The translations under genes were made by a program, and so were the position numbers. From contig NZ_CP007033.1 of NCBI RefSeq assembly GCF_000512895.1, forward strand, positions 1,289,001-1,353,000: 64,000 nt of DNA, written 5' to 3'. Positions 1 to 64,000 of the stretch are shown here, in pieces (positions within the stretch are counted from its first letter, which is position 1; each line of letters begins with the position of its first letter). The notes beneath the pieces are model-generated. The model saw only the letters and a program-made list of their open reading frames with translations. It did not search any database and was not told the origin of the DNA. The DNA comes from Dehalobacter restrictus DSM 9455. GTDB lineage: Bacteria > Bacillota > Desulfitobacteriia > Desulfitobacteriales > Syntrophobotulaceae.

Positions 1-213
1 GTTAAGGCAATGGATATCACCCAGCCGTCAATGAAAAGAGGGGATTTCTTTCAAGCCACGATCAAAGTAAACGGAGAAGGGGAACTGAAGAAAATACTCC
101 GGGCGGTGAATACAATTCAGCTTCAGAAGGAGGTCCCTTTTTTGATTCAGGAACTGGATTATGTAAACGGAGAAGCGGAAATTCGTCTGAGTATTCTTAT
201 TCGCTCCGAATAG
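1..213 (+). CDS. C-terminal end of an unidentified protein (gene starts before the window)
   Basis: The frame is open from base 1 (Val-Lys-Ala precede the first Met at base 10) to a TAG at 211-213, so this is the 3' end of a gene that starts upstream. The visible 70 residues are hydrophilic with alternating strand-like hydrophobics and end in a short Leu/Ile-rich strand. The pattern (a strand, a helix-like segment, then a segment resembling PFLIQELDY) is reminiscent of the C-terminal domain of PilO-type pilus assembly proteins, but this is a weak inference. No gene is visible upstream to support it. Confidence 0.55.
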   Translation, partial: VKAMDITQPSMKRGDFFQATIKVNGEGELKKILRAVNTIQLQKEVPFLIQELDYVNGEAEIRLSILIRSE

Positions 214-258
214 AGAGGGCGACTTTGATCATTTCCTACCTAAATATTTATACTTATC

Positions 259-705
259 CTATTCATTTTCATCTATTTTCTCGAGCGATTTCTTAATTGA
301 AACCGCCGCAGACATTAACGCGTCAAGCTCTTCATCGGACAGTAGATCCAGCTTTGATGAAAGTCCGGTTTCTACATGCGTATAGATCTCATTAAGAGCG
401 TTTCTTCCCTCTTCGGTCAGCCGGACATAGACAATACGAAGATTATTCTTATCAAGATAACGCTCAACGTAACCCTTTCTCAGCAATTCACCAACGATGA
501 TGGTAAGCTGCTGCTTCGAGACCAATAGGTCCCGACCGAGTTCTGACATGGTCATCTCACTGTAATTTGACAGTGCGATCAGGGCGTACTTTTGCGAAGG
601 CTTTACATTCACTTTGCAATTTGATTCTATGGGCCGGGTTAGAATCTTGCGAAAAAGATGCCCGACATCGGTTAGTTCCTTTATTAGTTCGGATTTATTC
701 TGCAT
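259..705 (-). CDS. MarR family transcriptional regulator
   Basis: The 148-residue protein has the size and layout of MarR regulators: an N-terminal dimerisation helix, then a winged helix-turn-helix in the middle (MTMSELGRDLLVSKQQLT, followed by a wing region with VERYLDKNN and RIVYVRLTEEG), and a C-terminal helix pair. MarR proteins bind palindromic operators as dimers, usually repress a neighbouring catabolic or efflux gene, and release on ligand binding. An AAGGTG ribosome site precedes the ATG. The gene is divergent from two amidohydrolase genes, with a large palindrome in between, so it most likely controls itself and them. The ligand is unknown. Confidence 0.9.
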   Translation of the reverse strand: MQNKSELIKELTDVGHLFRKILTRPIESNCKVNVKPSQKYALIALSNYSEMTMSELGRDLLVSKQQLTIIVGELLRKGYVERYLDKNNLRIVYVRLTEEGRNALNEIYTHVETGLSSKLDLLSDEELDALMSAAVSIKKSLEKIDENE

Positions 706-752
706 GATCGTTACACCTTATTACATCATTTTATTACGGTAAAAAATATTTT

Positions 753-805
753 ACTTTACCGTTGACAATGGTAACATCTGGTAGTATCATTGTCAACGGT
801 AAAGT
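753..805. promoter_or_regulatory. Palindromic operator carrying back-to-back promoters for marR and the amidohydrolases
   Basis: Two 18-nt arms (753-770 and 788-805) are perfect reverse complements around a 17-nt centre. Each arm contains TTGACA. On the plus strand TTGACA (762-767) is followed after 17 nt by TATCAT (785-790). On the minus strand the mirror TTGACA is followed after 17 nt by TACCAT. The palindrome is therefore also a symmetric pair of overlapping sigma-A promoters, one for each divergent unit. Binding by the adjacent MarR protein is inference. Confidence 0.75.
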
Positions 806-979
806 TTTTTTTACCATAAAGTAAATATTACTTCGAGAGGTGGTCTGCCAGGCATATGAAATAGAAGGAAATATCGTATGAATAACAGGTGGTTTGTTAG
901 GGATCGTCGGGAATTGGACTAGCGGGAACAAATATGAAGTAAGCGCTTGTCCCAAAATGAGAATTTAGGAGGGGAAGTT

Positions 980-2017
980 ATGTCAATAGAAATAACCAAT
1001 GTACAGATTTTTGATGGCATAAAATTAACGAATCATAAATCGGTTGTGATTGAAAATGGTTTCATATCCCACAAAACCAAAGGGGACACGGTTATTAACG
1101 GCGAGGGGGGTACACTGCTGCCCGGACTGATTGACGCGCACGTCCATATGGAAGCATTAAATGATCTGGAAAATGGTGTAAAATACGGAGTCACCTCTAT
1201 GCTTGATATGGCGGCTCATTCCACGGAGTTTATAAACAGCCTGAAAAAACGCCCGGGATTTTCGGATATATTGACTTGTTACACAGCTGCGCTTTATCCT
1301 ATTGACGATCCCAAAGCTTTCGTTGCCGATCAGGTTAATAAAGGCGCAGATTATATAAAAATCATCATTGAGGATCAACCGCGTATGGCGGAAAAGCCCT
1401 TATCCCCGGAAACAATTACCGCCTTGACGGAGGCAGCACACGAACATAAACTTCTGGTATTCGCTCATGCTGTATCGATGGCGACTTTCAAAACGGCCAT
1501 TGATGCAGGTGTTGATGTTATTACGCACATTCCGGTTGAAGCCCCGATGTCGCAATCCCTGATCGAAGAAATGTTGAAAAAAGGGACTATTACGGTTCCT
1601 ACTTCGGGCATGATGAAAAAAACGATCGCTTTTCTAAATCGTATCCCCAATGTCAACTTGGATACGCAAAATATAGATATGACACTAAAAGCCTTAATGA
1701 ATGCGGGAATACCAGTCATTGCAGGTACTGATGCAAATCATGCACCCTTTGCCCCTGCCAGTATCGACCACGGCATTGGTTTACTTGATGAAATCGAAGC
1801 GTTTGTGGCTGCAGGCATGACTCCTGTGCAGGCGCTGCAAAGCGCAACCAGCCTTCCAGCCAGATTATTCGGATTCATCACTGACAGAGGGATGATTAAA
1901 CCGGGTCTCAGGGCGGATTTGCTTTTGGTTGATGGTGACCCTACTACCGATATTAAAGCCCTCCATAAGGTTAAACGCGTATGGGTCAATGGGATTGAGT
2001 CATCTATTACCGCATAA
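980..2017 (+). CDS. Amidohydrolase family protein (imidazolonepropionase-like)
   Basis: This is a 345-residue metal-dependent hydrolase. The frame is open from 947, but the ATG at 980 is preferred because AGGAGG lies at 967-972. The order of elements fits the amidohydrolase superfamily: a short N-terminal beta-sandwich strand set, LPGLIDAHVHME (HxH metal ligands near residue 55), a conserved Lys segment (GADYIKIIIED), a His in VFAHAV and another in VITHIP, an Asp in AGTDAN, and a C-terminal LRADLLLVDGDP closing strand. It is close to the imidazolonepropionase/prolidase-like branch that acts on cyclic amides or peptides. The substrate is not determined. The next gene, 18 bp downstream, is another amidohydrolase. 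Confidence 0.88.
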   Translation: MSIEITNVQIFDGIKLTNHKSVVIENGFISHKTKGDTVINGEGGTLLPGLIDAHVHMEALNDLENGVKYGVTSMLDMAAHSTEFINSLKKRPGFSDILTCYTAALYPIDDPKAFVADQVNKGADYIKIIIEDQPRMAEKPLSPETITALTEAAHEHKLLVFAHAVSMATFKTAIDAGVDVITHIPVEAPMSQSLIEEMLKKGTITVPTSGMMKKTIAFLNRIPNVNLDTQNIDMTLKALMNAGIPVIAGTDANHAPFAPASIDHGIGLLDEIEAFVAAGMTPVQALQSATSLPARLFGFITDRGMIKPGLRADLLLVDGDPTTDIKALHKVKRVWVNGIESSITA

Positions 2018-2035
2018 AGGAAACGTGAATAAAAA

Positions 2036-3028
2036 ATGAAGATTATTACAATTGAAGAGCATGTAAATAATAAAGAAATAACCGCAGCGTCATGGAAAAA
2101 TTTGTTGCAAATGACACCGTACATTTCCGATTCCCACTCGCCGGGGTTGTCCTATTACACAACGAGTACCGATGGGAATGTTGAGGAAAAGTGGTTGGAA
2201 AGCATGGATGCAGGAAAAATAGATATGCAGGTGCTTTCTTATACCACAGCGACTCAGCTAATTCCGGCACCGGAAGCTGTTTCGATAGCGCAGGCAGCCA
2301 ATAATGAAATGGCGGAGAGGGTTAAAAGATATCCTGACCGCTTTGCAGCTTTTGCAACACTACCGTGGGCAGACCCGAAGGCGGCGGCAGATGAACTGGA
2401 ACGCACCGTCAAAGAACTTAATTTCAAGGGGGTTTTACTTAGCGGACGACCGTCTGCAGACGCAACCTTTCTTGATAACCCTAAATTTGAGCCTGTTCTT
2501 GAGATGGCAAACTTTTTAAAGGTGCCCATTTATATGCACCCGGGATTTCCTGCCAGAACAGTGCAGGAGGCGTATTATGCCGGATTGGATCCAGTTGTCA
2601 GTGCAAGGTTGTCAGCGTTTGGCTGGGGGTGGCACGCAGAAGTAGGCGTCCATATGCTACGAATGATATTAGCGGGTATTTTTGAAAAATATCCCGATTT
2701 ACAGCTGATTGCAGGTCATTGGGGCGAGATGGTGCCGTTTTTCCTTGCACGTCTTGATGAAGCACTTTCCAAGGAAGCGACACATCTCCCGAAAACAATA
2801 TCTGAAACCTTTATAAACCATGTTTATGTTACGCCAAGCGGTATGTTTACGCTGCCGCACTTCCAATTTATCTTGCAGGTATTGGGAGCAGACAGGATCA
2901 TATTCTCTGTAGATTATCCTTATATCGGCAACGAGAACGCGCGAGCGTTTCTTGAAAATGCACCAATCAGCCCTTCCGATAAGGAAAAGATTGCCCATGG
3001 CAATGCAGAGCGTCTGCTCAAGCTGTAA
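2036..3028 (+). CDS. Amidohydrolase_2 family protein (decarboxylase-like TIM barrel)
   Basis: The 330-residue protein starts with ITIEEH, the E-x-H metal motif seen in 2,3-dihydroxybenzoate and gamma-resorcylate decarboxylases instead of HxH. It continues with the typical landmarks of Amidohydro_2: FAAFATLPWADP, PIYMHPGFP (His), LIAGHWGE (His) and IIFSVDYPY (catalytic Asp). The family contains metal-dependent decarboxylases and hydrolases of aromatic or ring-opened acids. It probably forms an operon with the upstream amidohydrolase, under the MarR-type regulator. The activity (non-oxidative decarboxylation or hydrolysis) cannot be decided from sequence. Confidence 0.87.
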   Translation: MKIITIEEHVNNKEITAASWKNLLQMTPYISDSHSPGLSYYTTSTDGNVEEKWLESMDAGKIDMQVLSYTTATQLIPAPEAVSIAQAANNEMAERVKRYPDRFAAFATLPWADPKAAADELERTVKELNFKGVLLSGRPSADATFLDNPKFEPVLEMANFLKVPIYMHPGFPARTVQEAYYAGLDPVVSARLSAFGWGWHAEVGVHMLRMILAGIFEKYPDLQLIAGHWGEMVPFFLARLDEALSKEATHLPKTISETFINHVYVTPSGMFTLPHFQFILQVLGADRIIFSVDYPYIGNENARAFLENAPISPSDKEKIAHGNAERLLKL

Positions 3029-3041
3029 ATTTCAACTTCAT

Positions 3042-3090
3042 ATTAAAGCAGTTGCCGAGAACATTTCCCCGGCAGCTGCTTTAATTTGTT
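3042..3090 (+). terminator. Rho-independent terminator of the amidohydrolase operon
   Basis: A 16-nt stem (3042-3057 with 3070-3085) is perfectly paired except for one G-T pair, has a 12-nt loop, and is followed by a T-rich tail. Confidence 0.88.
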
Positions 3091-3432
3091 TTTACCACCC
3101 TAACTACATGATTTAATTTAATCGGTTCATCTTTCGATATATCAAATTCATCAAGAGTAAGGGTTCCGTCGTTGTGTTTAATTGCTATCAATAGAACGGC
3201 AAGTCAATCATTTCATTAACCGAAGAATTTGTAGGCGCGTACAAATTCTTTAAATTAAAAAAATTTGCCGTATCGAAGATTCACATCGAAAGACTTGACA
3301 ACAAGTCATGCGGGGAAAGGGAACAACAATGGATGACTGTTAATCATTTGCACATATGCCTTTTACAGTAGCATAGTAGACGTAAAGAAAGTAAGGATGT
3401 AAAGGATAAAAACAAGAGGTAAATGAAGCTAC
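3091..3432. other. Gene-poor stretch with a strong hairpin and a possible gene remnant
   Basis: No convincing gene is present. A perfect 11-bp hairpin lies at 3223-3233/3240-3250 with loop GGCGCG. On the minus strand, about 3215 to 3092 is open for roughly 40 codons with protein-like composition (containing DGTLTLDEFDISKDEP). It lacks a clear start and follows a stop, so it may be the end of a decayed gene. Confidence 0.4.
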
Positions 3433-3606
3433 ATGTTGGAGCTTCTTTGGCCAAGAATCGCTGATACCGTGGATATTTTACCATTTCTCAGGAGTGATCG
3501 TAATTTTATCGACGACTTGATGTTTATAAATTTCGTTAAAGCTGTCAAAGACCTACTAGATAAAAAAGAACCTGACAACCTTGATCTCCATAATATGGAA
3601 ATGTAG
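3433..3606 (+). CDS. Small hypothetical protein
   Basis: This is a 57-codon open frame from ATG 3433 to TAG 3604-3606, too short for routine gene calls. It contains RIADTVDILPFLRSDRNF and a Lys-rich, Asp-rich C-terminus, with no membrane segment or Cys motif. The ribosome site is weak (AAGAGG at 3413-3418, 14 nt from the start). It ends 15 bp before the LysM gene, so the two could be one unit. It is not recognised. Confidence 0.45.
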   Translation: MLELLWPRIADTVDILPFLRSDRNFIDDLMFINFVKAVKDLLDKKEPDNLDLHNMEM

Positions 3607-3621
3607 AAAGGGGTAGGGCCG

Positions 3622-4128
3622 TTGAAAAAGTATGCAATAAAGTCAGGAGATACATTTTTCCTTTTAGCCAGCCAAAACGGGTGCTGCTGGCAGGATATCA
3701 GCAAAGCAAACCCCGGCGTTGATCCCTGCGCTTTGGTCATAGGACAGCTCATCAATATTCCGGATCGTCAGGCTTCCGGTTATGGTGCTTCCGGATCTGC
3801 CGGTTCAGCTTACGCCAACAATCCAGGCAATTCTTTTACCGGTGCCCAAAAACGGTATGATGATGTAATCCTTGAAGTCGAAGGCGTAAAAATCCGGGTT
3901 GCCAGAATCGGCGAACCGACAGTTCCGCATGAGGTGCATTTTATCCTGCCAAGGACTGAAATCCGGAAAGTGGAATGTCCCGGAAATGGAGTTATTGAAA
4001 CCAGCATCATGCTGAGCAATATTAACATTGTCAATTCTCCGCGGATCGAAGGCGAAAAATCTGCGCTTGGAGTTATTTATCGTCAGACCCAGAACAGTGA
4101 GAAGACGAACAGCGAAGCGCCAAAATAG
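3622..4128 (+). CDS. LysM domain protein, possibly spore-envelope associated
   Basis: The 168-residue protein begins at a TTG preceded by GAAAGGGG. Residues 2-50 form one LysM domain (KKYAIKSGDTFFLLASQ through VIGQLINIP), the fold that binds N-acetylglucosamine in peptidoglycan. A short Gly/Ser/Ala linker (about 52-75) leads to a C-terminal domain of about 90 residues that is not recognised. No signal peptide is seen, which resembles SafA-type coat or cortex-binding proteins of sporulating bacteria more than secreted autolysins. The spore role is inference. Confidence 0.75.
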   Translation: MKKYAIKSGDTFFLLASQNGCCWQDISKANPGVDPCALVIGQLINIPDRQASGYGASGSAGSAYANNPGNSFTGAQKRYDDVILEVEGVKIRVARIGEPTVPHEVHFILPRTEIRKVECPGNGVIETSIMLSNINIVNSPRIEGEKSALGVIYRQTQNSEKTNSEAPK

Positions 4129-4290
4129 ATGTCCCTGACGCGGTTCATAACGATTTGAAAGAAATCACTAAAATGATTTTAATAATCTTCATTTTTTTGT
4201 TATAATGAGATATGCCTTATTTTAGATAGAAAAAGGCTATGTCATTATTTTGTTTTCTATAGAAAATAATAGATAAAGAAGGAGAGACCT

Positions 4291-4788
4291 ATGAACCGTA
4301 TTCATGTTTTCCATGGTGTCAATCTTCATTTTCTCGGGCAGAGAGAACCGGATATATACGGCAGAATAACCCTTGATGAAGTGAACGGCAGACTGATCGA
4401 GACGGGGCAAACACATGGCTTCACTGTCGAGTGCCGTCAGACGAACTATGAAGGAGAGCTTGTGGACTGGATTACAAAGTTAACGCCGTCTGATTTTTTA
4501 ATCCTTAACCCCGGGGCCTGGACCCATACGAGCTATGCGCTTTACGATGCGATCAAAGGGGTCAGCGTACCCGCTCTCGAAGTGCATCTGTCGAATATTT
4601 ACGCCCGGGAAAGTTTCCGTTCCCATTCGGTGATCGCTGGAGCTTGCGTCGGGCAAATCAGCGGACTCGGGACAGACAGTTATTTTCTGGCCTTAGCCTA
4701 TGCGCTGGAATTTCAAAAGTACCGTCAGAAAGAAAGGAATAGCAACCATGAGGCTGGAAAAGATTCGCCGGAGACTGGCCGAGAATAA
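4291..4788 (+). CDS. aroQ: Type II 3-dehydroquinate dehydratase
   Basis: The 165-residue enzyme converts 3-dehydroquinate to 3-dehydroshikimate in the shikimate pathway as a cytoplasmic dodecamer. Catalytic landmarks are present: R18 and Y23 in GQREPDIYG, N73 and H79 in LNPGAWTHTSYA, H99 in EVHLSN, and the Arg-rich YARESFRSHS segment. The N-terminal strand reads VFHGVNLHFLG, where most family members have VLNGPNLNLLG. AAGGAG precedes the ATG. Its 3' end overlaps the next gene by 41 nt, and efp follows, so the three genes are probably co-transcribed. Confidence 0.95.
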   Translation: MNRIHVFHGVNLHFLGQREPDIYGRITLDEVNGRLIETGQTHGFTVECRQTNYEGELVDWITKLTPSDFLILNPGAWTHTSYALYDAIKGVSVPALEVHLSNIYARESFRSHSVIAGACVGQISGLGTDSYFLALAYALEFQKYRQKERNSNHEAGKDSPETGRE

Positions 4789-5806
4789 ACTTGATGCGCT
4801 GATCGTGACCTCACCGCCCAATATTTTTTATTTGAGCGGTTTCACGGGAACCAGTGCAACCTTGCTGATTGAACCAGAACGTTCCATTCTGTTCACAGAC
4901 TTCCGGTACATGGAACAGGCAGCAACGGAAGCTCCGGGTTTTGAAATTGTCAAAGTGGCCGGAGATCCCTATACAGTCATCGGGGAAATGCTTAAAGGGC
5001 TGATCGTGATAGGGATTGAGGAAGAGGCTTTGTCCCTGGGCGATTTCCAGAAACTGCAGAAGACTCTTGACGGGCGCAGATTCGAGAATGCCTCAGCACT
5101 CTTTAAGAAGCTTCGACAAATTAAGGATGAAACAGAAATTGCGCTGATTCGCCAAGCGATTGGAATCACGGACCATGCCTTCGCCCAGACGCTCAGCAAG
5201 ATTTATCCAGGAATGACGGAAGAAGAGCTTTCTCTGGAACTGGAATTCTCGCAAAGAAAAATGGGTGCCAGCAGTCGTTCGTTTGACTATATTGTGGCCT
5301 CAGGGATACGCTCCTCGTTGCCGCACGGTACAGCTTCCAGCAAAAAAATGCAAAAAGGGGAATTTTTAACGCTCGATATTGGAGCGGTCTACCAAAGGTA
5401 TTGTTCCGATTTCACACGGACGCTGTTTTTGGGAAAGCCTGAGAGCAAGCACCTGGAAGTTTACGATATCGTGCTCGAGGCACAACTGACCGGGCTTAAA
5501 GCTCTGAAGCCCGGCGTTAAGGCCAAAGATGTCGACGCGGCAGCCAGAGAAGTGATTACGCGTGCTGGTTACGGTGAATATTTCGGTCACAGTCTGGGAC
5601 ATTCCCTCGGGATCGAGATCCATGAGACACCGTTTTTAAATACCCGTGATGAAACGGTACTCGAACCGGGTATGGTACTTACCATTGAACCCGGAATTTA
5701 TATCCCTGACTGGGGCGGTGTCAGAATCGAAGATGTTGCGCTTGTCACAAATTCTGGTGCGGAAGTATTGACACAAACGCCAAAGCAGTGCATTATTATT
5801 GATTAG
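4748..5806 (+). CDS. Xaa-Pro aminopeptidase family protein (M24B)
   Basis: The 352-residue M24 metallopeptidase removes N-terminal residues next to proline. The ATG at 4748 is chosen over the upstream in-frame codon at 4700 because MRLEKIRRRLAENKLDAL is the usual start of the family and AAAGGA precedes it. An N-terminal creatinase-like domain (about 1-125) is followed by the pita-bread domain with metal ligands in LTLDIGAVY, CSDFTRT, GHSLGHSLG (His), LEPGMVLTIEPG (Glu) and GGVRIEDVA (Glu). It lies between aroQ and efp, an arrangement common in Firmicutes. Confidence 0.93.
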   Translation: MRLEKIRRRLAENKLDALIVTSPPNIFYLSGFTGTSATLLIEPERSILFTDFRYMEQAATEAPGFEIVKVAGDPYTVIGEMLKGLIVIGIEEEALSLGDFQKLQKTLDGRRFENASALFKKLRQIKDETEIALIRQAIGITDHAFAQTLSKIYPGMTEEELSLELEFSQRKMGASSRSFDYIVASGIRSSLPHGTASSKKMQKGEFLTLDIGAVYQRYCSDFTRTLFLGKPESKHLEVYDIVLEAQLTGLKALKPGVKAKDVDAAAREVITRAGYGEYFGHSLGHSLGIEIHETPFLNTRDETVLEPGMVLTIEPGIYIPDWGGVRIEDVALVTNSGAEVLTQTPKQCIIID

Positions 5807-5871
5807 TGGTATGACTTGTATCCGTTATTGATACATAAAAGAATCTACAATATTATGGGAGGATCAGCAAA

Positions 5872-6429
5872 ATGATTTCTTCAAACGATTTTAAAACCGG
5901 AGTGACTATTGAACTGGATGGCGATATATTTCAGATAGTCGAATTCCAACACGTGAAACCTGGAAAAGGCGCTGCTTTTGTGCGTGCCAAAGTTAAGAAT
6001 GTCAGAACGGGCGGCGTTGTCGAAAAGAAATTCAATGCTGGGGAGAAAGTTCCCAGAGCCCGTCTGGATCGCCGTGAGATGCAATATTTGTATAAAGACG
6101 GTGATCAATTCGTTGTGATGGACAATGAAAGCTATGAGCAGATTATGCTGACCGAGGCTCAAATTGGGCAGGAAGTCAAGTGGCTCAAAGAAAATATGAA
6201 CCTTGGTGTCTTGCTCTATAATAGCGAAGTCATTGGGGTAGACCTTCCCAATACAGTTGTGCTTAAAGTAACGGAATGTGAGCCCGGAGTTAAGGGTGAT
6301 ACGGCCACAGGCGGTACGAAAGCTGCCACTGTCGAGACTGGCGCTACGGTTCAGGTTCCATTCTTTGTGAATGAAGGCGATGTCCTGATTATCGACACCA
6401 GAAGCGGAGCGTATGTTTCCCGGGCTTAG
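5872..6429 (+). CDS. efp: Elongation factor P
   Basis: The 185-residue translation factor has three beta-barrel domains. It binds between the ribosomal P and E sites and relieves stalling at polyproline stretches. The tip loop KPGKGAAF carries the conserved Lys at position 32, the site modified in many bacteria. The C-terminus has the usual [25 protein letters not shown]-type ending in shorter form. GGGAGGA precedes the ATG. It is the last gene of the aroQ-pepP-efp run and is followed by a strong terminator. Confidence 0.98.
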
Positions 6430-6463
6430 TCATCTTATCTACCGCAAGAAGAATAATTAGAAT

Positions 6464-6511
6464 AAAAAGGGTTGTTGGGCAAGTAATTTTCTTGAGCAAC
6501 AACCCTTTTTT
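6464..6511. terminator. Bidirectional terminator between efp and the convergent sleL-like gene
   Basis: A perfect 14-bp stem (6464-6477 with 6497-6510) has A-runs on one flank and T-runs on the other, so it can end transcription from either side. Confidence 0.92.
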
Positions 6512-6518
6512 ATTTGGC

Positions 6519-7928
6519 TCATTTCCGGATCGTAAAATTATCTTCCAGCAAAGCCCAGTTTTGAGGGAAGGGATAGGCTAAAGCCCAATAACTAATACCT
6601 CTTAAGCCATAAGCTTTGACGGTATCAAATTTGGCCTGGGCACTGCGGGCATCCTCAAACCACACTTCGTGACCGCTTCCCTGCGTATCCGTATACCGGT
6701 AGAAAGGGGACTGGGTAACCGTGTCGTACTGGATCTCAGCATGGTATCGAAGGGCTCTGGACATTGCTTCATCCATCCCAAAGGTTTCGGCAATTTGGCC
6801 GGAGACGTGCGGCAAAAGCCAATCTCTGGCATAAATTTGAAAGCCAAAAAAGATTTTGTCTCTTGGCATGACTAAAACAGCATAATCCAAAACCCGTTTG
6901 ATCTGATTCAAGGGAGAAATTGCCTGCGGTGAAGCACCACGCCAACCCCATTCATAGGTCATGAGAACAACGAAATCTACAATTCGGCCATGGGCTGGAT
7001 AATCGTGCGCCTCATAGAGCAATCCCCGTTGCTCTGCGCTTAATTTTGGCGCTAAAGCCGTTGAAACGAAGAAACCCTCTGCATGAAGACGGGTTACGGC
7101 TATTTGAAGCAAAGCGTTATAAGCTTCTCTATCCTCGGGAAGTACGTTTTCAAAATCAATGTTAAGTCCCCGATAACCCTTTTCTTTCATGATATTGATG
7201 ACATTTGTCATTAACCGATTAATGGCTTCAGTATTGGTTAAAACGAGATGAGCAAGATTTTCTCCACGCGTAGTGGACGTAAAGTTGGTAATAGACATCA
7301 TCGGGGTCACCTTTTTTGATATGGCAGCTTGAATGAGCGGAAGATCATCAATTGTCTGCAGGCTTCCATCCTCTCTAATCAAGTAGGCAAAAGGACTTAA
7401 ATATGTAAGATGTTCAGCTTCCCGATTGACAGTAGCAACCGCGTCCTGACTGAAACGATAGATATAGCCATTGACATCGATGGTCGGCCGAGGTTTACGA
7501 GGGATAATGAGTACGGTGCCCGGATAGATCAAATTGGCGTTCGTGATGTTATTGACTTTAATGAGGTTTTGTAAAGAGACTTGGTATTTTTGAGCAATAA
7601 ACCATAAAGTCTCCCCAGCAAGGACGCGATGCCGCCTGGCAGGAATGGTGATCAACTGACCAGGATAAATATTGGCAGGGTTCGTAATTTGATTGTTTCC
7701 GAGAATGACTTGTACGGTCGTTCCATAAATCTGGGCAATTCTCCATAATGTTTCTCCCGGTTTCACAGTATGGAGGACATCTTCAGTCGGTATAACTAAT
7801 GCTAGTCCGGTTAGCAATTGTACAGGTTCAACAAGTCCATTCACGCTTATGATTGATGCCGGCGAGACCCGATATGTAATTGCAATCTGATCCAAAGTTT
7901 GATTCGCTTTGACGACATGGATAAGCAT
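6519..7928 (-). CDS. LysM-GH18 spore cortex N-acetylglucosaminidase (SleL/YaaH family)
   Basis: The 469-residue protein has three N-terminal LysM repeats (about 2-45, 50-95 and 98-143) followed by a glycoside hydrolase 18 barrel. The barrel shows the catalytic segment YRGLNIDFENV with the proton-donor Glu, and VVLMTYEWGWRG near the end. SleL/YaaH enzymes hydrolyse spore cortex fragments during germination. The frame is open further upstream to 8009, but the ATG at 7928 is preferred because GGGAGG lies just before it on the minus strand. No signal peptide is present, as expected for a protein deposited from the mother cell. Confidence 0.9.
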   Translation of the reverse strand: MLIHVVKANQTLDQIAITYRVSPASIISVNGLVEPVQLLTGLALVIPTEDVLHTVKPGETLWRIAQIYGTTVQVILGNNQITNPANIYPGQLITIPARRHRVLAGETLWFIAQKYQVSLQNLIKVNNITNANLIYPGTVLIIPRKPRPTIDVNGYIYRFSQDAVATVNREAEHLTYLSPFAYLIREDGSLQTIDDLPLIQAAISKKVTPMMSITNFTSTTRGENLAHLVLTNTEAINRLMTNVINIMKEKGYRGLNIDFENVLPEDREAYNALLQIAVTRLHAEGFFVSTALAPKLSAEQRGLLYEAHDYPAHGRIVDFVVLMTYEWGWRGASPQAISPLNQIKRVLDYAVLVMPRDKIFFGFQIYARDWLLPHVSGQIAETFGMDEAMSRALRYHAEIQYDTVTQSPFYRYTDTQGSGHEVWFEDARSAQAKFDTVKAYGLRGISYWALAYPFPQNWALLEDNFTIRK

Positions 7929-8023
7929 AGAGCACCTCCCACTCCTTTTCATGTAGGATATGTAGAAAGGGGACTCAAGGTGATTTATCTTTGGCAAGGG
8001 GCCTTTCATGTTTAATTTTCCTT

Positions 8024-8048
8024 AAAACGGCCATTGAGGTCGTTTTTT
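8024..8048 (+). terminator. Terminator-like hairpin upstream of spoIIIAA
   Basis: A 9-bp stem (8024-8032 with 8038-8046, one G-T pair) has a 5-nt loop and a run of six T on the plus strand. It lies between two divergent genes, so no ordinary gene upstream would need it. It may end an antisense or leader transcript. Confidence 0.55.
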
Positions 8049-8122
8049 ATTTTCTCCGAACAAACTGGTAATTCTAAAAACGTTTATTAGGACATACCTT
8101 CTAATACAGAGGAGGTTAAAAC

Positions 8123-9178
8123 ATGAAGGTAAGCTTTGCTTCACCTTTAACGGAATTTCCTAGGAATAAAAATGATGTACTCTTTAATCCGGAATCAGAG
8201 GGTGAAGGGATTATCCGTTGGTTTGGGGAACGGCTGGGCGGAATGATCCGCAAGGCGGCAGGGGCTTTACCCGACACGGAAAATATTGAAGAAATTCGTC
8301 TCAGAATCAACCAGCCTGTCCTCTTCAGAACAGGGACCAGGGAATATTTCTGTACTTCGGCGGGGCAAACCGGAACAAAGAATCTAGCGTATATTGTCAA
8401 GCGTGAAGACCTGTTGGAAACGCTGGAAAAAATGACCTTCAGTTCTGTATATGCCGCTGAGGAGGAATTACGGCAGGGTTTTCTGACTTTGCCCGGTGGG
8501 CACCGCGTGGGATTAAGCGGAGAAACAGTCGTTGAACATGGCAAGATCAGGATCATGCGCCATATTTCCGCTTTGAATATTCGTTTAGCGAGACAGCCGG
8601 AAATGATCGTTCCGGAATTGCTGGGCTTACTGATCAATCAGGAAAATACAGTCTGCCATACGTTGCTTGTTTCACCTCCGAGAGCAGGGAAGACCACAAT
8701 GCTGAGATTTTTAGTAAAAAATCTCAGCAACGGTGTACCTCAGCTATGCCTGAAAGGTCATAATGTCGGCGTGGTTGATGAAAGAAGTGAGATTGCCGGA
8801 ATGTGGCAGGGCATTCCTTCTTTTGATCTTGGCTGCCGCACAGATGTGCTGGACAGATGTCCCAAGGCCCAGGGACTGATCATGCTGATCAGGTCTATGG
8901 CGCCTGAGGTGGTTGCTGTTGATGAACTGGGGGGGCGGGAAGATGCCGCGGCGCTTGGGGAGGCCGTTCGCTGCGGCGTAAAAATTCTGGCTACGGTCCA
9001 TGCCGGTTCTCTGGACGAACTGCAAAAAAGGGCCCATCTCAGGGAATTGCTGAATAGAGAGACGTTTGAAAGGATTGTTGTGTTAAGCAGGGCAAACGGT
9101 CCAGGCACGGTGGAAGCTGTTTATGACATGGCGAGCGGCGTTAATTTGTTTAATAAGCAAGAACGTTTTACGCATTGA
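8123..9178 (+). CDS. spoIIIAA: Stage III sporulation protein AA (ATPase)
   Basis: The 351-residue protein is the secretion-ATPase-like component of the SpoIIIA-SpoIIQ channel that links mother cell and forespore after engulfment. A Walker A motif (SPPRAGKTTMLRFL, about residue 185) and a Walker B region (APEVVAVDELGG) are visible, as in type II/IV secretion ATPases. GAGGAGG precedes the ATG. It is the first of eight tightly spaced spoIIIA genes, expected to be driven by sigma-E in the mother cell. No confident sigma-E promoter was recognised. Confidence 0.96.
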   Translation: MKVSFASPLTEFPRNKNDVLFNPESEGEGIIRWFGERLGGMIRKAAGALPDTENIEEIRLRINQPVLFRTGTREYFCTSAGQTGTKNLAYIVKREDLLETLEKMTFSSVYAAEEELRQGFLTLPGGHRVGLSGETVVEHGKIRIMRHISALNIRLARQPEMIVPELLGLLINQENTVCHTLLVSPPRAGKTTMLRFLVKNLSNGVPQLCLKGHNVGVVDERSEIAGMWQGIPSFDLGCRTDVLDRCPKAQGLIMLIRSMAPEVVAVDELGGREDAAALGEAVRCGVKILATVHAGSLDELQKRAHLRELLNRETFERIVVLSRANGPGTVEAVYDMASGVNLFNKQERFTH

Positions 9179-9214
9179 TCGGTCCGCTTTATTAGGCCGT
9201 TGGAGGCGAAAAGT

Positions 9215-9724
9215 ATGTTGGTTGCAGGGTATCTTGGGCTGATTATAGGGTTTGGTTGTTTGGGGATTATCAGAGCAAATCAAATTAAGAAACGTCCGCA
9301 GGAAATCAGGGAAATGATCAACGCCTTGGCGCTGCTGGATACGGAGATATACTGGGGAGCAACACCCCTGCCGGATGCTTTCCAGGTACTTAAGGAAAGA
9401 ACCGGTCCTCCCTGGCAGCTGTTTTTTGCGAGTCTCGAGGAAAAGATCAGAGCCGGAGAAAATGCTTCTCAGGCCTGGAAAAAAAGCATTGAAATGCACC
9501 GCCGGAAAACCTGCCTGATAGAGGACGATTGGCTGGTGATCAGTGGAATTAGTCAGGGATTGGGCAGGTCGGACCGGAATGAACAGCATAAACAGCTCGA
9601 ACTTGTTCAGCGGCATTTGGCAGGCGTAGACGAAAAGGCCAGGCAGCAGGCAGAAAGCAGGGCAAAGATGTGGTCTTACCTCGGTTTCCTGGGCGGAATT
9701 GCGGTTGTCATTATGATCATGTGA
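9215..9724 (+). CDS. spoIIIAB: Stage III sporulation protein AB
   Basis: The 169-residue protein has an N-terminal membrane helix (LVAGYLGLIIGFGCLGII), a central helical domain related to type II secretion F proteins, and a C-terminal hydrophobic helix. The ATG at 9215, 9 nt after GGAGG, is preferred to the in-frame TTG at 9200. SpoIIIAB anchors the SpoIIIAA ATPase to the channel on the mother-cell side. It starts 36 bp after spoIIIAA. Confidence 0.95.
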   Translation: MLVAGYLGLIIGFGCLGIIRANQIKKRPQEIREMINALALLDTEIYWGATPLPDAFQVLKERTGPPWQLFFASLEEKIRAGENASQAWKKSIEMHRRKTCLIEDDWLVISGISQGLGRSDRNEQHKQLELVQRHLAGVDEKARQQAESRAKMWSYLGFLGGIAVVIMIM

Positions 9725-9740
9725 GGAGGTAGGGTTCGCG

Positions 9741-9938
9741 ATGAGTATTGACCTCATTTTGAAGGTAGCAGGTATTGGTCTATTGGTGGGCATTTGTGCA
9801 ATTATCCTGAATGAGGCCGGTAAGAAAGAGCAGGCCCAGATGGTTACCATTGCCGGGGTTGTTGTCGTGTTGTATCTGGTCATCCAGGGAATCTCCGATC
9901 TGTTTGTTCTGGTGAAAAGCGTATTTAATCTATACTAG
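9741..9938 (+). CDS. spoIIIAC: Stage III sporulation protein AC
   Basis: This 65-residue membrane protein has two predicted transmembrane helices. Its length and position fit SpoIIIAC exactly, between AB and AD. It is a structural membrane subunit of the feeding-tube channel. GAGGAGG precedes the ATG. Confidence 0.95.
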   Translation: MSIDLILKVAGIGLLVGICAIILNEAGKKEQAQMVTIAGVVVVLYLVIQGISDLFVLVKSVFNLY

Positions 9939-9950
9939 GGGGCTCTGGCA

Positions 9951-10337
9951 ATGGAAATAGCACAAGTGATTGGACTCGCCATCATTGTCACGGTTCTCGG
10001 AGCTGTTCTGAAACAAATTAAACCTGAGATTGCAATTCAGCTAAGCATTCTGGCAGGGGTAACCATATTTCTGCTGATCATGGACAAAATCAGACTGGTG
10101 GTTGATCTGCTGCAGAAACTGGCTGATCAGGCAGATATCAGTTCCTACTACTTGTTCATAGTTCTTAAAATCGTGGGAGTAGCCTATTTGGCGGAATTGG
10201 GAGGCCAAATCTGCCGGGATGCCGGAGAGAATGCACTGGCCACAAAAGTTGAAATTGCAGCCAAAGTATTCGTGGTCATTTTGGCTATCCCGATCATTGC
10301 AGCGATTATGGAATCCATGATGAAGCTGCTGGCGTGA
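9951..10337 (+). CDS. spoIIIAD: Stage III sporulation protein AD
   Basis: The 128-residue protein has four hydrophobic segments and is homologous in layout to SpoIIIAC with an extra hairpin. It carries the conserved small-residue pattern AELGGQICRDAGENALA. It belongs to the mother-cell membrane part of the SpoIIIA complex. It starts 12 bp after spoIIIAC. Confidence 0.95.
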   Translation: MEIAQVIGLAIIVTVLGAVLKQIKPEIAIQLSILAGVTIFLLIMDKIRLVVDLLQKLADQADISSYYLFIVLKIVGVAYLAELGGQICRDAGENALATKVEIAAKVFVVILAIPIIAAIMESMMKLLA

Positions 10338-10349
10338 GGAGCGATACGG

Positions 10350-11594
10350 ATGACAAAAAAAGTCTTGGCTGCGCTGGGGCTTGCCATATGGATGACCCTG
10401 GTATTTGCTTTTCCAGTGGTGACCCTGGCGGCAGAAAGTCAGGAGACGAGTTACACAGGGACGGAGGCGGATAAACGATTTGCGGAAGCAGAGACTTCCG
10501 GGGAGATGGGCGTGTCCGGAAAAGTAGATTTGTCTGAAGAGATAGATTTATCTGAAGTCAGAGAATTTTTGAATCAACTGGACCGCGATGTTCAGGACTC
10601 TCTGCCTGATTTTTCTTTAACAGAGATCTTTGAAAGCATTAAAAACGGCGAGGTTAATTTTAGTCTGCAGGGCATCGGCAGCAGTATTGTCAAGGCTCTG
10701 CTAAAACAGGTAGTCACCAACGCGCCTTTGATTGCAAAGCTGCTGGTGCTCGCTGTGATCTGCGCAATCATCAATCAACTGCAGTCTGCTTTTACTGGCG
10801 AAGTAAGCAGGATAGCCCGAATGCTCGTATATCTTGTTCTGCTGGCGCTTGCGATGACATCTTTTCGTATTGCACTGGATGTTGGCAATGCGTCCATTGA
10901 CAATATGGTTTCTTTTATGCAGATCATCCTCCCGGCCATGTATACTGTCCTGCTGACCATGGGCAGTCTGACCAGTGCAGCCTTGTTTAAACCAATGGTC
11001 ATCGGAAGTCTGATCTTTTTGGCTACGGTAATCAAAAACATTGTGTTGCCGCTTTTTTTCCTGAGCATTATCCTGAGGCTGTTCAATAACATTTCCGAAC
11101 AGTTCAAGCTCAGTAAATTAGCCTCTCTGCTGGAGTTCGGAGGTAAACTCAGTATTGGTATCGTCATGACGGTTTTTATCGGCATTATGTCGGTACAAGG
11201 CGTAACAGGGGGGGTAGCCGACGGGGTCACGCTGAGGACGGTAAAATATGCAGCAGATTTGATCCCGGTTGCCGGCAAATTTTTCAAAGACGCTGTTGAG
11301 ATCGTGGCAAGCTCAGGTCTCTTGCTTAAGAACGCGCTGGGGATCGTGGCAATGATTGCAATTATCATCATTACCTTTCTGCCGGCGATTAAGATTATCG
11401 CGATGATGTTTACTTTTAAACTGGCTGCGGCGCTGGTCGAACCTTTGGGAGAAAAAGAACTTGCGGATAGTCTTCAGGACATGTCCAAAGGTTTATTATA
11501 TATTTTTGTAACCGTTACATCCGTCGGTATCATGTTTTTTATGACGATTGTGATCATTGTCGGGACTGGAAATTTGGCGGTAATGCTTCGCTGA
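10350..11594 (+). CDS. spoIIIAE: Stage III sporulation protein AE
   Basis: The 414-residue polytopic membrane protein has an N-terminal signal-like helix (about 5-28), an extracellular acidic stretch (about 30-110) and then about seven transmembrane helices. This is the largest membrane subunit of the SpoIIIA channel, resembling a permease. The DLSEEIDLSEVREFL segment in the acidic stretch is Asp/Ser/Glu-rich. It lies 12 bp after spoIIIAD with GAGGAG as ribosome site. Confidence 0.95.
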   Translation: MTKKVLAALGLAIWMTLVFAFPVVTLAAESQETSYTGTEADKRFAEAETSGEMGVSGKVDLSEEIDLSEVREFLNQLDRDVQDSLPDFSLTEIFESIKNGEVNFSLQGIGSSIVKALLKQVVTNAPLIAKLLVLAVICAIINQLQSAFTGEVSRIARMLVYLVLLALAMTSFRIALDVGNASIDNMVSFMQIILPAMYTVLLTMGSLTSAALFKPMVIGSLIFLATVIKNIVLPLFFLSIILRLFNNISEQFKLSKLASLLEFGGKLSIGIVMTVFIGIMSVQGVTGGVADGVTLRTVKYAADLIPVAGKFFKDAVEIVASSGLLLKNALGIVAMIAIIIITFLPAIKIIAMMFTFKLAAALVEPLGEKELADSLQDMSKGLLYIFVTVTSVGIMFFMTIVIIVGTGNLAVMLR

Positions 11595-11611
11595 TTTTGA
11601 GGTGTGGGAAA

Positions 11612-12229
11612 ATGGAAGGATTAAAGACGCTGATTCGCAACCTGGCTTTCATTCTATTGCTGGCCTCCTTTCTCGAGATGCTTCTGCCGAATAAATCCAT
11701 GCGGGGATTTGTGCAGATGGTCATGGGGCTGTTTGTGATTGCGGCAATCCTGAATCCGTTGGCAGATCTACTGAACTGGGACTTTGAAAATAGCGTGCCG
11801 GCCTGGGCCGGCAGTTCTTCCGGAGACTTGCCTGTTCTGGCACAGGAAAATAGTTCTGACGGAGAAGACAATTCTTCCACGGAAGCAAATGCTCTGGTGA
11901 TCGAACAATACCGCAGGATTCTGGTTAGCCAGATCCAGGCCCTTGTATCCGGGGTGGAAGGGGTCAAAAGCTCGGATACGAATGTTGAACTGGAGGACGG
12001 TGGAGAAGGATTTGCCGACTATCCGCAAATCCAAAAAGTCGAGATCCATTTCAGTCAGCAAAGTGTCAGCATTGAGCCTGTTAAGCCGGTCATTATCGGA
12101 GGTGTCAACACAGACCAGGCCGAGGGCCAGGGAGCGGCTGAGTCAGCGAAAGCAATGGAAATAAAAAAACAGGTTGCAGCACTCATGCAGCTGCCGGAAG
12201 AAATCGTGTTTGTGCAGGAAGAAAAATAG
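11612..12229 (+). CDS. spoIIIAF: Stage III sporulation protein AF
   Basis: The 205-residue protein has two N-terminal membrane helices (about 8-26 and 34-52) and an extracytoplasmic C-terminal domain with a ring-building-motif-like pattern. The ATG at 11612 follows GAGGTG; an in-frame TTG lies at 11597. The linker at about 70-95 is rich in Ser, Gly and Glu. It is the sixth gene of the operon. Confidence 0.93.
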   Translation: MEGLKTLIRNLAFILLLASFLEMLLPNKSMRGFVQMVMGLFVIAAILNPLADLLNWDFENSVPAWAGSSSGDLPVLAQENSSDGEDNSSTEANALVIEQYRRILVSQIQALVSGVEGVKSSDTNVELEDGGEGFADYPQIQKVEIHFSQQSVSIEPVKPVIIGGVNTDQAEGQGAAESAKAMEIKKQVAALMQLPEEIVFVQEEK

Positions 12230-12245
12230 GAGGAAGGAAGTCAGT

Positions 12246-12803
12246 ATGGGATTTTTCAAGCAGGTGATCACAGAAAAGATTACGTTGGCCGTGATCTTGC
12301 TGGTAATCGTCGCAGCAATTCTTATTTTTACCTCACAGGAGGATCAGTCCGCTGCATCAGTCCAACTCCCGGCTGAAACGGTAACAGCCGTTCCAGAAAA
12401 TGAATCGGGTTTTACTGCATTGGAAAAACAACTTGAAGAAAAACTTGCAGCCAATCTGGAAAAAATTCAGGGCGTTGGCAAAACGAAGGTCCTGGTTACC
12501 CTGACCTCCGATGTAAAGAAACAGTATGCCAGGGATGAAAGCGTTACGAAAAAAACTTCCAAGGAAACGGATAAAGACGGCGGAACCAGAGAGACGGAAG
12601 AGGTGACTCAGAATAACAAGATCGTGGTCGTCGGCGAAAATGCTTTAATCATTACGGAGGAGCGTCCACAGGTCACGGGAGTATTGGTTATCGCGCAGGG
12701 AGCAAGTGATCCCAAAATAAAGGAACAAGTATTTGAAGCGGTCAGGACGCTGTTGAATATTGAACCGGCCAAAATCAGCGTTGTTCCAATGGGGGGCGTC
12801 TGA
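12246..12803 (+). CDS. spoIIIAG: Stage III sporulation protein AG
   Basis: The 185-residue protein has one N-terminal membrane anchor (ITLAVILLVIVAAILIF) and an extracellular domain. SpoIIIAG forms the large 30-subunit ring of the channel in the intermembrane space. The ATG at 12246 follows GGAGGAAGG; the frame is open further upstream into spoIIIAF but lacks a ribosome site there. The domain shows the usual GVGKTKVLVTL and VTGVLVIAQGA segments. Confidence 0.95.
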   Translation: MGFFKQVITEKITLAVILLVIVAAILIFTSQEDQSAASVQLPAETVTAVPENESGFTALEKQLEEKLAANLEKIQGVGKTKVLVTLTSDVKKQYARDESVTKKTSKETDKDGGTRETEEVTQNNKIVVVGENALIITEERPQVTGVLVIAQGASDPKIKEQVFEAVRTLLNIEPAKISVVPMGGV

Positions 12804-12804
12804 A

Positions 12805-13347
12805 TTGGACCTAAAAATAAAAGCATCCTTAATCTGGATCACCGTGATTCCGGCCATCGCGGTATGCTCCATTGTTTGGCTCAGCCAAGCATGTTTTGGG
12901 CAGCAAAAGGAAGAAGGCTTGCCGGTCAATATCCCGGATTCCGTTTGTTTCTCAGCAGAAATTATTGAACTGACGGAAAATCAGGGGGAAAACTACTTTG
13001 TTAATTATAGGATCAAACGGGAACAGACCAGACAGGAAACACTTAACATGCTGGAGCCTCTGCTGGCGTCCGATATCACGGAGACACGCAGTCAGGCGCA
13101 GCAGCGCTGGCTGGACTTAAGCGACAAGATCAGCAGGGAAGCCGAAATTGAGAATGTGCTGAAAATGAAAGGTTTTACAGATATTGTTTCGGAAGTCAAC
13201 ACGCAAAAGGCCACGGTTACAGTCCTGACAAACCAATTAAAAGTTCAGGACATGTTTATTATCCAAAACACGGCATCGGAAATTACCGGTTTTTCAGTTG
13301 ATCAAATCGAAGTAGCAGTCGTCAAAGACACGTCGGAAAAAATCTGA
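12805..13347 (+). CDS. spoIIIAH: Stage III sporulation protein AH
   Basis: The 180-residue protein has one N-terminal membrane helix and an extracellular domain that pairs with forespore SpoIIQ. Translation most likely starts at TTG 12805, two bases after the spoIIIAG stop, with GGGGGG at 12791-12796 as ribosome site. The C-terminal domain matches the ring-building fold: an acidic helix, then VSEVNTQKATVTVL and SVDQIEVAVV. It is the last gene of the operon. The accBC genes that often follow in Firmicutes are absent here. Confidence 0.92.
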   Translation: MDLKIKASLIWITVIPAIAVCSIVWLSQACFGQQKEEGLPVNIPDSVCFSAEIIELTENQGENYFVNYRIKREQTRQETLNMLEPLLASDITETRSQAQQRWLDLSDKISREAEIENVLKMKGFTDIVSEVNTQKATVTVLTNQLKVQDMFIIQNTASEITGFSVDQIEVAVVKDTSEKI

Positions 13348-13491
13348 GAATCGGGTCCGGTGGGAAATGTTCCATATTTGCGTTATTCAGGAATGAAATT
13401 TACGTTAATCAGGCAGGGGGATTTGCGGCAACGGGGGATTCTGTTATAATAAAAATAATAACAGGTTGAAGATGGAAAATGAGGTGCGATA

Positions 13492-13929
13492 ATGGATAAT
13501 AACAAAATAGATCATTCAATCGGTTCAGTCAAAATTGCTGATGAGGTCGTCGAAGTGATTGCCGGAATGGCAGCTTCGGAAGTTGAGGGAGTCGCTGAGT
13601 TAAGCGGAGGTTTCGCCCAGGATATCGCCAATATTTTAGGCCGGGGCAAAAATACATCCAAAGGTTCCAGGGGTATCAAAGTTGAAATTGACGAAAAAGA
13701 AGCTTCCGTGGATTTGTTTATTGCCGTCCAGTACGGGGTGTCAATTCCTGATGTAGCCCAGAAGGTACAGGTCGTTGTGAAAGAAGCGATTGAAGGGATG
13801 ACCGGATTAACCGTCATGGTCATCAACGTTCATATTCAAGGCATCGCGTTTAAAAACACGGCTGAGATCAAGGACGTCAAAGACAGCAAAGATAAAACGA
13901 ATAAAGAAAAAGATTTGAAAGAAAAATAG
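13492..13929 (+). CDS. Asp23/Gls24 family envelope stress protein
   Basis: The 145-residue protein has the full Asp23 domain (GSVKIADEVVEVIAGMAASE through VMVINVHIQGIAF) and a charged Lys/Asp-rich tail. Asp23-like proteins are membrane-associated scaffold or stress proteins. A promoter-like TATAAT lies at 13445-13450 with TTGCGG 16 nt upstream. It is followed by a DUF2273 membrane protein, its usual partner, and then nusB. Confidence 0.92.
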   Translation: MDNNKIDHSIGSVKIADEVVEVIAGMAASEVEGVAELSGGFAQDIANILGRGKNTSKGSRGIKVEIDEKEASVDLFIAVQYGVSIPDVAQKVQVVVKEAIEGMTGLTVMVINVHIQGIAFKNTAEIKDVKDSKDKTNKEKDLKEK

Positions 13930-13951
13930 AACAGTGCAGCAGGGTGGAGAG

Positions 13952-14221
13952 ATGAGCAATTTCTGGAGAAATATCGGAGATAAACTCAATATTTTTTTTC
14001 TATGGTGTCTTAATAATCATCCTGGTAAATTTTTTGGTTTTTTGATTGGTTTTTTTGTGGCTTTGATGTTTATTTTGCTGGGATTTTGGCAGACGCTGCT
14101 TTTAGCTGCCTTATCCTGCGGGGGATATTACTTGGGAAAATGCTGGGATGATGGGGTTTGGCCTACCGGACTGAGCAAAGTAATACATAGAATACCTTTT
14201 TGGGGCAAACATAAAACGTAG
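13952..14221 (+). CDS. DUF2273 small membrane protein
   Basis: The 89-residue protein has two hydrophobic helices (about 22-43 and 47-66) and a basic C-terminus. DUF2273 proteins are usually encoded beside Asp23 and probably anchor it to the membrane. The ATG at 13952 follows GGTGGAGAG; an in-frame GTG at 13934 lacks a ribosome site. Confidence 0.85.
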   Translation: MSNFWRNIGDKLNIFFLWCLNNHPGKFFGFLIGFFVALMFILLGFWQTLLLAALSCGGYYLGKCWDDGVWPTGLSKVIHRIPFWGKHKT

Positions 14222-14244
14222 AATGAAATTCCGGAGGCATATTC

Positions 14245-14667
14245 ATGAGTAAAATAATGGGCCGAAGAAAGGCCCGCGAAACGGCACTGCAAATACTTTA
14301 TCAAATTGATATAACGGGAGAAACGGACAAGCGGGAACAAGTCCTGCAGCATTGGATCCAGGAATTTGCCGTCTCTGATAAGACGGCAGATTTTATTAGG
14401 GAACTGGTTGAAGGAACCCTGCAGAACAAAACGGATATTGATGCCAAGCTTGCTTCGACTTCCCACGAATGGGCCCTGGACAGGATGGGCAATGTGGACC
14501 GTAATCTGATGCGGCTTGCTGCCTATGAAATGCTGTACAGCCCCGGCACCCCCCAGCGGGTCACTTTAAATGAAGCGATTGAGATTGCCAAAAGGTTCGG
14601 CGGAGATGATTCAGCAAAATTCATTAACGGTATTTTAGACAAGCTGATGGACGAGAGTGAAAAATGA
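14245..14667 (+). CDS. nusB: Transcription antitermination factor NusB
   Basis: The 140-residue all-helical protein carries the N-terminal RRKARETALQILYQID and C-terminal VTLNEAIEIAKRFGGDDS signatures. NusB binds NusE and the boxA element of rRNA leaders to form the antitermination complex. GGAGG precedes the ATG. Its stop overlaps the start of the next gene (ATGA). Confidence 0.96.
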   Translation: MSKIMGRRKARETALQILYQIDITGETDKREQVLQHWIQEFAVSDKTADFIRELVEGTLQNKTDIDAKLASTSHEWALDRMGNVDRNLMRLAAYEMLYSPGTPQRVTLNEAIEIAKRFGGDDSAKFINGILDKLMDESEK

Positions 14668-15617
14668 TGTTCTTAGGTCTTGATACAAGCGCATACACGA
14701 CATCCGTTGCCGTGGTGGATCAAGAAAAGCATCTGGTCTGCGAAAAAAGACGCCTACTCGAAGTTCCTCAGGGAGAGAAAGGCTTGGCCCAGTCGGAAGC
14801 TCTTTTTAATCATATTAAAAATCTTCCGGAACTACTGGCCCTGGTTCCGCCAACGATATGGCCGGAAATTGCCGGCATTGGCGTCAGTACGGCGCCTCGT
14901 CCGGCAGAGCAATCCTATATGCCGGTCTTTCTGGCAGGAAGGTCGGTTGCTTCATCTCTGGCCAGCGCTTTAAATGTAAAGCTTGTAACGACGAGTCATC
15001 AGGAAGGACATCTGGCTGCAGGATTGGAATCCGCCGAAGGTTTTGCTTTGACGGATTTTTTGGCTGTCCACCTTTCGGGAGGAACAACGGAAGTATTGAA
15101 AGTCCGGAAGGATTCTCCGGGAAAACTAAGTTTGCAGATTCTTGGCGGAAGCAGTGATCTGCATGCCGGTCAATTTGTAGACAGGGTCGGCGTGCGTCTG
15201 GGACTATCTTTCCCGGCGGGAAAGGAGCTCGAAAAACTGGCTTTAAAATCAGCGCCTGGATCTGCTTCCCTGCTGCCTTCCTCGGTCAAAGGATATGAGA
15301 TGAGTTTTTCGGGCGTCGAGTCGGCAGTTCAGCGTCTGATCGAAGAAAAAAAACGTCCGGCCGATCTGGCCCGGGCGGTGGAAGGATGTATTGTCCGGAC
15401 GATTTATAAGGTATTGACCAAAGCTGTTGACGATACCGGACTCACAGATATTCTGATTGTCGGCGGAGTAGCCTCAAATCAATATCTAAGGAATCAGCTT
15501 GAAAAGAAGCTGGAATCTCAGGCCAGATTATTTTGGGCAAAGCCGGGATGGAGTTCGGATAATTCGATTGGGGTCGCACTTCTGACGCGGGAAACGATGC
15601 TGTCGGACAATCATTAA
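14664..15617 (+). CDS. TsaD/Kae1-like protein, probable TsaD paralogue
   Basis: The 317-residue ASKHA-fold protein starts with FLGLDTSAYTTSVAVVD. It carries the metal motif HxxxH in TSHQEGH, an ATP-binding HLSGGTTEVLKV segment and the C-terminal IVGGVASNQYLRNQL. TsaD transfers threonylcarbamoyl to tRNA adenosine 37. This copy is slightly short, its N-terminal half is divergent, and it sits beside nusB instead of in a tsaE/B cluster, so it may be the M22-like paralogue found in some Clostridia. It overlaps nusB by 4 nt. Confidence 0.8.
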   Translation: MMFLGLDTSAYTTSVAVVDQEKHLVCEKRRLLEVPQGEKGLAQSEALFNHIKNLPELLALVPPTIWPEIAGIGVSTAPRPAEQSYMPVFLAGRSVASSLASALNVKLVTTSHQEGHLAAGLESAEGFALTDFLAVHLSGGTTEVLKVRKDSPGKLSLQILGGSSDLHAGQFVDRVGVRLGLSFPAGKELEKLALKSAPGSASLLPSSVKGYEMSFSGVESAVQRLIEEKKRPADLARAVEGCIVRTIYKVLTKAVDDTGLTDILIVGGVASNQYLRNQLEKKLESQARLFWAKPGWSSDNSIGVALLTRETMLSDNH

Positions 15618-15741
15618 TTGTTTTTATCTTCTATAAAGAGATTTAAAAAAGAGATTTAGAAAAAAGATTTTAGAATAAAACTAAAAATATGATATATAAT
15701 GAGTTTTTTCGTGCCCTAAGGACATTTTACAATTAAAAGAC

Positions 15742-15771
15742 TTGATTTCGAGGCAAAAGTTCATTTATAAT
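15742..15771 (+). promoter_or_regulatory. Candidate promoter for nfnAB
   Basis: TTGATT (15742-15747) and TATAAT (15766-15771) are separated by 18 nt, about 127 bp before the nfnA start. The AT-rich 280-bp gap from 15618 to 15897 holds no gene. Confidence 0.5.
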
Positions 15772-15897
15772 AAACAAGGTAAAGTATCAAATACGTGTTA
15801 CTGTGCCAAACATAGATGTATATACTTGTATAGCTTGGAAAAAGGGACCATGCATCCGTTTGGTCGGTACAACGAATAATCCTGAGGGGGAGACAAC

Positions 15898-16740
15898 GTG
15901 TATAAGGTAGTCAAAAGAAGGCAGTTGGCGGACATTATTACACTGCTGGAAGTAGAAGCTCCGGAAGTCGCCAAAAAAGCCCAACCCGGCGAATTTGTCA
16001 TTGTTCGACAAAATGAGGAATCTGAAAGGATCCCTTTGACCATCATGGACTTTAATCGGGATAAAGGGACAATCACCATCGTCATCCAGGAAGTAGGCTA
16101 TTCATCCAATCTGATTACCCGGATGCAGGAAGGGGATTCTTTTGTTACATTTGTAGGTCCGCTCGGACAAGCCACCGAAATCGAGAATTACGGTACGGTT
16201 CTGTGCATTGGCGGCGGCGTGGGCGTCGCGCCGGTTCATCCGATTGCGCGCGGCCTGAAAGAAGCAGGCAACAAGGTCATCTCCATTCTCGGAGCAAGAA
16301 CTAAAGACCTGCTGATCCTCGAAGACGAAATGCGGGCTGTAAGTGATGAAGTCATCATTACAACCGATGACGGGACTTATGGTATGAAGGGTTTTGTCAC
16401 GCACGGCATTCAGTCCGTTTTGGATCAGGGCATCAAAGTTGATGCGATCTGGGCGATTGGTCCGGTCGTTATGATGAAATCCGTAGCGAATTTCACCAGA
16501 CCTCTTGGTATTAAGACCATCGTCAGTATGAATCCTGTCATGGTCGACGGAACAGGTATGTGCGGCGCCTGCAGACTCGATGTCGGCGGCGAAACCAAAT
16601 TTGCCTGTGTTGACGGGCCGGAATTTGACGGCCACAAGGTAGATTTTGACCTGGCCATGAAACGTTCGGCCTTCTTTAAAAACGAAGAAGCTGTCGCTTA
16701 CGGTAAAGTCAAGTGCCAGTGTGCAAAGGAGGGCAAATAA
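15898..16740 (+). CDS. nfnA: NfnA-type ferredoxin-NADP+ reductase subunit alpha
   Basis: The 280-residue flavoprotein has a ferredoxin reductase-type FAD/NAD fold (RIPLTIMDF for flavin binding, CIGGGVGVAP for the nucleotide) and a C-terminal [2Fe-2S] cluster motif (GMCGACRLDVG with a later Cys). With the next gene it forms NfnAB, which couples NADH and reduced ferredoxin oxidation to NADP+ reduction by electron bifurcation. A GTG start is used, with GAGGGGGAG upstream. Dihydroorotate dehydrogenase electron-transfer subunits share this fold, but the neighbour supports Nfn. Confidence 0.88.
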   Translation: MYKVVKRRQLADIITLLEVEAPEVAKKAQPGEFVIVRQNEESERIPLTIMDFNRDKGTITIVIQEVGYSSNLITRMQEGDSFVTFVGPLGQATEIENYGTVLCIGGGVGVAPVHPIARGLKEAGNKVISILGARTKDLLILEDEMRAVSDEVIITTDDGTYGMKGFVTHGIQSVLDQGIKVDAIWAIGPVVMMKSVANFTRPLGIKTIVSMNPVMVDGTGMCGACRLDVGGETKFACVDGPEFDGHKVDFDLAMKRSAFFKNEEAVAYGKVKCQCAKEGK

Positions 16741-16742
16741 TC

Positions 16743-18131
16743 ATGGCATCAAAAGCACCACGACATGATATGCCCTGTCAGGACCCGATTGTCCGGGGGA
16801 AAAATTTCAGCGAAGTTGCGCTGGGATACACGGTAGAGACTGCTGCAGAAGAGGCCAAACGCTGCATTCAGTGCAAGAAGCCAAAATGTGTGGAAGGCTG
16901 CCCGGTAGGGGTAGATATTCCGCAGTTTATCAATAAAATAGCCGAGGGTGAACACCTCGAAGCTGCGTCCATCTTAAAAGGTAAAAATACCCTGCCGGCA
17001 ATTTGCGGACGTGTCTGCCCGCAGGAATCCCAGTGTGAAGCCCAGTGTATCCTTGGCGTAAAGGGCGAACCGGTTGCAATCGGCCGTTTGGAGCGCTTTG
17101 CAGCGGATTACGAAATGGCCAACGGCACAAGCAAATTAGAAAAAGCAACGCCGTCAGGCAAAAAAGTAGCCGTCATTGGTGCTGGTCCTGCCGGACTGAC
17201 CTGTGCAGCTGAGCTTGCCCGCAAAGGCCATGCCGTAACCGTTCTGGAAGCCTTGCATGTGGCCGGCGGCGTACTGATGTACGGAATTCCTGAATTCCGT
17301 CTGCCGAAAGCCATTGTTCAGAAAGAAATCAACAGCTTAAAAGATATGGGCGTCGAAATCCTGGTTAACCAGGTTGTCGGCAAAGTCACTTCTGTTCAGG
17401 AGTTGCTGGCAAACGGCTATGATGCCGTATTTATCGGCACCGGCGCTGGATTGCCATACTTTATGAAGATTCCGGGTGAAAATTACAACGGCGTATATTC
17501 CGCCAATGAGTTTCTGACCCGGTCGAACCTGATGAAAGCCTATGATTTCCCGAATCATGCGACCCCGATCAAAGTAGGGGAGCAGGTCGCGGTACTTGGC
17601 GGCGGCAACGTGGCCATGGACGCAGCCAGAACAGCACTTCGTCTCGGCGCCAAAGACGTATACATCGTTTATCGCCGTTCCATGACCGAACTGCCGGCGC
17701 GTGTTGAGGAAGTGCATCATGCTGAGGAAGAAGGCATTCAATTTAAGATCCTGACCAATCCGATTGCGATCAATGGTGATGAAAACGGTAATGTCAAGAG
17801 CATGACCTGTCTGAAATATGAGCTGGGTGAGCCGGATGCATCCGGACGCCGCCGTCCGGTAGCGATTGAAGGTTCCGAGTTTGACCTGCCGGTGCAGACC
17901 GTCGTAGTCTCAATCGGGCAGGGACCGAATCCGCTCGTGACCACCACGACAGCAGGTTTGGAACTGAACAAGTGGGGGAACATCGTAGCCGATGAGACGA
18001 CCATGGCGACCTCGATTCCGGGTGTGTATGCCGGCGGAGACATCGTGACCGGCGCAGCCACTGTCATTCTGGCAATGGGCGCTGGAAAAACGGCTGCAGC
18101 TTCGATCGACGCGTATTTAATGACAAACTAG
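16743..18131 (+). CDS. nfnB: NfnB-type subunit beta (glutamate synthase small-subunit-like)
   Basis: The 462-residue protein has two N-terminal 4Fe-4S Cys clusters (CIQCKKPKCVEGCPVG, then CGRVCPQESQCEAQC), an FAD site (VIGAGPAGLTCAAEL, about 142) and an NADPH site (VLGGGNVAMDAARTAL, about 285). This architecture is shared by NfnB and by glutamate synthase small subunits. No large GltB subunit is nearby and nfnA lies 2 bp upstream, so NfnB is the better call. It supplies NADPH in anaerobes. Confidence 0.92.
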   Translation: MASKAPRHDMPCQDPIVRGKNFSEVALGYTVETAAEEAKRCIQCKKPKCVEGCPVGVDIPQFINKIAEGEHLEAASILKGKNTLPAICGRVCPQESQCEAQCILGVKGEPVAIGRLERFAADYEMANGTSKLEKATPSGKKVAVIGAGPAGLTCAAELARKGHAVTVLEALHVAGGVLMYGIPEFRLPKAIVQKEINSLKDMGVEILVNQVVGKVTSVQELLANGYDAVFIGTGAGLPYFMKIPGENYNGVYSANEFLTRSNLMKAYDFPNHATPIKVGEQVAVLGGGNVAMDAARTALRLGAKDVYIVYRRSMTELPARVEEVHHAEEEGIQFKILTNPIAINGDENGNVKSMTCLKYELGEPDASGRRRPVAIEGSEFDLPVQTVVVSIGQGPNPLVTTTTAGLELNKWGNIVADETTMATSIPGVYAGGDIVTGAATVILAMGAGKTAAASIDAYLMTN

Positions 18132-18175
18132 CTGACTGTAACACAACTTAGCCCTAAATAAAAGACGTCATATTG

Positions 18176-18225
18176 AAGTGCACCCCAAATGTTGGACAAA
18201 AAAATCTAGCATTTGGAGGTGCACT
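18176..18225. repeat. Inverted repeat downstream of nfnB, IS-end-like or terminator
   Basis: The arms 18176-18190 and 18210-18225 are complementary (AAGTGCACC then CCAAATG against CATTTGG then GGTGCACTT, with one extra base). The sequence resembles the end of an IS3-type element, but no transposase is near. The tail has only four T, so termination is uncertain. Confidence 0.5.
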
Positions 18226-18278
18226 TTTAGCACCATCCAAAAAAATGTAAAAAATTTAAAAACTATCACGTAAAGTAC

Positions 18279-18432
18279 TTGTATACTCATGTGATTTGTG
18301 ATATATTGTACATGTCGGACGGTGGTATGACCACCTGACAAGTTACAATAGGATGAACGGAAACTTTATTTAATTCGGTGTCCAAAAAATTATTATAGAA
18401 AATGGCCGGTACGTGTTCAGCCGGTCATTTTT
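18279..18432 (+). ncRNA. Candidate small RNA with its own promoter and terminator
   Basis: A sigma-A promoter (TTGTAT 18279-18284, 17-nt spacer, TATATT 18302-18307) is followed by about 120 nt without an open frame. The stretch contains a GGTGG/CCACC hairpin at 18321-18335 and ends in a terminator (9-bp stem 18401-18409 with 18421-18429, then five T). The layout fits an independent small RNA or a terminated riboswitch leader. No known class was recognised. Confidence 0.5.
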
Positions 18433-18758
18433 CATTAATGTTTGACTTATGCCTGATTAGAGAGTATATTTTTTATAGGCTTCGAAAGACTTTTGAAACA
18501 TTAGAGTCTTTTTTCAGTGAAACGAAGGCGACTGCCAAAAGGCTTGGCATCAGCCAAGTTTTCTAAAAATGAGAGCAGGTGAGAAAACTGGACGGTGACG
18601 GTTCCTACGGAGGAATAGAAATCTACAATAGTATAAAGCAGGAAAAAGTCTTAGTTTTCTTACGATTTTTTGAACATTGAAAATAGTTCTGTCATCAAGC
18701 AGATAGCGTTGATCATTTGATTCTGAGACTTTCTTCCTGCGGAAAACGGGGGGAAGCT
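18433..18758 (+). promoter_or_regulatory. Long 5' leader of corA with competing hairpins
   Basis: This 325-nt stretch has no gene. A weak terminator-like hairpin lies at 18485-18514. A second hairpin (CTTGGC 18543-18548 with GCCAAG 18553-18558, followed by TTTT) competes with an alternative TGCCA (18533-18537)/TGGCA (18545-18549) pairing. A metal-responsive attenuator is possible, but the M-box consensus was not recognised. Confidence 0.35.
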
Positions 18759-19712
18759 GTGCTCAGAATCTATAAAAATGATGGAATTAATTACCAGGAA
18801 TATGACCTGAACAGCCTGACGCGAAATGCCTGGGTCAACCTTGTTAATCCCGCGTCAGATGAACTTGTTCTGATTGCGGAAAAAACCAACTGCCCGCTTG
18901 ATTTTCTTAAAGCGGCGCTTGATGAAGAAGAACGTCCGCGTATTGAAATCGAAGATGATTCTGCGCTTATTCTTATTAATATACCGGTCATGTTAAGTGA
19001 GACGAGTTATGACACGTTGCCTTTGGGTATCGTTATAACGACTGAAAACATTATCACGGTCTGTCTCGAAAATAACCCCGTTGTTCTCGAATTTAATGAG
19101 TATAACCGGCGGTCTTTCAATACGGCCAAGCGAACAAGGTTTTTGTTTCAGATCCTCTACAAGTCGGCAACGTATTATTTAAGATATCTGCGCCAAATCA
19201 GCAGGTTAAGTGAACAAATTGAAGTGGATCTGCGCAGAACCATGAAAAACAAAGAACTATTCGAACTGATGGATCTCCAGCAGGGTTTAACCTACTTTAC
19301 TTCCTCGCTTCGTTCCAATGGCATTGTTATGGACCGGCTGCTGCGTATTCGCTCAAATAATCAGTGCCGGCATCTCATTCAGATTCATGAAGAAGATGAG
19401 GATTTGCTGGAAGATGTCATCATTGAAAATAATCAGGCTGTTCAGATGGTTGAGATGTACAGCAGGATCTTTACGAATCTGACAGATACGTTTGCATCCA
19501 TTATTTCGAACAACTTGAATATGGTCATGAAATTCTTAACGTCGATGACGATTATTTTAGCGATTCCGACGATGATCGCAAGTTTCTGGGGAATGAATGT
19601 CAATGTCCCTTTCCGCGATTCAAATCCATATGGGTTTGGCTTCGTCGTGGCGATTGCTGCGCTGGTTACGGGAACTGCGGTATATATCCTGATTCGGAGG
19701 AAGATATTATAA
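18759..19712 (+). CDS. corA: CorA family divalent cation transporter
   Basis: The 317-residue protein has the long cytoplasmic alpha/beta funnel domain (1-245) and two C-terminal membrane helices. The signature GMN (FWGMNVNVPF) lies between the helices and forms the pore entrance. CorA pentamers transport Mg2+, Co2+ or Ni2+. The GTG at 18759 is chosen because GGGGGGAA lies just upstream; an in-frame ATG at 18717 is too far from a ribosome site. The C-terminus is Arg/Lys-rich. Confidence 0.93.
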   Translation: MLRIYKNDGINYQEYDLNSLTRNAWVNLVNPASDELVLIAEKTNCPLDFLKAALDEEERPRIEIEDDSALILINIPVMLSETSYDTLPLGIVITTENIITVCLENNPVVLEFNEYNRRSFNTAKRTRFLFQILYKSATYYLRYLRQISRLSEQIEVDLRRTMKNKELFELMDLQQGLTYFTSSLRSNGIVMDRLLRIRSNNQCRHLIQIHEEDEDLLEDVIIENNQAVQMVEMYSRIFTNLTDTFASIISNNLNMVMKFLTSMTIILAIPTMIASFWGMNVNVPFRDSNPYGFGFVVAIAALVTGTAVYILIRRKIL

Positions 19713-19867
19713 GAAAAGATATTCAGTCTAAGATGGCGCTTCATTTGAGGCGCTTTTCCTATTGCTCGGGAAAAATGATAAAAAAATACCACCAATAGTC
19801 TGTGAGCTATCAGCAGTATACGAATACAAAAGATTCTTTACAAAAATGACTAAGTAAGAACAGAACA

Positions 19868-20386
19868 TTACCGGTCAAAATAGATGTTTTTGCTGCTCGC
19901 ATTCAGCGGGATTGCGACAGCGATATCCCCCTCAATTAACCCTATTTTTTTCGCAACGGCGCCTGCGGAATACATGATGCGGTTATCCGCGTTGAGTGTT
20001 CCGGCTGTCTTTACGGCTGATCCGAGCGCAATACCCAGGTCAATCAGGCGCCAGGGACAAAGCGGACCGTTAAATTCCGGCCCTTGCGCGACAGCTTCGA
20101 GCATCGCGCAGTTTGGATGGCCGCAGGCGCCGCAGTTTAAGCCGGCATGTTTGGCATTCTTCAGAGACAGTAAAACCAGCGCCTGAGAATTACGTATATT
20201 GGCAGCATCACGGTTGAAAAATTTCTTCCCGTTTTCCTCGCTGCACTTCGACATTTCATCGGCCAGATAAGTCAGTACAGATGATTCTGTAATGACCTTT
20301 ACGTTTATGTAATCCTGTCCTTTTGCTTTCGGAGCAGTGACTGCGGACAAAGCCATAAGCTCTGCTACTGTTTTCATAATTTCCAT
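19868..20386 (-). CDS. DUF2148 ferredoxin-domain protein
   Basis: The 172-residue protein has a Cys motif CGACGHPNCAML (about 95-107) and a further Cys in GPLCPWR, as in DUF2148 iron-sulfur proteins of anaerobes. It probably binds one 4Fe-4S cluster; the reaction is unknown. It is transcribed against corA and xseA. Confidence 0.85.
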   Translation of the reverse strand: MEIMKTVAELMALSAVTAPKAKGQDYINVKVITESSVLTYLADEMSKCSEENGKKFFNRDAANIRNSQALVLLSLKNAKHAGLNCGACGHPNCAMLEAVAQGPEFNGPLCPWRLIDLGIALGSAVKTAGTLNADNRIMYSAGAVAKKIGLIEGDIAVAIPLNASSKNIYFDR

Positions 20387-20565
20387 ATTTCTGCTTCTCC
20401 CTTCAAAATTGTGCGCTGTTCTAGTGTTTTTGGTATTTTGTAAGTATAATAGTACTATTATTATAACGAATTACCAGAACTTTGTAAAAATCTGCACGCC
20501 ATTATATCCATATTTTTAAGATTGACAAGGATATTTAAAGGGTATTTAAATGAGGTGGAACTGAT

Positions 20566-21813
20566 TTGACTGAAAGAATACTGACAGTATCGGAAGTCAA
20601 CCGGGAAATCAATGACGCGCTGAAAAAACATAACGGTTTATGGAATTGCTGGGTGACAGGCGAGATATCTAATTTTAAAGATCATATTCCATCAGGTCAC
20701 TGGTATTTTACATTGAAAGATAAAGAAGCCGGCATTAAAACCGTAATGTTTAAAACCAGGAATCTGACGGCCGGTTTTCAGCCTCAAAACGGAATGAAGG
20801 TGTCGATCCGGGGAAGTATCCGTCTTTATGAAAAAGACGGCAGCGTCCAGCTGTATGCGGAAGAAATCTACCCGAGCGGCCTCGGTGCTTTATACCTGGC
20901 ATTTGAACAGCTAAAGAGCCGCTTGGCTGCCGAAGGACTGTTCGCCGCAGAGAAAAAGAAACCGATTCCAAGATTTCCTTCGAGGGTGGCCATTGTGACC
21001 AGTTCTACCGGAGCAGCGCTGAAGGACATCTTGCACATTGCCCGAAGACGCAATCCATTGGTTTCTTTAATCATTATTCCTTCTGCGGTTCAGGGTGAGG
21101 CAGCACCGGGAGAAATCGCCCGAGCTATTCAGCGGGCCAATCATTACGGAGAGATTGACCTGCTGATTGTCGGCAGGGGAGGCGGTTCCCTGGAAGAACT
21201 ATGGGCTTTCAACACTGAGGAGGTGGCAAGAGCCATTGCCGCTTCCAGCATACCGGTGGTTTCTGCTGTCGGTCATGAAGTCGATTATACGATTGCGGAT
21301 TTTGTTGCCGATTTAAGAGCACCGACGCCGTCAGCTGCTGCAGAATTGGTCATTCCGGTCCTTAACGAATTGAAAGACGGTATCCGTTATTATGAAGAAA
21401 AACTCACACAAAGGATCCAAAGCGTTCTGCGAACCAAAAGGCATAAAGTGGAAGAACTGATGTCCAACTCTGCTTTGGCCCGCCCGGGCTGGCGTGTCGA
21501 ACAGTCCAGACAGAATCTGGATTATCTCTCCACGCGTCTTGTCGAGGGAATGACTGGATTTCTGACAGAAAAAAATGGTATACTTAGGTTGTTAAGCGCG
21601 AAAATTGACTTATTAAGTCCCTTAAATATACTGGGAAGAGGATATTCGTTAGCCTATGATATCGAGGGGAAATTAATCAAAACGGTAAGACAGGCCGCAG
21701 CAGGGGACGCTTTATCCGTGCGGCTCAGTGACGGGACATTAATCTGCGAAGTTACAGATATAGAAGAACTTCAAGCTTCAAACGATTCAAACGTCAAGAG
21801 AGGGTTACCATGA
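20566..21813 (+). CDS. xseA: Exodeoxyribonuclease VII large subunit
   Basis: The 415-residue protein has an N-terminal OB fold (WVTGEISNFKDH through VSIRGSIRLYEKDG), a nuclease core (VGRGGGSLEELWAFN, VVSAVGHEVDYTIADFVAD) and a C-terminal coiled coil plus short tail. With XseB it degrades single-stranded DNA into oligonucleotides. It starts at TTG 20566 with GAGGTGG upstream. It overlaps xseB by 4 nt. Confidence 0.96.
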   Translation: MTERILTVSEVNREINDALKKHNGLWNCWVTGEISNFKDHIPSGHWYFTLKDKEAGIKTVMFKTRNLTAGFQPQNGMKVSIRGSIRLYEKDGSVQLYAEEIYPSGLGALYLAFEQLKSRLAAEGLFAAEKKKPIPRFPSRVAIVTSSTGAALKDILHIARRRNPLVSLIIIPSAVQGEAAPGEIARAIQRANHYGEIDLLIVGRGGGSLEELWAFNTEEVARAIAASSIPVVSAVGHEVDYTIADFVADLRAPTPSAAAELVIPVLNELKDGIRYYEEKLTQRIQSVLRTKRHKVEELMSNSALARPGWRVEQSRQNLDYLSTRLVEGMTGFLTEKNGILRLLSAKIDLLSPLNILGRGYSLAYDIEGKLIKTVRQAAAGDALSVRLSDGTLICEVTDIEELQASNDSNVKRGLP

Positions 21814-22046
21814 AAAAGAATAGCGATAAAGAAGCCTTCACCTTCGATAAAGGGATTGAAAGGCTGGAGCAAATCATTAATGATCTGGATCAGAACAATG
21901 TGCAGCTCGAGCAGTCCCTGGACTTGTTTGGGGAAGGAGTTAAGCTGATCAAACAATGTAACGGCCTTCTGGATTCGGCCGAAGCAAAGGTCAAAGTGTT
22001 GTTGGAAAATAGTAAAGGCGAACTGGTTGTAACCGATCAAGATTAG
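21810..22046 (+). CDS. xseB: Exodeoxyribonuclease VII small subunit
   Basis: The 78-residue helical protein has the XseB pattern FDKGIERLEQIINDLD and LEQSLDLFGEGVKLIKQC. It wraps the XseA coiled coil. It overlaps xseA, so translation is likely coupled. Confidence 0.95.
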   Translation: MKKNSDKEAFTFDKGIERLEQIINDLDQNNVQLEQSLDLFGEGVKLIKQCNGLLDSAEAKVKVLLENSKGELVVTDQD

Positions 22047-22061
22047 GAGTACAGACAGAAA

Positions 22062-22928
22062 ATGTTTAAAGAACGCTATCATGACTATTTGGAGATGGTT
22101 GAACAATATCTCAATCATTTGCCGCTGGATCGGAATATCCTGGCCAGGAGTATGAACTATTCCCTGGTCGGCGGAGGTAAAAGGATTCGGCCCGTATTGG
22201 CTCTGGCCTGTGCGGAGCTTGTCGGCGGCCGTCCGGAAGAGCTTGTGTCAGAAGCAGCTGCGATCGAGCTTATCCACACCTATTCCCTGATTCATGACGA
22301 TCTTCCGGCCATGGATGATGATGATTATCGCCGAGGTAAACTGTCTAACCATAAAGTGTTCGGAGAAGCGGGAGCCATTTTGGCGGGTGATGCCTTGCTT
22401 ACGCTTGCTTTTGAGCTGCTGGCCGGACCTTCGGCAATAGAGGCTCAGAATAAATTAAGGGTCATCAGAGAGACCGCTCAAGCCGCGGGCTGGCAGGGCA
22501 TGGTCGGCGGGCAGAGCCTGGATACGCTTGGAAACCTAGAAAACAGTACGCTGGCTGATATCGAGCAGGTCCATCATTTAAAGACCGGCGCTCTTCTGAA
22601 GGCTTCAGCTCGTCTTGGCGCAATTCTAGGCGGAGGATCGGAACCGGAGATTGAAATCCTGACAAGCTATGCTTTATACTTGGGATTAGCCTTTCAAATC
22701 AAAGATGATATTCTTGATGTTGTAGGAGAAAGTGCGGTTATCGGTAAATCCGCCGGTAAGGACCAGAGATCCGGCAAACCAACCTATCCGTCGCTGCTGG
22801 GGCTTGAGGGGGCCAGGGAACAACTGGAAAAAACGATCTTTCTGGCGAAAGAATCCCTATCTTGTTTTGGCCCGAAAGCAGCGTTTTTATTATCGCTGGC
22901 TGACTACACCGCTGAAAGAACAAACTAG
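22062..22928 (+). CDS. ispA: Polyprenyl synthetase (farnesyl/geranyl diphosphate synthase)
   Basis: The 288-residue prenyltransferase carries the first Asp-rich motif DDLPAMDDDD (about 82-91), the upstream GGGKRIRPVL, and the second motif FQIKDDILD. It condenses isopentenyl diphosphate with allylic diphosphates to supply C15 or C20 units for quinones, undecaprenol and hopanoids. It lies between xseB and dxs, the normal Firmicute order. Confidence 0.94.
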   Translation: MFKERYHDYLEMVEQYLNHLPLDRNILARSMNYSLVGGGKRIRPVLALACAELVGGRPEELVSEAAAIELIHTYSLIHDDLPAMDDDDYRRGKLSNHKVFGEAGAILAGDALLTLAFELLAGPSAIEAQNKLRVIRETAQAAGWQGMVGGQSLDTLGNLENSTLADIEQVHHLKTGALLKASARLGAILGGGSEPEIEILTSYALYLGLAFQIKDDILDVVGESAVIGKSAGKDQRSGKPTYPSLLGLEGAREQLEKTIFLAKESLSCFGPKAAFLLSLADYTAERTN

Positions 22929-23015
22929 ATAAAAATGACGAATGACGGGAACAATGACAGAAACATCATCATGATAGAAAAAATTAATCAGGATGAGAGA
23001 GGATGATTCATCTCC

Positions 23016-23474
23016 ATGAACCCAGTCTCTTCGATATTGAACAACAATATCATGTGGGTTTCGCTTTTTGCCTGGATACTTGCCCAATTTTTAAAGATCC
23101 TGATCAATTTTGTGATTGAGAAGGAATGGGATTTTGATCTTCTGACAAGTTCCGGTGGATTTCCAAGTTCTCATACAGCGATTGTCTGTGCCTTGGCCAT
23201 CAGCATTGGCAAAACCGATGGCTGGGAATCTTCTCTGTTTGCGATTGCTGTTACGCTGGCTGTTATTGTCATGTATGATGCTGCCGGTGTCCGGCGCGCA
23301 GCCGGAAATCATGCCAGAATTATCAACTATCTTGTGGAATGGATGCGGCAGCACCCGACAGATTTTTTAGGTTATAATATTCAAGAGGAAAAGTTTAAGG
23401 AACTAATCGGTCATACGCCTTTTGAAGTGTTTGGCGGCGCAATTCTAGGCTGCGCAGTCGGTTTGATCTTTTAG
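23016..23474 (+). CDS. Divergent PAP2 (DUF212) membrane protein
   Basis: The 152-residue protein has four hydrophobic segments and the DUF212 motifs GGFPSSHTAIVCALA and YDAAGVRRAAGNHARIIN. These resemble the acid phosphatase PAP2 signature, so a lipid-phosphate phosphatase role is possible. Given its position between ispA and dxs, an undecaprenyl or isoprenoid phosphate substrate is inference. Confidence 0.88.
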   Translation: MNPVSSILNNNIMWVSLFAWILAQFLKILINFVIEKEWDFDLLTSSGGFPSSHTAIVCALAISIGKTDGWESSLFAIAVTLAVIVMYDAAGVRRAAGNHARIINYLVEWMRQHPTDFLGYNIQEEKFKELIGHTPFEVFGGAILGCAVGLIF

Positions 23475-23550
23475 TGACGCCAGAATGCAGCGCATTCTCA
23501 TGTCGTTATTTTGAGCACGGGGTATAGGATTAGAAAGGCAGGATAGACTT

Positions 23551-24127
23551 TTGGTTCGCAAGAAACAAAGTGTTCGCTATATTATTACCGTATTTATTGC
23601 CACGTTTTTTATTGCTTCACTTCTGGGAAGTGGAACAGAGGCTTTTTAAGGTTTTTTCGGTAAGCCTGACCTGGATATTGCTCATGGTTGTGATTACGGT
23701 CGGAATCCTGTTTGATATCATCGGTATTGCGGTGACAGCTGCTGATGAAGCGCCTCACCATGCCAGGGCAGCCAAAAAAGTTTTTGGTGCCAAGCAGTCT
23801 GTCTATTTAATCAAACACGCCGATAAAGTCGCCAATTTTGCCAATGATATTGTCGGTGATATCACGGGAACATTAAGCGGGGCGATGGGCGCGACCATTA
23901 TCTTAAGCTTAATCGCTAAATTTTCTGTTTTAAGTACCTGGAAGGTACTTTTAAATGTGTTGATTTTGGCCTTGATTGCTTCGCTTACTGTGACGGGAAA
24001 GGCCTGGGGCAAAACCATTGCGATTAACGAAGCAAATCGGATTGTTGATATGACCGGCAGAGTGATTGCCAGTGTGGAAAAGGTAACTGGACTGAGCATG
24101 ACAAAAAATAAACGAGGAGGAAAATAA
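23551..24127 (+). pseudogene. Membrane protein, CNNM/DUF21-like, with a one-base frameshift
   Basis: Reading from TTG 23551 gives a good start with an N-terminal membrane helix (MVRKKQSVRYIITVFI, then LLGSGTEAF), stopped by TAA at 23647-23649. The frame from 23642 continues as FKVFSVSLTW and four hydrophobic segments to 24127. Removing one T from the run 23643-23647 joins the two frames cleanly. The body (ADEAPHHARAAKKVFGAK, ANFANDIVGDITGTLSGAMG) resembles the CNNM membrane domain. A GTG at 23570 would give a 185-residue product with a poor start. It is a real frameshift or a sequencing error in a homopolymer. Confidence 0.7.
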
Positions 24128-24128
24128 T

Positions 24129-26003
24129 TTGCGGCTTCTGGACAAAATTGATTCTCCGACCGACCTGAAAAGCTTAAACGAAAGTGACCTGACAGTTCTG
24201 GCCGAAGAACTCCGTCAGGAGATGATAGATATTATTTCTGTGAATGGCGGTCATCTGGCATCAAACCTCGGCGTTGTGGAACTGACCCTGGCGCTGCATA
24301 GAGTATTTGACACCCCAACCGACAAGATTATCTGGGATGTTGGTCATCAGGCCTATGTTCATAAGATTCTAACCGGAAGGAAGGACGCTTTTAAGACGAT
24401 CCGGCAATTTCACGGTTTGGCAGGTTTTCCGAAGAGAGAGGAAAGCGAATACGACTGTTTTGATACCGGACATGCCAGCACTTCCATCTCAGCTGCACTG
24501 GGCTTCGCCAAAGCCAGGGACATTAAGAAGGAAAATTATCATGTTGTTGCTGTGATTGGTGATGGGGCAATGAGCGGCGGGATGGCCTATGAAGCGATGA
24601 ATCATGCCGGTAACAGCGACAGCAATTTAATTATTGTTTTAAATGACAACGAAATGTTTATCTCCCAGAATGTCGGCGCAATGTCCTCGTATCTGAACAA
24701 GATCAGGACAGATCCATCTTACGACAGAAGGAAGAAAGATGTCCAAAAGTTCATAAGAAATATCCCGTGTATTGGTTCCTCCATGGCCAAAGCAGCCGGA
24801 AGGGCTAAAGACGGCATTAAATATTTCTTGGTACCCGGTCTGTTGTTCGAGGAGCTGGGTCTGACCTATCTCGGGCCAATTAATGGACATGATATTGCGG
24901 CACTGGAAAAGGTTCTCCATCAGGCCAAACAAAAAAAAGGTCCGGTTCTGGTTCACATTAAGACCTGTAAGGGCAATGGGTATGAGCCGGCCAAGCAAAG
25001 CCCGGATATCTTCCATGGGGTAGGGCCATTTTCCAAAGAAACGGGTGAAATGGTTAAAAAGAATGCGCCGCCGACTTATACGGAAGTCTTTGGACGGACC
25101 ATTTGTGAATTGGCGGAAGAGGATAACAGGATCGTTGCAGTTACGGCAGCCATGGGATCGGGGACAGGTCTGAACAATTTCGGCCAAAATTACCCCGAAA
25201 GATTTTTTGATGTCGGAATTGCCGAACCGCACGCGGTAACTTTTGCTGCGGCACTCGCGCTGGAGGGACTGAAACCGGTTGTTTCCATGTATTCCACGTT
25301 CTATCAGAGAGCGTATGACCAGGTCCTGCATGATGTCTGCCTGCAAAACGCCAAGGTCGTGTTTGCGGTCGACAGGGCCGGCGTCGTCGGCGAGGACGGG
25401 AAGACGCATCATGGTATATTCGATATCTCTTTTTTCAGAACGATCCCGAACCTCACCTTGATGGCACCGAAAGATGAAAATGAACTTAAACATATGATTC
25501 ATACAGCGCTCACCTTGGACAACCCGGTAGCTGTCCGGTACCCGAGGTCGGCCGGTGTCGGTGTGAAGATTGATAAGGAATTCGAAACATTGCCGAAAGG
25601 CAAAGCGGAACTGCTGCGAGAGGGCCAGGATATTACCCTGATCGGTTTTGGGCCGGTTGTCAATTTTTGTATGGAGGCTGCTAAGCAGCTGGAGTCTGAA
25701 GGTATTCAGGCCGGTGTGATTAATTTGCGTTTTATCAATCCGATCGATCGGGAAATGGTGACTGCTGAGGTCCAAAAAACAGGGAGGCTGGTTACGGTTG
25801 AGGACCATATCCTCGCCGGAGGGATGGGCAGCGCGGTACTGGAAGTTCTCGAAGAAGAAGGAATTCAAGGTACAGCAGTCGAACGGATAGGATATGATGA
25901 TTATGTTGAACACGGGGCAATTCCGCTTCTCCATCAAGACTGCGGCCTTACAATTGAGCATATTGTCAGTGTTTCCAGAGAACTGATGAAGAATAGATGT
26001 TAA
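24129..26003 (+). CDS. dxs: 1-deoxy-D-xylulose-5-phosphate synthase
   Basis: The 624-residue thiamine diphosphate enzyme condenses pyruvate with glyceraldehyde 3-phosphate in the first step of the MEP isoprenoid pathway. Visible signatures are GGHLASNLGVVELTLALH, the TPP/Mg site VIGDGAMSGGMAYEAMN, and the transketolase segment GIAEPHAVTFAAALA. A TTG start is used with GAGGAGG upstream, 1 bp after the preceding gene. A 440-codon open frame on the opposite strand is a shadow. Confidence 0.97.
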   Translation: MRLLDKIDSPTDLKSLNESDLTVLAEELRQEMIDIISVNGGHLASNLGVVELTLALHRVFDTPTDKIIWDVGHQAYVHKILTGRKDAFKTIRQFHGLAGFPKREESEYDCFDTGHASTSISAALGFAKARDIKKENYHVVAVIGDGAMSGGMAYEAMNHAGNSDSNLIIVLNDNEMFISQNVGAMSSYLNKIRTDPSYDRRKKDVQKFIRNIPCIGSSMAKAAGRAKDGIKYFLVPGLLFEELGLTYLGPINGHDIAALEKVLHQAKQKKGPVLVHIKTCKGNGYEPAKQSPDIFHGVGPFSKETGEMVKKNAPPTYTEVFGRTICELAEEDNRIVAVTAAMGSGTGLNNFGQNYPERFFDVGIAEPHAVTFAAALALEGLKPVVSMYSTFYQRAYDQVLHDVCLQNAKVVFAVDRAGVVGEDGKTHHGIFDISFFRTIPNLTLMAPKDENELKHMIHTALTLDNPVAVRYPRSAGVGVKIDKEFETLPKGKAELLREGQDITLIGFGPVVNFCMEAAKQLESEGIQAGVINLRFINPIDREMVTAEVQKTGRLVTVEDHILAGGMGSAVLEVLEEEGIQGTAVERIGYDDYVEHGAIPLLHQDCGLTIEHIVSVSRELMKNRC

Positions 26004-26062
26004 TGATTTATTAACGATTTATTAATGATTTTAAATAGATATAGAGCAAGGATGGGCATATC

Positions 26063-26881
26063 GTGGCCAAAAATAAATCCAGACTCGATCTTCTTCTGGT
26101 CCAAAAAGGATTGGTTGAAAGCAGAGAAAAAGCTAAAGCTTTAATTATGGCCGGAAAAGTCTATAAGGACAATCTTCGTCTTGACAAACCAGGCATCATG
26201 CTGGAAGAAGATACGGGCCTGATTGTCAAGGGAGAGATCCATCCTTACGTTTCGCGCGGAGGTCTGAAACTGGCCAAGGCGATGGACGTATTTCAGCTGG
26301 ATCTGAAGGATAAGGTCATTGCCGATATTGGGGCGTCTACCGGTGGATTTACAGATTGTGCACTGCAGAATGGGGCTTCCAGGGTCTATGCGGTCGATGT
26401 CGGCTACGGTCAGCTGGCATGGAGGCTGCGCAGTGACGAAAGAGTGGTCTGCCTGGAAAGAACCAATGCACGTTACCTGACTGCTGACAGTCTCCCGGAA
26501 AAAGTAGACTGGATCGTATGTGATGTTTCATTTATTTCCCTGACCAAGATTTTTCCCTCGATGACAGCGATTCTGAAAGAAAGCGGACAGGGGCTGGTCC
26601 TCATCAAACCGCAATTTGAGGCCGGTCCAGAGAATGTCGGCAAAAACGGTGTTGTCAGAGACCCGCAAGTCCACCGGGGGGTTCTGCAAAACGTCCTGTC
26701 TGAAGCTCAAAAACAAGGATTTCTGGTCAAGGGACTAGATTTTTCGCCAATTCGCGGTCCCGAAGGAAATATAGAATTTTTAGCCTGGCTCCGCAAGGGA
26801 AATGAGCAAGAGGCAGCGGTATTCGACTGGAATCCTTGTCTGAATGAGCTTGTTCTGAAGGCTCAGGCAGGAACGGAGTGA
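26063..26881 (+). CDS. tlyA: TlyA family rRNA (cytidine-2'-O)-methyltransferase
   Basis: The 272-residue protein has an N-terminal S4 RNA-binding domain (RLDLLLVQKGLVESREKAKA) and an FtsJ-like methyltransferase domain with the SAM motif DIGASTGGFTDCAL (about 93-106) and VDWIVCDVSFISL. TlyA enzymes methylate 16S and 23S rRNA cytidines; older names call them hemolysin A. It starts at GTG 26063 and lies in the conserved dxs-tlyA-nadK run. Confidence 0.94.
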   Translation: MAKNKSRLDLLLVQKGLVESREKAKALIMAGKVYKDNLRLDKPGIMLEEDTGLIVKGEIHPYVSRGGLKLAKAMDVFQLDLKDKVIADIGASTGGFTDCALQNGASRVYAVDVGYGQLAWRLRSDERVVCLERTNARYLTADSLPEKVDWIVCDVSFISLTKIFPSMTAILKESGQGLVLIKPQFEAGPENVGKNGVVRDPQVHRGVLQNVLSEAQKQGFLVKGLDFSPIRGPEGNIEFLAWLRKGNEQEAAVFDWNPCLNELVLKAQAGTE

Positions 26882-26885
26882 ACGG

Positions 26886-27704
26886 ATGCGAAATAAGGTA
26901 GGGATATGGATTAACCATTCTAAAATTACGAAAGAGAGCATCACCCCTCAGCTGATTAATTGGTTCAACAGTCAGGGATGGGAAACTGTACCGGAATGGG
27001 ACCAGGAGATTACGGAAGATGTTGATTTTGTACTTTCCCTTGGCGGAGACGGCACAGTCTTGAAAGCTGCCAGAGAAGCCGCCCGGTTCAACATCCCGGT
27101 TCTCGGCGTGAATTACGGCCGGCTTGGTTTTTTATGCGAGGTTGAGCGCGGCGAAATCTATTCTGCCTTAAAAAAGGTGCTGCGCAATGAATATACGGTC
27201 GATGAGAGACTCATGATGATTACTTCATATTTCAAAGACGGTCAGAAACAGCAGGATATGGTTCTGAATGATGTCGTTTTTATCCGGGACAGTGAAGAGA
27301 CGCTGATAACGCTTCAGGTCAAGCTTTCCGGTGAACCGATTGCGAGTCCGCCTTCGGACGGCTTGATTATTGCAACCCCGACAGGTTCGACCGCCTATTC
27401 ACTTTCAGCCGGCGGACCTGTTGTGAGTCCGGATGTTCAGGCCATGCTGATCACGCCGCTGGCTGCTCATGCGCTTTCGTCCCGGCCAATGGTCATATCA
27501 AACAAGGAAAAAATAGATATCAGTCTGACCAGAGGCAATAAATGCCGGGTGACCGTCGACGGGAAGTATCTGACGACCATGAATTCCGGAGATGCGGTCC
27601 GGATTGAGACGGCTCCGATCAAAGCAAGATTTATCCGGCTTGGAGGAAGGAGCTTCCCGAAGGTTGTCCGGGAGAAACTCCGGGACCGCTGGCATGAATC
27701 ATGA
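26886..27704 (+). CDS. nadK: NAD kinase
   Basis: The 272-residue enzyme phosphorylates NAD+ to NADP+. GGDGT at residues 53-57 is the signature loop. Further landmarks are GVNYGRLGFL, LNDVVF and the NAD-binding PTGSTAYSLSAGGP. It starts 4 bp after tlyA. Within this window it is the source of NADP for the Nfn complex, a functional link only. Confidence 0.97.
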   Translation: MRNKVGIWINHSKITKESITPQLINWFNSQGWETVPEWDQEITEDVDFVLSLGGDGTVLKAAREAARFNIPVLGVNYGRLGFLCEVERGEIYSALKKVLRNEYTVDERLMMITSYFKDGQKQQDMVLNDVVFIRDSEETLITLQVKLSGEPIASPPSDGLIIATPTGSTAYSLSAGGPVVSPDVQAMLITPLAAHALSSRPMVISNKEKIDISLTRGNKCRVTVDGKYLTTMNSGDAVRIETAPIKARFIRLGGRSFPKVVREKLRDRWHES

Positions 27705-28302
27705 GATGAACGGTGTCTTTAATCCGAAGGGAATCGAAAATACGCAGACAATGTTAAAAATGTATCTGCAGCACCTTATCCAGCCGGGAGATCAGGTGAT
27801 TGATGCTACGGCAGGACGCGGCAAGGACACCCTTTTTCTGGCGGAATGCGTGGGTCCTGAAGGCCGGGTGTTTGCGTTTGATATTCAGGAAGAAGCTATC
27901 CAATCAACCCGGGAACTGCTCGCAGCGCATAAGATGCTCGACAGGGTAGCCTTATTCCAGGAGAGTCACACAGAGATTGGGCGCCTTGTTCCGCAAGGAA
28001 TCAGAGCTGCCGTTTTTAATCTCGGATATTTGCCCGGGAGCAGTCAGACAATCATTACCGGGCCGGAGACAACGCTTCGGGCGGTAAATGATACATTGAA
28101 GCTGCTGGTTGCCAAAGGGGCCATCATGTTGACCGTCTATCGCGGACACAGCCGCAGCTTGGAAGAAGCAAATACACTGAATGCCTATGCAGCAGAACTG
28201 TCCAAGAAGGATTTTCATGTCCTGCAGGGAATGTATCTAAATCAAGGTGAGACATCTCCATATTGGCTAACAATTCAGAAGAACAGAGGTGATCATTCAT
28301 GA
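27694..28302 (+). CDS. mnmM: MnmM/YtqB-type class I SAM methyltransferase
   Basis: The protein of about 202 residues carries the SAM motif VIDATAGRGKDTLFLAE and the FNLGYLPG motif of the rRNA_methylase (PF06962) family. B. subtilis YtqB of this family is now known as MnmM, which methylates the wobble uridine modification nm5s2U in tRNA. The ATG at 27694 overlaps nadK by 11 nt; ATG 27706 is an equally possible start, and neither has a strong ribosome site. The gene overlaps argR by 4 nt. Confidence 0.82.
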   Translation: MNHEMNGVFNPKGIENTQTMLKMYLQHLIQPGDQVIDATAGRGKDTLFLAECVGPEGRVFAFDIQEEAIQSTRELLAAHKMLDRVALFQESHTEIGRLVPQGIRAAVFNLGYLPGSSQTIITGPETTLRAVNDTLKLLVAKGAIMLTVYRGHSRSLEEANTLNAYAAELSKKDFHVLQGMYLNQGETSPYWLTIQKNRGDHS

Positions 28303-28748
28303 AAAGCCGCCGTCAGAAAAAAATCCAGGAACTGATTACCAATGAACCGGTTAAAACGCAGGAAGAATTAGCGCAAAGGCTGCTCGAAGAGGGCTTTCAT
28401 GTCACACAGGCCACTGTTTCGCGGGATATCAAGGAGATGGGTCTGATCAAGATATCCGGCTCGGACGATGAATACCGCTATGCCATTCAGGCTGAAGCGC
28501 ATCCTCCCGGGTATCAGGAAAGATTGAAACGAATGTTCAAGGAAGTCGTGATCTCGTTCGACAGCAGCGAAAACATCATTGTGATCAAGACCATACCGGG
28601 AAATGCGCAGGCGATGGCGTTGCTGCTTGACAATATTGGCTGGAAAGAAGTGATCGGCACTGTAGCCGGTGATGATACCATCTTTCTTCTGATCAAACCT
28701 AAAGAACAAATAGAAATCATTCTGGAAAGACTAACCGAACTGAGCTGA
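28299..28748 (+). CDS. argR: Arginine repressor ArgR/AhrC
   Basis: The 149-residue protein has an N-terminal winged helix (TQEELAQRLLEEGFHVTQATVSRDIKEMGL) and a C-terminal arginine-binding, hexamer-forming domain (IIVIKTIPGNAQAMALLLD, GTVAGDDTIFLL). It controls arginine synthesis and catabolism. Its place before recN is the conserved Firmicute order. Confidence 0.96.
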   Translation: MKSRRQKKIQELITNEPVKTQEELAQRLLEEGFHVTQATVSRDIKEMGLIKISGSDDEYRYAIQAEAHPPGYQERLKRMFKEVVISFDSSENIIVIKTIPGNAQAMALLLDNIGWKEVIGTVAGDDTIFLLIKPKEQIEIILERLTELS

Positions 28749-28800
28749 ACCATGCCTTAAAATCATGGATTGACTGCGTATGGCAAAGAGGAGGAGACCT

Positions 28801-30474
28801 ATGCTCGTAGAACTTCGCATCAAAGATTTTGCACTGATGGAAGATGTCCATTTGGTTTTTGATAAAGGCTTGTCTGTTTTTACTGGGGAGACAGGAGCCG
28901 GAAAATCCATGCTGGTCGATGCGCTGGGTTTGCTTCTGGGCGGAAGAGCCAGCAATGAATTTCTGCGGCATGGCAAGGACAAAGCGTGTGTGGAAGGGAT
29001 TTTTTCCAATCTGCCGCTGAAATTGACTGAAATGTTGCAGGACGAAGGATATCCGCTCGAAGATGATCTGCTATTTCTGTATCGGGAAATCAATGATTCC
29101 GGCCGGAATGTCTGCCGTGTTCAGGGCAGAACCGTCCCGTTATCCCTGTACCGGACATTCTGTGAAGGACTCGTAGACATTCACGATCAGATGGAGCACC
29201 AGTCACTGCTGCAGGCCGAAACCCAAAGGGAGCTCTTAGACAGTTTCGGCGGCGAGGAGCATTTAAAACTGCTGAAACAAGTCAGGGACGCGGCTGTCAA
29301 TTACCGGAACACCATGTCCAGAGAAAGAGAACTCCTGCGTTCGGAGCGGGACAGGGAGAAAAGGGAAGAAATACTGCGTTACCAGATTGAGGAGATTGAC
29401 CGGATTGCACCGGTTTCCGGGGAAGAGGAATCTCTGGAACAGGAGAAAAAGTTTCTGCTGAATGCCGAGAAGATCGTCAGTCTTGTCAATGAAGCCTATG
29501 ATGAACTATATGCCGGAACCAAAGAAGCCTCTGATTCTGCTTTTGATATGATTGGGTCAGCCACGGAAAAAATGGGGGAACTCTCGGCGCTTGATCCTGA
29601 GATTGAGGAGCTGCATAAGAACCTTGAAGAAATCTATTTTAGTCTCGAAGATTATGTGACCAAACTGCGGTCGTATAAAGACAAGCTGGATTTTGAACCG
29701 GGAAGGCTTGACGGAATTGAAACCCGCCTGATTGATCTCGGGAAGCTCAGAAAATACGCGTATACGATTGAAGCTGTTTTGGAAAGACGGGTTGAAATGG
29801 AAGAAGAACTTGAAGAAATTACCCATCTTCAGGATGAAAAGGAAAATATCCGGCGCGAAAAGAAAGAAGCGCTGACAACGTATAATAATCTGGCGGAGGA
29901 ACTTAGCCTGAACCGCGGGATCCAGGCTGAACGAATTGAAAAGGGCCTGGCAGACGAATTGCTCGATTTGGGACTAAACGAGGCCAGGATTGAAATCATA
30001 TTCTCACCAGTCACCGAACCGTCGCCCGAAGGTGCGGAACAGATCGAATTTTATTTTTCCGCGAATGTCGGAGAACCTCCCAAGCCTTTGGCCAAAGTGG
30101 CTTCAGGCGGAGAAATGGCCAGGATCATGCTGGCTTTCAAAAGCTTATTATCGAAAGTGGAAACTGTGGATACGTTTGTTTTCGATGAAGTGGACAGCGG
30201 AGTCGGCGGCAGAACGATCATGAAGGTCGCTGAAAAGCTTGAAAAAATATCTGAGAACAGACAAGTGCTCTGCATTACCCACTCGGCCCCTATCGCGGCA
30301 TTTGCCGACAGCCATTTTGGCATTGATAAAGTCGTTGTGGAAGACCGGACACAGACCAAAGTCAATCGGCTTGGCGAAAGTGAAAGGGTCCAGGAAATGG
30401 CCCGAATGCTTGGCGGTGAAAGAGTCGCGCTAAGCCTTGCGGAGGAATTATGGCAGCAGGCCAAAAATAGTTAA
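28801..30474 (+). CDS. recN: DNA repair protein RecN
   Basis: The 557-residue SMC-like ATPase has a Walker A in GETGAGKSML (about 29-38), a central coiled coil (about 150-370), and a C-terminal ABC signature VASGGEMARIMLAFK with Walker B DTFVFDEVDSGVGG. RecN gathers broken DNA ends. ATG 28801 follows AGGAGGAG; the in-frame ATG at 28780 lies before the ribosome site. Confidence 0.96.
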   Translation: MLVELRIKDFALMEDVHLVFDKGLSVFTGETGAGKSMLVDALGLLLGGRASNEFLRHGKDKACVEGIFSNLPLKLTEMLQDEGYPLEDDLLFLYREINDSGRNVCRVQGRTVPLSLYRTFCEGLVDIHDQMEHQSLLQAETQRELLDSFGGEEHLKLLKQVRDAAVNYRNTMSRERELLRSERDREKREEILRYQIEEIDRIAPVSGEEESLEQEKKFLLNAEKIVSLVNEAYDELYAGTKEASDSAFDMIGSATEKMGELSALDPEIEELHKNLEEIYFSLEDYVTKLRSYKDKLDFEPGRLDGIETRLIDLGKLRKYAYTIEAVLERRVEMEEELEEITHLQDEKENIRREKKEALTTYNNLAEELSLNRGIQAERIEKGLADELLDLGLNEARIEIIFSPVTEPSPEGAEQIEFYFSANVGEPPKPLAKVASGGEMARIMLAFKSLLSKVETVDTFVFDEVDSGVGGRTIMKVAEKLEKISENRQVLCITHSAPIAAFADSHFGIDKVVVEDRTQTKVNRLGESERVQEMARMLGGERVALSLAEELWQQAKNS

Positions 30475-30484
30475 AAATGTAATA

Positions 30485-30536
30485 AAAAAAGTGCCCTGTT
30501 ATTTCGCATACAAAAGCGATAACAGGGTACTTTTTA
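30485..30536. terminator. Bidirectional terminator between recN and the convergent membrane gene
   Basis: Near-perfect arms (30486-30502 with 30517-30535) form an AAAAAAGT...ACTTTTT-type stem with a loop of about 14 nt. It serves both convergent genes. Confidence 0.88.
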
Positions 30537-30550
30537 AATACGGGCTTCCT

Positions 30551-31570
30551 TTACGACTTCCTTAAGTTTTGTTTATAAAGGTAATCGATCAGTACGACAA
30601 TCCCGCCTACGAACAAGTTTAAATAATAGATGATGAATCTCCAGAGCATGATCGCATAGATCATAACACTGGAAGGGAAAACCAGCCCGAATATCAGGTA
30701 AAATCCTCCCTCGGATGCTCCGGCATTTCCAGGCGTCGGAATGTAATTAATCGCCATGTAATGCAAAGACTGCACAGCAAGAATATCAAACAGGGACGCG
30801 TCTCTTAAACCAAATGACAGATAGACAAAATAGGTTACGCAAAAGTACACGATGACTTGAATCAACGTATAGAGACAGGTTAGAAGCAGAGCTTTGCGGT
30901 CTCTCAGGAACAAGCGCAGAGAACTTCTGTATTCCTCAATATGTCTGGAAAAGATTTGATCGTTCATATTCTTGGCCAGTTTGATTTTATGAAGCAGTCT
31001 TAAGATCAGAAGGAAGACCTTTTTCACAATCAAACTGTTGTAACAGAGCAAAAGCAGAGCCAGCGTCGATATGATATTGATCATAAAACCTATAGCAATG
31101 AAGGTTTTGCTGACAGCACCCTGCTCAAAGATAAAATCATACTTAAAAATAGCCATAACCAAGGCGAAGGCAGTCACAATAATATGATAGATCGTAAATT
31201 TATTGATCGTGACGGATGAAGCCAGCCCCAGCGGGATTTTATAGTCATTTTTCATCGTATAGACCTGCGCGACAGGCTGTCCTCCTCCAGAAAAAGGAGT
31301 AATGGAACTATAATACTGTCCGATCAGCGCTATTTTCATATACTGCCAAAAACGGATACCTTGATCAGAGATCTCAACAATCACTTTAATAATTAACGCA
31401 TCAAAAAACCAAAAAAGGACCATGCAGACAAATGCCAGGAATAACAGTCCTCCATCAGTTATGGCGATCAGGTGAGGTATAATACTAAATTTTGAACTGG
31501 AAATCAATATCCAGACGGTCACTGCAATGACCAGGGCTGTAAAGAAATAATTTACAAATATTTTTTTCAT
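30551..31570 (-). CDS. LPG_synthase_TM / YbhN-type membrane protein
   Basis: The 339-residue polytopic protein has about eight hydrophobic helices. It matches the MprF flippase-domain family: TPFSGGGQPVAQVYTM near residue 105 and the C-terminal INYIPTPGNAGASEGGF. Members flip lysyl-phosphatidylglycerol or other lipids, but this protein lacks the synthase domain. It is alone on the minus strand between recN and spoIVB. Confidence 0.85.
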   Translation of the reverse strand: MKKIFVNYFFTALVIAVTVWILISSSKFSIIPHLIAITDGGLLFLAFVCMVLFWFFDALIIKVIVEISDQGIRFWQYMKIALIGQYYSSITPFSGGGQPVAQVYTMKNDYKIPLGLASSVTINKFTIYHIIVTAFALVMAIFKYDFIFEQGAVSKTFIAIGFMINIISTLALLLLCYNSLIVKKVFLLILRLLHKIKLAKNMNDQIFSRHIEEYRSSLRLFLRDRKALLLTCLYTLIQVIVYFCVTYFVYLSFGLRDASLFDILAVQSLHYMAINYIPTPGNAGASEGGFYLIFGLVFPSSVMIYAIMLWRFIIYYLNLFVGGIVVLIDYLYKQNLRKS

Positions 31571-31612
31571 GTTTGTTTCCTTTTATAAGCATTGTAAAGC
31601 CTATTATAACCC

Positions 31613-31648
31613 AACAAATGACAAGAGTGCTAGCTTTTGTCATTTGTT
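31613..31648. repeat. Perfect 12-bp inverted repeat between divergent genes
   Basis: The arms 31613-31624 and 31637-31648 (AACAAATGACAA and its complement) flank a 12-nt loop. It lies upstream of both the flippase-like gene and spoIVB, so it could be an operator or a leader terminator (a short T-rich tail follows on the plus strand). Confidence 0.5.
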
Positions 31649-31783
31649 TATTTCGCCATAAATTTAAGAAATCCTAGAAAACATTTCACAGGATGAAACC
31701 TTTTTATAAGGGAAATCTAATACTGCAATAAAAAATTTTATTGTATCTCTGCAGAGAAAAAAATACGTGAGGAGGGTGAAAAA

Positions 31784-33928
31784 CTGAAGGGAAAAAACGG
31801 TTTGCATAAAAAACTAACCCGTATTATTTTCCGAATAGGAATTCTCCTCGTTTTTACCCTTAGTATTCAACAAATTGCAGGATTCTATCAGAAAACAGAA
31901 ACCAGTCGTTTTTACCCGGTAATTAATTATCTCGATTTTTTTTCAGCAGGCAAGGAAGTCAATAAAGCACGGCCATCCGTTGTTCCAGGCGGACAATCCA
32001 TTGGAGTGACCTTGCAGACCAAAGGAGTCTTGGTCGTAGGATATGCTCCGATCACGAACAAGGAAGGCAAACAGTCTTATCCTGCAAAGGATTCTGGAAT
32101 AGAAGTCGGGGACATCATTTTAAAAATTAATGGCATCACAGCAACGAATGATTTTCAGGTAGCACAGGAAATCGATAAAAAATGCAAAGAAAACAAAACC
32201 ATTGTGCTTGAGATCAAACACAAAGAAAAAATTCTGGAGAAAAAGATTCAGCCGGTATTCTGCTCAGAAACCCAACGATATCGGGTAGGGCTGTTTATCA
32301 GGGACGAGGCTGCAGGAGTGGGAACTCTGACATTTATTGAACCCAATACGAAAATATTCGGGGCTTTGGGACACGTCATCACGGATATTGATACCAATAA
32401 CCAAATTGAATTAAGTGACGGCAAAATCGTCGAATCCACAATCTACTCCATTGAAAAAGGTCAAAGAGGAGACCCCGGAGAAAAAATTGGTACGTTTATG
32501 CTTCAGTCAAATTTCACCGGTAAAATTGCTAAGAATTCAGGCAGCGGGATATTTGGTATTTATGAAGGTGAAGTCCGGAATCCGTATTTCAGTACCATTG
32601 TGCCTATAGCCTGGAAATCCGAGGTTGAGGTTGGGCCGGCCAAAATCTATACGGTTTTAAAAGACAATACCATCGAAGAATTTGACATTAAAATAGAAAA
32701 AATTATGCAGTACCGGACTGACAACAAAAACATGATTATCCGGATCACCGATCCGGAATTACTGGAAAAAACCGGAGGGATCGTCCAAGGTATGAGCGGC
32801 AGCCCGATTATTCAAAATGGCAAAATTGTTGGCGCCGTTACGCATGTATTTGTCAATGATTCTACCCGGGGATACGGAATATTTATTGAGAAGATGATAG
32901 ACGAATCAGGTATAATAAGTAAAGCTGCAGCCGCCCGCGAGGGCGGTTTCTTCAGTACATGCATGCTTATATTTTCTTATTATAAAAAATGGTACTTGAT
33001 ACTGAATATATATATTTTTCCAATAGATCAGAAGGAATTGGTAAATTCTTGTCGAAGAGTAACAGAATTGGATTTATATGTTTTTTCGGCGTATCTTTGG
33101 AAACTGGAGGATAGTTCGATGGAAACGAAAACGATAAAAGTTTTGTTGGCTGACGATAACCGCGATTTTATTGAAGTATTAAAGGAATATATAAGCAATC
33201 AAAAGGACATGGTGCTTTTGGGTGTAGCTTATAACGGAAACGACGCACTGGATATGATCAAAAAAGAGGAACCTGATGTCGTGGTCCTGGATATAATTAT
33301 GCCTCATCTTGACGGATTAGGCGTTATGGAAAAACTAATAAACACGATCAAAAGGCCCAAAGTGATCATTTTAACTTCTTTTGGCCAGGAAAATATGACA
33401 CAGCGGGCAGTTCAGCTGGGGGCTGATTATTACATATTGAAACCGTTTGATTTGGAAACGTTAGGGAAAAGAATACGGCAGCTGGTCGGGGTTTATGAAG
33501 CCGCTCCTTCGTTTAACAATATTTCAAATGCGATGTTATCTTCGAATATGAGCAGTGTTATCCAGGTTAACGCCAAAAATTCCAAGATGATTGAAGTTGA
33601 AGTTACCAAGATGATCCAGCAGATGGGAGTACCCGCGCATGTTAAGGGCTATCAGTATCTGAGAGATGCTATTGTCTCCGTGATCAAAGATGTTTCTCTG
33701 CTTGGTGCTGTGACCAAAGAATTGTATCCCATGATCGCCAAAAATTATGGGACGACTCCCAGCAGAGTGGAAAGGGCAATCCGCCATGCGATTGAACTAG
33801 CCTGGGACAGAGGAAATATTGATTTCATGAACAAATTTTTTGGCTATACGATTAATGTTGACCGCGGGAAACCGACAAATTCCGAATTTATCGCTATGGT
33901 CGCAGATAAGTTGAGAATTGCTGATTAA
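31784..33928 (+). CDS. spoIVB: SpoIVB peptidase, reading frame continuous into Spo0A
   Basis: SpoIVB is the forespore-made serine peptidase (S55) that triggers pro-sigma-K processing. The best start is CTG 31784, 7 nt after GGAGGG; a TTG at 31802 has no ribosome site. An N-terminal membrane anchor (about 12-30), a PDZ domain (about 75-150) and a peptidase domain with GALGHVITD (His) and GMSGSP (Ser) are visible, ending near [14 protein letters not shown] (about 380). The frame then has no stop: it runs through a terminator and the spo0A promoter, about 60 extra residues, into Spo0A. Separate translation of Spo0A from its own start is likely. The true SpoIVB end is uncertain. Confidence 0.8.
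32931..32952 (+). terminator. Terminator inside the open spoIVB-spo0A frame
   Basis: CCGCCC (32931-32936), loop GCGA, GGGCGG (32941-32946), then TTTCTT. This is the expected position of the spoIVB terminator, just after the conserved end of the peptidase domain. Confidence 0.7.
33033..33059 (+). promoter_or_regulatory. Sigma-H promoter with overlapping 0A box for spo0A
   Basis: The -35 AGGAATT (33033-33039), an 11-nt spacer and the -10 GTCGAAGAG (33051-33059) fit the sigma-H pattern (AGGA..., RnnGAAT) with one change (GAAG for GAAT). TGTCGAA (33050-33056) is a perfect 0A box overlapping the -10. The spoIIA promoter has the same build. Confidence 0.65.
33119..33928 (+). CDS. spo0A: Sporulation master regulator Spo0A
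   Basis: The 269-residue response regulator has a receiver domain (1-125; LLADDNRDF acidic pocket, phosphoacceptor D58 in [19 protein letters not shown] switch Thr/Ser, LKPFD Lys) and the C-terminal Spo0A DNA-binding domain ([19 protein letters not shown]-like segment through [17 protein letters not shown]). GGAGG lies 9 nt before ATG 33119. Phosphorylated Spo0A binds 0A boxes to start sporulation. The long upstream open frame makes gene callers likely to fuse it with spoIVB. Confidence 0.95.
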
Positions 33929-33945
33929 TTGCCTGCTGAACTCAG

Positions 33946-33997
33946 CACCTCAGAATTTTATTTCGAATAAATTTCGAATAAATTCTGAGGTGTTTTA
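33946..33997. terminator. Terminator after spo0A
   Basis: A 14-nt stem (33946-33959 with 33979-33992, CACCTCAGAATTTA and its complement) is followed by TTTTAAAT. Confidence 0.88.
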
Positions 33998-34029
33998 AAT
34001 TGTTCAGCTATATACGATTGAATGGCGGT

Positions 34030-34596
34030 CTAGGTTTTGCCAAGATACTGGATGATCTGAGCCTTGTCTTCCCTGGAAGCATGATAAATTGGCTGAAGCT
34101 GGCCTTTGGAGATACCGGCCCATCGTAAATAGATAATTTGTTCGTATTGTTTTTCAAATACCGGATCAAAATATTTCAGATTTAAAATAATATAATGCTG
34201 ATTGACCTGTCCGGTATCAATTCCCTGGGTCTGAATATCGACGGTGACAACTAAATCCACAGTGGAATCAGGAGAAACATAATTGGCGAGGGAGATCTGA
34301 TCAACCTGGAGCGGTTCGGCATTTAAATCACTGTCTGCAAAGATGGCCTGGCAATGGAGTGAAGCTGCCGGATGCGTACCGACGTTGGTGAAATGAAAGC
34401 TGAATGTCAGATCATTTTTATGGAGGATCTCCACAGAAGGAGATTGCGTAAAGGTAAGGTAGGGTTTGACTGATTCCCGTTCTTCCTTCCAGGCTGTCAG
34501 GGAAATATAGACGGTAATCATGGAGGTAACAGCAAAGATAAAGGTTGTTATCGTTACCAGCAGCAGATAGGTGTTATGATGAGATTCAGTCGACAT
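34030..34596 (-). CDS. Hypothetical membrane-anchored protein
   Basis: The 188-residue protein has one N-terminal membrane helix (LLLVTITTFIFAVTSMITVYI, split here as about 8-30) followed by a soluble beta-rich domain (PYLTFTQSPSVEILH, DLTFSFHFTNVGTHPA). ATG 34596 follows GGGAGG; an in-frame start at 34620 is less likely. The domain resembles immunoglobulin-like bacterial domains, but no family was recognised. It is convergent with spo0A and divergent from nudF. Confidence 0.65.
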   Translation of the reverse strand: MSTESHHNTYLLLVTITTFIFAVTSMITVYISLTAWKEERESVKPYLTFTQSPSVEILHKNDLTFSFHFTNVGTHPAASLHCQAIFADSDLNAEPLQVDQISLANYVSPDSTVDLVVTVDIQTQGIDTGQVNQHYIILNLKYFDPVFEKQYEQIIYLRWAGISKGQLQPIYHASREDKAQIIQYLGKT

Positions 34597-34733
34597 ATTT
34601 ACGCCTCCCAGACCAAACAAACCTATTCTATCTTAGTATGGAGGGAGACGATAATATGCCGGAAGCCGGTACAAAAAACATTATGAAGAGTGCAATCCAC
34701 AGATTTTATGGAATACGAATACAGGAGGTTAGC

Positions 34734-35258
34734 ATGGACAAAATCGGCCTGACAGAAAAATGTATTGCCGAACAGAGCGTATATTCCGGAAAGTTCATCA
34801 GTGTCAATCAGGATACCGTTGAACTACCGAATGGAAAAACGTCTATTCGGGAAATTGTAAGGCATCCGGGTGCTGTAGCCATCGTGCCTGAACACGAAGG
34901 CAAGATCCTGATGGTTCGCCAGTACCGCTATGCGCTGGACAAAGAGACGCTGGAAATTCCAGCCGGTAAAATGGACCCGGGTGAAGACCCGGAAACCTGC
35001 GCCTTAAGAGAATTAAGAGAGGAAACAGGTTATGAAGGAGAACTGAACTATCTTGGCTCCTTTTATACATCACCGGGTTTTACCGATGAGATTATCCATA
35101 TCTACCGGGCACAGCATCTGAGCTGGTCCCCTCTGGACTGTGATGAGGATGAGTTTCTGAATGTGGTAGCTGTTCCGAGGGAACAGGCCCTGCAAATGGC
35201 AGGGAGCAGCGGGTTCTTTGATGCCAAAACTGCCATTGGTCTGCTTCTGGCTTTATAA
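34734..35258 (+). CDS. nudF: ADP-ribose pyrophosphatase (Nudix)
   Basis: The 174-residue hydrolase has a full Nudix box (GEDPETCALRELREETGYE, pattern GX5EX7REUXEEXGU) and the preceding LEIPAGKMDPGE typical of ADP-ribose pyrophosphatases. It hydrolyses ADP-ribose to AMP and ribose 5-phosphate. ATG 34734 follows AGGAGG; upstream in-frame Met codons lack a ribosome site. nudF before spoIIM-xerD is the B. subtilis order. Confidence 0.92.
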   Translation: MDKIGLTEKCIAEQSVYSGKFISVNQDTVELPNGKTSIREIVRHPGAVAIVPEHEGKILMVRQYRYALDKETLEIPAGKMDPGEDPETCALRELREETGYEGELNYLGSFYTSPGFTDEIIHIYRAQHLSWSPLDCDEDEFLNVVAVPREQALQMAGSSGFFDAKTAIGLLLAL

Positions 35259-35333
35259 ACATTGTCCTAGTTGACATAGTCTTCTGCCTTCCTGAATATG
35301 ATTTTCTTGAGGACAAGTCTTCGGGGAGGTAGA

Positions 35334-35936
35334 ATGATGAAGAAAATGCTGTACGATCATATCAAGCAGTACTGGGTTATCTATCTGACGCTCTGCTGCG
35401 TATTTCTGGCAGGAGGTGTTTTCGGAGCAGTTGGGGTCGGTTCATTGGGCATAGAAAAAGCGAAAGAACTAACCGGTTTTTTTAACAGCCTGCTCGGAGA
35501 ACAACCAACCGCCATCGACACGTCATTCCTTCAGCAGCTGGCCAGGGATAACTTTATTATGATGGCAGGGATATGGGTCCTCGGCTTGACGGTGATCGGA
35601 GCTCCGCTGGTGTACCTGATCGTCTTTACGAGAGGATTTATCTTCGGTTTTACCGTTGTGTTTATTATTCAGTTGAAAAAAATGATGGGCTTGGGCTTGG
35701 TTCTGTTTACGGTCCTTTTTCCATCGCTTCTGGCAGTTCCGTGTCTTCTGCTCGGAGCCGGTCTAGCGACTGTTTTTTCGTTTCTTCTGCTGCAGGGTAG
35801 GATGCGGGGCGATTTTTTGAAGAATAACTTTCTCCACTACTGTGGCATGGCCTTATTGATCTCCATCGCGGCTTTAGCCACAGGCGTGATACAGGGATAT
35901 TTCACCATACTGGGGGCCCGCCTTTTTGGTTTATAG
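35334..35936 (+). CDS. spoIIM: Stage II sporulation protein M
   Basis: The 200-residue membrane protein has about five hydrophobic helices and SpoIIM signatures (LAGGVFGAVGVGSL, LVYLIVFTRGFIFGFT). With SpoIID and SpoIIP it forms the peptidoglycan-degrading machine that drives forespore engulfment. ATG 35334 follows GGGGAGG. It lies upstream of xerD as in B. subtilis. Confidence 0.92.
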   Translation: MMKKMLYDHIKQYWVIYLTLCCVFLAGGVFGAVGVGSLGIEKAKELTGFFNSLLGEQPTAIDTSFLQQLARDNFIMMAGIWVLGLTVIGAPLVYLIVFTRGFIFGFTVVFIIQLKKMMGLGLVLFTVLFPSLLAVPCLLLGAGLATVFSFLLLQGRMRGDFLKNNFLHYCGMALLISIAALATGVIQGYFTILGARLFGL

Positions 35937-36037
35937 ACAGGGTACGAGTCTTATTTTTTAAATTAAATATGAACGATAATCCCTAAAGAAAAGGATAATT
36001 CCTCCTTGCGTAGAAATGAACTGCGGGGAGGATATTT

Positions 36038-37009
36038 ATGTCTAAAGATAGCAAATTAAGGGATGATCTGTTAGAAGATTATCTGTACCATCTGCGTGTT
36101 GAAAGAGGGCTTTCCGTAAATACCTGTTCCAATTACAGCAGGGACCTCTATAAATTTGTGCTTTTTATTCAGGAAAATGGCAGGACAGTTTTGCAGTGCA
36201 GTACCTCAGACCTGATCACTTTCATTCTGGATGAAAAGAAGCAGGGGAAATCTGCAAGAACACTGGCCAGGTATACGGCAGCCTTAAGGGGATTTTACGG
36301 GTATCTGCTTCAGGAAGACAAAAGAAATGACGATCCAACGGTCTTTCTGGCGGCCCCTAAACTCGAACAAAAGCTGCCCCACGTCTTGTCGGAAATCAAT
36401 CTGACCAGGGCAATTGACCAGAACGATAGTCAAAATGATCTCAGCAGCAGGGACCGGGCGATTGTCGAGGTGCTCTATGGAAGCGGGCTCAGGGTCTCAG
36501 AGCTGATTGGACTCAGCCTGAACGATATTTCCTATCATTTAGGATATATTCGCTGCCGCGGCAAAGGGAATAAAGAAAGAATCGTACCTTTGGGTGAGCC
36601 CGGTATCCTTATCTTAAAGGCATACATTGATTCCACAAGGCAAATGCTGCTCGCCCGCAACCCGAAACCAACAGCAGAAGCCAGGAATATCCTTTTTCTC
36701 AATTCACGCGGCAAACCGCTGACACGTCAGGGTGTCTGGCTGATTCTGAAAAAATGGGCAGCGGAAAACAACTTGGGATCAAGTGTCTACCCGCATCTGT
36801 TAAGACATAGTTTTGCAACGCATTTGCTTGATAATGGCGCTGATTTGCGTTCGGTTCAAGAAATGCTTGGACATGCCGATATATCGACCACTCAGATCTA
36901 TACGCATTTAACAAAAAAACGCCTGCTGGATGTTTTCCGCAAATCTCATCCGCGGGCTAAAAAAGGAGGAAATACAGATGGTTCGGGCGATACTGATCGT
37001 AATGGATAG
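36038..37009 (+). CDS. xerD: Tyrosine recombinase XerD
   Basis: The 323-residue recombinase has an N-terminal SAM-like domain (about 12-100) and a catalytic domain with R152 (SGLRVSEL), H253-x-x-R256 (HLLRHSFATH), H279 (LGHADIS) and Y288 (TQIYTH). XerD resolves chromosome dimers at dif with XerC. The Lys/Gly-rich tail (about 306-323) is longer than usual because the stop lies 31 nt inside deoB. Confidence 0.93.
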   Translation: MSKDSKLRDDLLEDYLYHLRVERGLSVNTCSNYSRDLYKFVLFIQENGRTVLQCSTSDLITFILDEKKQGKSARTLARYTAALRGFYGYLLQEDKRNDDPTVFLAAPKLEQKLPHVLSEINLTRAIDQNDSQNDLSSRDRAIVEVLYGSGLRVSELIGLSLNDISYHLGYIRCRGKGNKERIVPLGEPGILILKAYIDSTRQMLLARNPKPTAEARNILFLNSRGKPLTRQGVWLILKKWAAENNLGSSVYPHLLRHSFATHLLDNGADLRSVQEMLGHADISTTQIYTHLTKKRLLDVFRKSHPRAKKGGNTDGSGDTDRNG

Positions 37010-38162
37010 TGTTGGCATCGGAGCAATGCCGGATGCAGCCCAATATGGCGATGAAGGAAGCAATACACTTGCGAATATATCCAAGCAGGCAGGCGGATTG
37101 AAAATCCCGAATCTTGAGCGTATGGGTCTTGGCAACGCACGCGAAATTCCTTTTGTTTCTCCCCAAAGCAATCCTGCCGCAAATTACGGGTTCATGGCTG
37201 AAAGATCAAAAGGCAAGGATACCATCACCGGCCATTGGGAAATGACCGGTATCATTCTGGATCAGGCCTTCCCAACTTTTCCGTCCGGCTTTCCAAATGA
37301 TTTTATCAGAAGGTTTGAAGAACGAATCGGCCGGCTGACTTTAGGCAATGAGGTGGCATCCGGCACGGAAATTATGCAGCGCCTCGGGGCAGAGCATGTC
37401 AGGACTGGACAACCGATTGTTTATACCTCAGCCGATTCGGTATTCCAGATTGCGGCGCATGAAGGGGTCATCCCGCTAAGCGAACTGATGGAAATATGCA
37501 GAATTGCCCGGGAAATGCTGCAGGGTGAATTACGGGTTGCCCGCGTTATTGCGCGTCCTTTTCTCGGTGAAGCAGGCAATTATCAACGAACGACCAACAG
37601 GCATGATTTTGCAGTTGACCCCCCTGCCAGAACACTGCTGGACAGGATTACTGAAGCCGGGCAGAAGGTGTTGGCAGTCGGCAAAATCAACGATATCTTT
37701 AATGGCAAAGGAGTCAGTGAGCATGTCAGCTCCCGTGGAAATGACGATGGAATCAGCAAGACTCTTGAATATCTGCGGCGGGATGACCCCGGCTTGATTT
37801 TTACAAACCTTGTTGATTTTGATATGGTTTATGGACACCGCAATAATGTCAGGGGTTATGCCGAGGCCCTTGAGGCCTTTGATGCCAGAATTCCGGAAAT
37901 TACCGGCATTCTCAGGCAGGATGATATCCTGTTTATTACGGCCGACCATGGCTGTGATCCGACGACAGCAAGCACAGATCATTCCCGGGAATACGTTCCG
38001 CTGCTTGTTTACGGGCCGAAGCTGAAGCAGGGAGTGAATCTTGGACAGAGAGCCTGCTTTGCAGATCTTGGAGCGACCATTGCCGAATATTTAGGGGTAC
38101 AGTGGCTTGAAAACGGAACCAGTTTTTATACGGAATTAAAAGGAGAGAACCAGCATGATTAA
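36978..38162 (+). CDS. deoB: Phosphopentomutase
   Basis: The 394-residue metalloenzyme interconverts ribose/deoxyribose 1- and 5-phosphates. It has an alkaline phosphatase-like core with metal ligands in ILIVMDSVGIGAMPDA and ITADHGCDPTT and the phosphorylated Thr region SKGKDTITGHWEM. ATG 36978 follows AGGAGG and lies inside the xerD end. It is in an operon with punA and pdp for nucleoside salvage. Confidence 0.95.
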   Translation: MVRAILIVMDSVGIGAMPDAAQYGDEGSNTLANISKQAGGLKIPNLERMGLGNAREIPFVSPQSNPAANYGFMAERSKGKDTITGHWEMTGIILDQAFPTFPSGFPNDFIRRFEERIGRLTLGNEVASGTEIMQRLGAEHVRTGQPIVYTSADSVFQIAAHEGVIPLSELMEICRIAREMLQGELRVARVIARPFLGEAGNYQRTTNRHDFAVDPPARTLLDRITEAGQKVLAVGKINDIFNGKGVSEHVSSRGNDDGISKTLEYLRRDDPGLIFTNLVDFDMVYGHRNNVRGYAEALEAFDARIPEITGILRQDDILFITADHGCDPTTASTDHSREYVPLLVYGPKLKQGVNLGQRACFADLGATIAEYLGVQWLENGTSFYTELKGENQHD

Positions 38163-38988
38163 TGAACAAGTCATGACGACATGGCTGAATGATGCCCAAA
38201 ATTTTCTGCTCAAGAAAATCCCATATATTCCTGAACTAGGAATCATTCTGGGTTCAGGTCTTGGCAAGCTGGCCGAACTTGTGGAAGATGCGGTCGTTAT
38301 TCCGTACAGTGAGATCCCGCATTTTCCTGTGTCTACCGTTACAGGGCATTCCGGCAAGCTGATTGTCGGAACACTGGGGGACAGAAAGGTCATGGCTCTC
38401 CAGGGACGTTTCCATTATTACGAAGGTTATGAGATGCATGAAGTGACTTTCCCCGTCCGTCTGATGCAAACGATCGGGATGAAAGGCTTGGTCGTGACCA
38501 ATGCCGCCGGCGGCATCCATCCGGACTACCGTCCCGGTGATCTGATCGTGATCAAAGACCATATCAATCTGACTGGAAGCAATCCGCTGCGCGGAGCGAA
38601 TCTCAGCAATCTTGGACCGCGTTTTCCGGATCTCAGTGAAGCCTATGACGGCAAATGGAGAGAGCTGGCGCTCTCCCTGATGACGGAGCACGGCTTGAAT
38701 CCACGGCAGGGAGTCTATGCGGCTCTCAGCGGACCGAGCTATGAGACGCCTTCGGAAATCCGTTATTTGAGAACGATTGGGGCCGACCTTGTTGGGATGT
38801 CCACCGTACCGGAAGTCATTGTTGCGAATCACGGCGGGATGAAAGTGCTCGGCATTTCATGTGTGACCAACATGGCCGCCGGGATCTTGGAGCAAAAGCT
38901 CGACCATCAGGAGGTATTGGCGACGGCGGATCGAATTGAGGAGACGTTTCTGCGGTACATGGGGCAGCTAATCGCGTTGCTGGACTAA
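38155..38988 (+). CDS. punA: Purine nucleoside phosphorylase
   Basis: The 277-residue enzyme splits purine (deoxy)nucleosides with phosphate. Landmarks are ILGSGLGKLAE, the phosphate site TGHSGKLIVG, FHYYEGY, VVTNAAGGI, GPSYETPSEIR and GMSTVPEVIVANH. It overlaps deoB by 8 nt. The ribose 1-phosphate released feeds DeoB. Confidence 0.95.
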   Translation: MINEQVMTTWLNDAQNFLLKKIPYIPELGIILGSGLGKLAELVEDAVVIPYSEIPHFPVSTVTGHSGKLIVGTLGDRKVMALQGRFHYYEGYEMHEVTFPVRLMQTIGMKGLVVTNAAGGIHPDYRPGDLIVIKDHINLTGSNPLRGANLSNLGPRFPDLSEAYDGKWRELALSLMTEHGLNPRQGVYAALSGPSYETPSEIRYLRTIGADLVGMSTVPEVIVANHGGMKVLGISCVTNMAAGILEQKLDHQEVLATADRIEETFLRYMGQLIALLD

Positions 38989-39097
38989 CGGTATGCATTA
39001 TAGGCATGCTTTCACGCCTGGAAACCTCTTCAGGGGCTGTCTGGGTTTCCAAATTACTTTAGGGGTAGATCTCCGTGTAAAAATTCTATTTGGGTAG

Positions 39098-39202
39098 GTC
39101 AGCGTGCCACAGCACCGCTCTTCGGCTATTGCGCCCTCCGTGGCGCAAAAAGCCGCGCTACGCAATCCTGCTCCGCTCTTCGCGGAGCCGTGGCACGCTG
39201 AC
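39098..39202. repeat. 105-bp palindromic repeat, copy A
   Basis: Its ends are a perfect 13-bp inverted repeat (39098-39110 with 39190-39202). Inside are smaller hairpins (GCGCC...GGCGC, CTCCGC...GCGGAG). Bases 39110-39159 are identical, in inverted orientation, to 39471-39520 of copy B. It is the first part of a 573-bp gene-free gap between punA and pdp. Confidence 0.85.
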
Positions 39203-39428
39203 TGATCTGAGGGTTTTATTTCAGCGCAGATAATCGCAGATGATTGTTGAAAATACAGTTGTTCCAATGATAACTCATTTCTTTAGCTGGAAGCCTCATC
39301 TATTAACTGTGAGCTTTGTTCATCTGTGGATGTAGGGTTGTCGCTTTCGTATTGAAATGCTTGCGACAATGCCATGATAAAACGCTTCTTACATCATGAC
39401 ATGCACAATAGACTTAGACTTGTAATCA

Positions 39429-39532
39429 GTCTGGGTGTCACAACTCCGCGAGAAGCGGAGCACGATGCGGAGCGCGGCTTTTTGCGCCACGGAGGGCGCA
39501 ATAGCCGAAGAGCGGTGCTGTGACACACAGAC
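39429..39532. repeat. 104-bp palindromic repeat, copy B (inverted)
   Basis: Its terminal arms (39429-39442 with 39519-39532) pair with one mismatch. The arm sequence differs from copy A, yet both arms changed together. A 50-nt internal block is identical to copy A. The 226 bp between the copies has no gene. Confidence 0.85.
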
Positions 39533-39561
39533 CAGCCCCAAATAAATAGTTATAAGGCGGC

Positions 39562-40872
39562 ATGAATACGATGAGAATGGTTGAGCTGATTGAAAAGAAG
39601 AAAAACGGCTATCCGCTGACGCGGGAGGAGATCAGGTTTATCGTTCAGGGTTATGTTCAAGGAAAAATCCCGGACTATCAGGTCTCGGCCTGGGCGATGG
39701 CGGTCTATTTTAAGGGAATGACCGTTCAGGAGACATCGGAGCTGACCATGGCGATGGCGGAGAGCGGAGACCAGCTTGAACTGTCCCTTCCGGGGAAAGT
39801 ATTTGTCGATAAGCACAGTTCCGGAGGTGTCGGGGACAAGACTACGCTGGTTGTCGCTCCGCTGGTGGCGGCCTGCGGCGTCCCGGTTGCCAAGATGTCC
39901 GGTAGAGGACTCGGACACACTGGGGGAACCATCGACAAACTCTCTGCTATTCCCGGATTCCGGGTCGAGTTAGGAGAGCAGGAATTCCTGCAGCAGGTCG
40001 GCAGGATCGGCTTAGCGGTTATCGCTCAGACCGGAAGGATGGTTCCAGCAGATAAAAAACTCTATGCCTTACGGGATGTTACGGCAACCATCGATTCGAT
40101 TCCGATGATCGCTTCTTCGATCATGAGCAAAAAGATTGCTGCGGGTGCCCAGGGAGTTGTGCTGGATGTAAAATACGGCTCAGGTGCCTTTATGGCGACT
40201 TTGGAAGAAGCTGAAACACTGGCGGAAATCATGATTGGGATCGGTAAAAATCTGGGCAGAGATATGGTGGCGGTACTGAGCAGTATGGATCAGCCGCTCG
40301 GGAGGGCCGTCGGCAATGGTATTGAAGTTCTCGAGGCGATTGAGTGTCTGCAGGGGAACGGACCTGATGATTTAATGGAAGTGTGTCTGGAACTGGCAAG
40401 CTGGATGCTTGTGCTCGGGAAGAAAGCTGCTACAATCACGGAAGCTGGCGAGATCCTGAAAGATACACTGCAGAGCGGCAGGGCCTGGGAGAAATTTTTG
40501 GCGTTTGTTCAAGCCCAGGGAGGCGATACGGCCGTGCTGCATGCCAAAAACCTGCCCTTGGCTTCAGAGAAAATCGTTTATAAAGCCGAAAGAGCAGGTT
40601 ATATTCAGCATATTGATGCCCGGAAGATTGGACTTCTGGCCATGGTTCTTGGAGCCGGCCGGGAAAACAAAGACAGTGAGATCGACTTTGGCGCAGGCGT
40701 TTATCTGTTGAAAAAGGCCGGTGACGCAGTTCAAGCCGGTGAGCCATTATGCATGCTGCATACTTCTTCTGCCGAAAAAAGTTCGCTTGGATTGGCAAAG
40801 GCTGCAGAGGCGATTACAATTGGCGAAGAAAAGCCGCTGCTTAAGCCAACGGTTTCGACAGTGATCCGGTAA
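39562..40872 (+). CDS. pdp: Pyrimidine-nucleoside phosphorylase
   Basis: The 436-residue enzyme splits uridine, thymidine and related nucleosides. Signatures are KHSSGGVGDKTTLVVAPL (phosphate loop), KMSGRGLGHTGGTIDKL and VLDVKYGSGAFM. It completes the deoB-punA-pdp salvage set. The 573-bp gap with two palindromic repeats separates it from punA, so it may have its own promoter or rely on readthrough. Confidence 0.95.
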   Translation: MNTMRMVELIEKKKNGYPLTREEIRFIVQGYVQGKIPDYQVSAWAMAVYFKGMTVQETSELTMAMAESGDQLELSLPGKVFVDKHSSGGVGDKTTLVVAPLVAACGVPVAKMSGRGLGHTGGTIDKLSAIPGFRVELGEQEFLQQVGRIGLAVIAQTGRMVPADKKLYALRDVTATIDSIPMIASSIMSKKIAAGAQGVVLDVKYGSGAFMATLEEAETLAEIMIGIGKNLGRDMVAVLSSMDQPLGRAVGNGIEVLEAIECLQGNGPDDLMEVCLELASWMLVLGKKAATITEAGEILKDTLQSGRAWEKFLAFVQAQGGDTAVLHAKNLPLASEKIVYKAERAGYIQHIDARKIGLLAMVLGAGRENKDSEIDFGAGVYLLKKAGDAVQAGEPLCMLHTSSAEKSSLGLAKAAEAITIGEEKPLLKPTVSTVIR

Positions 40873-40884
40873 AAGGGGTAGTAA

Positions 40885-40912
40885 CAGCGAAGCTGTCACC
40901 AGAGGCAAAGTA
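40885..40912 (+). repeat. 28-bp island repeat, copy 1 (direct)
   Basis: It is identical over 28 bp to the reverse complement of 46310-46337; the shared AGGGGTA flank lies just upstream. It contains the short hairpin ACAGC-GAA-GCTGT and ends 8 bp before the stop of the recombinase pseudogene, so it may be a former element end. Confidence 0.75.
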
Positions 40913-40919
40913 AATGGTG

Positions 40920-41285
40920 TTATATGGGGAATTTGTTGATAACATCGTTATATTCTGCTTGTGCGTCTGTTATTGCTAATTTCAATATACTTCTAATGAC
41001 TTTCGACTCTCGTAGGCAGAATAAGGTTGAATCAGTGCATCATCGATGCCTTGCTTTTTTAACCAGGTTAACGAAAAATGCCTTAATTTATGCGGTGATA
41101 AGTTTTGTGCCAGCTCTGCTTCTTCTGTATACTTAGCCAGGATTTTTCGGATACCACGGTCTGATGAATATTTCTTTTTTCATGAAGATTCAAACAGGTA
41201 AACGGCTTGTTTTTTGGACATTAAATCAGCGTGCATGGCCAGTAACTCCTTAAATGACTGAGGGAACGGGACAATGCGATCCTTG
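40920..41285 (-). pseudogene. Tyrosine recombinase, C-terminal part (interrupted by IS66)
   Basis: On the minus strand the sequence reads DRIVPFPQSFKELLAMHADL, then [19 protein letters not shown], then [18 protein letters not shown], the catalytic H-x-x-R half of a phage-type integrase. A stop after LFESS and a frameshift before KLAITDAQAEYNDVI break it, and the usual GH before the final Tyr reads AY. It joins exactly to 43844-44003 when the IS66 element and one 8-bp duplicate are removed (NKDR|IVPF). Confidence 0.85.
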
Positions 41286-41407
41286 GTAAGCGTAAACCAT
41301 GTAGGCGGATTGTCATAGAATCAGCAGAATGAGAGAATATCCCAAAGAGTCTAAGTGTCACCAAAAGAGTCTAAGGTAGACATTTAGATAGAATGGGAGT
41401 GACTCAA

Positions 41408-41740
41408 ATGGAGCAAAGCCTGCAAACCTTAAGCGTAAACCAACGGCTGGCCGAGTGGAGCGAGCGGATCTCATCCTGCCGGAACAGTGGAATAAGCATC
41501 AGGCAATGGTGCCTGGAAAACGGGATTGTCGAGAAAACATATTACTATTGGCAACGCCGAGTGTTTAAAGCATTGACCACGCATCAAGAGCCGTACTTTG
41601 CCAGAGTTCCCGTTGAACGCCGGAATGACTGTCTGGAAATAGCGGCAACAGTGCGCATCGGAAATGCCGAAGCCGACATTTACCCCAGCGCAGATGCATC
41701 AGCCATTGAAGCAATCTGCCGCGCGCTGAAGTCATGCTGA
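41408..41740 (+). CDS. tnpA: IS66 accessory protein TnpA
   Basis: The 110-residue protein has a helix-turn-helix typical of IS66 OrfA: EWSERISSCRNSGISIRQWC and VEKTYYYWQRRVF. ATG 41408 follows GGGAGTGA. It overlaps tnpB by 7 nt. It is needed with TnpB for IS66 transposition in some members. Confidence 0.88.
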   Translation: MEQSLQTLSVNQRLAEWSERISSCRNSGISIRQWCLENGIVEKTYYYWQRRVFKALTTHQEPYFARVPVERRNDCLEIAATVRIGNAEADIYPSADASAIEAICRALKSC

Positions 41741-42090
41741 ATGATTTCACCGGAGCCGACTGCATCTATATTGCCTGCGGATACACCGATCTTCGATGCG
41801 GGATTGACGGTCTATCTGGAATCGTCCAGCAGAAGTTTCGGCTGGATCCGTTTTCGAGCACCCTGTTTCTATTTTGCGGACGCCGATGTGACCGGATAAA
41901 AGCTCTGTATTGGGAAGGCAATGGGTTTGTTCTCCTGTACAAACGGCTTGAAAACGGAAGGTTTCAGTGGCCGCGTAGCCCCGCCGAAGCGCAGGCGCTT
42001 ACCCCACAGCAGTACCGGTGGCTAATGGAAGGTTTAAGCGTAGAACAACCCAAAGCACACCGTCCGGCGTCAGGCCTCTGCATGGTTTAA
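41734..42090 (+). CDS. tnpB: IS66 accessory protein TnpB (Orf2)
   Basis: The 118-residue protein carries the TnpB hallmark YIACGYTDLRCGIDGL, FLFCGRRCDRIKALYW and the final ALTPQQYRWLMEGL. It is the small conserved accessory protein of IS66 elements, not the RNA-guided nuclease of the same name. Confidence 0.93.
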   Translation: MLNDFTGADCIYIACGYTDLRCGIDGLSGIVQQKFRLDPFSSTLFLFCGRRCDRIKALYWEGNGFVLLYKRLENGRFQWPRSPAEAQALTPQQYRWLMEGLSVEQPKAHRPASGLCMV

Positions 42091-42174
42091 GAAGGCTCAG
42101 AAAGGGTTCGAAAAGAATACTGGAAACCCTTGAAAACACTGGAAAAACTGGCTTTTTCATGGTATAATTTTGTT

Positions 42175-43776
42175 ATGAAAGAGCTACAAAAAAATGAGAT
42201 AAATAACGCCGAAATGGTCACCATTTCACGTGCGGAATATGAAGCACTTAAGGCACACAACACAGAGTTAAACAAACAGATTGAGTTGCTTCTGCAACAG
42301 ATACGCCTGGGCCAAAAGAAACGCTTCGGATCTTCCTCCGAAAAAACGCAGGAAGCGGTCATGGAGCAACTGAGCCTTTTGTTTAACGAGGCAGAAGCGT
42401 ATATTAAAATCGAGTCACCAGAGAAAACAAAAGTTGCTGCCCATACCCGCCAAAAGCGTTCCGGCAGCCTTGAGGAAATCCTGCCGGATAATGTCCCCGT
42501 TGAAGTCGTTGAGCATCGTCTTTCTGAGGAAGAACGGCTTTGTGCAGCCTGCGATACTGTCATGCAGGAAATCGGCAAGGAAGTCCGCCGCAGCCTTGTA
42601 ATTGTTCCGCCACAGGTAAAAATCCGTGAAGACCGGTATTTCAGCTATGCCTGCCTGACCTGCAAAGCAGAGGCCTTGGAAACCCCCGTGTTGAAAACAC
42701 GGAAAGATAAACCCGTCATCTCCGGAAGCTTTGCCTCCCCGGAAGCGATAGCTCACATCATGACCCAGAAATTCGTCATGTGTTCTCCCCTTTACCGACA
42801 GGAACAGGAGCTGAATCGAAGCGGTGTGATGCTATCCCGTCAGACGATGTCCAGCTGGATCTTAAGAGTAGCCGAGGACTGGTTGAAACCAGTGTATGAG
42901 GAGATGCACCGACGGCTCTTGCAGCACAGTGTTCTCTTCGCGGATGAGACCACCTTGCAAGTACTCAAAGAACCAGGCAAGAAGGCGCAAGCCAAAAGCT
43001 ACATGTGGATGTACAGAACCGGCGGGGATACAGAGCACCCGCTCATACTTTATGAATACAAGCCGGATCGAAAAGCTGAAAACCCGAAGAAATTTTTGGA
43101 AGGATTCTCCGGATACCTGCATGCGGATGGTTATCAGGCTTATTACACGTTGCCGGAAAACATCACGGTAGTCGGTTGCTGGGCCCATGCTCGGCGTAAA
43201 TTTGATGAGGCGGTCAATTCCTTGCCAAAATCCGAGCAAAAAGGATCTTCGGCAGTAATTGGGCAAGAGTATTGCAACAAGCTATTCTCGATTGAGGATA
43301 AGCTTAAATGTCTTACCCCTGAAGAACGATATACCCAGCGGCTGGAGTTGGAAAAACCGGTTCTGGATGCCTTCCTGACTTGGGCACAAACAAGAAACGC
43401 AGCTCCGAAGTCTGCCCTTGGAAAAGCCTTATATTATCTGCAACAGCAGTGGCCTCACTTGATAGAGTATCTGAAGGACGGCCGGCTGGAGCTCTCTAAC
43501 AACCGAGCAGAACGGAGTATAAAACCTTTTGTCATGAGCCGAAAAAACTTTCTATTCGCAAATACGCCGAATGGTGCCCAGGGCAGTGCAATAATTTATA
43601 GCCTAATTGAAACCGCCAAGGAGAATGACCTTGATCCGTACAGGTATCTGGTATATGTCCTGAACACTGCTCCTAACATTGATCAAACACATCCAGACTG
43701 GGTGATTCCATTACTCCCGGCAAATGCTCCTGAGCATTGCCGAGTACCGTATGCTAAGAGCAAATGCGACGAATGA
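42175..43776 (+). CDS. tnpC: IS66 transposase TnpC
   Basis: The 533-residue DDE transposase has an N-terminal coiled coil (about 20-50), a GQKKRFGSSSEKT basic region, a Cys-containing zinc-like segment (LCAACDTVMQEIG, YACLTCKAE) and a catalytic core with FADETTLQVL, LHADGYQAYY and LSNNRAERSIKPFVMSRKNF. ATG 42175 is preferred over TTG 42130. It is full length. Confidence 0.95.
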   Translation: MKELQKNEINNAEMVTISRAEYEALKAHNTELNKQIELLLQQIRLGQKKRFGSSSEKTQEAVMEQLSLLFNEAEAYIKIESPEKTKVAAHTRQKRSGSLEEILPDNVPVEVVEHRLSEEERLCAACDTVMQEIGKEVRRSLVIVPPQVKIREDRYFSYACLTCKAEALETPVLKTRKDKPVISGSFASPEAIAHIMTQKFVMCSPLYRQEQELNRSGVMLSRQTMSSWILRVAEDWLKPVYEEMHRRLLQHSVLFADETTLQVLKEPGKKAQAKSYMWMYRTGGDTEHPLILYEYKPDRKAENPKKFLEGFSGYLHADGYQAYYTLPENITVVGCWAHARRKFDEAVNSLPKSEQKGSSAVIGQEYCNKLFSIEDKLKCLTPEERYTQRLELEKPVLDAFLTWAQTRNAAPKSALGKALYYLQQQWPHLIEYLKDGRLELSNNRAERSIKPFVMSRKNFLFANTPNGAQGSAIIYSLIETAKENDLDPYRYLVYVLNTAPNIDQTHPDWVIPLLPANAPEHCRVPYAKSKCDE

Positions 43777-43843
43777 TTTTTATATGACGCGAGCCTGCTG
43801 GTTACGGCGGGCTCTTTTTTACGCCGCTAGAGTTTACGCTTAC

Positions 43844-44003
43844 GATCCTTGTTCCCTTTCCCTTTATTTATTCGTATTTGGCAGTAATGAAAATCAACAT
43901 CTGCAAGCTTGATATTTATTAATTCACTAACCCTTGCGCCGGTATAAAGTAATGTTTTAACTATCATCATATCTCGGAAGGAAGTTTTTGGATTTCCAAA
44001 CCA
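43844..44003 (-). pseudogene. Tyrosine recombinase, middle part (N-terminus missing)
   Basis: The minus-strand frame reads [19 protein letters not shown], then [19 protein letters not shown] with the catalytic Arg, then KGKGNKDR up to the IS66 junction. Upstream of about 44003 the similarity stops, so the N-terminal domain (some 150 residues) is lost. Together with 40920-41285 it forms one decayed integrase gene. Confidence 0.82.
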
Positions 44004-44138
44004 CATCGTAAATATTGCAAATTCCAACAAAATTCTCCATTTATATATGGTAAAATATGTATATAAATTGAAAGGAGGATTTTTGGTACTAAAAAGGTTA
44101 TCCATGTTTATATGCATAAAATTAGGAGGTAAATTAAA

Positions 44139-45191
44139 ATGAAAAAAAGACTAATGGCCTGTATTCTTGTTATTACGATGTTGTTAAGTGTTGGAGCAAC
44201 TACAGTGTTTGCTGATGACGCTACCACTAGTTTGGTATACGATTCACAAAATTCTTTCAATTTTTCTATGACACCAAAATCAAAGGAATGGAAAAACTAC
44301 TCATCAGTGCAATTGAAGGAAATGTTGAATATCCCGCTAAGCACAGCTGAAAAAATGGATACGGCAACATTGTTAAAGACAGTACTAGACTACCCATTCA
44401 TGATTGATATTTTTGCTTATGACAATACAACGCAAGGGTTTGAAGGTCTTTCTTTAGAGTTTAACGGCGCTGCGGTTCTTTTGCAGAGAGCAGACTTGAC
44501 GGAAAACCTTAAAACTATTTACAAGAATACCATAGAAAAAATGATGGCCGTTGAAACAAAAAACAATATCAGCGATAAAGAAATTATGCAAAAAAAGTTT
44601 ATGGAGTCGCTATTTGTCTATCCTAAAGTATCCAATATGCTGAGTCAGGATGAAAAATATGCCATAGTGGAACTTTCGAAACAAATATCTAATAAGTTTC
44701 AGACATCGCCCCTTGTAATGGAAAGAACAGCGGTAACGGCGGCAGCACCTGGAGATATCTTAGGCTATGGCTATGTTTATACTCCGATGTTACAACAGGT
44801 TTTAGTCCTTAGACTGCAGGATTTGACTTCTGCTGATAAAGCATCAATAAATGCATCTTATGATGCGGCATATCCAACAGCAACAAGGCTAGGTACTGCC
44901 ACTTATAACTACAACTGTCATTCATATGCCTGGTATTTAGCCTCAACTGGCAATACGTGGTGGATGAATGATCCATCTGCATATATGTCTGGTGGTGGTT
45001 ATACACAAGTAACGCCCCCCCAGGCCGGGGACAAGGTATATTGGACAAACACGCATTCCGGAATCGTTTATTCTGTAAACGGCTCCAATATAACAGTTAC
45101 ATCCAAATGGGGTGCTGCTGGCTTATATCGTCATCCTATTAATGATTGTCCATATTCTGTTATAATTGTCAAAACCTTCTGGAGACGTTAA
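44139..45191 (+). CDS. Secreted protein with NlpC/CHAP-like C-terminal domain
   Basis: The 350-residue protein has a classical signal peptide ([19 protein letters not shown], cleaved near VFA-DD). A helical middle part (about 50-200) is followed by a domain with a Cys in [12 protein letters not shown], a His in HSGIVYS and a final [18 protein letters not shown]. The Cys-His arrangement suggests a papain-like amidase or peptidase, a type common in Firmicute exoproteins, but the function is not established. Two Cys near the C-terminus may form a disulfide. AGGAGG precedes the ATG. It is AT-rich compared with the core genes. Confidence 0.75.
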
Positions 45192-45199
45192 AAAGGAAA

Positions 45200-45667
45200 A
45201 TGATTAAAATAGAAAAATACCGGATTGTATGTGGTATTCTTTTCCTGGTTATACTGGTAATCATCTTGGCAGCATGCGGGAATCCTAATTTATTAAACAA
45301 AGGGGAAATCACGATTTCAAAAGATAAAGATAATATTTCTTTGAAGATTGAAAATACAAAAAGCATCAGTATTCATGACATAGCCAGCAGTAGTAGCAAC
45401 TGTATTGTCCATATCACAGACCCGGAAATCATTAATCAGATGGAGAGTTTATTCAATAAAACCTCTTTTATCAAATGTACAGATAGTATACAAACACCCT
45501 TACTTTACATTAATTTTTCTAACGACAGTGGCTCAATCAGCTTTTTTGTTTACGCAAATGACATTGTAGATATTGACGGAATAAAATACAAATCGAAGGA
45601 TATTACCTTCGATGCGGTCAATACATTTTATCTCAAAAAGAGTAAGGGGTTGCTCCCAAAGTCATAA
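45200..45667 (+). CDS. Putative lipoprotein
   Basis: The 155-residue protein has an N-terminal hydrophobic stretch ending in the lipobox LAAC at about residue 27, so it is probably lipid-anchored outside the cell. The rest is Ile/Ser/Asp-rich with beta-like segments and no known domain. ATG 45200 follows AAAAGGA, 8 bp after the secreted NlpC-like gene, so the two are likely co-expressed and may work together. Confidence 0.7.
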   Translation: MIKIEKYRIVCGILFLVILVIILAACGNPNLLNKGEITISKDKDNISLKIENTKSISIHDIASSSSNCIVHITDPEIINQMESLFNKTSFIKCTDSIQTPLLYINFSNDSGSISFFVYANDIVDIDGIKYKSKDITFDAVNTFYLKKSKGLLPKS

Positions 45668-45700
45668 CATTATCATACGATATATCAATTTCAAACTGCT

Positions 45701-45727
45701 ACCGGGACAACTCCCGGTTTTTCTTTG
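45701..45727 (+). terminator. Terminator after the lipoprotein gene
   Basis: ACCGGGA (45701-45707), a 4-nt loop, TCCCGGT (45712-45718), then TTTTCTTTG. Confidence 0.88.
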
Positions 45728-45830
45728 TTGTTTTTCCGCAATCGGCTGGGGCATATTTCTCCCTCATCTTCACCGGTCTAGCCTGGGATATATTACCAAT
45801 CTCCAATAATTTTAAAAAAGGGTACTATTA

Positions 45831-46086
45831 TGGAGAGTTTCTTAAATCTGCATCTTTTGTACTCATCTTATTCAATAGAAATAGACGATATCTACAGTTG
45901 CCGCAAGAGATTCTGTTGGATACGGAAATACCGGGAGTTCTTCTTGCGCACATGAACATGTGGGCAAGAAGAATGGAGCAATGTGGACGGGCACAGTTAT
46001 TTATGTTTACAGCACCTCGGGTAGCGATTGAATCGTTGAACCTCTTCCTGATGCATATTATGCAAATTACTAAGCAAACAAGTTAA
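45831..46086 (+). pseudogene. Decayed gene of a small secreted protein
   Basis: Pieces of one protein appear in different frames: a signal-peptide-like FLKSASFVLILF near 45845-45880, then TISTVAARDSVGYGNTGSS and HVGKKNGAMWTGTVIYVYST in another frame up to a TGA near 46036, and an in-frame tail IVEPLPDAYYANY after it. Two frameshifts and a stop would restore about 80 residues. The family is unknown. A 62-codon frame at 45898 is a shadow of this. Confidence 0.4.
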
Positions 46087-46103
46087 ATAGCAATAGTACT
46101 ATT

Positions 46104-46141
46104 ATGAAAGCCTTTTCACGAAAGGCTCTCATAAAATTTTT
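46104..46141 (+). terminator. Terminator-like hairpin
   Basis: A 12-nt stem (46104-46115 with 46121-46132, one G-T pair), a 5-nt loop and a following TTTTT. It ends the region of the decayed secreted-protein gene. From here to 46358 no gene is supported. Confidence 0.75.
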
Positions 46142-46309
46142 AGAAAATTATTGCGCGCTACGGAGATGATGATACCTTATGACACCTGGCTTTTTTATAC
46201 TATCACGGTAGCTAAGACGGGATGTGCCGGGAGCATAAAAGTAATTTTTATGGTGTTCTATACTTACGTGTTCTTCGCATCCAGATCCGACCCTGGTCGG
46301 TTAATCGTC

Positions 46310-46337
46310 TACTTTGCCTCTGGTGACAGCTTCGCTG
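46310..46337 (-). repeat. 28-bp island repeat, copy 2 (inverted)
   Basis: It is the exact reverse complement of 40885-40912, with the AGGGGTA flank preserved. The two copies bracket 5.4 kb containing the recombinase remnant, IS66 and the secreted-protein genes. Confidence 0.75.
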
Positions 46338-46358
46338 GGATTACCCCTAAAAAGACTG

Positions 46359-46700
46359 TTATATTTTATATTCGGACATCTGGGCGATAAACTTATTGCC
46401 GAAAACTTCAAACTGCTCTAATACCGGAATAAATTCCTGGCCGATCTTACTAAGAGAATACTCGACTTTTGGTGGTACTTCCGGATAAACATAGCGGTCA
46501 ATCATACCGAACTCTTCGAGAAATCTCAACTGTTTGGTTAGTGTGGCCTGGGTTATGCCCGGAATCTTGCGCTGCAATTCACCAAAGCGATGGGTCTTCT
46601 CTCTGAGATGCTTAATAATCAGAATGGACCATTTTCCGGAAAAAATTTTTTGGGCGGTAAAGTACGGACATTTGCCAAACAAATTGATTTCTTGTTCCAT
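46359..46700 (-). CDS. HxlR family transcriptional regulator
   Basis: The 113-residue winged-helix protein shows the HxlR signature: a Cys near the N-terminus (FGKCPYFTAQKIFSGKWSIL), FGELQRKIPGITQATLTKQL and the wing VYPEVPPKVEYSLSK. HxlR proteins sense electrophiles or redox stress. It is divergent from a flavin-binding protein gene with a palindrome between them, so it probably controls it. Confidence 0.9.
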   Translation of the reverse strand: MEQEINLFGKCPYFTAQKIFSGKWSILIIKHLREKTHRFGELQRKIPGITQATLTKQLRFLEEFGMIDRYVYPEVPPKVEYSLSKIGQEFIPVLEQFEVFGNKFIAQMSEYKI

Positions 46701-46742
46701 TTTTTTTGCTCCACTTCTTGTAATAACATGGTTAGTGTCTAT

Positions 46743-46760
46743 AGTATCTATTTAGATACT
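46743..46760. promoter_or_regulatory. Candidate HxlR operator
   Basis: AGTATCT (46743-46749), a 4-nt spacer, AGATACT (46754-46760): a perfect 7-bp inverted repeat midway between the divergent hxlR-type and flavoprotein genes. Confidence 0.65.
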
Positions 46761-46857
46761 TAGAATAGAAAAAAATCGTACTTGTTCGATATGGGATATC
46801 TGTTATTATGATGATATGTCACAATTATAACGCGTCATTTTGAAAGGAGTCAAGAAC

Positions 46858-47250
46858 ATGAATCCAATTGTCCAGTTTCTGGCCGATGCCAAGACATTTT
46901 ACCTTGCTACAGTAGACGGTGATCAGCCGCATGTCCGTCCATTCGGCGCCGTCGCAGAGTATGACGGGAAAACGTACATTTGCACCAATAATCAAAAAAA
47001 TATCTTTGCACAATTGCTTAAGAACCCGAAAGTTGAAATTTCCGGAATGGTTGGAGACAAATGGATCCGTCTCGTCGGGGAAGTTGCCGTTGATCCGCGC
47101 CCTGAAGCACGTGAAGCGATGTTCGAAGCCAATCCGAGTTTAAGAAATATGTACAAGTGCGATGACGGCCTTTGTGAGGTTTTGTACTTTACGCAAGCCA
47201 CAGCAGCGATTTATTCCTTTACCGCAGATCCGGTGGAGATCACGTTCTGA
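46858..47250 (+). CDS. Pyridoxamine 5'-phosphate oxidase family flavoprotein
   Basis: The 130-residue protein has the split-barrel FMN-binding fold: FYLATVDGDQPHVRPFG, VAEYDGKTYICTNNQKN and WIRLVGEV. Members with this short length are usually FMN-dependent reductases or heme-degrading or quinone-related enzymes, not PdxH. ATG 46858 follows GAAAGGAG. It is divergent from the HxlR regulator. Confidence 0.88.
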   Translation: MNPIVQFLADAKTFYLATVDGDQPHVRPFGAVAEYDGKTYICTNNQKNIFAQLLKNPKVEISGMVGDKWIRLVGEVAVDPRPEAREAMFEANPSLRNMYKCDDGLCEVLYFTQATAAIYSFTADPVEITF

Positions 47251-47470
47251 GAATTTCAATATCACCTAAAAAACTAATATGACTTAAACGAAACCAAGAC
47301 TAAAAACGGATAAAGACTTGAACTGTACAAGGTTCAAAGATACTGAAAAGGTCAAATAATAAGTTGAATACCTATATTTTTTTAATTAGAATGTGGGTAT
47401 TTTTATGTAAGATATGAACAAAAATGTTATAATTGGGCATAGCGTATAACGTAATAGGCTTGACAGGAAC

Positions 47471-47704
47471 ATGTATAATCCCAGAACTATGCCCGTAGGG
47501 ACTTGGATTGATGTAACTAAGTATCGCCCGCAAAATCGTTCTTCAAGCTCGTCATCGGGAAGTTCAAATTCATCTTTAAAGTCGTCCAATGATGTTAACG
47601 CCAACTTAAGTAGCAGCTCCAATAATACCAATAACGCTAATAAATCAAGCGGAAGTTCAAGTAATAAATCGAATAACAGTTGTACCGTGACTCCAAATTG
47701 TTAG
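47471..47704 (+). CDS. Ser/Asn-rich small protein of unknown function
   Basis: The 77-codon frame starts at ATG 47471 with a weak AGGAA upstream and a TTATAAT-like box near 47427. After an ordinary start (VGTWIDVTKYRPQNR) it becomes a low-complexity Ser/Asn run (about 24-70) ending in CTVTPNC. No signal peptide. It may be the remnant of a longer secreted protein. The 220 bp before it hold only a weak hairpin near 47366-47404. Confidence 0.4.
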   Translation: MYNPRTMPVGTWIDVTKYRPQNRSSSSSSGSSNSSLKSSNDVNANLSSSSNNTNNANKSSGSSSNKSNNSCTVTPNC

Positions 47705-47708
47705 TTTA

Positions 47709-48088
47709 GGGTCTGTTGACAAATGGGTGTAAGACAATTCGCAATCCAAATTAAAAATTGGCTATTTTTGAAATTACTACACAGGTGTACTCAAAATCTA
47801 AAACGACAAATTTTTAAACTCACTCTATTGGTCTTGTAGAATCAAGCAATATCAATGTCTAAAATGGTATAATTAAATAGGGTGATGACGATGATGACAG
47901 AGCAAAAAAGCAGACAAAACCGGATGTTGTGCGTATTGATGGAAGACCTTGTACCTGAACTTCGGAAGCTGGATGCGGCAATCGATTTCAGCTTCATATA
48001 TGAAATTATGAGACCGGTGTACAGCGACATAGGACGATCATCAGTTGACCCGGCAATTTTGGTAAAAATGCTACTTATCAACAGACCC
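47709..48088. mobile_element. MITE-like deletion derivative of an IS1182-type element
   Basis: The 380-bp element has 14-bp inverted ends with one mismatch (GGGTCTGTTGACAA at 47709-47722, complement at 48075-48088) and a 4-bp target duplication TTTA (47705-47708 and 48089-48092). Only the start of a transposase remains inside. It would need a full-length relative to move. Confidence 0.85.
47885..48088 (+). pseudogene. Truncated IS1182-type transposase (N-terminus only)
   Basis: The frame encodes EDLVPELRKLDAAIDFSFIY and SVDPAILVKMLLI, the N-terminal region of IS1182 transposases, then runs into the right inverted repeat and stops at 48107-48109. The DDE core is absent. Confidence 0.8.
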
Positions 48089-48263
48089 TTTATCCCGAAT
48101 TTAAGATAATTATAAATTTTATGTAATATAATAAATTTATTCGCTTTTTGCTAAATACTGTCGAATGCATTGAAATATGGATTATTTTGGTATATATTTA
48201 CTAGGGTATCTTCTAGAAGGTCTTCTATACGTATAGAAAATTCAGTAAAGAAAGGTAGATAAT

Positions 48264-48701
48264 ATGTTAATCAAAAGCAATCTAAAGAAAGCGGTTCTAG
48301 GGTTTACTGTAGGAATTTTATTGGCGATGAGTACATCAGCTGTTTTTGCAGTTTCTGCGTCTAGCCCCTATAAGCCTTACACTATATACGGGAAGGATTA
48401 CCAGAGCGTGGCTATAGTTGCTAGTTATAATAATGATGCAGTCGCTTATACTACAATATACGCAAGCTCTAATGTACCGGCAGGGTATATGGGCGCAATG
48501 CCTAGGTTGTACAATGATTCTGGTAGTTTATGTGCATCTAAAGATTGGGAATATAATGCTACGAGTACGTCGGCTATATCAACAGTAACCTTACCAATTT
48601 ATACTAGTGATGGATACTATAGTTATGGTCGGTGTGCGGCATATAATGGTAATGGATATACTTATGGATATACATATCAAAGTCCATGCATTAATATTTA
48701 G
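48264..48701 (+). CDS. Small secreted protein
   Basis: The 145-residue protein has a clear signal peptide (VLGFTVGILLAMSTSAVFA, cleavage after about residue 32). The mature part is Tyr/Ser-rich (YTIYGKDYQSV, TSDGYYSYGRCAAYNGNGY) with three Cys and no known domain; a beta-rich exoprotein is likely. AAAGG precedes the ATG. It lies 12 bp before the next secreted protein. Confidence 0.68.
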   Translation: MLIKSNLKKAVLGFTVGILLAMSTSAVFAVSASSPYKPYTIYGKDYQSVAIVASYNNDAVAYTTIYASSNVPAGYMGAMPRLYNDSGSLCASKDWEYNATSTSAISTVTLPIYTSDGYYSYGRCAAYNGNGYTYGYTYQSPCINI

Positions 48702-48713
48702 GAGGTTGTTTTC

Positions 48714-49181
48714 ATGAATTTTAAACATCTTGGAATAGGAACAATAATCACAAGTATTGCATTAATAACAGGTTTATTAGTAGGATCTTTAGGTTTCGAA
48801 CCTGTGTTAGCTAAAATATCAAATGAAAGCAATCAAACATCTGTTCATGTATATCCCCAAAATAAATCTGGACAGACATATGGTTCTGAGCTTTATGCTA
48901 AGTCTTCAGAGGAAACACCTGATTTAATTGCTGCTGTTGGGGAGGACGGTACTGAAGGATATGTTTTGTCTGCTGATTTAAATGGAGAAATGCCAAAAAC
49001 CCCAGAGGAAGCAATAGCAATACAAAATAAAAATAAATCTAAGACCAGTCGGAAAATACCATTATATGCTGTTGACGGGAAAACTGTAATTGGATCATTT
49101 AAAATTGATAATTCTCTTCCAGATGAAAATACTAAAGAAGAAATGAAAAAGTTACTTGACCAATATACGCCTACAAAATAA
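48714..49181 (+). CDS. Secreted or membrane-anchored hypothetical protein
   Basis: The 155-residue protein has an N-terminal hydrophobic helix (about 8-28) that may be a signal peptide or anchor. The rest has EETPDLIAAVGEDGTEGYVL, a short SH3-like motif, and a C-terminal IPLYAVDGKTVIGSFKI strand pair with an acidic/Lys tail. No family is recognised. AGGAGG precedes the ATG. It is probably co-transcribed with the preceding gene. Confidence 0.65.
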   Translation: MNFKHLGIGTIITSIALITGLLVGSLGFEPVLAKISNESNQTSVHVYPQNKSGQTYGSELYAKSSEETPDLIAAVGEDGTEGYVLSADLNGEMPKTPEEAIAIQNKNKSKTSRKIPLYAVDGKTVIGSFKIDNSLPDENTKEEMKKLLDQYTPTK

Positions 49182-49603
49182 GGAATTAGTACGAATTGTT
49201 TCGTCCTCCACAGGTTTATTTTATTCTAACTCACCTGTGTCCGATAAACTGGATACGGGTCAAGAAGAAATATGACGGTTTAATGAGCTATCCGATGGGC
49301 AATTCAGAAAGCTGATACGGAGACAGTATAACTACATCGCATTAAAAGTTAACTGAGAAGGATTATTATTAAAACAACTCCACACCAATTCAGGGGAGTT
49401 GTTTTTTTATCTCATACGGTATGTGTTCCATCGCTTACAGGTCTTTTTGTGTCTTCAGGCAATTTTTAGATGCTCATCTCATAGACTATTCTTAAATAAT
49501 AGCTATTTAACGGTTCTTTACATACCTGTTGATCAATCATTTGTAAATATTACGCTCATGCGTGGGGTCTAACCCAATACTGACGCTGACTGGAGTGAAA
49601 CCG
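49182..49603 (+). other. Gene-free stretch with a terminator and a possible gene fragment
   Basis: A terminator lies at 49371-49408 (11-bp stem, then seven T). Before it, about 49275-49355 reads FNELSDGQFRKLIRRQYNY in one frame, protein-like but without a start, perhaps the tail of a lost gene. No other feature is seen. Confidence 0.5.
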
Positions 49604-50092
49604 ATGAAAGAAGCCAAGACGATCTATGCGTTTTCCGGCAGTCTGGATACAAGCATGCGGTATGCTGTCTATGCCAGTTCTGACCGTTTTCTGAAGCATA
49701 AGCATGCCTGGAAAGCAGCCCATTGTCTTAAGTACTTTGGCTGCAGGGTCTACCTGGTTGCTCCGGATCTAAAAACATTTGAAGGGAGCAAGGTTTATCC
49801 GGATTTAAGCGCACTTCAGGGTAGAGTTGATGTTGTGGTTCCGTGCCTTAGGGCGGAGTTGATTCAGGACATTGTCAGGAAAACAGTGGAATGCGGGGCC
49901 AAAGCAATCTGGTTTCAGGAACAGAATTGGACGCCTGAACTTGACGCAGCGTGTGTGGAGAATGAAATCGAAGTGGTTCGCGGTTGCGTTTTGAAACATA
50001 AAATCTATCCAAGACCATTTGCGTATTTGAATCCTTGTTATTGGCACGGCTGGAAGGTTAATAAAGTACCGGGAAAGTATCAGAGGAGTTAA
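49604..50092 (+). CDS. CoA-binding domain-like protein
   Basis: The 162-residue protein has the CoA_binding_2 fold pattern (YccU type): KHAWKAAHCLKYFGCRVYLV, LKTFEGSKVYPDLSALQG, VVVPCLRAELIQDIVRKTVE, AIWFQEQNW and a final Cys/Trp-rich tail. CoA or another nucleotide is the likely ligand; the role is unknown. ATG 49604 follows GGAGTG. It marks the return to core genes, just upstream of dacF. Confidence 0.72.
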   Translation: MKEAKTIYAFSGSLDTSMRYAVYASSDRFLKHKHAWKAAHCLKYFGCRVYLVAPDLKTFEGSKVYPDLSALQGRVDVVVPCLRAELIQDIVRKTVECGAKAIWFQEQNWTPELDAACVENEIEVVRGCVLKHKIYPRPFAYLNPCYWHGWKVNKVPGKYQRS

Positions 50093-50139
50093 TCCAATCT
50101 GAAGAATATTGGAAACATAACATGATTTAATTTTATAAG

Positions 50140-50189
50140 GGCATACTAAAACAACAAACACAATTTAGCTTGGGAGGTTTTAGTATGCC
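50140..50189 (+). promoter_or_regulatory. Hairpin enclosing the dacF start codon, with a sigma-F/G-like -10
   Basis: A perfect 13-bp inverted repeat (50140-50152 with 50177-50189) pairs with the dacF initiation region: the right arm contains ATG 50185 and the GGGAGG ribosome site lies at the loop edge. The left arm also contains CATACTA (50142-50148), a match to the sigma-F/G -10 pattern CATnmTA; no convincing -35 was found. Confidence 0.5.
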
Positions 50190-51357
50190 TAAATTTTGTT
50201 TACGGATGCTGACAGTGGTTCTGGCCGCGGCATGTTTGCTCGGATGGATTGCGGTGCCGGTAAAGGCCGCAAATATTGAGACATCCGCTGAAAGTGCCAT
50301 TCTTATGGATGCGGCAACGGGCAAAATTCTTTATGAAAAGAATGCTCACAAGGAACTGCCTCCGGCAAGCGTTACGAAGCTGATGACAATGCTGCTGGCA
50401 GCAGAAGCTGTTGAAGAGGGCAAAGTCAAACTGACCGACACGGTGACGGCGAGTGAGAATGCCTCTTCTCTCGGCGGATCGCAAATATATCTTGAACCAG
50501 GAGAGAAGTTCACCCTGAAAGAACTTTTGATCTCGATCGCAGTAGGGTCGGCAAATGATGCCTGCGTGGCTGTTGCGGAACATATCTTCGGAACCCATGA
50601 GGAATTCGTGGATTCGATGAACAGAAAGGCCAAGGAATTAGGACTTAAGAATACCCATTTTGCCAACGCATACGGACTGCCGGCTGAGGGGCATTACACG
50701 AGTGCCTATGATCTGGCGATTTTAGGCAGGGAAGCACTCAAATACCAGCTGGTATCACAGCTGACATCCATGAAGGAATATGAACTGCGCAACGGTGATT
50801 TTAAATTGTGGAACACCAATAAACTTTTATGGTGGTATGAGGGAACCGATGGATTTAAGACCGGCTGGACGCAGGAAGCAAAATACTGCTTGGCCTCAAC
50901 TGTAAAAAGAGATGGCCTGAGACTGATCTGTGTTGTCATGGGAGTCCCGCAGGTCAGAGGCCATTTTCAGGAGTCTATGAAGATGTACAATTATGGTTTT
51001 GCCAATTATGTTTATAAAGAATTTGCCCCTGCCGGTTCCAAACAGGGAGAAGTCATTGTTCATAAAGGGAAGCTGCAAACAGTTGACCTTGTCAGTCAGG
51101 AAGCTGTCGGCTTGTGTATTGAAAAAGGGAAGGAGAAAGAATGCCGGATTGAAACCAGGTATTTTGCAAACCCGGTATCCGCACCAATTGCCAAGGGACA
51201 GCAGCTCGGAGAGATGATCATTTATTGCGGTCAGAAAGAAGCAGACAGCATAAAGCTTGTAGCTGGAGAAGAAGTTGGAAAAGCAGGACTGCTGGAGATG
51301 TTCAAGCGTACGGTCCGGCAGTCCTACAGCATGATCCCGCCGATCTATGCCAACTAG
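50185..51357 (+). CDS. dacF: D-alanyl-D-alanine carboxypeptidase (DacF-type)
   Basis: The 390-residue secreted penicillin-binding protein has a signal peptide (about 1-30), an S11 domain with SxxK (PASVTKLM), SxN (GSANDA) and KTG (FKTGWTQ) motifs, and a C-terminal PBP5-like domain. It trims the terminal D-Ala from peptidoglycan stem peptides; DacF controls cortex crosslinking from the forespore. ATG 50185 follows GGGAGG. It lies next to sigF and spoIIA as in B. subtilis but is convergent with them. Confidence 0.93.
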   Translation: MPKFCLRMLTVVLAAACLLGWIAVPVKAANIETSAESAILMDAATGKILYEKNAHKELPPASVTKLMTMLLAAEAVEEGKVKLTDTVTASENASSLGGSQIYLEPGEKFTLKELLISIAVGSANDACVAVAEHIFGTHEEFVDSMNRKAKELGLKNTHFANAYGLPAEGHYTSAYDLAILGREALKYQLVSQLTSMKEYELRNGDFKLWNTNKLLWWYEGTDGFKTGWTQEAKYCLASTVKRDGLRLICVVMGVPQVRGHFQESMKMYNYGFANYVYKEFAPAGSKQGEVIVHKGKLQTVDLVSQEAVGLCIEKGKEKECRIETRYFANPVSAPIAKGQQLGEMIIYCGQKEADSIKLVAGEEVGKAGLLEMFKRTVRQSYSMIPPIYAN

Positions 51358-51436
51358 TAGCTCGATTCCAACATAACGTTGACTAATCCGAGCAAAGCCA
51401 CTTTATCTTTGTTGTTAACGGGATTTACAAAGCGAT

Positions 51437-52219
51437 CTACTCATAAGGACTGTCGTTCAAAATCTGCTTTAAATGGAGTAAGGCCGCGCGTTCGATCCTG
51501 GAAATCTGGACTTGGGAGAGGTTCATGACTTTAGCAATTTCATTTTGCGTTCTGTCCTCAAAGAATCGCTGATACAGAACCTCTTTCTCCCTTCCGGGCA
51601 GTTTATCGAGAACTTCCTGCAGGGCAATTTTTTCAAACCATCCCGGATCGGCATCCTTCTCCTGCGGAAGTTGATCAATAACATAAATAGGATCAGAATC
51701 GTCCTGATAAAGCGTATCATGAATCGACGACGGGCTTTGCACTGCTTCGATGGCGAGTATGATATCTTCACTCGGTGTGCCGATATCTTCGGCAATTTCG
51801 TTCAGCGTGGGTTCTCTATTTAATTCCGAGGAAAGCTTTTCCCGGGAACGGTTGATTTTGTAAACCAGCTCTTTATAAGAACGTGGAACTTTAATAGGAT
51901 GGTCATCTCTCAAAAATCTTCGGATTTCTCCAATGATCATCGGTACGGCGTACGTGGAAAATTTAACACCGTACGAGAAATCAAATTTATCGATGGCTTT
52001 GATGAGGCCAATGGTGCCAATCTGAAAGAGATCCTCCAGATCATATCCCCTGTGGGAAAAACGCTGGATCATATTAAAAATGAGCTTCAAATTACAATTG
52101 ACCAAACGCTCCCGGGCATCGATGTCGCCATTTTGGGCTTTGTGTAAAAGCTCCATCAATTCTTGGTCGGAGAGCAGGGGAAAACGGGGCAGGTTCATAT
52201 CTGAAAGTCGTTGAATCAT
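51437..52219 (-). CDS. sigF: Forespore sigma factor SigF
   Basis: The 260-residue sigma-70 family protein has region 2 (LEDLFQIGTIGLIKAIDKFD, GVKFSTYAVPMIIGEIRRFL), region 3 (PRSYKELVYKINRSREKL) and region 4 (LDKLPGREKEVLYQRFFEDR, LSQVQISRIERAAL). It is the first forespore-specific sigma factor. ATG 52219, 7 nt after GAGGGGG, is preferred to GTG 52225. It is the last gene of spoIIAA-spoIIAB-sigF and convergent with dacF. Confidence 0.96.
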   Translation of the reverse strand: MIQRLSDMNLPRFPLLSDQELMELLHKAQNGDIDARERLVNCNLKLIFNMIQRFSHRGYDLEDLFQIGTIGLIKAIDKFDFSYGVKFSTYAVPMIIGEIRRFLRDDHPIKVPRSYKELVYKINRSREKLSSELNREPTLNEIAEDIGTPSEDIILAIEAVQSPSSIHDTLYQDDSDPIYVIDQLPQEKDADPGWFEKIALQEVLDKLPGREKEVLYQRFFEDRTQNEIAKVMNLSQVQISRIERAALLHLKQILNDSPYE

Positions 52220-52233
52220 CTTCACACCCCCTC

Positions 52234-52671
52234 TTAATGAGAGGACGGACGGTTGTGGCTTAAGTATTTCACCATCAATACTTTGGTTCCTTTGTTAACT
52301 TCAGACTCAACCCGCAGTTCATCCATGAAGGACTGCATAAAGATAAAACCAAGTCCCATTCTGTCAGGGTCCGTAGAATAAGAAGCTTGCATGGCCTGAT
52401 TCACATCGGGGATACCGCAGCCGTTATCGGTTACTTGTATGGAAATTTTCGTTTCATCTGCCTCCAGCTCTAACGTGACAAACTGATCAGGTGCATTGCT
52501 GTAACCATGGATAATTGCGTTGGAAACTGCTTCAGAGACAGCGACCTTCAGTTCTTCAAGCTCGCTTAAGGCCAAATCCATTTGGGCTCCGAGCGAAGAG
52601 GCCAGCATGCGGGCGATTGTTACATTCTGCGGCAGACTCGAGAATGTCAGGATTATTTTATTGACTTCCAT
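52234..52671 (-). CDS. spoIIAB: Anti-sigma F factor SpoIIAB
   Basis: The 145-residue GHKL kinase carries the N box (EAVSNAIIHGY) and G1 box (VTDNGCGIPD) and the GLGF segment (MGLGFIFMQSF). It binds SigF and phosphorylates SpoIIAA. It lies 14 bp upstream of sigF. Confidence 0.96.
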   Translation of the reverse strand: MEVNKIILTFSSLPQNVTIARMLASSLGAQMDLALSELEELKVAVSEAVSNAIIHGYSNAPDQFVTLELEADETKISIQVTDNGCGIPDVNQAMQASYSTDPDRMGLGFIFMQSFMDELRVESEVNKGTKVLMVKYLSHNRPSSH

Positions 52672-52701
52672 TGATTATTCTCCTTTCAACTCTAAATTCA
52701 T

Positions 52702-53019
52702 TTATACGGCAGGTTCTTTTGGTAAAAATTCTATAATTTTGGGAAGCCCCGACAGTTCCATGATCCGGTAAATATGCGGCGGAGCATTGGCAATTTTAAG
52801 TTTTCCTTCGAGAGGAAGCAGTTTTTTATATCGTCCCAAAATAACCCCTAGACCGGAACTGTCTATGAAACGGAGATCATCCAGATGCAAGATCACCGTC
52901 CTGACTCCTTTTTTCTCTATATCCAGATCAATCACGCTTTTTAGCTCACTGGCATTCTTCATATCTAGTTCGCCTTCAAGATATAAATGCAGGGTTTGTC
53001 GTTCAATTCTTTTATTCAT
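52702..53019 (-). CDS. spoIIAA: Anti-sigma F factor antagonist SpoIIAA
   Basis: The 105-residue STAS domain protein shows the phosphorylation site in LRFIDSSGLGVILGRYK. Dephosphorylated SpoIIAA frees SigF from SpoIIAB. ATG 53019 follows AGGAG with a 10-nt spacer; the GTG at 53028 is too close to the ribosome site. Confidence 0.94.
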   Translation of the reverse strand: MNKRIERQTLHLYLEGELDMKNASELKSVIDLDIEKKGVRTVILHLDDLRFIDSSGLGVILGRYKKLLPLEGKLKIANAPPHIYRIMELSGLPKIIEFLPKEPAV

Positions 53020-53055
53020 TGATGCCACGCTCCTATATTACAAGTCGTTAAATCT

Positions 53056-53082
53056 ATCTTCGACATCACCCAAATATTTCCT
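53056..53082 (-). promoter_or_regulatory. Sigma-H promoter with overlapping 0A box for the spoIIA operon
   Basis: On the minus strand, -35 AGGAAAT (53082-53076), an 11-nt spacer and -10 GTCGAAGAT (53064-53056) match the sigma-H pattern with GAAG for GAAT. A perfect TGTCGAA 0A box (53065-53059) overlaps the -10. The same architecture precedes spo0A. Confidence 0.7.
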
Positions 53083-53210
53083 TCGTGCTTGGTCCTGAAA
53101 TTATTGACTGATTCTGGTATAAAGTCGATAAACAAATAAAACAATTGACAATACCTGAATTTCTTAGCGAAAAATCGGGAATTATTAATCAAAAAAAGGG
53201 GTGAAAATCA

Positions 53211-53681
53211 TTGTCGGAATCAAAGCTCCGTTCTCCATCCGTTGCGGTGACCCAGGAGGAATATAAACAATTAACAGAAAAGCTTTCGCCAAAACCAACG
53301 GTTTTGAAAAATGCGCTGTCGGCATTTGTTGTCGGCGGAATCATCTGCAGTTTCGGCCAGATGATTGTCAATTTTTACATGAATTACCTCGGGCTGGCTA
53401 AAACGGCTGCTCAGACAGCCGGAACAGCAACGCTGATAATGATAGGGGCTATTTTGACCGGTCTCGGTGTTTATGACACGATTGTAAAATACGGAGGAGC
53501 CGGAGGGATCATTCCCGTGACCGGTTTTTCAAACTCGATGGTTTCACCGGCACTTGAATATAAGAGAGAAGGCTATGTGTTCGGTGTAGGCGGGAAGCTT
53601 TTTACGATTGCCGGCCCAGTTTTGGTTTATGGAATTACAAGTTCAATCATTGTTGGCTTGATCTATTTATTGATCAGATAA
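53211..53681 (+). CDS. spoVAC: Stage V sporulation protein AC
   Basis: The 156-residue membrane protein has an N-terminal cytoplasmic segment, then four hydrophobic helices with SpoVA landmarks (AFVVGGIICSFGQM, KYGGAGGIIPVTGFSNSMVS). It is a mechanosensitive part of the channel for dipicolinic acid in spores. A TTG start is used with AAAGGGGTG upstream. The 192 bp to the divergent spoIIAA hold promoters for both. Confidence 0.93.
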   Translation: MSESKLRSPSVAVTQEEYKQLTEKLSPKPTVLKNALSAFVVGGIICSFGQMIVNFYMNYLGLAKTAAQTAGTATLIMIGAILTGLGVYDTIVKYGGAGGIIPVTGFSNSMVSPALEYKREGYVFGVGGKLFTIAGPVLVYGITSSIIVGLIYLLIR

Positions 53682-53702
53682 TCACGGAGAAAGAAGGAAA
53701 TC

Positions 53703-54716
53703 ATGTTGCATTCCAAAAGAGCAGGCAATCAGACGGTTGTTTTTAAGCAGCCGCCGGTTATTCTGGCTGGGTATAACGTTGTCGGACCCAAGGAAGGACA
53801 GGGTCCGCTAAAAGATACTTTTGACATGGTCTTAAAAGACAGTTATGGGCAGGAAAAGACCTGGGAAAAAACGGAAATAAAAATGCTGGAAACTTCCATG
53901 ACGAGAGCTGCGGCCAAGGCAAATGTTCCGCTGGATTCCGTGGATTATAACCTGGCAGGGGATCTGCTGAACCAGATTATTTCGTCGAACTATGCTGCCA
54001 GAAAAATCGGTCTTCCGTTTATCGGCCTCTATGGCGCTTGCTCGACGATGGCGCTTTCCACGGCCCTCGGTGCAATGCTGATCGACGGCGGGTTCGCGTC
54101 TAAAGTACTTTGCAGTGCATCCAGTCATCATGAGACAGCAGAGAGACAATACCGTTTTCCAAATGAGCAGGGCAACCAGAGAGCAATGTATGCCCAGTGG
54201 ACGGTAACAGGAGCAGGCAGCATCCTTCTGGCTGCTCAAGGAGAAGGACCCAAAATCACAAGTGCAACGATTGGCAGGGTCTTAGACTACGGTGAAACCG
54301 ATACCAATAATATGGGTGCGGCCATGGCGCCTGCTGTTGCCGACACCATCCTGAATCATCTTCAGGACCTCAGTCGTCAGCCGGATTATTATGATTTGAT
54401 CATTACCGGAGATCTCGGGACGGTCGGGCTTCAACTCTTACTTGAGGTTTTGAAACGAAGCGGCCTGCAGCTGTCCAATAACTTCTCGGATTGCGGCGTG
54501 ATGATTTACAGCAGCGAACAGGATACGCATGCCGGTGGGAGCGGGTGCGGCTGTTCCGCGGTCGTGCTGACAGGGCATCTCCTGAATAAATTGAAAAGCC
54601 GAGAACTGCAAAAAATCTTATTTGTCGGAAGCGGAAGCCTTCATAGTTCTGTATCATCCCAACAGGGTGAATCCATGCCGGCAATTGGTCATGCCGTGTC
54701 GATTGAAATGAGTTAA
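53703..54716 (+). CDS. spoVAD: Stage V sporulation protein AD
   Basis: The 337-residue thiolase-fold protein carries LYGACSTMALSTALGAMLID (thiolase-like nucleophile region), VLCSASSHHETAERQYRFP and a Gly-rich AGGSGCGCSAVVL. SpoVAD binds dipicolinic acid. It lies 21 bp after spoVAC, expected under sigma-G. Confidence 0.95.
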   Translation: MLHSKRAGNQTVVFKQPPVILAGYNVVGPKEGQGPLKDTFDMVLKDSYGQEKTWEKTEIKMLETSMTRAAAKANVPLDSVDYNLAGDLLNQIISSNYAARKIGLPFIGLYGACSTMALSTALGAMLIDGGFASKVLCSASSHHETAERQYRFPNEQGNQRAMYAQWTVTGAGSILLAAQGEGPKITSATIGRVLDYGETDTNNMGAAMAPAVADTILNHLQDLSRQPDYYDLIITGDLGTVGLQLLLEVLKRSGLQLSNNFSDCGVMIYSSEQDTHAGGSGCGCSAVVLTGHLLNKLKSRELQKILFVGSGSLHSSVSSQQGESMPAIGHAVSIEMS

Positions 54717-54729
54717 GGGAGGTCTTTTG

Positions 54730-55092
54730 ATGCTGAATAACATTCTATCTGCTTTTCTGGTTGGCGGACTTCTGTGCGTCGCCGGACAGCTGCTGATGGA
54801 CCTGACGAAAGCCAAAATCACGCCGGCACATGTGCTGGTCGGGTACGTGACCGGCGGAGTTATTCTTGGCGGACTAGGGCTTTATGAACCTCTGGTTAGA
54901 ATCGGAGGTGCCGGTGCAACCGTGCCGCTTTCCGGTTTTGGATATACGCTGGTCAAAGGTGCGATCGAAGGAGCACAAAGCGGCGGCATACTTGGGGTTC
55001 TGGCCGGCGGTGTTCAGGCCGGTGCAACAGGAATTGCTGTTGCGGTATTGTTCGGCTATCTGACAGCAATTATATTTAATCCGAAAGGTTGA
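54730..55092 (+). CDS. spoVAE: Stage V sporulation protein AE
   Basis: The 120-residue membrane protein resembles SpoVAC (AFLVGGLLCVAGQLLMD, RIGGAGATVPLSGFGYTLVKG). ATG 54730 follows GGGAGG; TTG 54727 is adjacent and in frame. It corresponds to SpoVAEb; no AEa is present. Confidence 0.93.
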   Translation: MLNNILSAFLVGGLLCVAGQLLMDLTKAKITPAHVLVGYVTGGVILGGLGLYEPLVRIGGAGATVPLSGFGYTLVKGAIEGAQSGGILGVLAGGVQAGATGIAVAVLFGYLTAIIFNPKG

Positions 55093-55096
55093 TGAT

Positions 55097-56620
55097 ATGA
55101 GCTCAACAGCAGAAACGACAATGAGCATTTCCAAAAACTATCAGGAAAACGTCAGTTATTTGAATCAAAAACTCGGCGTACCTGAAAGCTTTGACATTGT
55201 ACTTCGGGAAATGAACATCGGCGGCAAAAAGATTGCAATCTATTCCGTCAATGGAATGATCAGCAGACCTGCCAGCAATATGATTCTGGAAGTGCTTTCG
55301 AAGATTGAACGTGTGGAACTCGCCGTGAATGCGGTAGACAAGCTTGTAAAGTCTAAAATAGTTGACCTGCAGGTTTCGGAAGTCGAAGCCATGGATGAAG
55401 TCATCTACTTTCTGTTATCCGGAACAATGGCGATACTGATTGAGGGAAGAACGCAGGCTATCATTGTAGATCTCAGGACTTATCCGGGCCGCATGCCACA
55501 GGAACCGGATATTGAGCGGGTAACAAGGGGTTCACGCGATGGGTTCACGGAGACACTGGTTTTTAATACAATATTGATCCGCCGCCGGCTGCGTGATCCG
55601 GGCCTGCGGATGAAGCTCGTGAAAGCAGGCAGCCGTTCCAAGACGGATGTTTGCATTGCTTATATTGAAGATATAACGAATCCCAAAATGGTGGAGTATA
55701 TTGAAAAAGAAATCAAAAATATAAAAATTGACGGTATACCCATGGCGGAAAAAACGGTTGAAGAGTTCATCCTCGGCAGTAAATTCTGGAACCCGTTTCC
55801 AAGAGTCAGGTATACGGAAAGGCCTGATGTAGCAGCAATACATCTGCTTGAAGGCAATGTTATTGTGATGGTCGACACTTCTCCGAGTATTATTATCGCA
55901 CCTTGTACGTTCTGGCATCATGTCCAGCATGCGGAAGAATACCGCCAAGAGCCGGTTGTGGGTATGTATTTGCGGTGGGTCAGGTTTATCGCGATATTTC
56001 TGTCCGTGTTTCTTACGCCGCTTTGGCTCGCTGCAGCTTTGAATCCGCAGCTGCTTCCCGAAGGACTTCAGTTTATTGGAGTGCAAAAACCGGCTAGAAT
56101 TCCTTTGTTGTTTCAGGTGCTAATGGGAGAATTGTCAATCGATATGCTGCGAATGGCGGCAATTCATACCCCGTCGCCTCTGGCTACAGCCCTGGGTTTA
56201 ATCGCGGTGTTCATGATGGGTGATGTGGCTATACAGGTCGGGCTGTTTACACCGGAGGTTGTAATGTATACCGCTATTGCGGCAGTCGGGACATTTGCGA
56301 CACCAAGTTATGAACTGGCTCAGGCTAACAGGCTTGTCCGCCTATTCCTTGTCCTGGCTGCCGGGCTGTTTAATTTCTGGGGATTTGGAGCAGGCGTTTT
56401 GCTTGTTCTATTTGTTCTGCTGCGGACCAATTCTTTTGGTGTACCGTATCTCTGGCCATTGATTCCAATGGATATCAAGGCGCTGTCCACAATCCTGATA
56501 CGTAATCCGGTCCCGATTAACAACCTTAGACCGAGCATCTTCAAACCGAAGGACCGAATCAGACAGCCTAAGGATAGACAGACTAAGGAAAGTCAGCCTA
56601 AAGAAAGAACAAATCCCTAG
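55097..56620 (+). CDS. spoVAF: Stage V sporulation protein AF (GerA family)
   Basis: The 507-residue GerA-type membrane protein has a soluble N-terminal half (about 1-280) with LLSGTMAILIEG and YPGRMPQEPDIERVTRGSRDG, then about five membrane helices with a conserved Pro segment (PARIPLLFQVLMGELSIDMLR). The C-terminal tail is Lys/Arg/Gln-rich. In B. subtilis SpoVAF associates with the germinosome. It starts 4 bp after spoVAE. Confidence 0.94.
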   Translation: MSSTAETTMSISKNYQENVSYLNQKLGVPESFDIVLREMNIGGKKIAIYSVNGMISRPASNMILEVLSKIERVELAVNAVDKLVKSKIVDLQVSEVEAMDEVIYFLLSGTMAILIEGRTQAIIVDLRTYPGRMPQEPDIERVTRGSRDGFTETLVFNTILIRRRLRDPGLRMKLVKAGSRSKTDVCIAYIEDITNPKMVEYIEKEIKNIKIDGIPMAEKTVEEFILGSKFWNPFPRVRYTERPDVAAIHLLEGNVIVMVDTSPSIIIAPCTFWHHVQHAEEYRQEPVVGMYLRWVRFIAIFLSVFLTPLWLAAALNPQLLPEGLQFIGVQKPARIPLLFQVLMGELSIDMLRMAAIHTPSPLATALGLIAVFMMGDVAIQVGLFTPEVVMYTAIAAVGTFATPSYELAQANRLVRLFLVLAAGLFNFWGFGAGVLLVLFVLLRTNSFGVPYLWPLIPMDIKALSTILIRNPVPINNLRPSIFKPKDRIRQPKDRQTKESQPKERTNP

Positions 56621-56646
56621 ACGGATGGTCACAGAAGACAAGGAAC

Positions 56647-56748
56647 GGCGACAGCTACGGATGGCCTAGTGCCGCGATGCCATGGATGGCAAAGAGCGGC
56701 GACGGCTACGGATGGCCTAGTGCCGCGATGCCATGGATGGCAAAGAGC
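56647..56748 (+). repeat. Two tandem copies of a 51-bp unit
   Basis: The unit (56647-56697, repeated 56698-56748) differs by one base. Its length is a multiple of three, so the plus frame encodes a 17-residue repeat (SGDGYGWPSAAMPWMAK). The minus-strand gene below ends inside the second copy. Confidence 0.88.
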
Positions 56749-57142
56749 GGCCCGGCCGGACAAACACCAAGTCCAGGGAAACAAGAAGTAAAATGGCGAT
56801 TAGGATCTTATTCAGATTATTTGCAGAGACAGTCACCTGCCGGGCGGCAGGCATCAGATAGCCGTTTTGATAAGAACCTGAAAGGATAGAAGAGGGGGGA
56901 ACAGGACTTCGCAGAACCGGTCCCGGCAGGAGTGTACCAGGCAGATTTGCAGCCGGTAGGACGGTACCGGGTAAAAATGCCGCCGGAAGTACGGCCCTTG
57001 GCTGTCCTGTCTGTCCTGTACGGGAATACGGGTATGAAACTGTCCGGGGATTAGCGTAATTCCCTCTGGCCATAGAAAAATAACGCGGATCGTTTGCAGC
57101 TGCTGCCAAAGATATATGGTTGGTAAACAACATATTGCTCAT
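56717..57142 (-). CDS. Small Pro-rich protein with C-terminal membrane segment
   Basis: The 141-residue protein starts at ATG 57142 after GAGGGAG. The middle has repeated LPxxxLPGTVLP-type segments (about 49-75), then a predicted membrane helix (LNKILIAILLLVSLDLVFV) near the end and a basic Ser/Arg tail running into the tandem repeat. No family is recognised. It is antisense to an open frame of 70 codons (56677-56889) on the plus strand. It is convergent with spoVAF. Confidence 0.6.
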   Translation of the reverse strand: MSNMLFTNHISLAAAANDPRYFSMARGNYANPRTVSYPYSRTGQTGQPRAVLPAAFLPGTVLPAANLPGTLLPGPVLRSPVPPSSILSGSYQNGYLMPAARQVTVSANNLNKILIAILLLVSLDLVFVRPGRSLPSMASRH

Positions 57143-57313
57143 GTTGATCTCCCTCAATTAATTCGTACCGGATACCTGATTTGGAGGCATTAAAACTCAA
57201 CAAAAATATGATATGATAAAGAAAGAAGATATAGCGTTGACCATGCTAAGGTATTATACGAAATAAATTGCCATTGTGATACAATCATGGTAATTTATGG
57301 AGAGAGGTTAATC

Positions 57314-57586
57314 GTGATCATAGGTTTTGGTTTTGGAAGTCCGCTTACGGCGCTTTTGATGCTGGTCGTCACAGCGTCGCTTTCGTATTTTTTCTTTAAA
57401 GCGATCAGACGCCGACGGAACGTTGACTGGACCGATGATAGGGGCAGTGATATCTCAGAACTCAGGCGGAGAAAACGCGCCTACTACTATGAACAGAGAC
57501 AAAGGGCCAGGGAATTGATGGACGCGTATGATCTAACCGATCAGGAGATAGAGGAGAGAATTAACCGGGAATTAGACGAAAAATAA
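57314..57586 (+). CDS. Small membrane-anchored hypothetical protein
   Basis: The 90-residue protein has one N-terminal hydrophobic segment (SPLTALLMLVVTASLSYFFF) and a long charged helix rich in Arg, Glu and Asp (ELRRRKRAYYYEQRQRAREL). GTG 57314 after GAGAGAGG is the likely start; ATG 57287 is also in frame. It is not recognised. Confidence 0.6.
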   Translation: MIIGFGFGSPLTALLMLVVTASLSYFFFKAIRRRRNVDWTDDRGSDISELRRRKRAYYYEQRQRARELMDAYDLTDQEIEERINRELDEK

Positions 57587-57595
57587 TGAGGTACG

Positions 57596-57632
57596 AAGCC
57601 CTGAATAATTATCAGGGCTTGTCTGTCTTTGC
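57596..57632 (+). terminator. Terminator-like hairpin
   Basis: A 9-bp stem (57596-57604 with 57612-57620, AAGCCCTGA) has a loop of seven and a T-containing but weak tail. The rest of the 288-bp gap to 57874 has no gene but holds the promoter of the methyl-transfer cluster. Confidence 0.65.
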
Positions 57633-57811
57633 TCTAAAAGGCGGATGATGTTTTTTAACTTTTTTCTTGGATTATGAACCGTTACTTATTTCCATCAACT
57701 CATAACTCCTGTTACTTTATATATAGAACAAGTGACAAGTTTATTATCGGTAGCAATACCTGAGCGGGTTGAAGCGATTGCTAATAGTGATATTTTTGAC
57801 GGTTTGCATAA

Positions 57812-57861
57812 TTGAAATACCTTTAGTGTTTATTTATAATGTAAGTAAGTACAGGTACGTA
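57812..57861 (+). promoter_or_regulatory. Promoter and GntR-type operator of the first methyl-transfer unit
   Basis: TTGAAA (57812-57817), 17-nt spacer, TATAAT (57835-57840). Just downstream lies TAAGTACAGGTACGTA (57846-57861), an imperfect palindrome of form TAnGTACNNGTACnTA. The same 16-mer pattern recurs at 59350-59365. A repressor there would block initiation. Confidence 0.75.
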
Positions 57862-57874
57862 AGGAGGGGATACT

Positions 57875-58513
57875 TTGGATTATAAAGTGAGTGAATACGT
57901 AAAGATGCTCGATATTAACAGCGCAAAAGAAGAGGTAGAGAGAATGCTGTCTCAGAAGATTGAGCCCAAGGAAATCCGAAATCAGATATTCTTAGGCCTT
58001 ACAGAAGTCGGGAGAAAGTATGAAAGAGGAGAGTATTTCATCGGGGATCTGATCGTTTCCGGTATGCTCGTCAAAGAAGTCCTGGCACTGGAAGAAATGA
58101 AGGATTCTTCCAGTGCCAATAGTCCTCAAAACAAGGGACGGATCTTAATTGGTACGGTTTGCGATGATATTCATGATATCGGCAAAGATATTATGACGGA
58201 GTTATTGGCTTCCGGGGGCATTGAAGTAATCAACTTGGGGGTGGATGTTCCTCCTCAAAAATTTGTGGAAGGCATACGGAAATATAACCCGGATATTCTG
58301 GGCTTAAGTTGCACCATGACCACCTCAATCAATTATATTTTTAAGACGATTGATGTCATCAAAGATGCAGGGTTAAGAGATAACCTGAAAATAATCATAG
58401 GCGGGACTGCGATCAGTAAAAAATATTCCAACATTAACCTGGCGGACGAAATTGTCAACGATGCGTATAAAGGGCTTAAAATATGCCAGGAATGGGTCGG
58501 GAAAAACAGTTAG
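57875..58513 (+). CDS. Corrinoid (B12-binding) protein 1 of a methyltransferase system
   Basis: The 212-residue protein has an N-terminal helical cap (about 1-85, YERGEYFIGDLIVSGMLVKE) and a Rossmann-like cobalamin domain with the lower-ligand motif DxHxxG (D98, H100, G103 in DDIHDIGKDI) and LSCTMTTS/IIGGTAIS for the nucleotide tail. It accepts a methyl group on cobalt from a substrate-specific methyltransferase. It starts at TTG after AAGGAGGGG. It is an apparent second corrinoid protein, separated from the main genes and next to the regulator. Confidence 0.92.
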   Translation: MDYKVSEYVKMLDINSAKEEVERMLSQKIEPKEIRNQIFLGLTEVGRKYERGEYFIGDLIVSGMLVKEVLALEEMKDSSSANSPQNKGRILIGTVCDDIHDIGKDIMTELLASGGIEVINLGVDVPPQKFVEGIRKYNPDILGLSCTMTTSINYIFKTIDVIKDAGLRDNLKIIIGGTAISKKYSNINLADEIVNDAYKGLKICQEWVGKNS

Positions 58514-58540
58514 CTTTTTCACAGGAAGGATGAATGATCG

Positions 58541-59281
58541 TTGGCTGATATTTTATATTTGGCAGTCGTTGAAGAAATCAAGAAAGCAATAGTTTCCGGG
58601 CATCTTTCTCCTAGGGATATGCTGAAGTCGGAATCGGAAATGATGAAAGAATACGGCGTAAGCAGAATGACCTTACGAAAAAGCTTATCGTTATTATCCA
58701 ATCAGGGCTATATTTATTCCGTTCCAGGTAAAGGCAATTTTGTCAAAAAACCAGATACCGATGTTTATCAATTCCGTTTTAACCGTTACGATAATCTGCT
58801 GTCCAAAGTTGACCGGATCAAACTGTTATCGGTTACAGTGAATACCGCTTCGGATGATGTAATGGATAACCTTTTGCTGCAGGAGAACGGACGGGTGGTG
58901 AGAGTCGAACGATTAGTCTACAGCGATGATCAGCCGGTGGCTCTCGAAGTTGTCAATACCCAATACATACCCAATACTCCAGTGGTTGAGGACAGAATTA
59001 ACTTTGCCAATTATGCATATAACTTGGATAAGAAGCTGGCTTTTGGGGAAGAAACCTTTGGCTTAACTAAAGAGCTGGTTATCAAAGTGGTAAAGGCCGG
59101 TGAAGACATCTGCATGAGACTGAGTATTGCCCCGGGCGAGGATGTATTTGAAATCAGCGAGAGGATCATGAAAAAGGATGACCATTCTCCACTGACTTAC
59201 AGCTTGTTTTATATTCGTAAGGAGTATTTTATGCTTACGGCGAAAACTCCGGAGGAAGATGCAAGTAAAAAAATATTTTGA
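58541..59281 (+). CDS. GntR family regulator with UTRA domain (HutC type)
   Basis: The 246-residue protein has an N-terminal winged helix (MLKSESEMMKEYGVSRMTLR, VPGKGNFV) and a C-terminal UTRA ligand-binding domain (about 90-235; VVRVERLVYSDDQPVALEV). HutC-type regulators use near-palindromic GTAC-like operators, matching the two TAnGTACNNGTACnTA sites in the cluster. A TTG start is used with AGGAAGGA upstream. It lies 27 bp after corrinoid protein 1 and probably represses the cluster until the methyl donor binds. Confidence 0.9.
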   Translation: MADILYLAVVEEIKKAIVSGHLSPRDMLKSESEMMKEYGVSRMTLRKSLSLLSNQGYIYSVPGKGNFVKKPDTDVYQFRFNRYDNLLSKVDRIKLLSVTVNTASDDVMDNLLLQENGRVVRVERLVYSDDQPVALEVVNTQYIPNTPVVEDRINFANYAYNLDKKLAFGEETFGLTKELVIKVVKAGEDICMRLSIAPGEDVFEISERIMKKDDHSPLTYSLFYIRKEYFMLTAKTPEEDASKKIF

Positions 59282-59308
59282 ATTAACAGACAATTATCAT
59301 TTGGCCGA

Positions 59309-59365
59309 TTGACATTCTCAATAACAGGGTATAATATTAAATTAACTAGTACGTACAGGTACATA
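59309..59365 (+). promoter_or_regulatory. Promoter and second GntR-type operator
   Basis: TTGACA (59309-59314), 15-nt spacer, TATAAT (59330-59335), then TACGTACAGGTACATA (59350-59365), sharing GTACAGGTAC with the first operator. The short spacer may need activation or lower basal strength. Confidence 0.72.
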
Positions 59366-59392
59366 TTGAAGTTTTAAAAAGGAGAGCTGAAG

Positions 59393-60001
59393 ATGTTCAC
59401 CAGAATCGTATTTGTGTCTGGTTTTTTGGGTTCAGGAAAGACGACATTTATCGTAAAGCTGGTGGAATCTTTAGCGCAAAGAAATATCAAAGCGGCTCTT
59501 ATCGTCAATGAAGCCGGGGAAATCGGCATCGATAACCAATATATGAAGCAGCTGGGATATAACGTCTGGGAAATCTTCGGCGGGTGTATCTGCTGCACGT
59601 TATCCGTCAGCCTGGAACATACGATTCAGGAGCTGGAAAAGAATTATCATCCGGATGTAATTATCATTGAGCCCAGTGGAGCAGCCAATCCGGAAACCGT
59701 TTACAATTCCCTGATCAGTTTTGGCATCGAGAAAGAGAGAATTGCAAACTTCTTTATTTTGGATCCCACCCGGATTGAGATGTTTTTGGAGATATTAACG
59801 CCACTCCTGATTTCCAGTCTTGAGCTAGCGGATTGTGTACTGATCAATAAAATAGACCTGGCAGACGGGGAGTCCATTGAAAAATGCCGGGAATTGGCCT
59901 TGACCCATGGACCACATTCACCAAACTTCCTGATTGATGCAAGTCAATCCTTGTCGGGGGAATTGTCTGGGTATATTGCGGATCTGATCGTAAAGAGGTG
60001 A
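59393..60001 (+). CDS. Short COG0523 (CobW-like) GTPase
   Basis: The 202-residue G3E GTPase has a P-loop GFLGSGKTT (10-18), the metal motif GGCICC with C65, C67 and C68, Walker B VIIIEPSG and NKID. It ends without the CobW_C domain, which is unusual since most COG0523 proteins are 300-400 residues. These proteins deliver metals such as Zn or Co to enzymes. GGAGAG precedes the ATG. The adjacent His-tailed protein may supply the missing C-terminal part. Confidence 0.88.
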   Translation: MFTRIVFVSGFLGSGKTTFIVKLVESLAQRNIKAALIVNEAGEIGIDNQYMKQLGYNVWEIFGGCICCTLSVSLEHTIQELEKNYHPDVIIIEPSGAANPETVYNSLISFGIEKERIANFFILDPTRIEMFLEILTPLLISSLELADCVLINKIDLADGESIEKCRELALTHGPHSPNFLIDASQSLSGELSGYIADLIVKR

Positions 60002-60005
60002 GTAA

Positions 60006-60461
60006 ATGCATCAAGATCATTTTCATCCGGTTACATTCAGCATCAGACTGATCCTTCAGGATAAAGCATCCGTCAAACGGTGGGCGGATATTGTCAACTA
60101 TTATTTTTCGCAATACTCCAGTGAACTGTGCCAGAGGCCAAAGGTGTATATAGGGCATATTAAAGCAATTTCCATCCTTAATAAAAAAGAGTACATAAAA
60201 TTCAGCAAGTTTAAGTGCGACATACCTGCAGAGGTTGTATCCGTAGGGGAATCATCTTATCACAGCATTCCTCTAATCCTGAATTCGTTGGTCTATGGAG
60301 TTGCGGAGGAAGACGCAGTTCAAGTCTTAAGGCGAGTTTCCAAGAAAATAAAAAAAGAGTTTCTGCTTGAAAGCACATTCAATCTTGAAAAAGCTGCTCA
60401 TGACCATCACGGGCATCATGCACATCACCACGAGGACCCCAACCATAATCATAACCACTGA
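60006..60461 (+). CDS. His-tailed partner of the CobW-like GTPase
   Basis: The 151-residue protein has His residues at the very start (MHQDHFHP) and a C-terminal run of alternating His (DHHGHHAHHHEDPNHNHNH), typical of metal storage or delivery. The middle part, with VASVGES-like PAEVVSVGESSYHS, is not recognised but could be a separated CobW C-terminal domain. It starts 4 bp after the GTPase, so the two very likely act together. Zn2+ for the methyltransferase or Co2+ for corrinoid are candidate metals; this is inference. Confidence 0.75.
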   Translation: MHQDHFHPVTFSIRLILQDKASVKRWADIVNYYFSQYSSELCQRPKVYIGHIKAISILNKKEYIKFSKFKCDIPAEVVSVGESSYHSIPLILNSLVYGVAEEDAVQVLRRVSKKIKKEFLLESTFNLEKAAHDHHGHHAHHHEDPNHNHNH

Positions 60462-60514
60462 GTGGTTATAGATAAAATTTAATAATATTTAAAGGACAAA
60501 GGGGGAAAATTGAC

Positions 60515-61135
60515 GTGAGCAATGTATTGATCCAGATGACTGCAGGCCTGGAAGACGAAAAGGTTATACTTGAGGTACGAAGACAACTTGACGCAGGCAT
60601 TGACCCGGTAGAAATTTTCGGGGCATGCCAGGAAGGTATGGTGGAGATCGGCAAACGGTTCCAGAAGGGGGAATACTTTGTTTCCGACCTGATGATGGCA
60701 GGGGCAATTTTTATGAGCGTCAATGAAATTGTTACTCCTTTTCTCAAAGTGTTAGGAAGCTCCAATGCGGAAAAAGTTGTCATCGGCACAGTTCAGGGGG
60801 ATATTCATAATATCGGCAAGGATCTGGTGGTTGCCATGCTTAAGGCCGGAAACTTTGATGTTGTGGATGTGGGCGTTGATGTAACGCCAGAGGCTTTTGT
60901 CCAGGCTTTGCAGGACAGCGGCGCCAAGGTACTTGGGCTTTCCTGCCTCCTGACCACCGCATACGACTCAGTCAAAGCTACGGTGGCGGCAGTGGAAGCT
61001 GCGGGGCTAAGGGATAAAGTGAAGATCATGATCGGCGGCGGACCGGTTGACCAGGGAGTTGTGGAATTTACAGGAGCGGATGCATTCGGCAAAGATGCCC
61101 AGGATGCGGTAAGAGTATGTAAGGAGTTGATCTGA
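60515..61135 (+). CDS. Corrinoid protein 2, main methyl carrier
   Basis: The 206-residue protein has the cap domain (FQKGEYFVSDLMMAGAIFMS) and a cobalamin domain with D96, H98 and G101 in GDIHNIGKD, and LSCLLTTAYDS and IMIGGGPVD. A GTG start is used with AAAGGGGG upstream. It lies 1 bp before the UroD-family methyltransferase, so this is the likely methyl acceptor of that enzyme. It is about 45% similar in layout to corrinoid protein 1 by eye, not computed. Confidence 0.93.
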   Translation: MSNVLIQMTAGLEDEKVILEVRRQLDAGIDPVEIFGACQEGMVEIGKRFQKGEYFVSDLMMAGAIFMSVNEIVTPFLKVLGSSNAEKVVIGTVQGDIHNIGKDLVVAMLKAGNFDVVDVGVDVTPEAFVQALQDSGAKVLGLSCLLTTAYDSVKATVAAVEAAGLRDKVKIMIGGGPVDQGVVEFTGADAFGKDAQDAVRVCKELI

Positions 61136-61136
61136 T

Positions 61137-62255
61137 ATGAATCCGTTATATCTTGAACGCCTGGAAAAAGCCAAGAAAACCATTGTCTTTGAAAATGATT
61201 CAGTAACCTCTTGTTATATTGGAACGGCAACTCCTCCGGCACACATGGGGATAACCATGGCGGAGTATATAAACGATCAGGAAAAGGGGCTGGACATATT
61301 CATTGACTATGTCAATGAGATTAATGCCACCGCACCTGTTGACTGCCTGAACAGTGGATACATGCCAAAGCCCAACATAGCGCTGGCCACAGCATGGTTT
61401 TCTAAAATAAAGGTACCGGGCAGGGATCTTCCGGAGAATTCCCTCTGGCAAGTCGAAGAAAAAAAGGTAATGCAGGACGCAGATTATGATCTGGTTATTG
61501 AAAAGGGCTACAATGGGCTGTTTGAAAAAATATTTCCTCAAGTGGCTGATATGGCGGAATTTCAGGAATTTATCCGGTATAATCAGGAAAATGGAGCCAA
61601 AGATGCCGGGAAATATATTAATGCCGGTTATCCGGTCATTACCGCTTCCATGATCAGTCCGCCCTTTGAAATGCTTTGTGGCGCCCGCACTATGGGACAG
61701 TTCTATATGGACTGCTATAAAATGCCGGACAAAGTAAAAGCAGCTTTGGACGCTATGCTGCCTGATATTGTAAATTCTGCAGTCGGGATTGCCAAGGCGG
61801 CTCAGGGAGTTGGCACTTGGGTAGGCGGGTGGCGTGGAGCCAGTGCCTTAGTGTCAACAAAAATATGGGAAAAATTAGTATGGCCCTATATATATGATGC
61901 AGCAATAACCTTGGTTGATAATGGGCTAACCCCGATTTTCCATCTCGATCAGAATTGGGATCGGGATATTGAGAGATTTCTGGAAGTGCCGGCCAAAAAG
62001 TGCATCCTGAATACCGATGGCATGACCGATTTAAGAAACGCCAAGAAGAAATTAGGGGATCATATAGCGTTTATGGGAGACGTACCGGCCCAGCTGCTGG
62101 CTACAGGCACTCCGGAACAAGTCAGCGACTATGTGAAGAGACTTCTGGATGATATCGGCACTGAGGGGGTTTTTGTGACTCCAGGATGTGATGCCCCGGC
62201 CAATGCTAAGTTCGAAAATATGGTAGCAATGTTTAAGGCGGCAGCAGAATTTTAA
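61137..62255 (+). CDS. UroD-family methyltransferase I (corrinoid methylating)
   Basis: The 372-residue protein belongs to the uroporphyrinogen decarboxylase/MtaA-CmuA fold. Landmarks are VITASMISPPFEMLCGAR, IFHLDQNWDRD (H269, D271), LNTDGMTDLR, FMGDVPAQLLATGTPE and VTPGCDAPAN (C351). MtaA/MtbA use His-x-Cys with a distal Cys for Zn; here the His-x-Cys reads His-x-Asp, and C351 is kept. It most likely moves a methyl group from an O-, N- or S-methyl substrate to corrinoid protein 2. The substrate is unknown, aromatic O-methyl ethers being one option in this group. Confidence 0.85.
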   Translation: MNPLYLERLEKAKKTIVFENDSVTSCYIGTATPPAHMGITMAEYINDQEKGLDIFIDYVNEINATAPVDCLNSGYMPKPNIALATAWFSKIKVPGRDLPENSLWQVEEKKVMQDADYDLVIEKGYNGLFEKIFPQVADMAEFQEFIRYNQENGAKDAGKYINAGYPVITASMISPPFEMLCGARTMGQFYMDCYKMPDKVKAALDAMLPDIVNSAVGIAKAAQGVGTWVGGWRGASALVSTKIWEKLVWPYIYDAAITLVDNGLTPIFHLDQNWDRDIERFLEVPAKKCILNTDGMTDLRNAKKKLGDHIAFMGDVPAQLLATGTPEQVSDYVKRLLDDIGTEGVFVTPGCDAPANAKFENMVAMFKAAAEF

Positions 62256-62297
62256 TAAAGCGATGAATTCTAATGATTATATAGGGAGTATATTCGC

Positions 62298-63104
62298 ATG
62301 ATATTTATCGGTGAATCAATCAATGGTACAAGAAGCGCAATCAAAAAAGCAGTATTAGAGAGGGATGCCGAATATATTCAGAGGATTGCCATATCCCAGG
62401 CGGAAGCAGGGGCAGATTATCTCGACGTTAATGCCGGGACCGACCCCAATCGGGAGACCGAGGATTTACTCTGGTTGATCGAGACGGTTCAGGCGGTGGT
62501 TGACGTCCCCATCTGCATTGACAGTTCAACAGCGTCAGCCATTAAAGCCGCCATGGGGGTTATCCGCGCAACGCCCATGATCAATTCCATCAATGGCGAC
62601 AGTAAGAGGTTGGAAAGCTTCCTTCCACTAATTAAAGAAAGAAACTGCCCGGTCATCGCACTGGCTATGGATGAGTCCAAATCCGATATGCCTAAGACCG
62701 TGGCAGAGAGAATGGTCGTTCTGGAAAAGATATTTAAGGCAACACGAGAAATGGCGATTCCGGATGAGAAGATTTTTATTGATCCGTTGATTATGGCTGT
62801 AGCCACAGACCAGACGGCAGCCAAGACGGTGTTTGAATGTATCCGGACAATCAAGGCTACCTACCCGGAAGCCCATATCAGCGGAGGGCTCAGCAATGTT
62901 TCTTTCGGGCTGCCCGAACGCGCCTTGATCAACAGGACCTTTTTGACACTGGCCCTGGAAGCCGGAATGGATTCGGCGGTTGTCAATCCGAGTAATGTGC
63001 AGCTGATTGAGTCATTATATGCCACAGAGCTTCTGCTGGGCAGGGACCGTTTCTGCAGAAACTATACGAAAGCCTCAAAAACGAATTTCAGCAGAAAAAA
63101 CTAG
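62298..63104 (+). CDS. Pterin-binding methyltransferase II (AcsE/MtvA-like)
   Basis: The 268-residue DHPS-type TIM barrel matches methyltetrahydrofolate:corrinoid methyltransferases. Residues corresponding to those of AcsE are visible: D75 (CIDSS), N96 (PMINSING), D162 (FIDPL) and N200 (SNVSFGLPERALIN). It would move the methyl group from the corrinoid protein to tetrahydrofolate, giving methyl-THF for the Wood-Ljungdahl pathway. It lies 42 bp after methyltransferase I. No reductive activator (RACo) gene is seen in the window. Confidence 0.92.
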   Translation: MIFIGESINGTRSAIKKAVLERDAEYIQRIAISQAEAGADYLDVNAGTDPNRETEDLLWLIETVQAVVDVPICIDSSTASAIKAAMGVIRATPMINSINGDSKRLESFLPLIKERNCPVIALAMDESKSDMPKTVAERMVVLEKIFKATREMAIPDEKIFIDPLIMAVATDQTAAKTVFECIRTIKATYPEAHISGGLSNVSFGLPERALINRTFLTLALEAGMDSAVVNPSNVQLIESLYATELLLGRDRFCRNYTKASKTNFSRKN

Positions 63105-63111
63105 AACTGGA

Positions 63112-63158
63112 CTGAAAGAAAAAATGTCTGATTGGTTGATACTTTCAGGTCATTTTTT
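63112..63158 (+). terminator. Terminator after the methyl-transfer genes
   Basis: CTGAAAG (63112-63118) pairs with CTTTCAG (63142-63148), followed by a run of eight T at 63153-63160. In the following gap to 63531 no gene is supported; a short minus-strand open stretch (63240-63160) contains RFSPETQVEIAQIKEIGKQ and may be a gene remnant. Confidence 0.7.
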
Positions 63159-63531
63159 TTGCTTGCCAATTTCCTTAATCTGGGCTATTTCAACCTGAGT
63201 CTCAGGTGAGAATCTCTTTAAAACTGTGCGGGTGTCTTCTTAACGCAAATATGTGCGCAGTTTTATCTTATTTGGACATTACTTAATATGGCCTGCCGTC
63301 AAGGAGATGCCAGATTCAAACAGCGTCTTTTTTGAATTATTGAGTAAGATTTGGGTTAGAATCAGAGAATTTTTATAAACAAACGAAATGGTCATAAAAA
63401 CATGGAAGTTGGTCACGCACCATGTTATATTAGAAATAAATACCAGTTATAAGTATGCAAGCGAAAAAGACGGATATTTCGCTGAGGAATATCAGAAAGG
63501 ATGAGCTTAAAGCTTTACAGAGAGGTAAATG

Positions 63532-64000
63532 ATGCTGAAGAGGTTTTTTAAAGTAATAATAATTGCCGGTCTATTATGGTTTCTATCACATACTATTTTG
63601 ATCACGATTGATGGATTAGCCAATAACCTGGGTCAGTGTGATGTTGGGATCGTTTTAGGAAATAAGGTTGAATTGGATGGAACTCCGTCACAAAGATTGC
63701 AGGGTAGATTAGATAAAGCCGCAGAACTCTATAAAGACAAATATTTTCAATATATCATTGTCAGTGGGGGCACAGGTAAGGAAGGGTTTGACGAAGCCAA
63801 AGTAATGAAAAATTACCTGGTAAAAGCAGGAATACCTGAAAATGTGATCATTGAAGACAGCCATGGTGTTGATACATTTATGACCGCTAAGAATTCTAAG
63901 GTTATTATGGATCGGAATAATTTTCAAAGTGCAATGGTTATTACCCAGTACTACCATATAACCAGAACGACATTAGCAATGCACAAGGTTGGTATTAACA
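63532..64000 (+). CDS. YdcF/SanA-like DUF218 protein (runs off the window)
   Basis: The frame is open from ATG 63532 (an ATG at 63529 is also in frame; AGAGG lies at 63521-63525) to the end of the window, 156 codons. An N-terminal membrane helix (about 5-25) is followed by the DUF218 pattern: DVGIVLGNKVELDGTPSQR, YIIVSGGTGKEGFDEAKVM, NVIIEDSHGVDTFMTAKNS and VITQYYHITRT. SanA/YdcF proteins affect envelope barrier function and vancomycin sensitivity in other bacteria. The C-terminus is missing. Confidence 0.85.
   Translation, partial: MLKRFFKVIIIAGLLWFLSHTILITIDGLANNLGQCDVGIVLGNKVELDGTPSQRLQGRLDKAAELYKDKYFQYIIVSGGTGKEGFDEAKVMKNYLVKAGIPENVIIEDSHGVDTFMTAKNSKVIMDRNNFQSAMVITQYYHITRTTLAMHKVGIN

Follow-up and report, generated by a model that had tools for sequence, protein, structure and literature searches.

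A dispersed, probably MITE-derived repeat family of Dehalobacter with a covarying branched-hairpin module, present as an inverted pair between punA and pdp

Introduction

Bacterial MITEs are described in two papers (PMC2229807 and PMC10969869) as intergenic elements that have terminal inverted repeats, a target duplication and a long paired structure, and that are moved in trans. The Dehalobacter repeats analyzed here resemble ERIC/IRU, Correia/NEMIS, RUP and QMITE2 in their size of about 100–250 bp, terminal inverted repeats, intergenic location and pairing, but their units have a CTAG target and other ends. Unlike those MITEs, they carry a conserved internal branched module with many different self-pairing arm sequences, which persists after the ends are lost and is also carried by a transposon of another type. 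REPINs, as described in PMC3116915, are extragenic inverted doublets that form hairpins and show compensatory changes. The Dehalobacter copies are likewise extragenic, compensated and arranged as inverted hairpin doublets; however, they lack a consistent Y1 transposase, have terminal repeats with CTAG at both ends, and contain a 105-nt module instead of a short REP. Double-hairpin elements of fungal mitochondria are small mobile elements as well, whose stems vary in sequence while pairing is kept, but those are mitochondrial and have another anatomy.

We examined a stretch of 64,000 nucleotides of Dehalobacter restrictus DSM 9455 (NZ_CP007033.1, positions 1,289,001 to 1,353,000), referred to as the window, in which a pair of inverted structured repeats had been predicted between two nucleoside salvage genes. 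The literature searched contained no paper describing these repeats, and none was found that joined Dehalobacter with miniature inverted repeats. The main text of the D. restrictus PER-K23 genome paper (PMC3910700) mentions no repeats, MITEs, palindromes, insertion sequences or intergenic regions, and two further Dehalobacter genome papers treat insertion sequences and other repeats, with MITE and palindrome absent from them.

Results

In the window, two structured repeats of about 105 bp were found in the punA-pdp gap, inverted and tail to tail. Domain matches of both neighbors confirmed this location: the upstream gene punA (38155..38988, + strand) encodes a purine nucleoside phosphorylase (PF01048), and the downstream gene pdp (39562..40872, + strand) a pyrimidine-nucleoside phosphorylase with the PYNP domains PF00591, PF02885, and PF07831. 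Copy 1 of the branched-hairpin module lies at 39098..39202 on the + strand (covariance-model span 39086-39214, 132.9 bits), and copy 2 at 39429..39532 on the − strand (span 39417-39544, 129.9 bits). The left arm of copy 1 (39098..39110, GTCAGCGTGCCAC) pairs with its right arm (39190..39202, GTGGCACGCTGAC), and these arms differ from those of copy 2, which on its own strand read GTCTGTGTGTCACA (left, 39519..39532) and TGTGACACCCAGAC (right, 39429..39442) and pair with one mismatch. Folds of both copies on both strands beat 200 of 200 dinucleotide shuffles, with z scores of −6.2 and −5.9 for the two strands of copy 1 and −4.5 and −3.9 for those of copy 2. Thus, alignment and folds bore out the predicted repeats with differing yet self-pairing arms. 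The identical internal core was also present, but measured 52 nt in register (39108-39159 in copy 1) and not the 50 nt claimed. A 20-nt core pattern allowing up to three mismatches occurred twice in the window, versus 0.02 occurrences expected. The spacer between the copies (39203..39428) is homologous in the congeners G001 and G002, and largely different in G003 and G004.

Several further features were observed around the pair. Two stretches resembling the module start (GGGGCTGTCTGGG.. and GGGGTAGATCTCCGTG..) lie upstream of copy 1 at 39020-39100, as if a row of truncated copies stood there, and similar stretches lie upstream of the left copy at punA-pdp of G003. Just 3′ of pdp, at 41393-43776, there is an IS66-type insertion sequence encoding TnpB_IS66 and DDE_Tnp_IS66 proteins.

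The original prediction had looked to further copies in the genome or its relatives, and dozens were detected in both. In the single-contig genome from which it was taken (2,943,336 bases), the 105-bp query found 45 matches with E ≤ 10, and this genome holds about 40 to 50 family copies. At E ≤ 0.001, the five Dehalobacter genomes yielded 37, 41, 42, 39, and 40 matches; in the four other than that of the window, 40 candidates each were scored, and their counts are lower bounds. Using a 61-base core query, the repeats were detected in 9 of the 25 genomes searched within the taxonomic family and in 9 of the 82 searched across the class; the carriers were all five Dehalobacter genomes and members of three other genera of the same family, and the 57 genomes of other families in the class gave no match. 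Furthermore, no family match was found in collections of plasmids (72,556 records) and phages (50,697 records), and the named genome collection yielded five stretches, all in two 'Peptococcaceae bacterium' assemblies. The inverted pair at punA-pdp itself occurs in five of five Dehalobacter genomes, with the second copy of G004 scoring only 49.8 bits; among eight further relatives listed at this locus, a fused head-to-head element takes the place of the pair in one, G008 of another genus, and seven have none. The catalog of copies used below covers selected stretches of the genomes, those of G001 and G002 having been picked from match lists with pairs first.

The complete unit was best recognized in G004. 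There, CTAG and a terminal repeat of the TACAACGTT type are followed, after about 40 bp, by the module of about 105 nt, and a further 35 bp or so separate the module from the terminal repeat in inverted form and a second CTAG; the total length is 191–258 bp. The unit ends, CTAGTACAACGTTCT and its inverse, occurred 40 times with at most one mismatch, compared with none for the reversed control. Among the 27 G004 copies with 75-nt flanks, 12 were bounded by CTAGTA at their left end and by TACTAG at their right end, versus 0.0 expected by shuffling. Dispersal, together with the terminal inverted repeats and bordering CTAG seen in a congener, thus supported the MITE-like nature proposed in the original prediction. 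One G004 unit (L147, G004:1780869-1781067) lies within a host CTAGTATCC tandem repeat array, a position that would fit duplication of CTAG as the target; such arrays constitute a natural hotspot for CTAG targets. Both ends were kept in only 1 of 49 D. restrictus copies, 0 of 48 in G001 and 0 of 32 in G002. The window copies have no recognizable terminal repeat or CTAG, so they are assigned to the family through the module alone. Since the ends are intact in many G004 copies and mostly gone in D. restrictus, the former appear to be young copies and those of the window species old. In 20 G004 stretches at terminal repeats, no transposase or parent element with the same ends was found, and the search for a clean empty orthologous site of the unit found none; the best candidate, G001:727485, was rejected, as G000 (D. 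restrictus) retains a remnant there and G002 possibly has a deletion. Two other origins were discarded. Insertion of the core into pre-existing palindromes was ruled out because conservation extends past the arms (GGGTT.., ..TAATCT), and a composite transposon of pair plus spacer because non-orthologous spacers have just short stretches in common.

Among copies sharing the core, at least five arm classes are recognizable, and 89 different arm pairs were counted in 120 copies. This 120-copy set, which includes just three G004 copies, also underlies the ortholog-module and pair-type counts. Within it, 1,418 of 1,553 arm cells (91%) pair with their own partner, versus 65% when partners are taken across copies. 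When 25 copies were aligned with MAFFT (alignment A1), 94.2% of the cells were paired and both sides had changed in 19 of the 32 pairs; the covariation score was 0.375, versus 0.124 after shuffling and at most 0.085 with slid partners. The further alignments A2 and A3 were fitted to the covariance model and lean to its structure, whereas A1 was not fitted, and the structure was predicted from A1. The inner hairpin covaries too, and bases left unpaired in loops and junctions hardly vary from paralog to paralog. Own-end pairing is kept even in copies devoid of mobility ends, suggesting that the shape itself is kept. The original prediction had seen selection for pairing here; the preservation of pairing was verified by covariation, but a process with the same effect as selection would serve equally.

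On the module strand of the 120 copies, the pair cells comprised 3,432 Watson-Crick, 43 G-T and 84 A-C. Selection on RNA of the module strand should favor G-U over A-C; G-U being the rarer of the two, either RNA of the other strand or pairing at the DNA level (hairpin, cruciform or templated correction) may be involved. In all cataloged modules, nearly every hairpin loop has TCC (GGA on the other strand), and loops of this kind are bound by CsrA-type proteins, which would be candidate binders here. Some modules are enlarged by extra hairpins with CCATCCATGG loops in the inner loop (L027, L029, L051, L053, L056, L003 of G000 and L093 of G001), and strings of CCATCCATGG-loop hairpins also stand beside some copies, for example L003. 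The enlarged inner hairpin is present in one and absent from the other of the orthologs G000:1110362 and G001:2119876, the flanks of which are 98.5% identical.

The persistence of the module was assessed in 49 ortholog pairs anchored by both flanks; these comparisons reuse genomes pairwise, and the counts are thus not independent. In the 31 pairs whose module was at least 88% identical, a cut that favors persistence, the module was 96.8% identical by substitutions versus 89.2% for the adjoining 60 + 60 nt, and gapped columns were 0.3 in the module versus 21 in the flanks. In the remaining 18 of 49 pairs, the module had changed more than the flanks. The 31 slow pairs showed one-sided changes in 29 cells, of which 23 were broken and 6 still paired, and two-sided changes in 13 cells, 10 of them still paired, versus about 0.8 doubles under independence. 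Over all 49 pairs, 60 of 68 double changes keep pairing and 8 do not. A-T to T-A flips between orthologs were also observed.

Close neighbor copies are almost always arranged as in the window: after three overlap artifacts with negative gaps were removed from 37 cases, 32 of 34 were tail to tail and 2 in tandem. Some of these tail-to-tail pairs have collapsed through fusion at the inner hairpin, and L030, L049, L005, L024 and G000:1573925 are pairs intact in G001 or G002 but single and fused in G000. In the window, the inner hairpin of the left copy (copy 1, 39124..39154), a probable conversion tract judged from the fold and from ortholog comparison, matches that of the right copy and not those of its left-hand orthologs in G001 and G003. 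Hence, going by the sequences compared, the identical core of the window pair most likely arose when the right copy converted the left one in D. restrictus, which would yield an identical core despite different arms. In G003 (C167 558-1068, L032), a different punA-pdp spacer lies between conserved outer flanks, which looks like an exchange of the middle part.

As to genomic context, 122 intergenic sites comprised 95 tandem, 24 convergent and 3 divergent gaps, compared with 70, 16 and 24, respectively, among 110 control gaps of at least 150 bp that contain no copies; open frames of at least 110 codons were used here instead of annotation, and orthologous sites were counted separately per genome. 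The copies thus avoid divergent, promoter-bearing gaps. Their orientation relative to the upstream gene was even, 61 being in the same and 63 in the opposite direction. A role at 3′ ends, such as message-end protection or attenuation, would fit this context.

A module of class D was also found in an IS1182-type insertion sequence of 2.04 kb, where it lies downstream of the gene for a 534-aa DDE transposase (DDE_Tnp_1_6/DUF772/DDE_Tnp_1 domains). Both D. restrictus copies and one G002 copy of the insertion sequence share the module, but the related insertion sequences of G009 and G011 (transposases 76% and 74% identical) have no module at that place. The module is therefore carried by a second, different element as well.

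Discussion

We consider it probable that the window repeats are ancient copies, no longer mobile, from a dispersed, non-autonomous MITE-like family of Dehalobacter and close relatives, whose units were inserted at CTAG in trans and whose structured module was retained. A putative transposase acting in trans would have placed the units at CTAG, and the module would have been retained because a stable structure on either strand may bring a benefit, or at least do no harm, at the 3′ ends of genes; protection of message ends or attenuation of read-through are candidate uses, and the influence on pdp suggested in the original prediction would be one such case. Selection would keep the pairing in combination with template switching and with conversion, both from arm to arm of a hairpin and from one partner copy to the other. 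The copies may accordingly be viewed as fossil MITEs, in which the branched-hairpin module outlived mobility, perhaps as a 3′-end structure.

It is possible, if somewhat unlikely, that these are neutral, dead MITEs whose arms stay paired solely through template-switching correction of quasi-palindromes and conversion between copies. The few G-T and A-C cells relative to Watson-Crick cells are as templated copying would give, and the A-T to T-A flips between orthologs, the partner conversion and the hairpin fusions also speak for templated correction. However, templated correction of arms leaves unexplained both the near-invariant unpaired loop and junction bases and the better conservation of slow modules than of their flanks. 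We favor the view that pairing is kept by some combination of selection and templated rewriting.

That the module is a structured RNA (an attenuator, a terminator-like or a protein-binding element) which transposition has spread and which now serves the host in many operons appears rather doubtful. The strong folds on both strands, the invariant TCC/GGA loops, the 3′-biased context and the place downstream of a transposase gene agree with this explanation, but the even orientation to the upstream gene and the missing G-U excess on the module strand do not. In addition, the module end lacks a terminator-typical U-run, the one terminator-like site, inside copy 1, is weak, against 0.8 expected per region, and none of the Rfam 15 families matched the window at gathering score, the better of two sub-threshold matches having an E value of 1.9. 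The REP-like alternative of the original prediction, in which REP/REPIN elements are moved by a RAYT (Y1) transposase, is very improbable: inverted doublets, hairpins, extragenic location and compensatory changes are REPIN-like and some copies start with GTAG, but a Y1 transposase is encoded in just two of the five Dehalobacter genomes, all of which hold about 40 copies, and the young copies carry terminal inverted repeats bordered on each side by CTAG, an apparent target duplication. Least of all do we credit a local inverted duplication of no wider meaning, which would account for the identical 52-nt core but is ruled out by dozens of dispersed copies in five genomes and by the pair at punA-pdp in all five.

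The repeat family is thus probably MITE-derived, with an unusually strong, long-kept covarying module, and belongs neither to a RAYT system nor to a known RNA family. More tentatively, and on balance doubtfully, the module could be a transferable device, common to CTAG MITEs and an IS1182-type element, which the host retains at the 3′ ends of genes once mobility is lost and whose arms are rewritten in concert. If so, each copy would have a private pairing code, and the repeats would represent a domesticated, self-correcting nucleic-acid structure and not junk. Bacterial MITEs are usually seen as decaying junk with a conserved sequence, whereas here the mobility ends have decayed and the internal structure stays paired across dozens of arm sequences and, at many sites, persists longer than the flanks. 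The orthologous sites of Dehalobacter offer a natural experiment that sets selection on nucleic-acid structure against templated hairpin correction, in repeats that stand in many gaps within operons of organohalide-respiring bacteria, organisms with a use in bioremediation.

Follow-up and report, generated by a model that had tools for sequence, protein, structure and literature searches.

The O-demethylase systems of acetogens consist of a substrate:corrinoid methyltransferase (MT I), a corrinoid protein, a methyl-corrinoid:tetrahydrofolate methyltransferase (MT II), and an activating enzyme. In the chloromethane (Cdm) system of Acetobacterium dehalogenans, the MT I, CdmB, needs no zinc and no regulator has been identified for cdmBCA; the regulation of the 26 corrinoid methyltransferase systems of this bacterium is largely unexplored (PMC13222342, 2026). 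COG0523 GTPases of subfamily 13 have already been linked to neighbouring corrinoid methyltransferases (PMC2770081), and copies of RdhUVWX have been reported elsewhere in the genome of Dehalobacter restrictus (PMC9888536), a bacterium for which no growth on methylated compounds is known (PMC3910700).

We analysed a 64-kb window of DNA, positions 1,289,001-1,353,000 of the single-contig, 2,943,336-bp D. restrictus genome. A first-pass annotation had described a seven-gene run at 57812-63104 as a self-contained methyl-transfer module with its own regulator and metal-handling pair. ORF calling recovered all seven ORFs in that order, intact, complete, and co-directional, and the description of the module stood; operator-like sites and natural fusions of the metal-handling pair were added to its evidence. 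The features are as follows.

57812..57840, + strand: promoter P1 of corA-gntR, TTGAAA-17-TATAAT, 11 of 12 consensus positions
57849..57858, + strand: putative GntR operator 1, GTACAGGTAC, just 3' of the P1 -10 box; homologous genes preceded by related sites
57875..58513, + strand: corA, corrinoid protein of the regulator-linked (R) group, B12-binding cap and B12-binding domain; DxHDxGK intact (Pfam)
58541..59281, + strand: gntR, GntR/UTRA (HutC-type) regulator (Pfam/NCBIfam), directly 3' of CorA-type genes in 35 loci
59309..59338, + strand: promoter P2 of cobW-his-corB-MT1-MT2, TTGACA ... TATAAT region; similar sequence upstream of the relatives' cobW
59353..59362, + strand: putative GntR operator 2, GTACAGGTAC, just 3' of the P2 -10 box; related sites upstream of homologous genes
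59393..60001, + strand: cobW, short COG0523/CobW G3E GTPase without CobW_C; GFLGSGKT P-loop, GGCICC metal motif
60006..60461, + strand: His-tailed protein, ferredoxin-like domain and His-rich tail; AF2 pLDDT 86.6, COG0523 fusions in three genomes
60515..61135, + strand: corB, corrinoid protein, predicted catalytic methyl carrier (Pfam, tree label, adjoins MT I)
61137..62255, + strand: MT I, UroD-fold predicted substrate:corrinoid methyltransferase; H269-x-D271 ... C351 invariant
62298..63104, + strand: MT II, MeTr/AcsE-like methyl-corrinoid:tetrahydrofolate methyltransferase; NF005719 327.9 bits, cut-off 259

The families of six of the seven proteins were confirmed with Pfam and NCBIfam, whereas the His-tailed protein had no family match in either. 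The regulator matched PF00392 (57.7 bits) and PF07702 (49.3 bits), both above the cut-off. CorA and CorB have the same two-domain make-up and both carry the DxHxxG cobalamin motif; an in-frame TGA that had raised selenocysteine in the corrinoid proteins during the genome search is an ordinary stop near the C-terminus. With MT II well above its cut-off as the pterin-binding component of a three-component system, the catalytic core is, as predicted from its families, a standard system of UroD-type MT I, corrinoid protein, and methyl-THF MT II. The corrinoid-activating enzyme RACo is encoded elsewhere in the genome, at ~153 kb (PF14574, 249 bits). The RACo gene at 153-156 kb is directly followed by a second GntR/UTRA gene, ~31-33% identical to the module's GntR, which ties this regulator family to corrinoid activation too.

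Promoters and the corrinoid protein-GntR pair

Position 57812, given as the start of the module, is the first base of the near-consensus -35/-10 pair of P1. The near-palindrome GTACNNGTAC occurs twice in the window (57849 and 59353) against 0.12 copies expected, and lies here behind the -10 box of exactly two promoters, P1 of corA and P2 of cobW. The genome holds 18 copies in total; of the others, those examined are within ORFs, form part of a hairpin, or have no such promoter before them. Furthermore, among 26 homologous corA or cobW genes, 21 had a related site upstream, compared with 1.9% of random stretches, and two of the five upstream regions without a site (L012 and L014) belong to clusters in which no corA-gntR pair was seen. 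GTACNNGTAC is therefore a likely, putative GntR operator, and the natural reading is that GntR would repress both P1 and P2.

The corA gene lies directly upstream of gntR, and corB lies beside the gene for MT I. The first-pass annotation had taken CorA for a second carrier and had considered its presence unusual. We compared corrinoid proteins from about 60 loci across Bacillota, labelled by the neighbouring gene. GntR was the next gene downstream of the corrinoid protein in 35 loci, a count that is not an unbiased frequency because the loci were gathered by similarity to CorA and many are from related taxa. The gap between the two genes was 30 bp or less in 32 of the 33 loci with a measured gap, and in 19 of these the genes overlap. 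The linkage of a corrinoid protein to a GntR gene thus recurs in Bacillota and is not unusual. On the tree, the label "upstream of GntR" changed three times, against 29.0 changes expected by shuffling. When the 35 GntR-linked corrinoid proteins were constrained to one clade, the likelihood was better than that of the free tree search (p-AU 0.73); the constraint is not rejected, which allows a single origin, short of proof. In 24 loci, the distances among CorA-type proteins tracked those of GntR (r 0.93, partial r 0.63), whereas the partial correlation with the carrier was 0.07 once GntR was accounted for. CorA-type proteins retain the cobalamin motif and depart from the carriers at other conserved positions; the one after the GG turn, for example, is Pro in 49 of 55 carriers and mostly His, Ala, or Val in CorA-type proteins.

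Alternatively, CorA could be a true second methyl carrier in two parallel methyl routes, for two substrates or for catabolism and biosynthesis, with GntR an ordinary small-molecule repressor that merely shares the operon. CorA could still carry methyl groups, since every residue needed for cobalamin binding is retained in the alignment; it shares both domains with CorB, and the cluster of some relatives contains several paralogues of MT I. However, in those relatives (L010 and L011) MT I was duplicated together with CorB while CorA stayed single, and the CorA-type lineage is tied to GntR, whose distances it follows, and not to an MT I. We consider the two-route explanation unlikely, though quite conceivable. 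The role of carrier is a possible one for CorA, yet not the simplest reading, and it is probably wrong because the CorA lineage tracks the regulator and not the carrier.

Hence we propose that CorA and GntR form a regulatory corrinoid protein-GntR pair, in which CorA would probably help to sense the substrate rather than carry methyl groups. The UTRA domain alone could sense a small molecule, which counts against a sensor role for CorA. A literature search that covered few subscription papers returned no description of such a pair. More broadly, the pair may represent an unnamed, widespread regulatory family of Bacillota, in which free-standing corrinoid proteins evolved from methyl carriers, became translationally coupled to GntR/UTRA repressors, and use the methylation or redox state of cobalt to sense whether methyl donors are available, switching the adjoining methyltransferase operons; this generalization is plausible, and we place it somewhat short of probable.

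Conservation and spread of the module

Relatives were found by an MT I scan of a collection of species genomes followed by gene calling. The order corA-gntR-cobW-his-corB-MT I-MT II was present in Geosporobacter ferrireducens, a Eubacteriaceae MAG (L019), Acetobacterium fimetarium, and A. tundrae; variants with extra copies were found in Alkalibacter and another Eubacteriaceae MAG, and in four loci (L015, L016, L017, and L020) the corA-gntR pair is placed behind MT II. The cluster is also present in a second Dehalobacter genome (G001, L102), where MT I is 64% identical and the location is another one, next to a transposase-like fragment. The search for the same order in related genomes, which the first-pass annotation had put forward as a check, was thus successful in Geosporobacter, Eubacteriaceae, Acetobacterium, and a second Dehalobacter, and the gene order is not due to chance because it is kept in other bacteria.

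Several relatives differ in their surroundings. In Alkalibacter mobilis (L014, 2180-5978), a DAPG-hydrolase-family protein, a sodium symporter, and another UroD methyltransferase adjoin the module, which hints at phenolic substrates. A gene for a DUF2284 predicted metal-binding protein lies 3' of MT II or gntR in five loci (L015, L016, L020, L021, and L023) and is absent from the window. The other Dehalobacter genome also has a divergent second module at ~2,040-2,047 kb (L109), with a corrinoid protein, two GntR genes, MT II, a corrinoid protein, MT I, COG0523, a Cys/His-rich 171-aa protein, and DUF1638.

The closest kin of the module lie outside the family of Dehalobacter, which suggests horizontal spread. 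Base composition did not single out a recent transfer: the GC content of the module (0.443) matches that of its surroundings (window, 0.451), so the case for transfer is one of similarity and position only. The module could also be a relic, or an idle acquisition that is silent in D. restrictus. The host grows by organohalide respiration only (PMC3910700), two of the five Dehalobacter genomes tested carry the module, at different sites, and MT I is 80% identical to that of Geosporobacter ferrireducens, a member of another family, against 64% to that of the other Dehalobacter. Against this, none of the seven ORFs, two promoters, and two operator-like sites shows damage, and the GC content does not set the module apart; we regard silence as distinctly unlikely. 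Since growth of D. restrictus on methyl compounds is not known, the module may be idle or may have a part in carbon assimilation.

Methyltransferase I and the split COG0523 pair

MT I matched PF01208 with 61 bits. Its AF2 model (pLDDT 91.9) has a UroD fold, with Z 26.9 to UroD and, to the methanogen methyltransferase 4ay7, Z 26.6 and an rmsd of 3.0 over 323 residues. H269-x-D271 and C351 are common to all 16 MT I homologues. In an alignment with a second UroD-family protein encoded by D. restrictus, the H-x-D motif falls opposite an H-x-C motif, and we take the H-x-D motif to correspond to the zinc ligands of S-methyltransferases. Amines are handled by the MttB and MtmB families; an amine, which the first-pass annotation had allowed as a substrate, is therefore unlikely because MT I is of the UroD type. 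His-Cys-Cys ligands have been associated with S-methyl donors, and replacement of a Cys by a carboxylate with O-methyl donors (PMC10418091). The His-x-Asp...Cys triad in place of His-Cys-Cys leads to a tentative assignment, in which MT I may bind zinc and, more weakly, could use an O-methyl donor; a methyl ether is a possible substrate. No paper assigning the gene set to a substrate was found in the literature search.

The idea of a chloromethane-type, haloalkane-dehalogenating system like Cdm would match the organohalide-respiring host, and CdmB is the only solved protein clearly matched by the MT I sequence, but it is very improbable: MT I and CdmB share about 27% identity, CdmB needs no zinc (PMC13222342) and at the aligned positions has none of the three triad residues of MT I, a different gene, at 2.035 Mb, is the one in this genome that best matches CdmB, and the relatives of the module are mostly acetogen-type anaerobes. 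For the same reason of best match, MT I is probably not the cdm-like "Clade III" Dehalobacter protein of PMC13222342. That best match is the 2,035-kb UroD protein, within a region (2,034-2,089 kb; L159 and L160) that holds three sets of corrinoid protein and UroD, with a further set near 2,045 kb. The zinc-type triad is absent from the UroD proteins at L159 and L160, and the three sets are probably the RdhUVX copies of PMC9888536.

The COG0523 GTPase matched PF02492 with 125 bits and has its CxCC motif as GGCICC. CobW_C (PF07683) had no match anywhere in the D. restrictus genome, nor in the His-tailed protein even at E 10, and this absence of a sequence match speaks against the His-tailed protein as a true CobW_C domain. 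The confident AF2 model of the His-tailed protein (pLDDT 86.6, above 90 in most of the core) shows a ferredoxin-like domain and a disordered His-rich tail. COG0523 YjiA was among the weak Foldseek matches (E about 0.01), while a second structure aligner returned common ferredoxin-like folds only; the fold search alone was not decisive. Relatives of the His-tailed protein were found by profile search in 10 of 398 Bacillota genomes. Those of the split form that were examined directly adjoin a short COG0523 GTPase, and in three loci (L191-L193) the domain is fused to the C-terminus of COG0523. These natural fusions suggest that the pair is best read as one metallochaperone split in two, with the His-tailed domain replacing CobW_C. 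The fused proteins have GGCICYQ instead of GGCICC and a different gene setting. Of the split pairs in other places, five have a corrinoid protein gene as a neighbour or close by, and two of the five (L198 and L199) share an operon with methyltransferases of the MtmB and UroD types; MtaB had been the first guess for the neighbour in L198, L199, and L204, and Pfam identified MtmB in L198 and L199. The pair would offer a tractable two-piece metallochaperone, whose likely client is the zinc-type UroD methyltransferase.

Proposed mechanism and comparison with known systems

We envisage a substrate-inducible corrinoid demethylase operon with a split metallochaperone and CorA-GntR signalling. MT I, with its zinc-type UroD fold, would methylate Co(I) of CorB, the most likely donor being an O-methyl compound; MT II would hand the methyl group of CorB to tetrahydrofolate and thus to the Wood-Ljungdahl pathway; and RACo would re-activate CorB. 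The COG0523 GTPase and the His-tailed protein would load the metal site of MT I, presumably with zinc. The GntR/UTRA protein would repress the two promoters by binding GTACNNGTAC just 3' of each -10 box, and CorA, made from the same message as GntR and not the carrier of the main flux, would report methyl-donor or corrinoid status to GntR. Our confidence in this model as a whole, in which we infer zinc, the O-methyl substrate, repression, and CorA-GntR signalling, is evenly balanced. The proposed CorA-GntR pair bears on the question of how anaerobes select among their dozens of corrinoid methyltransferase systems, and with its defined candidate operator it provides a concrete, testable hypothesis on the regulation of these systems.

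For the proposed pair, AerR, a separate B12-binding protein that modulates CrtJ, is a precedent (PMC5362033, PMC6199135), and CarH offers a similar likeness in that a B12-binding protein modulates a transcription factor. Here the regulator is of the GntR/UTRA family, the setting is anaerobic methyl metabolism and not light, and the CorA-GntR interaction is one that we infer. COG0523 subfamily 13 shares the position of a COG0523 GTPase beside corrinoid methyltransferase genes (PMC2770081), whereas the present locus has a separate 202-aa GTPase and a 151-aa His-tailed protein without a recognisable CobW_C. RdhUVWX is likewise a set of corrinoid protein, UroD, and MeTr in organohalide respirers (PMC9888536); however, the metal triad is missing from the UroD proteins encoded there, no GntR or COG0523 gene lies alongside, and the sets are tied to reductive dehalogenase clusters. 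Type 1 mlp clusters combine two or more Mlps with a Ram protein and His-Cys-Cys ligands, and have no THF methylase in their vicinity (PMC10418091); the present cluster, with one UroD protein, an MT II, no Ram, and His-Asp-Cys, does not belong to them. The Cdm system has in common the trio of MT I, carrier, and MT II and the UroD fold (PMC13222342), and differs in a CdmB of about 27% identity without zinc or the His/Asp/Cys triad. The acetogen O-demethylase systems (Odm/Vdm/Mtv), likened here by description, share a UroD-family MT I, one corrinoid carrier, and a pterin-binding MT II; in D. restrictus the activating enzyme lies outside the cluster, and a regulator-corrinoid dyad and a split chaperone are added.
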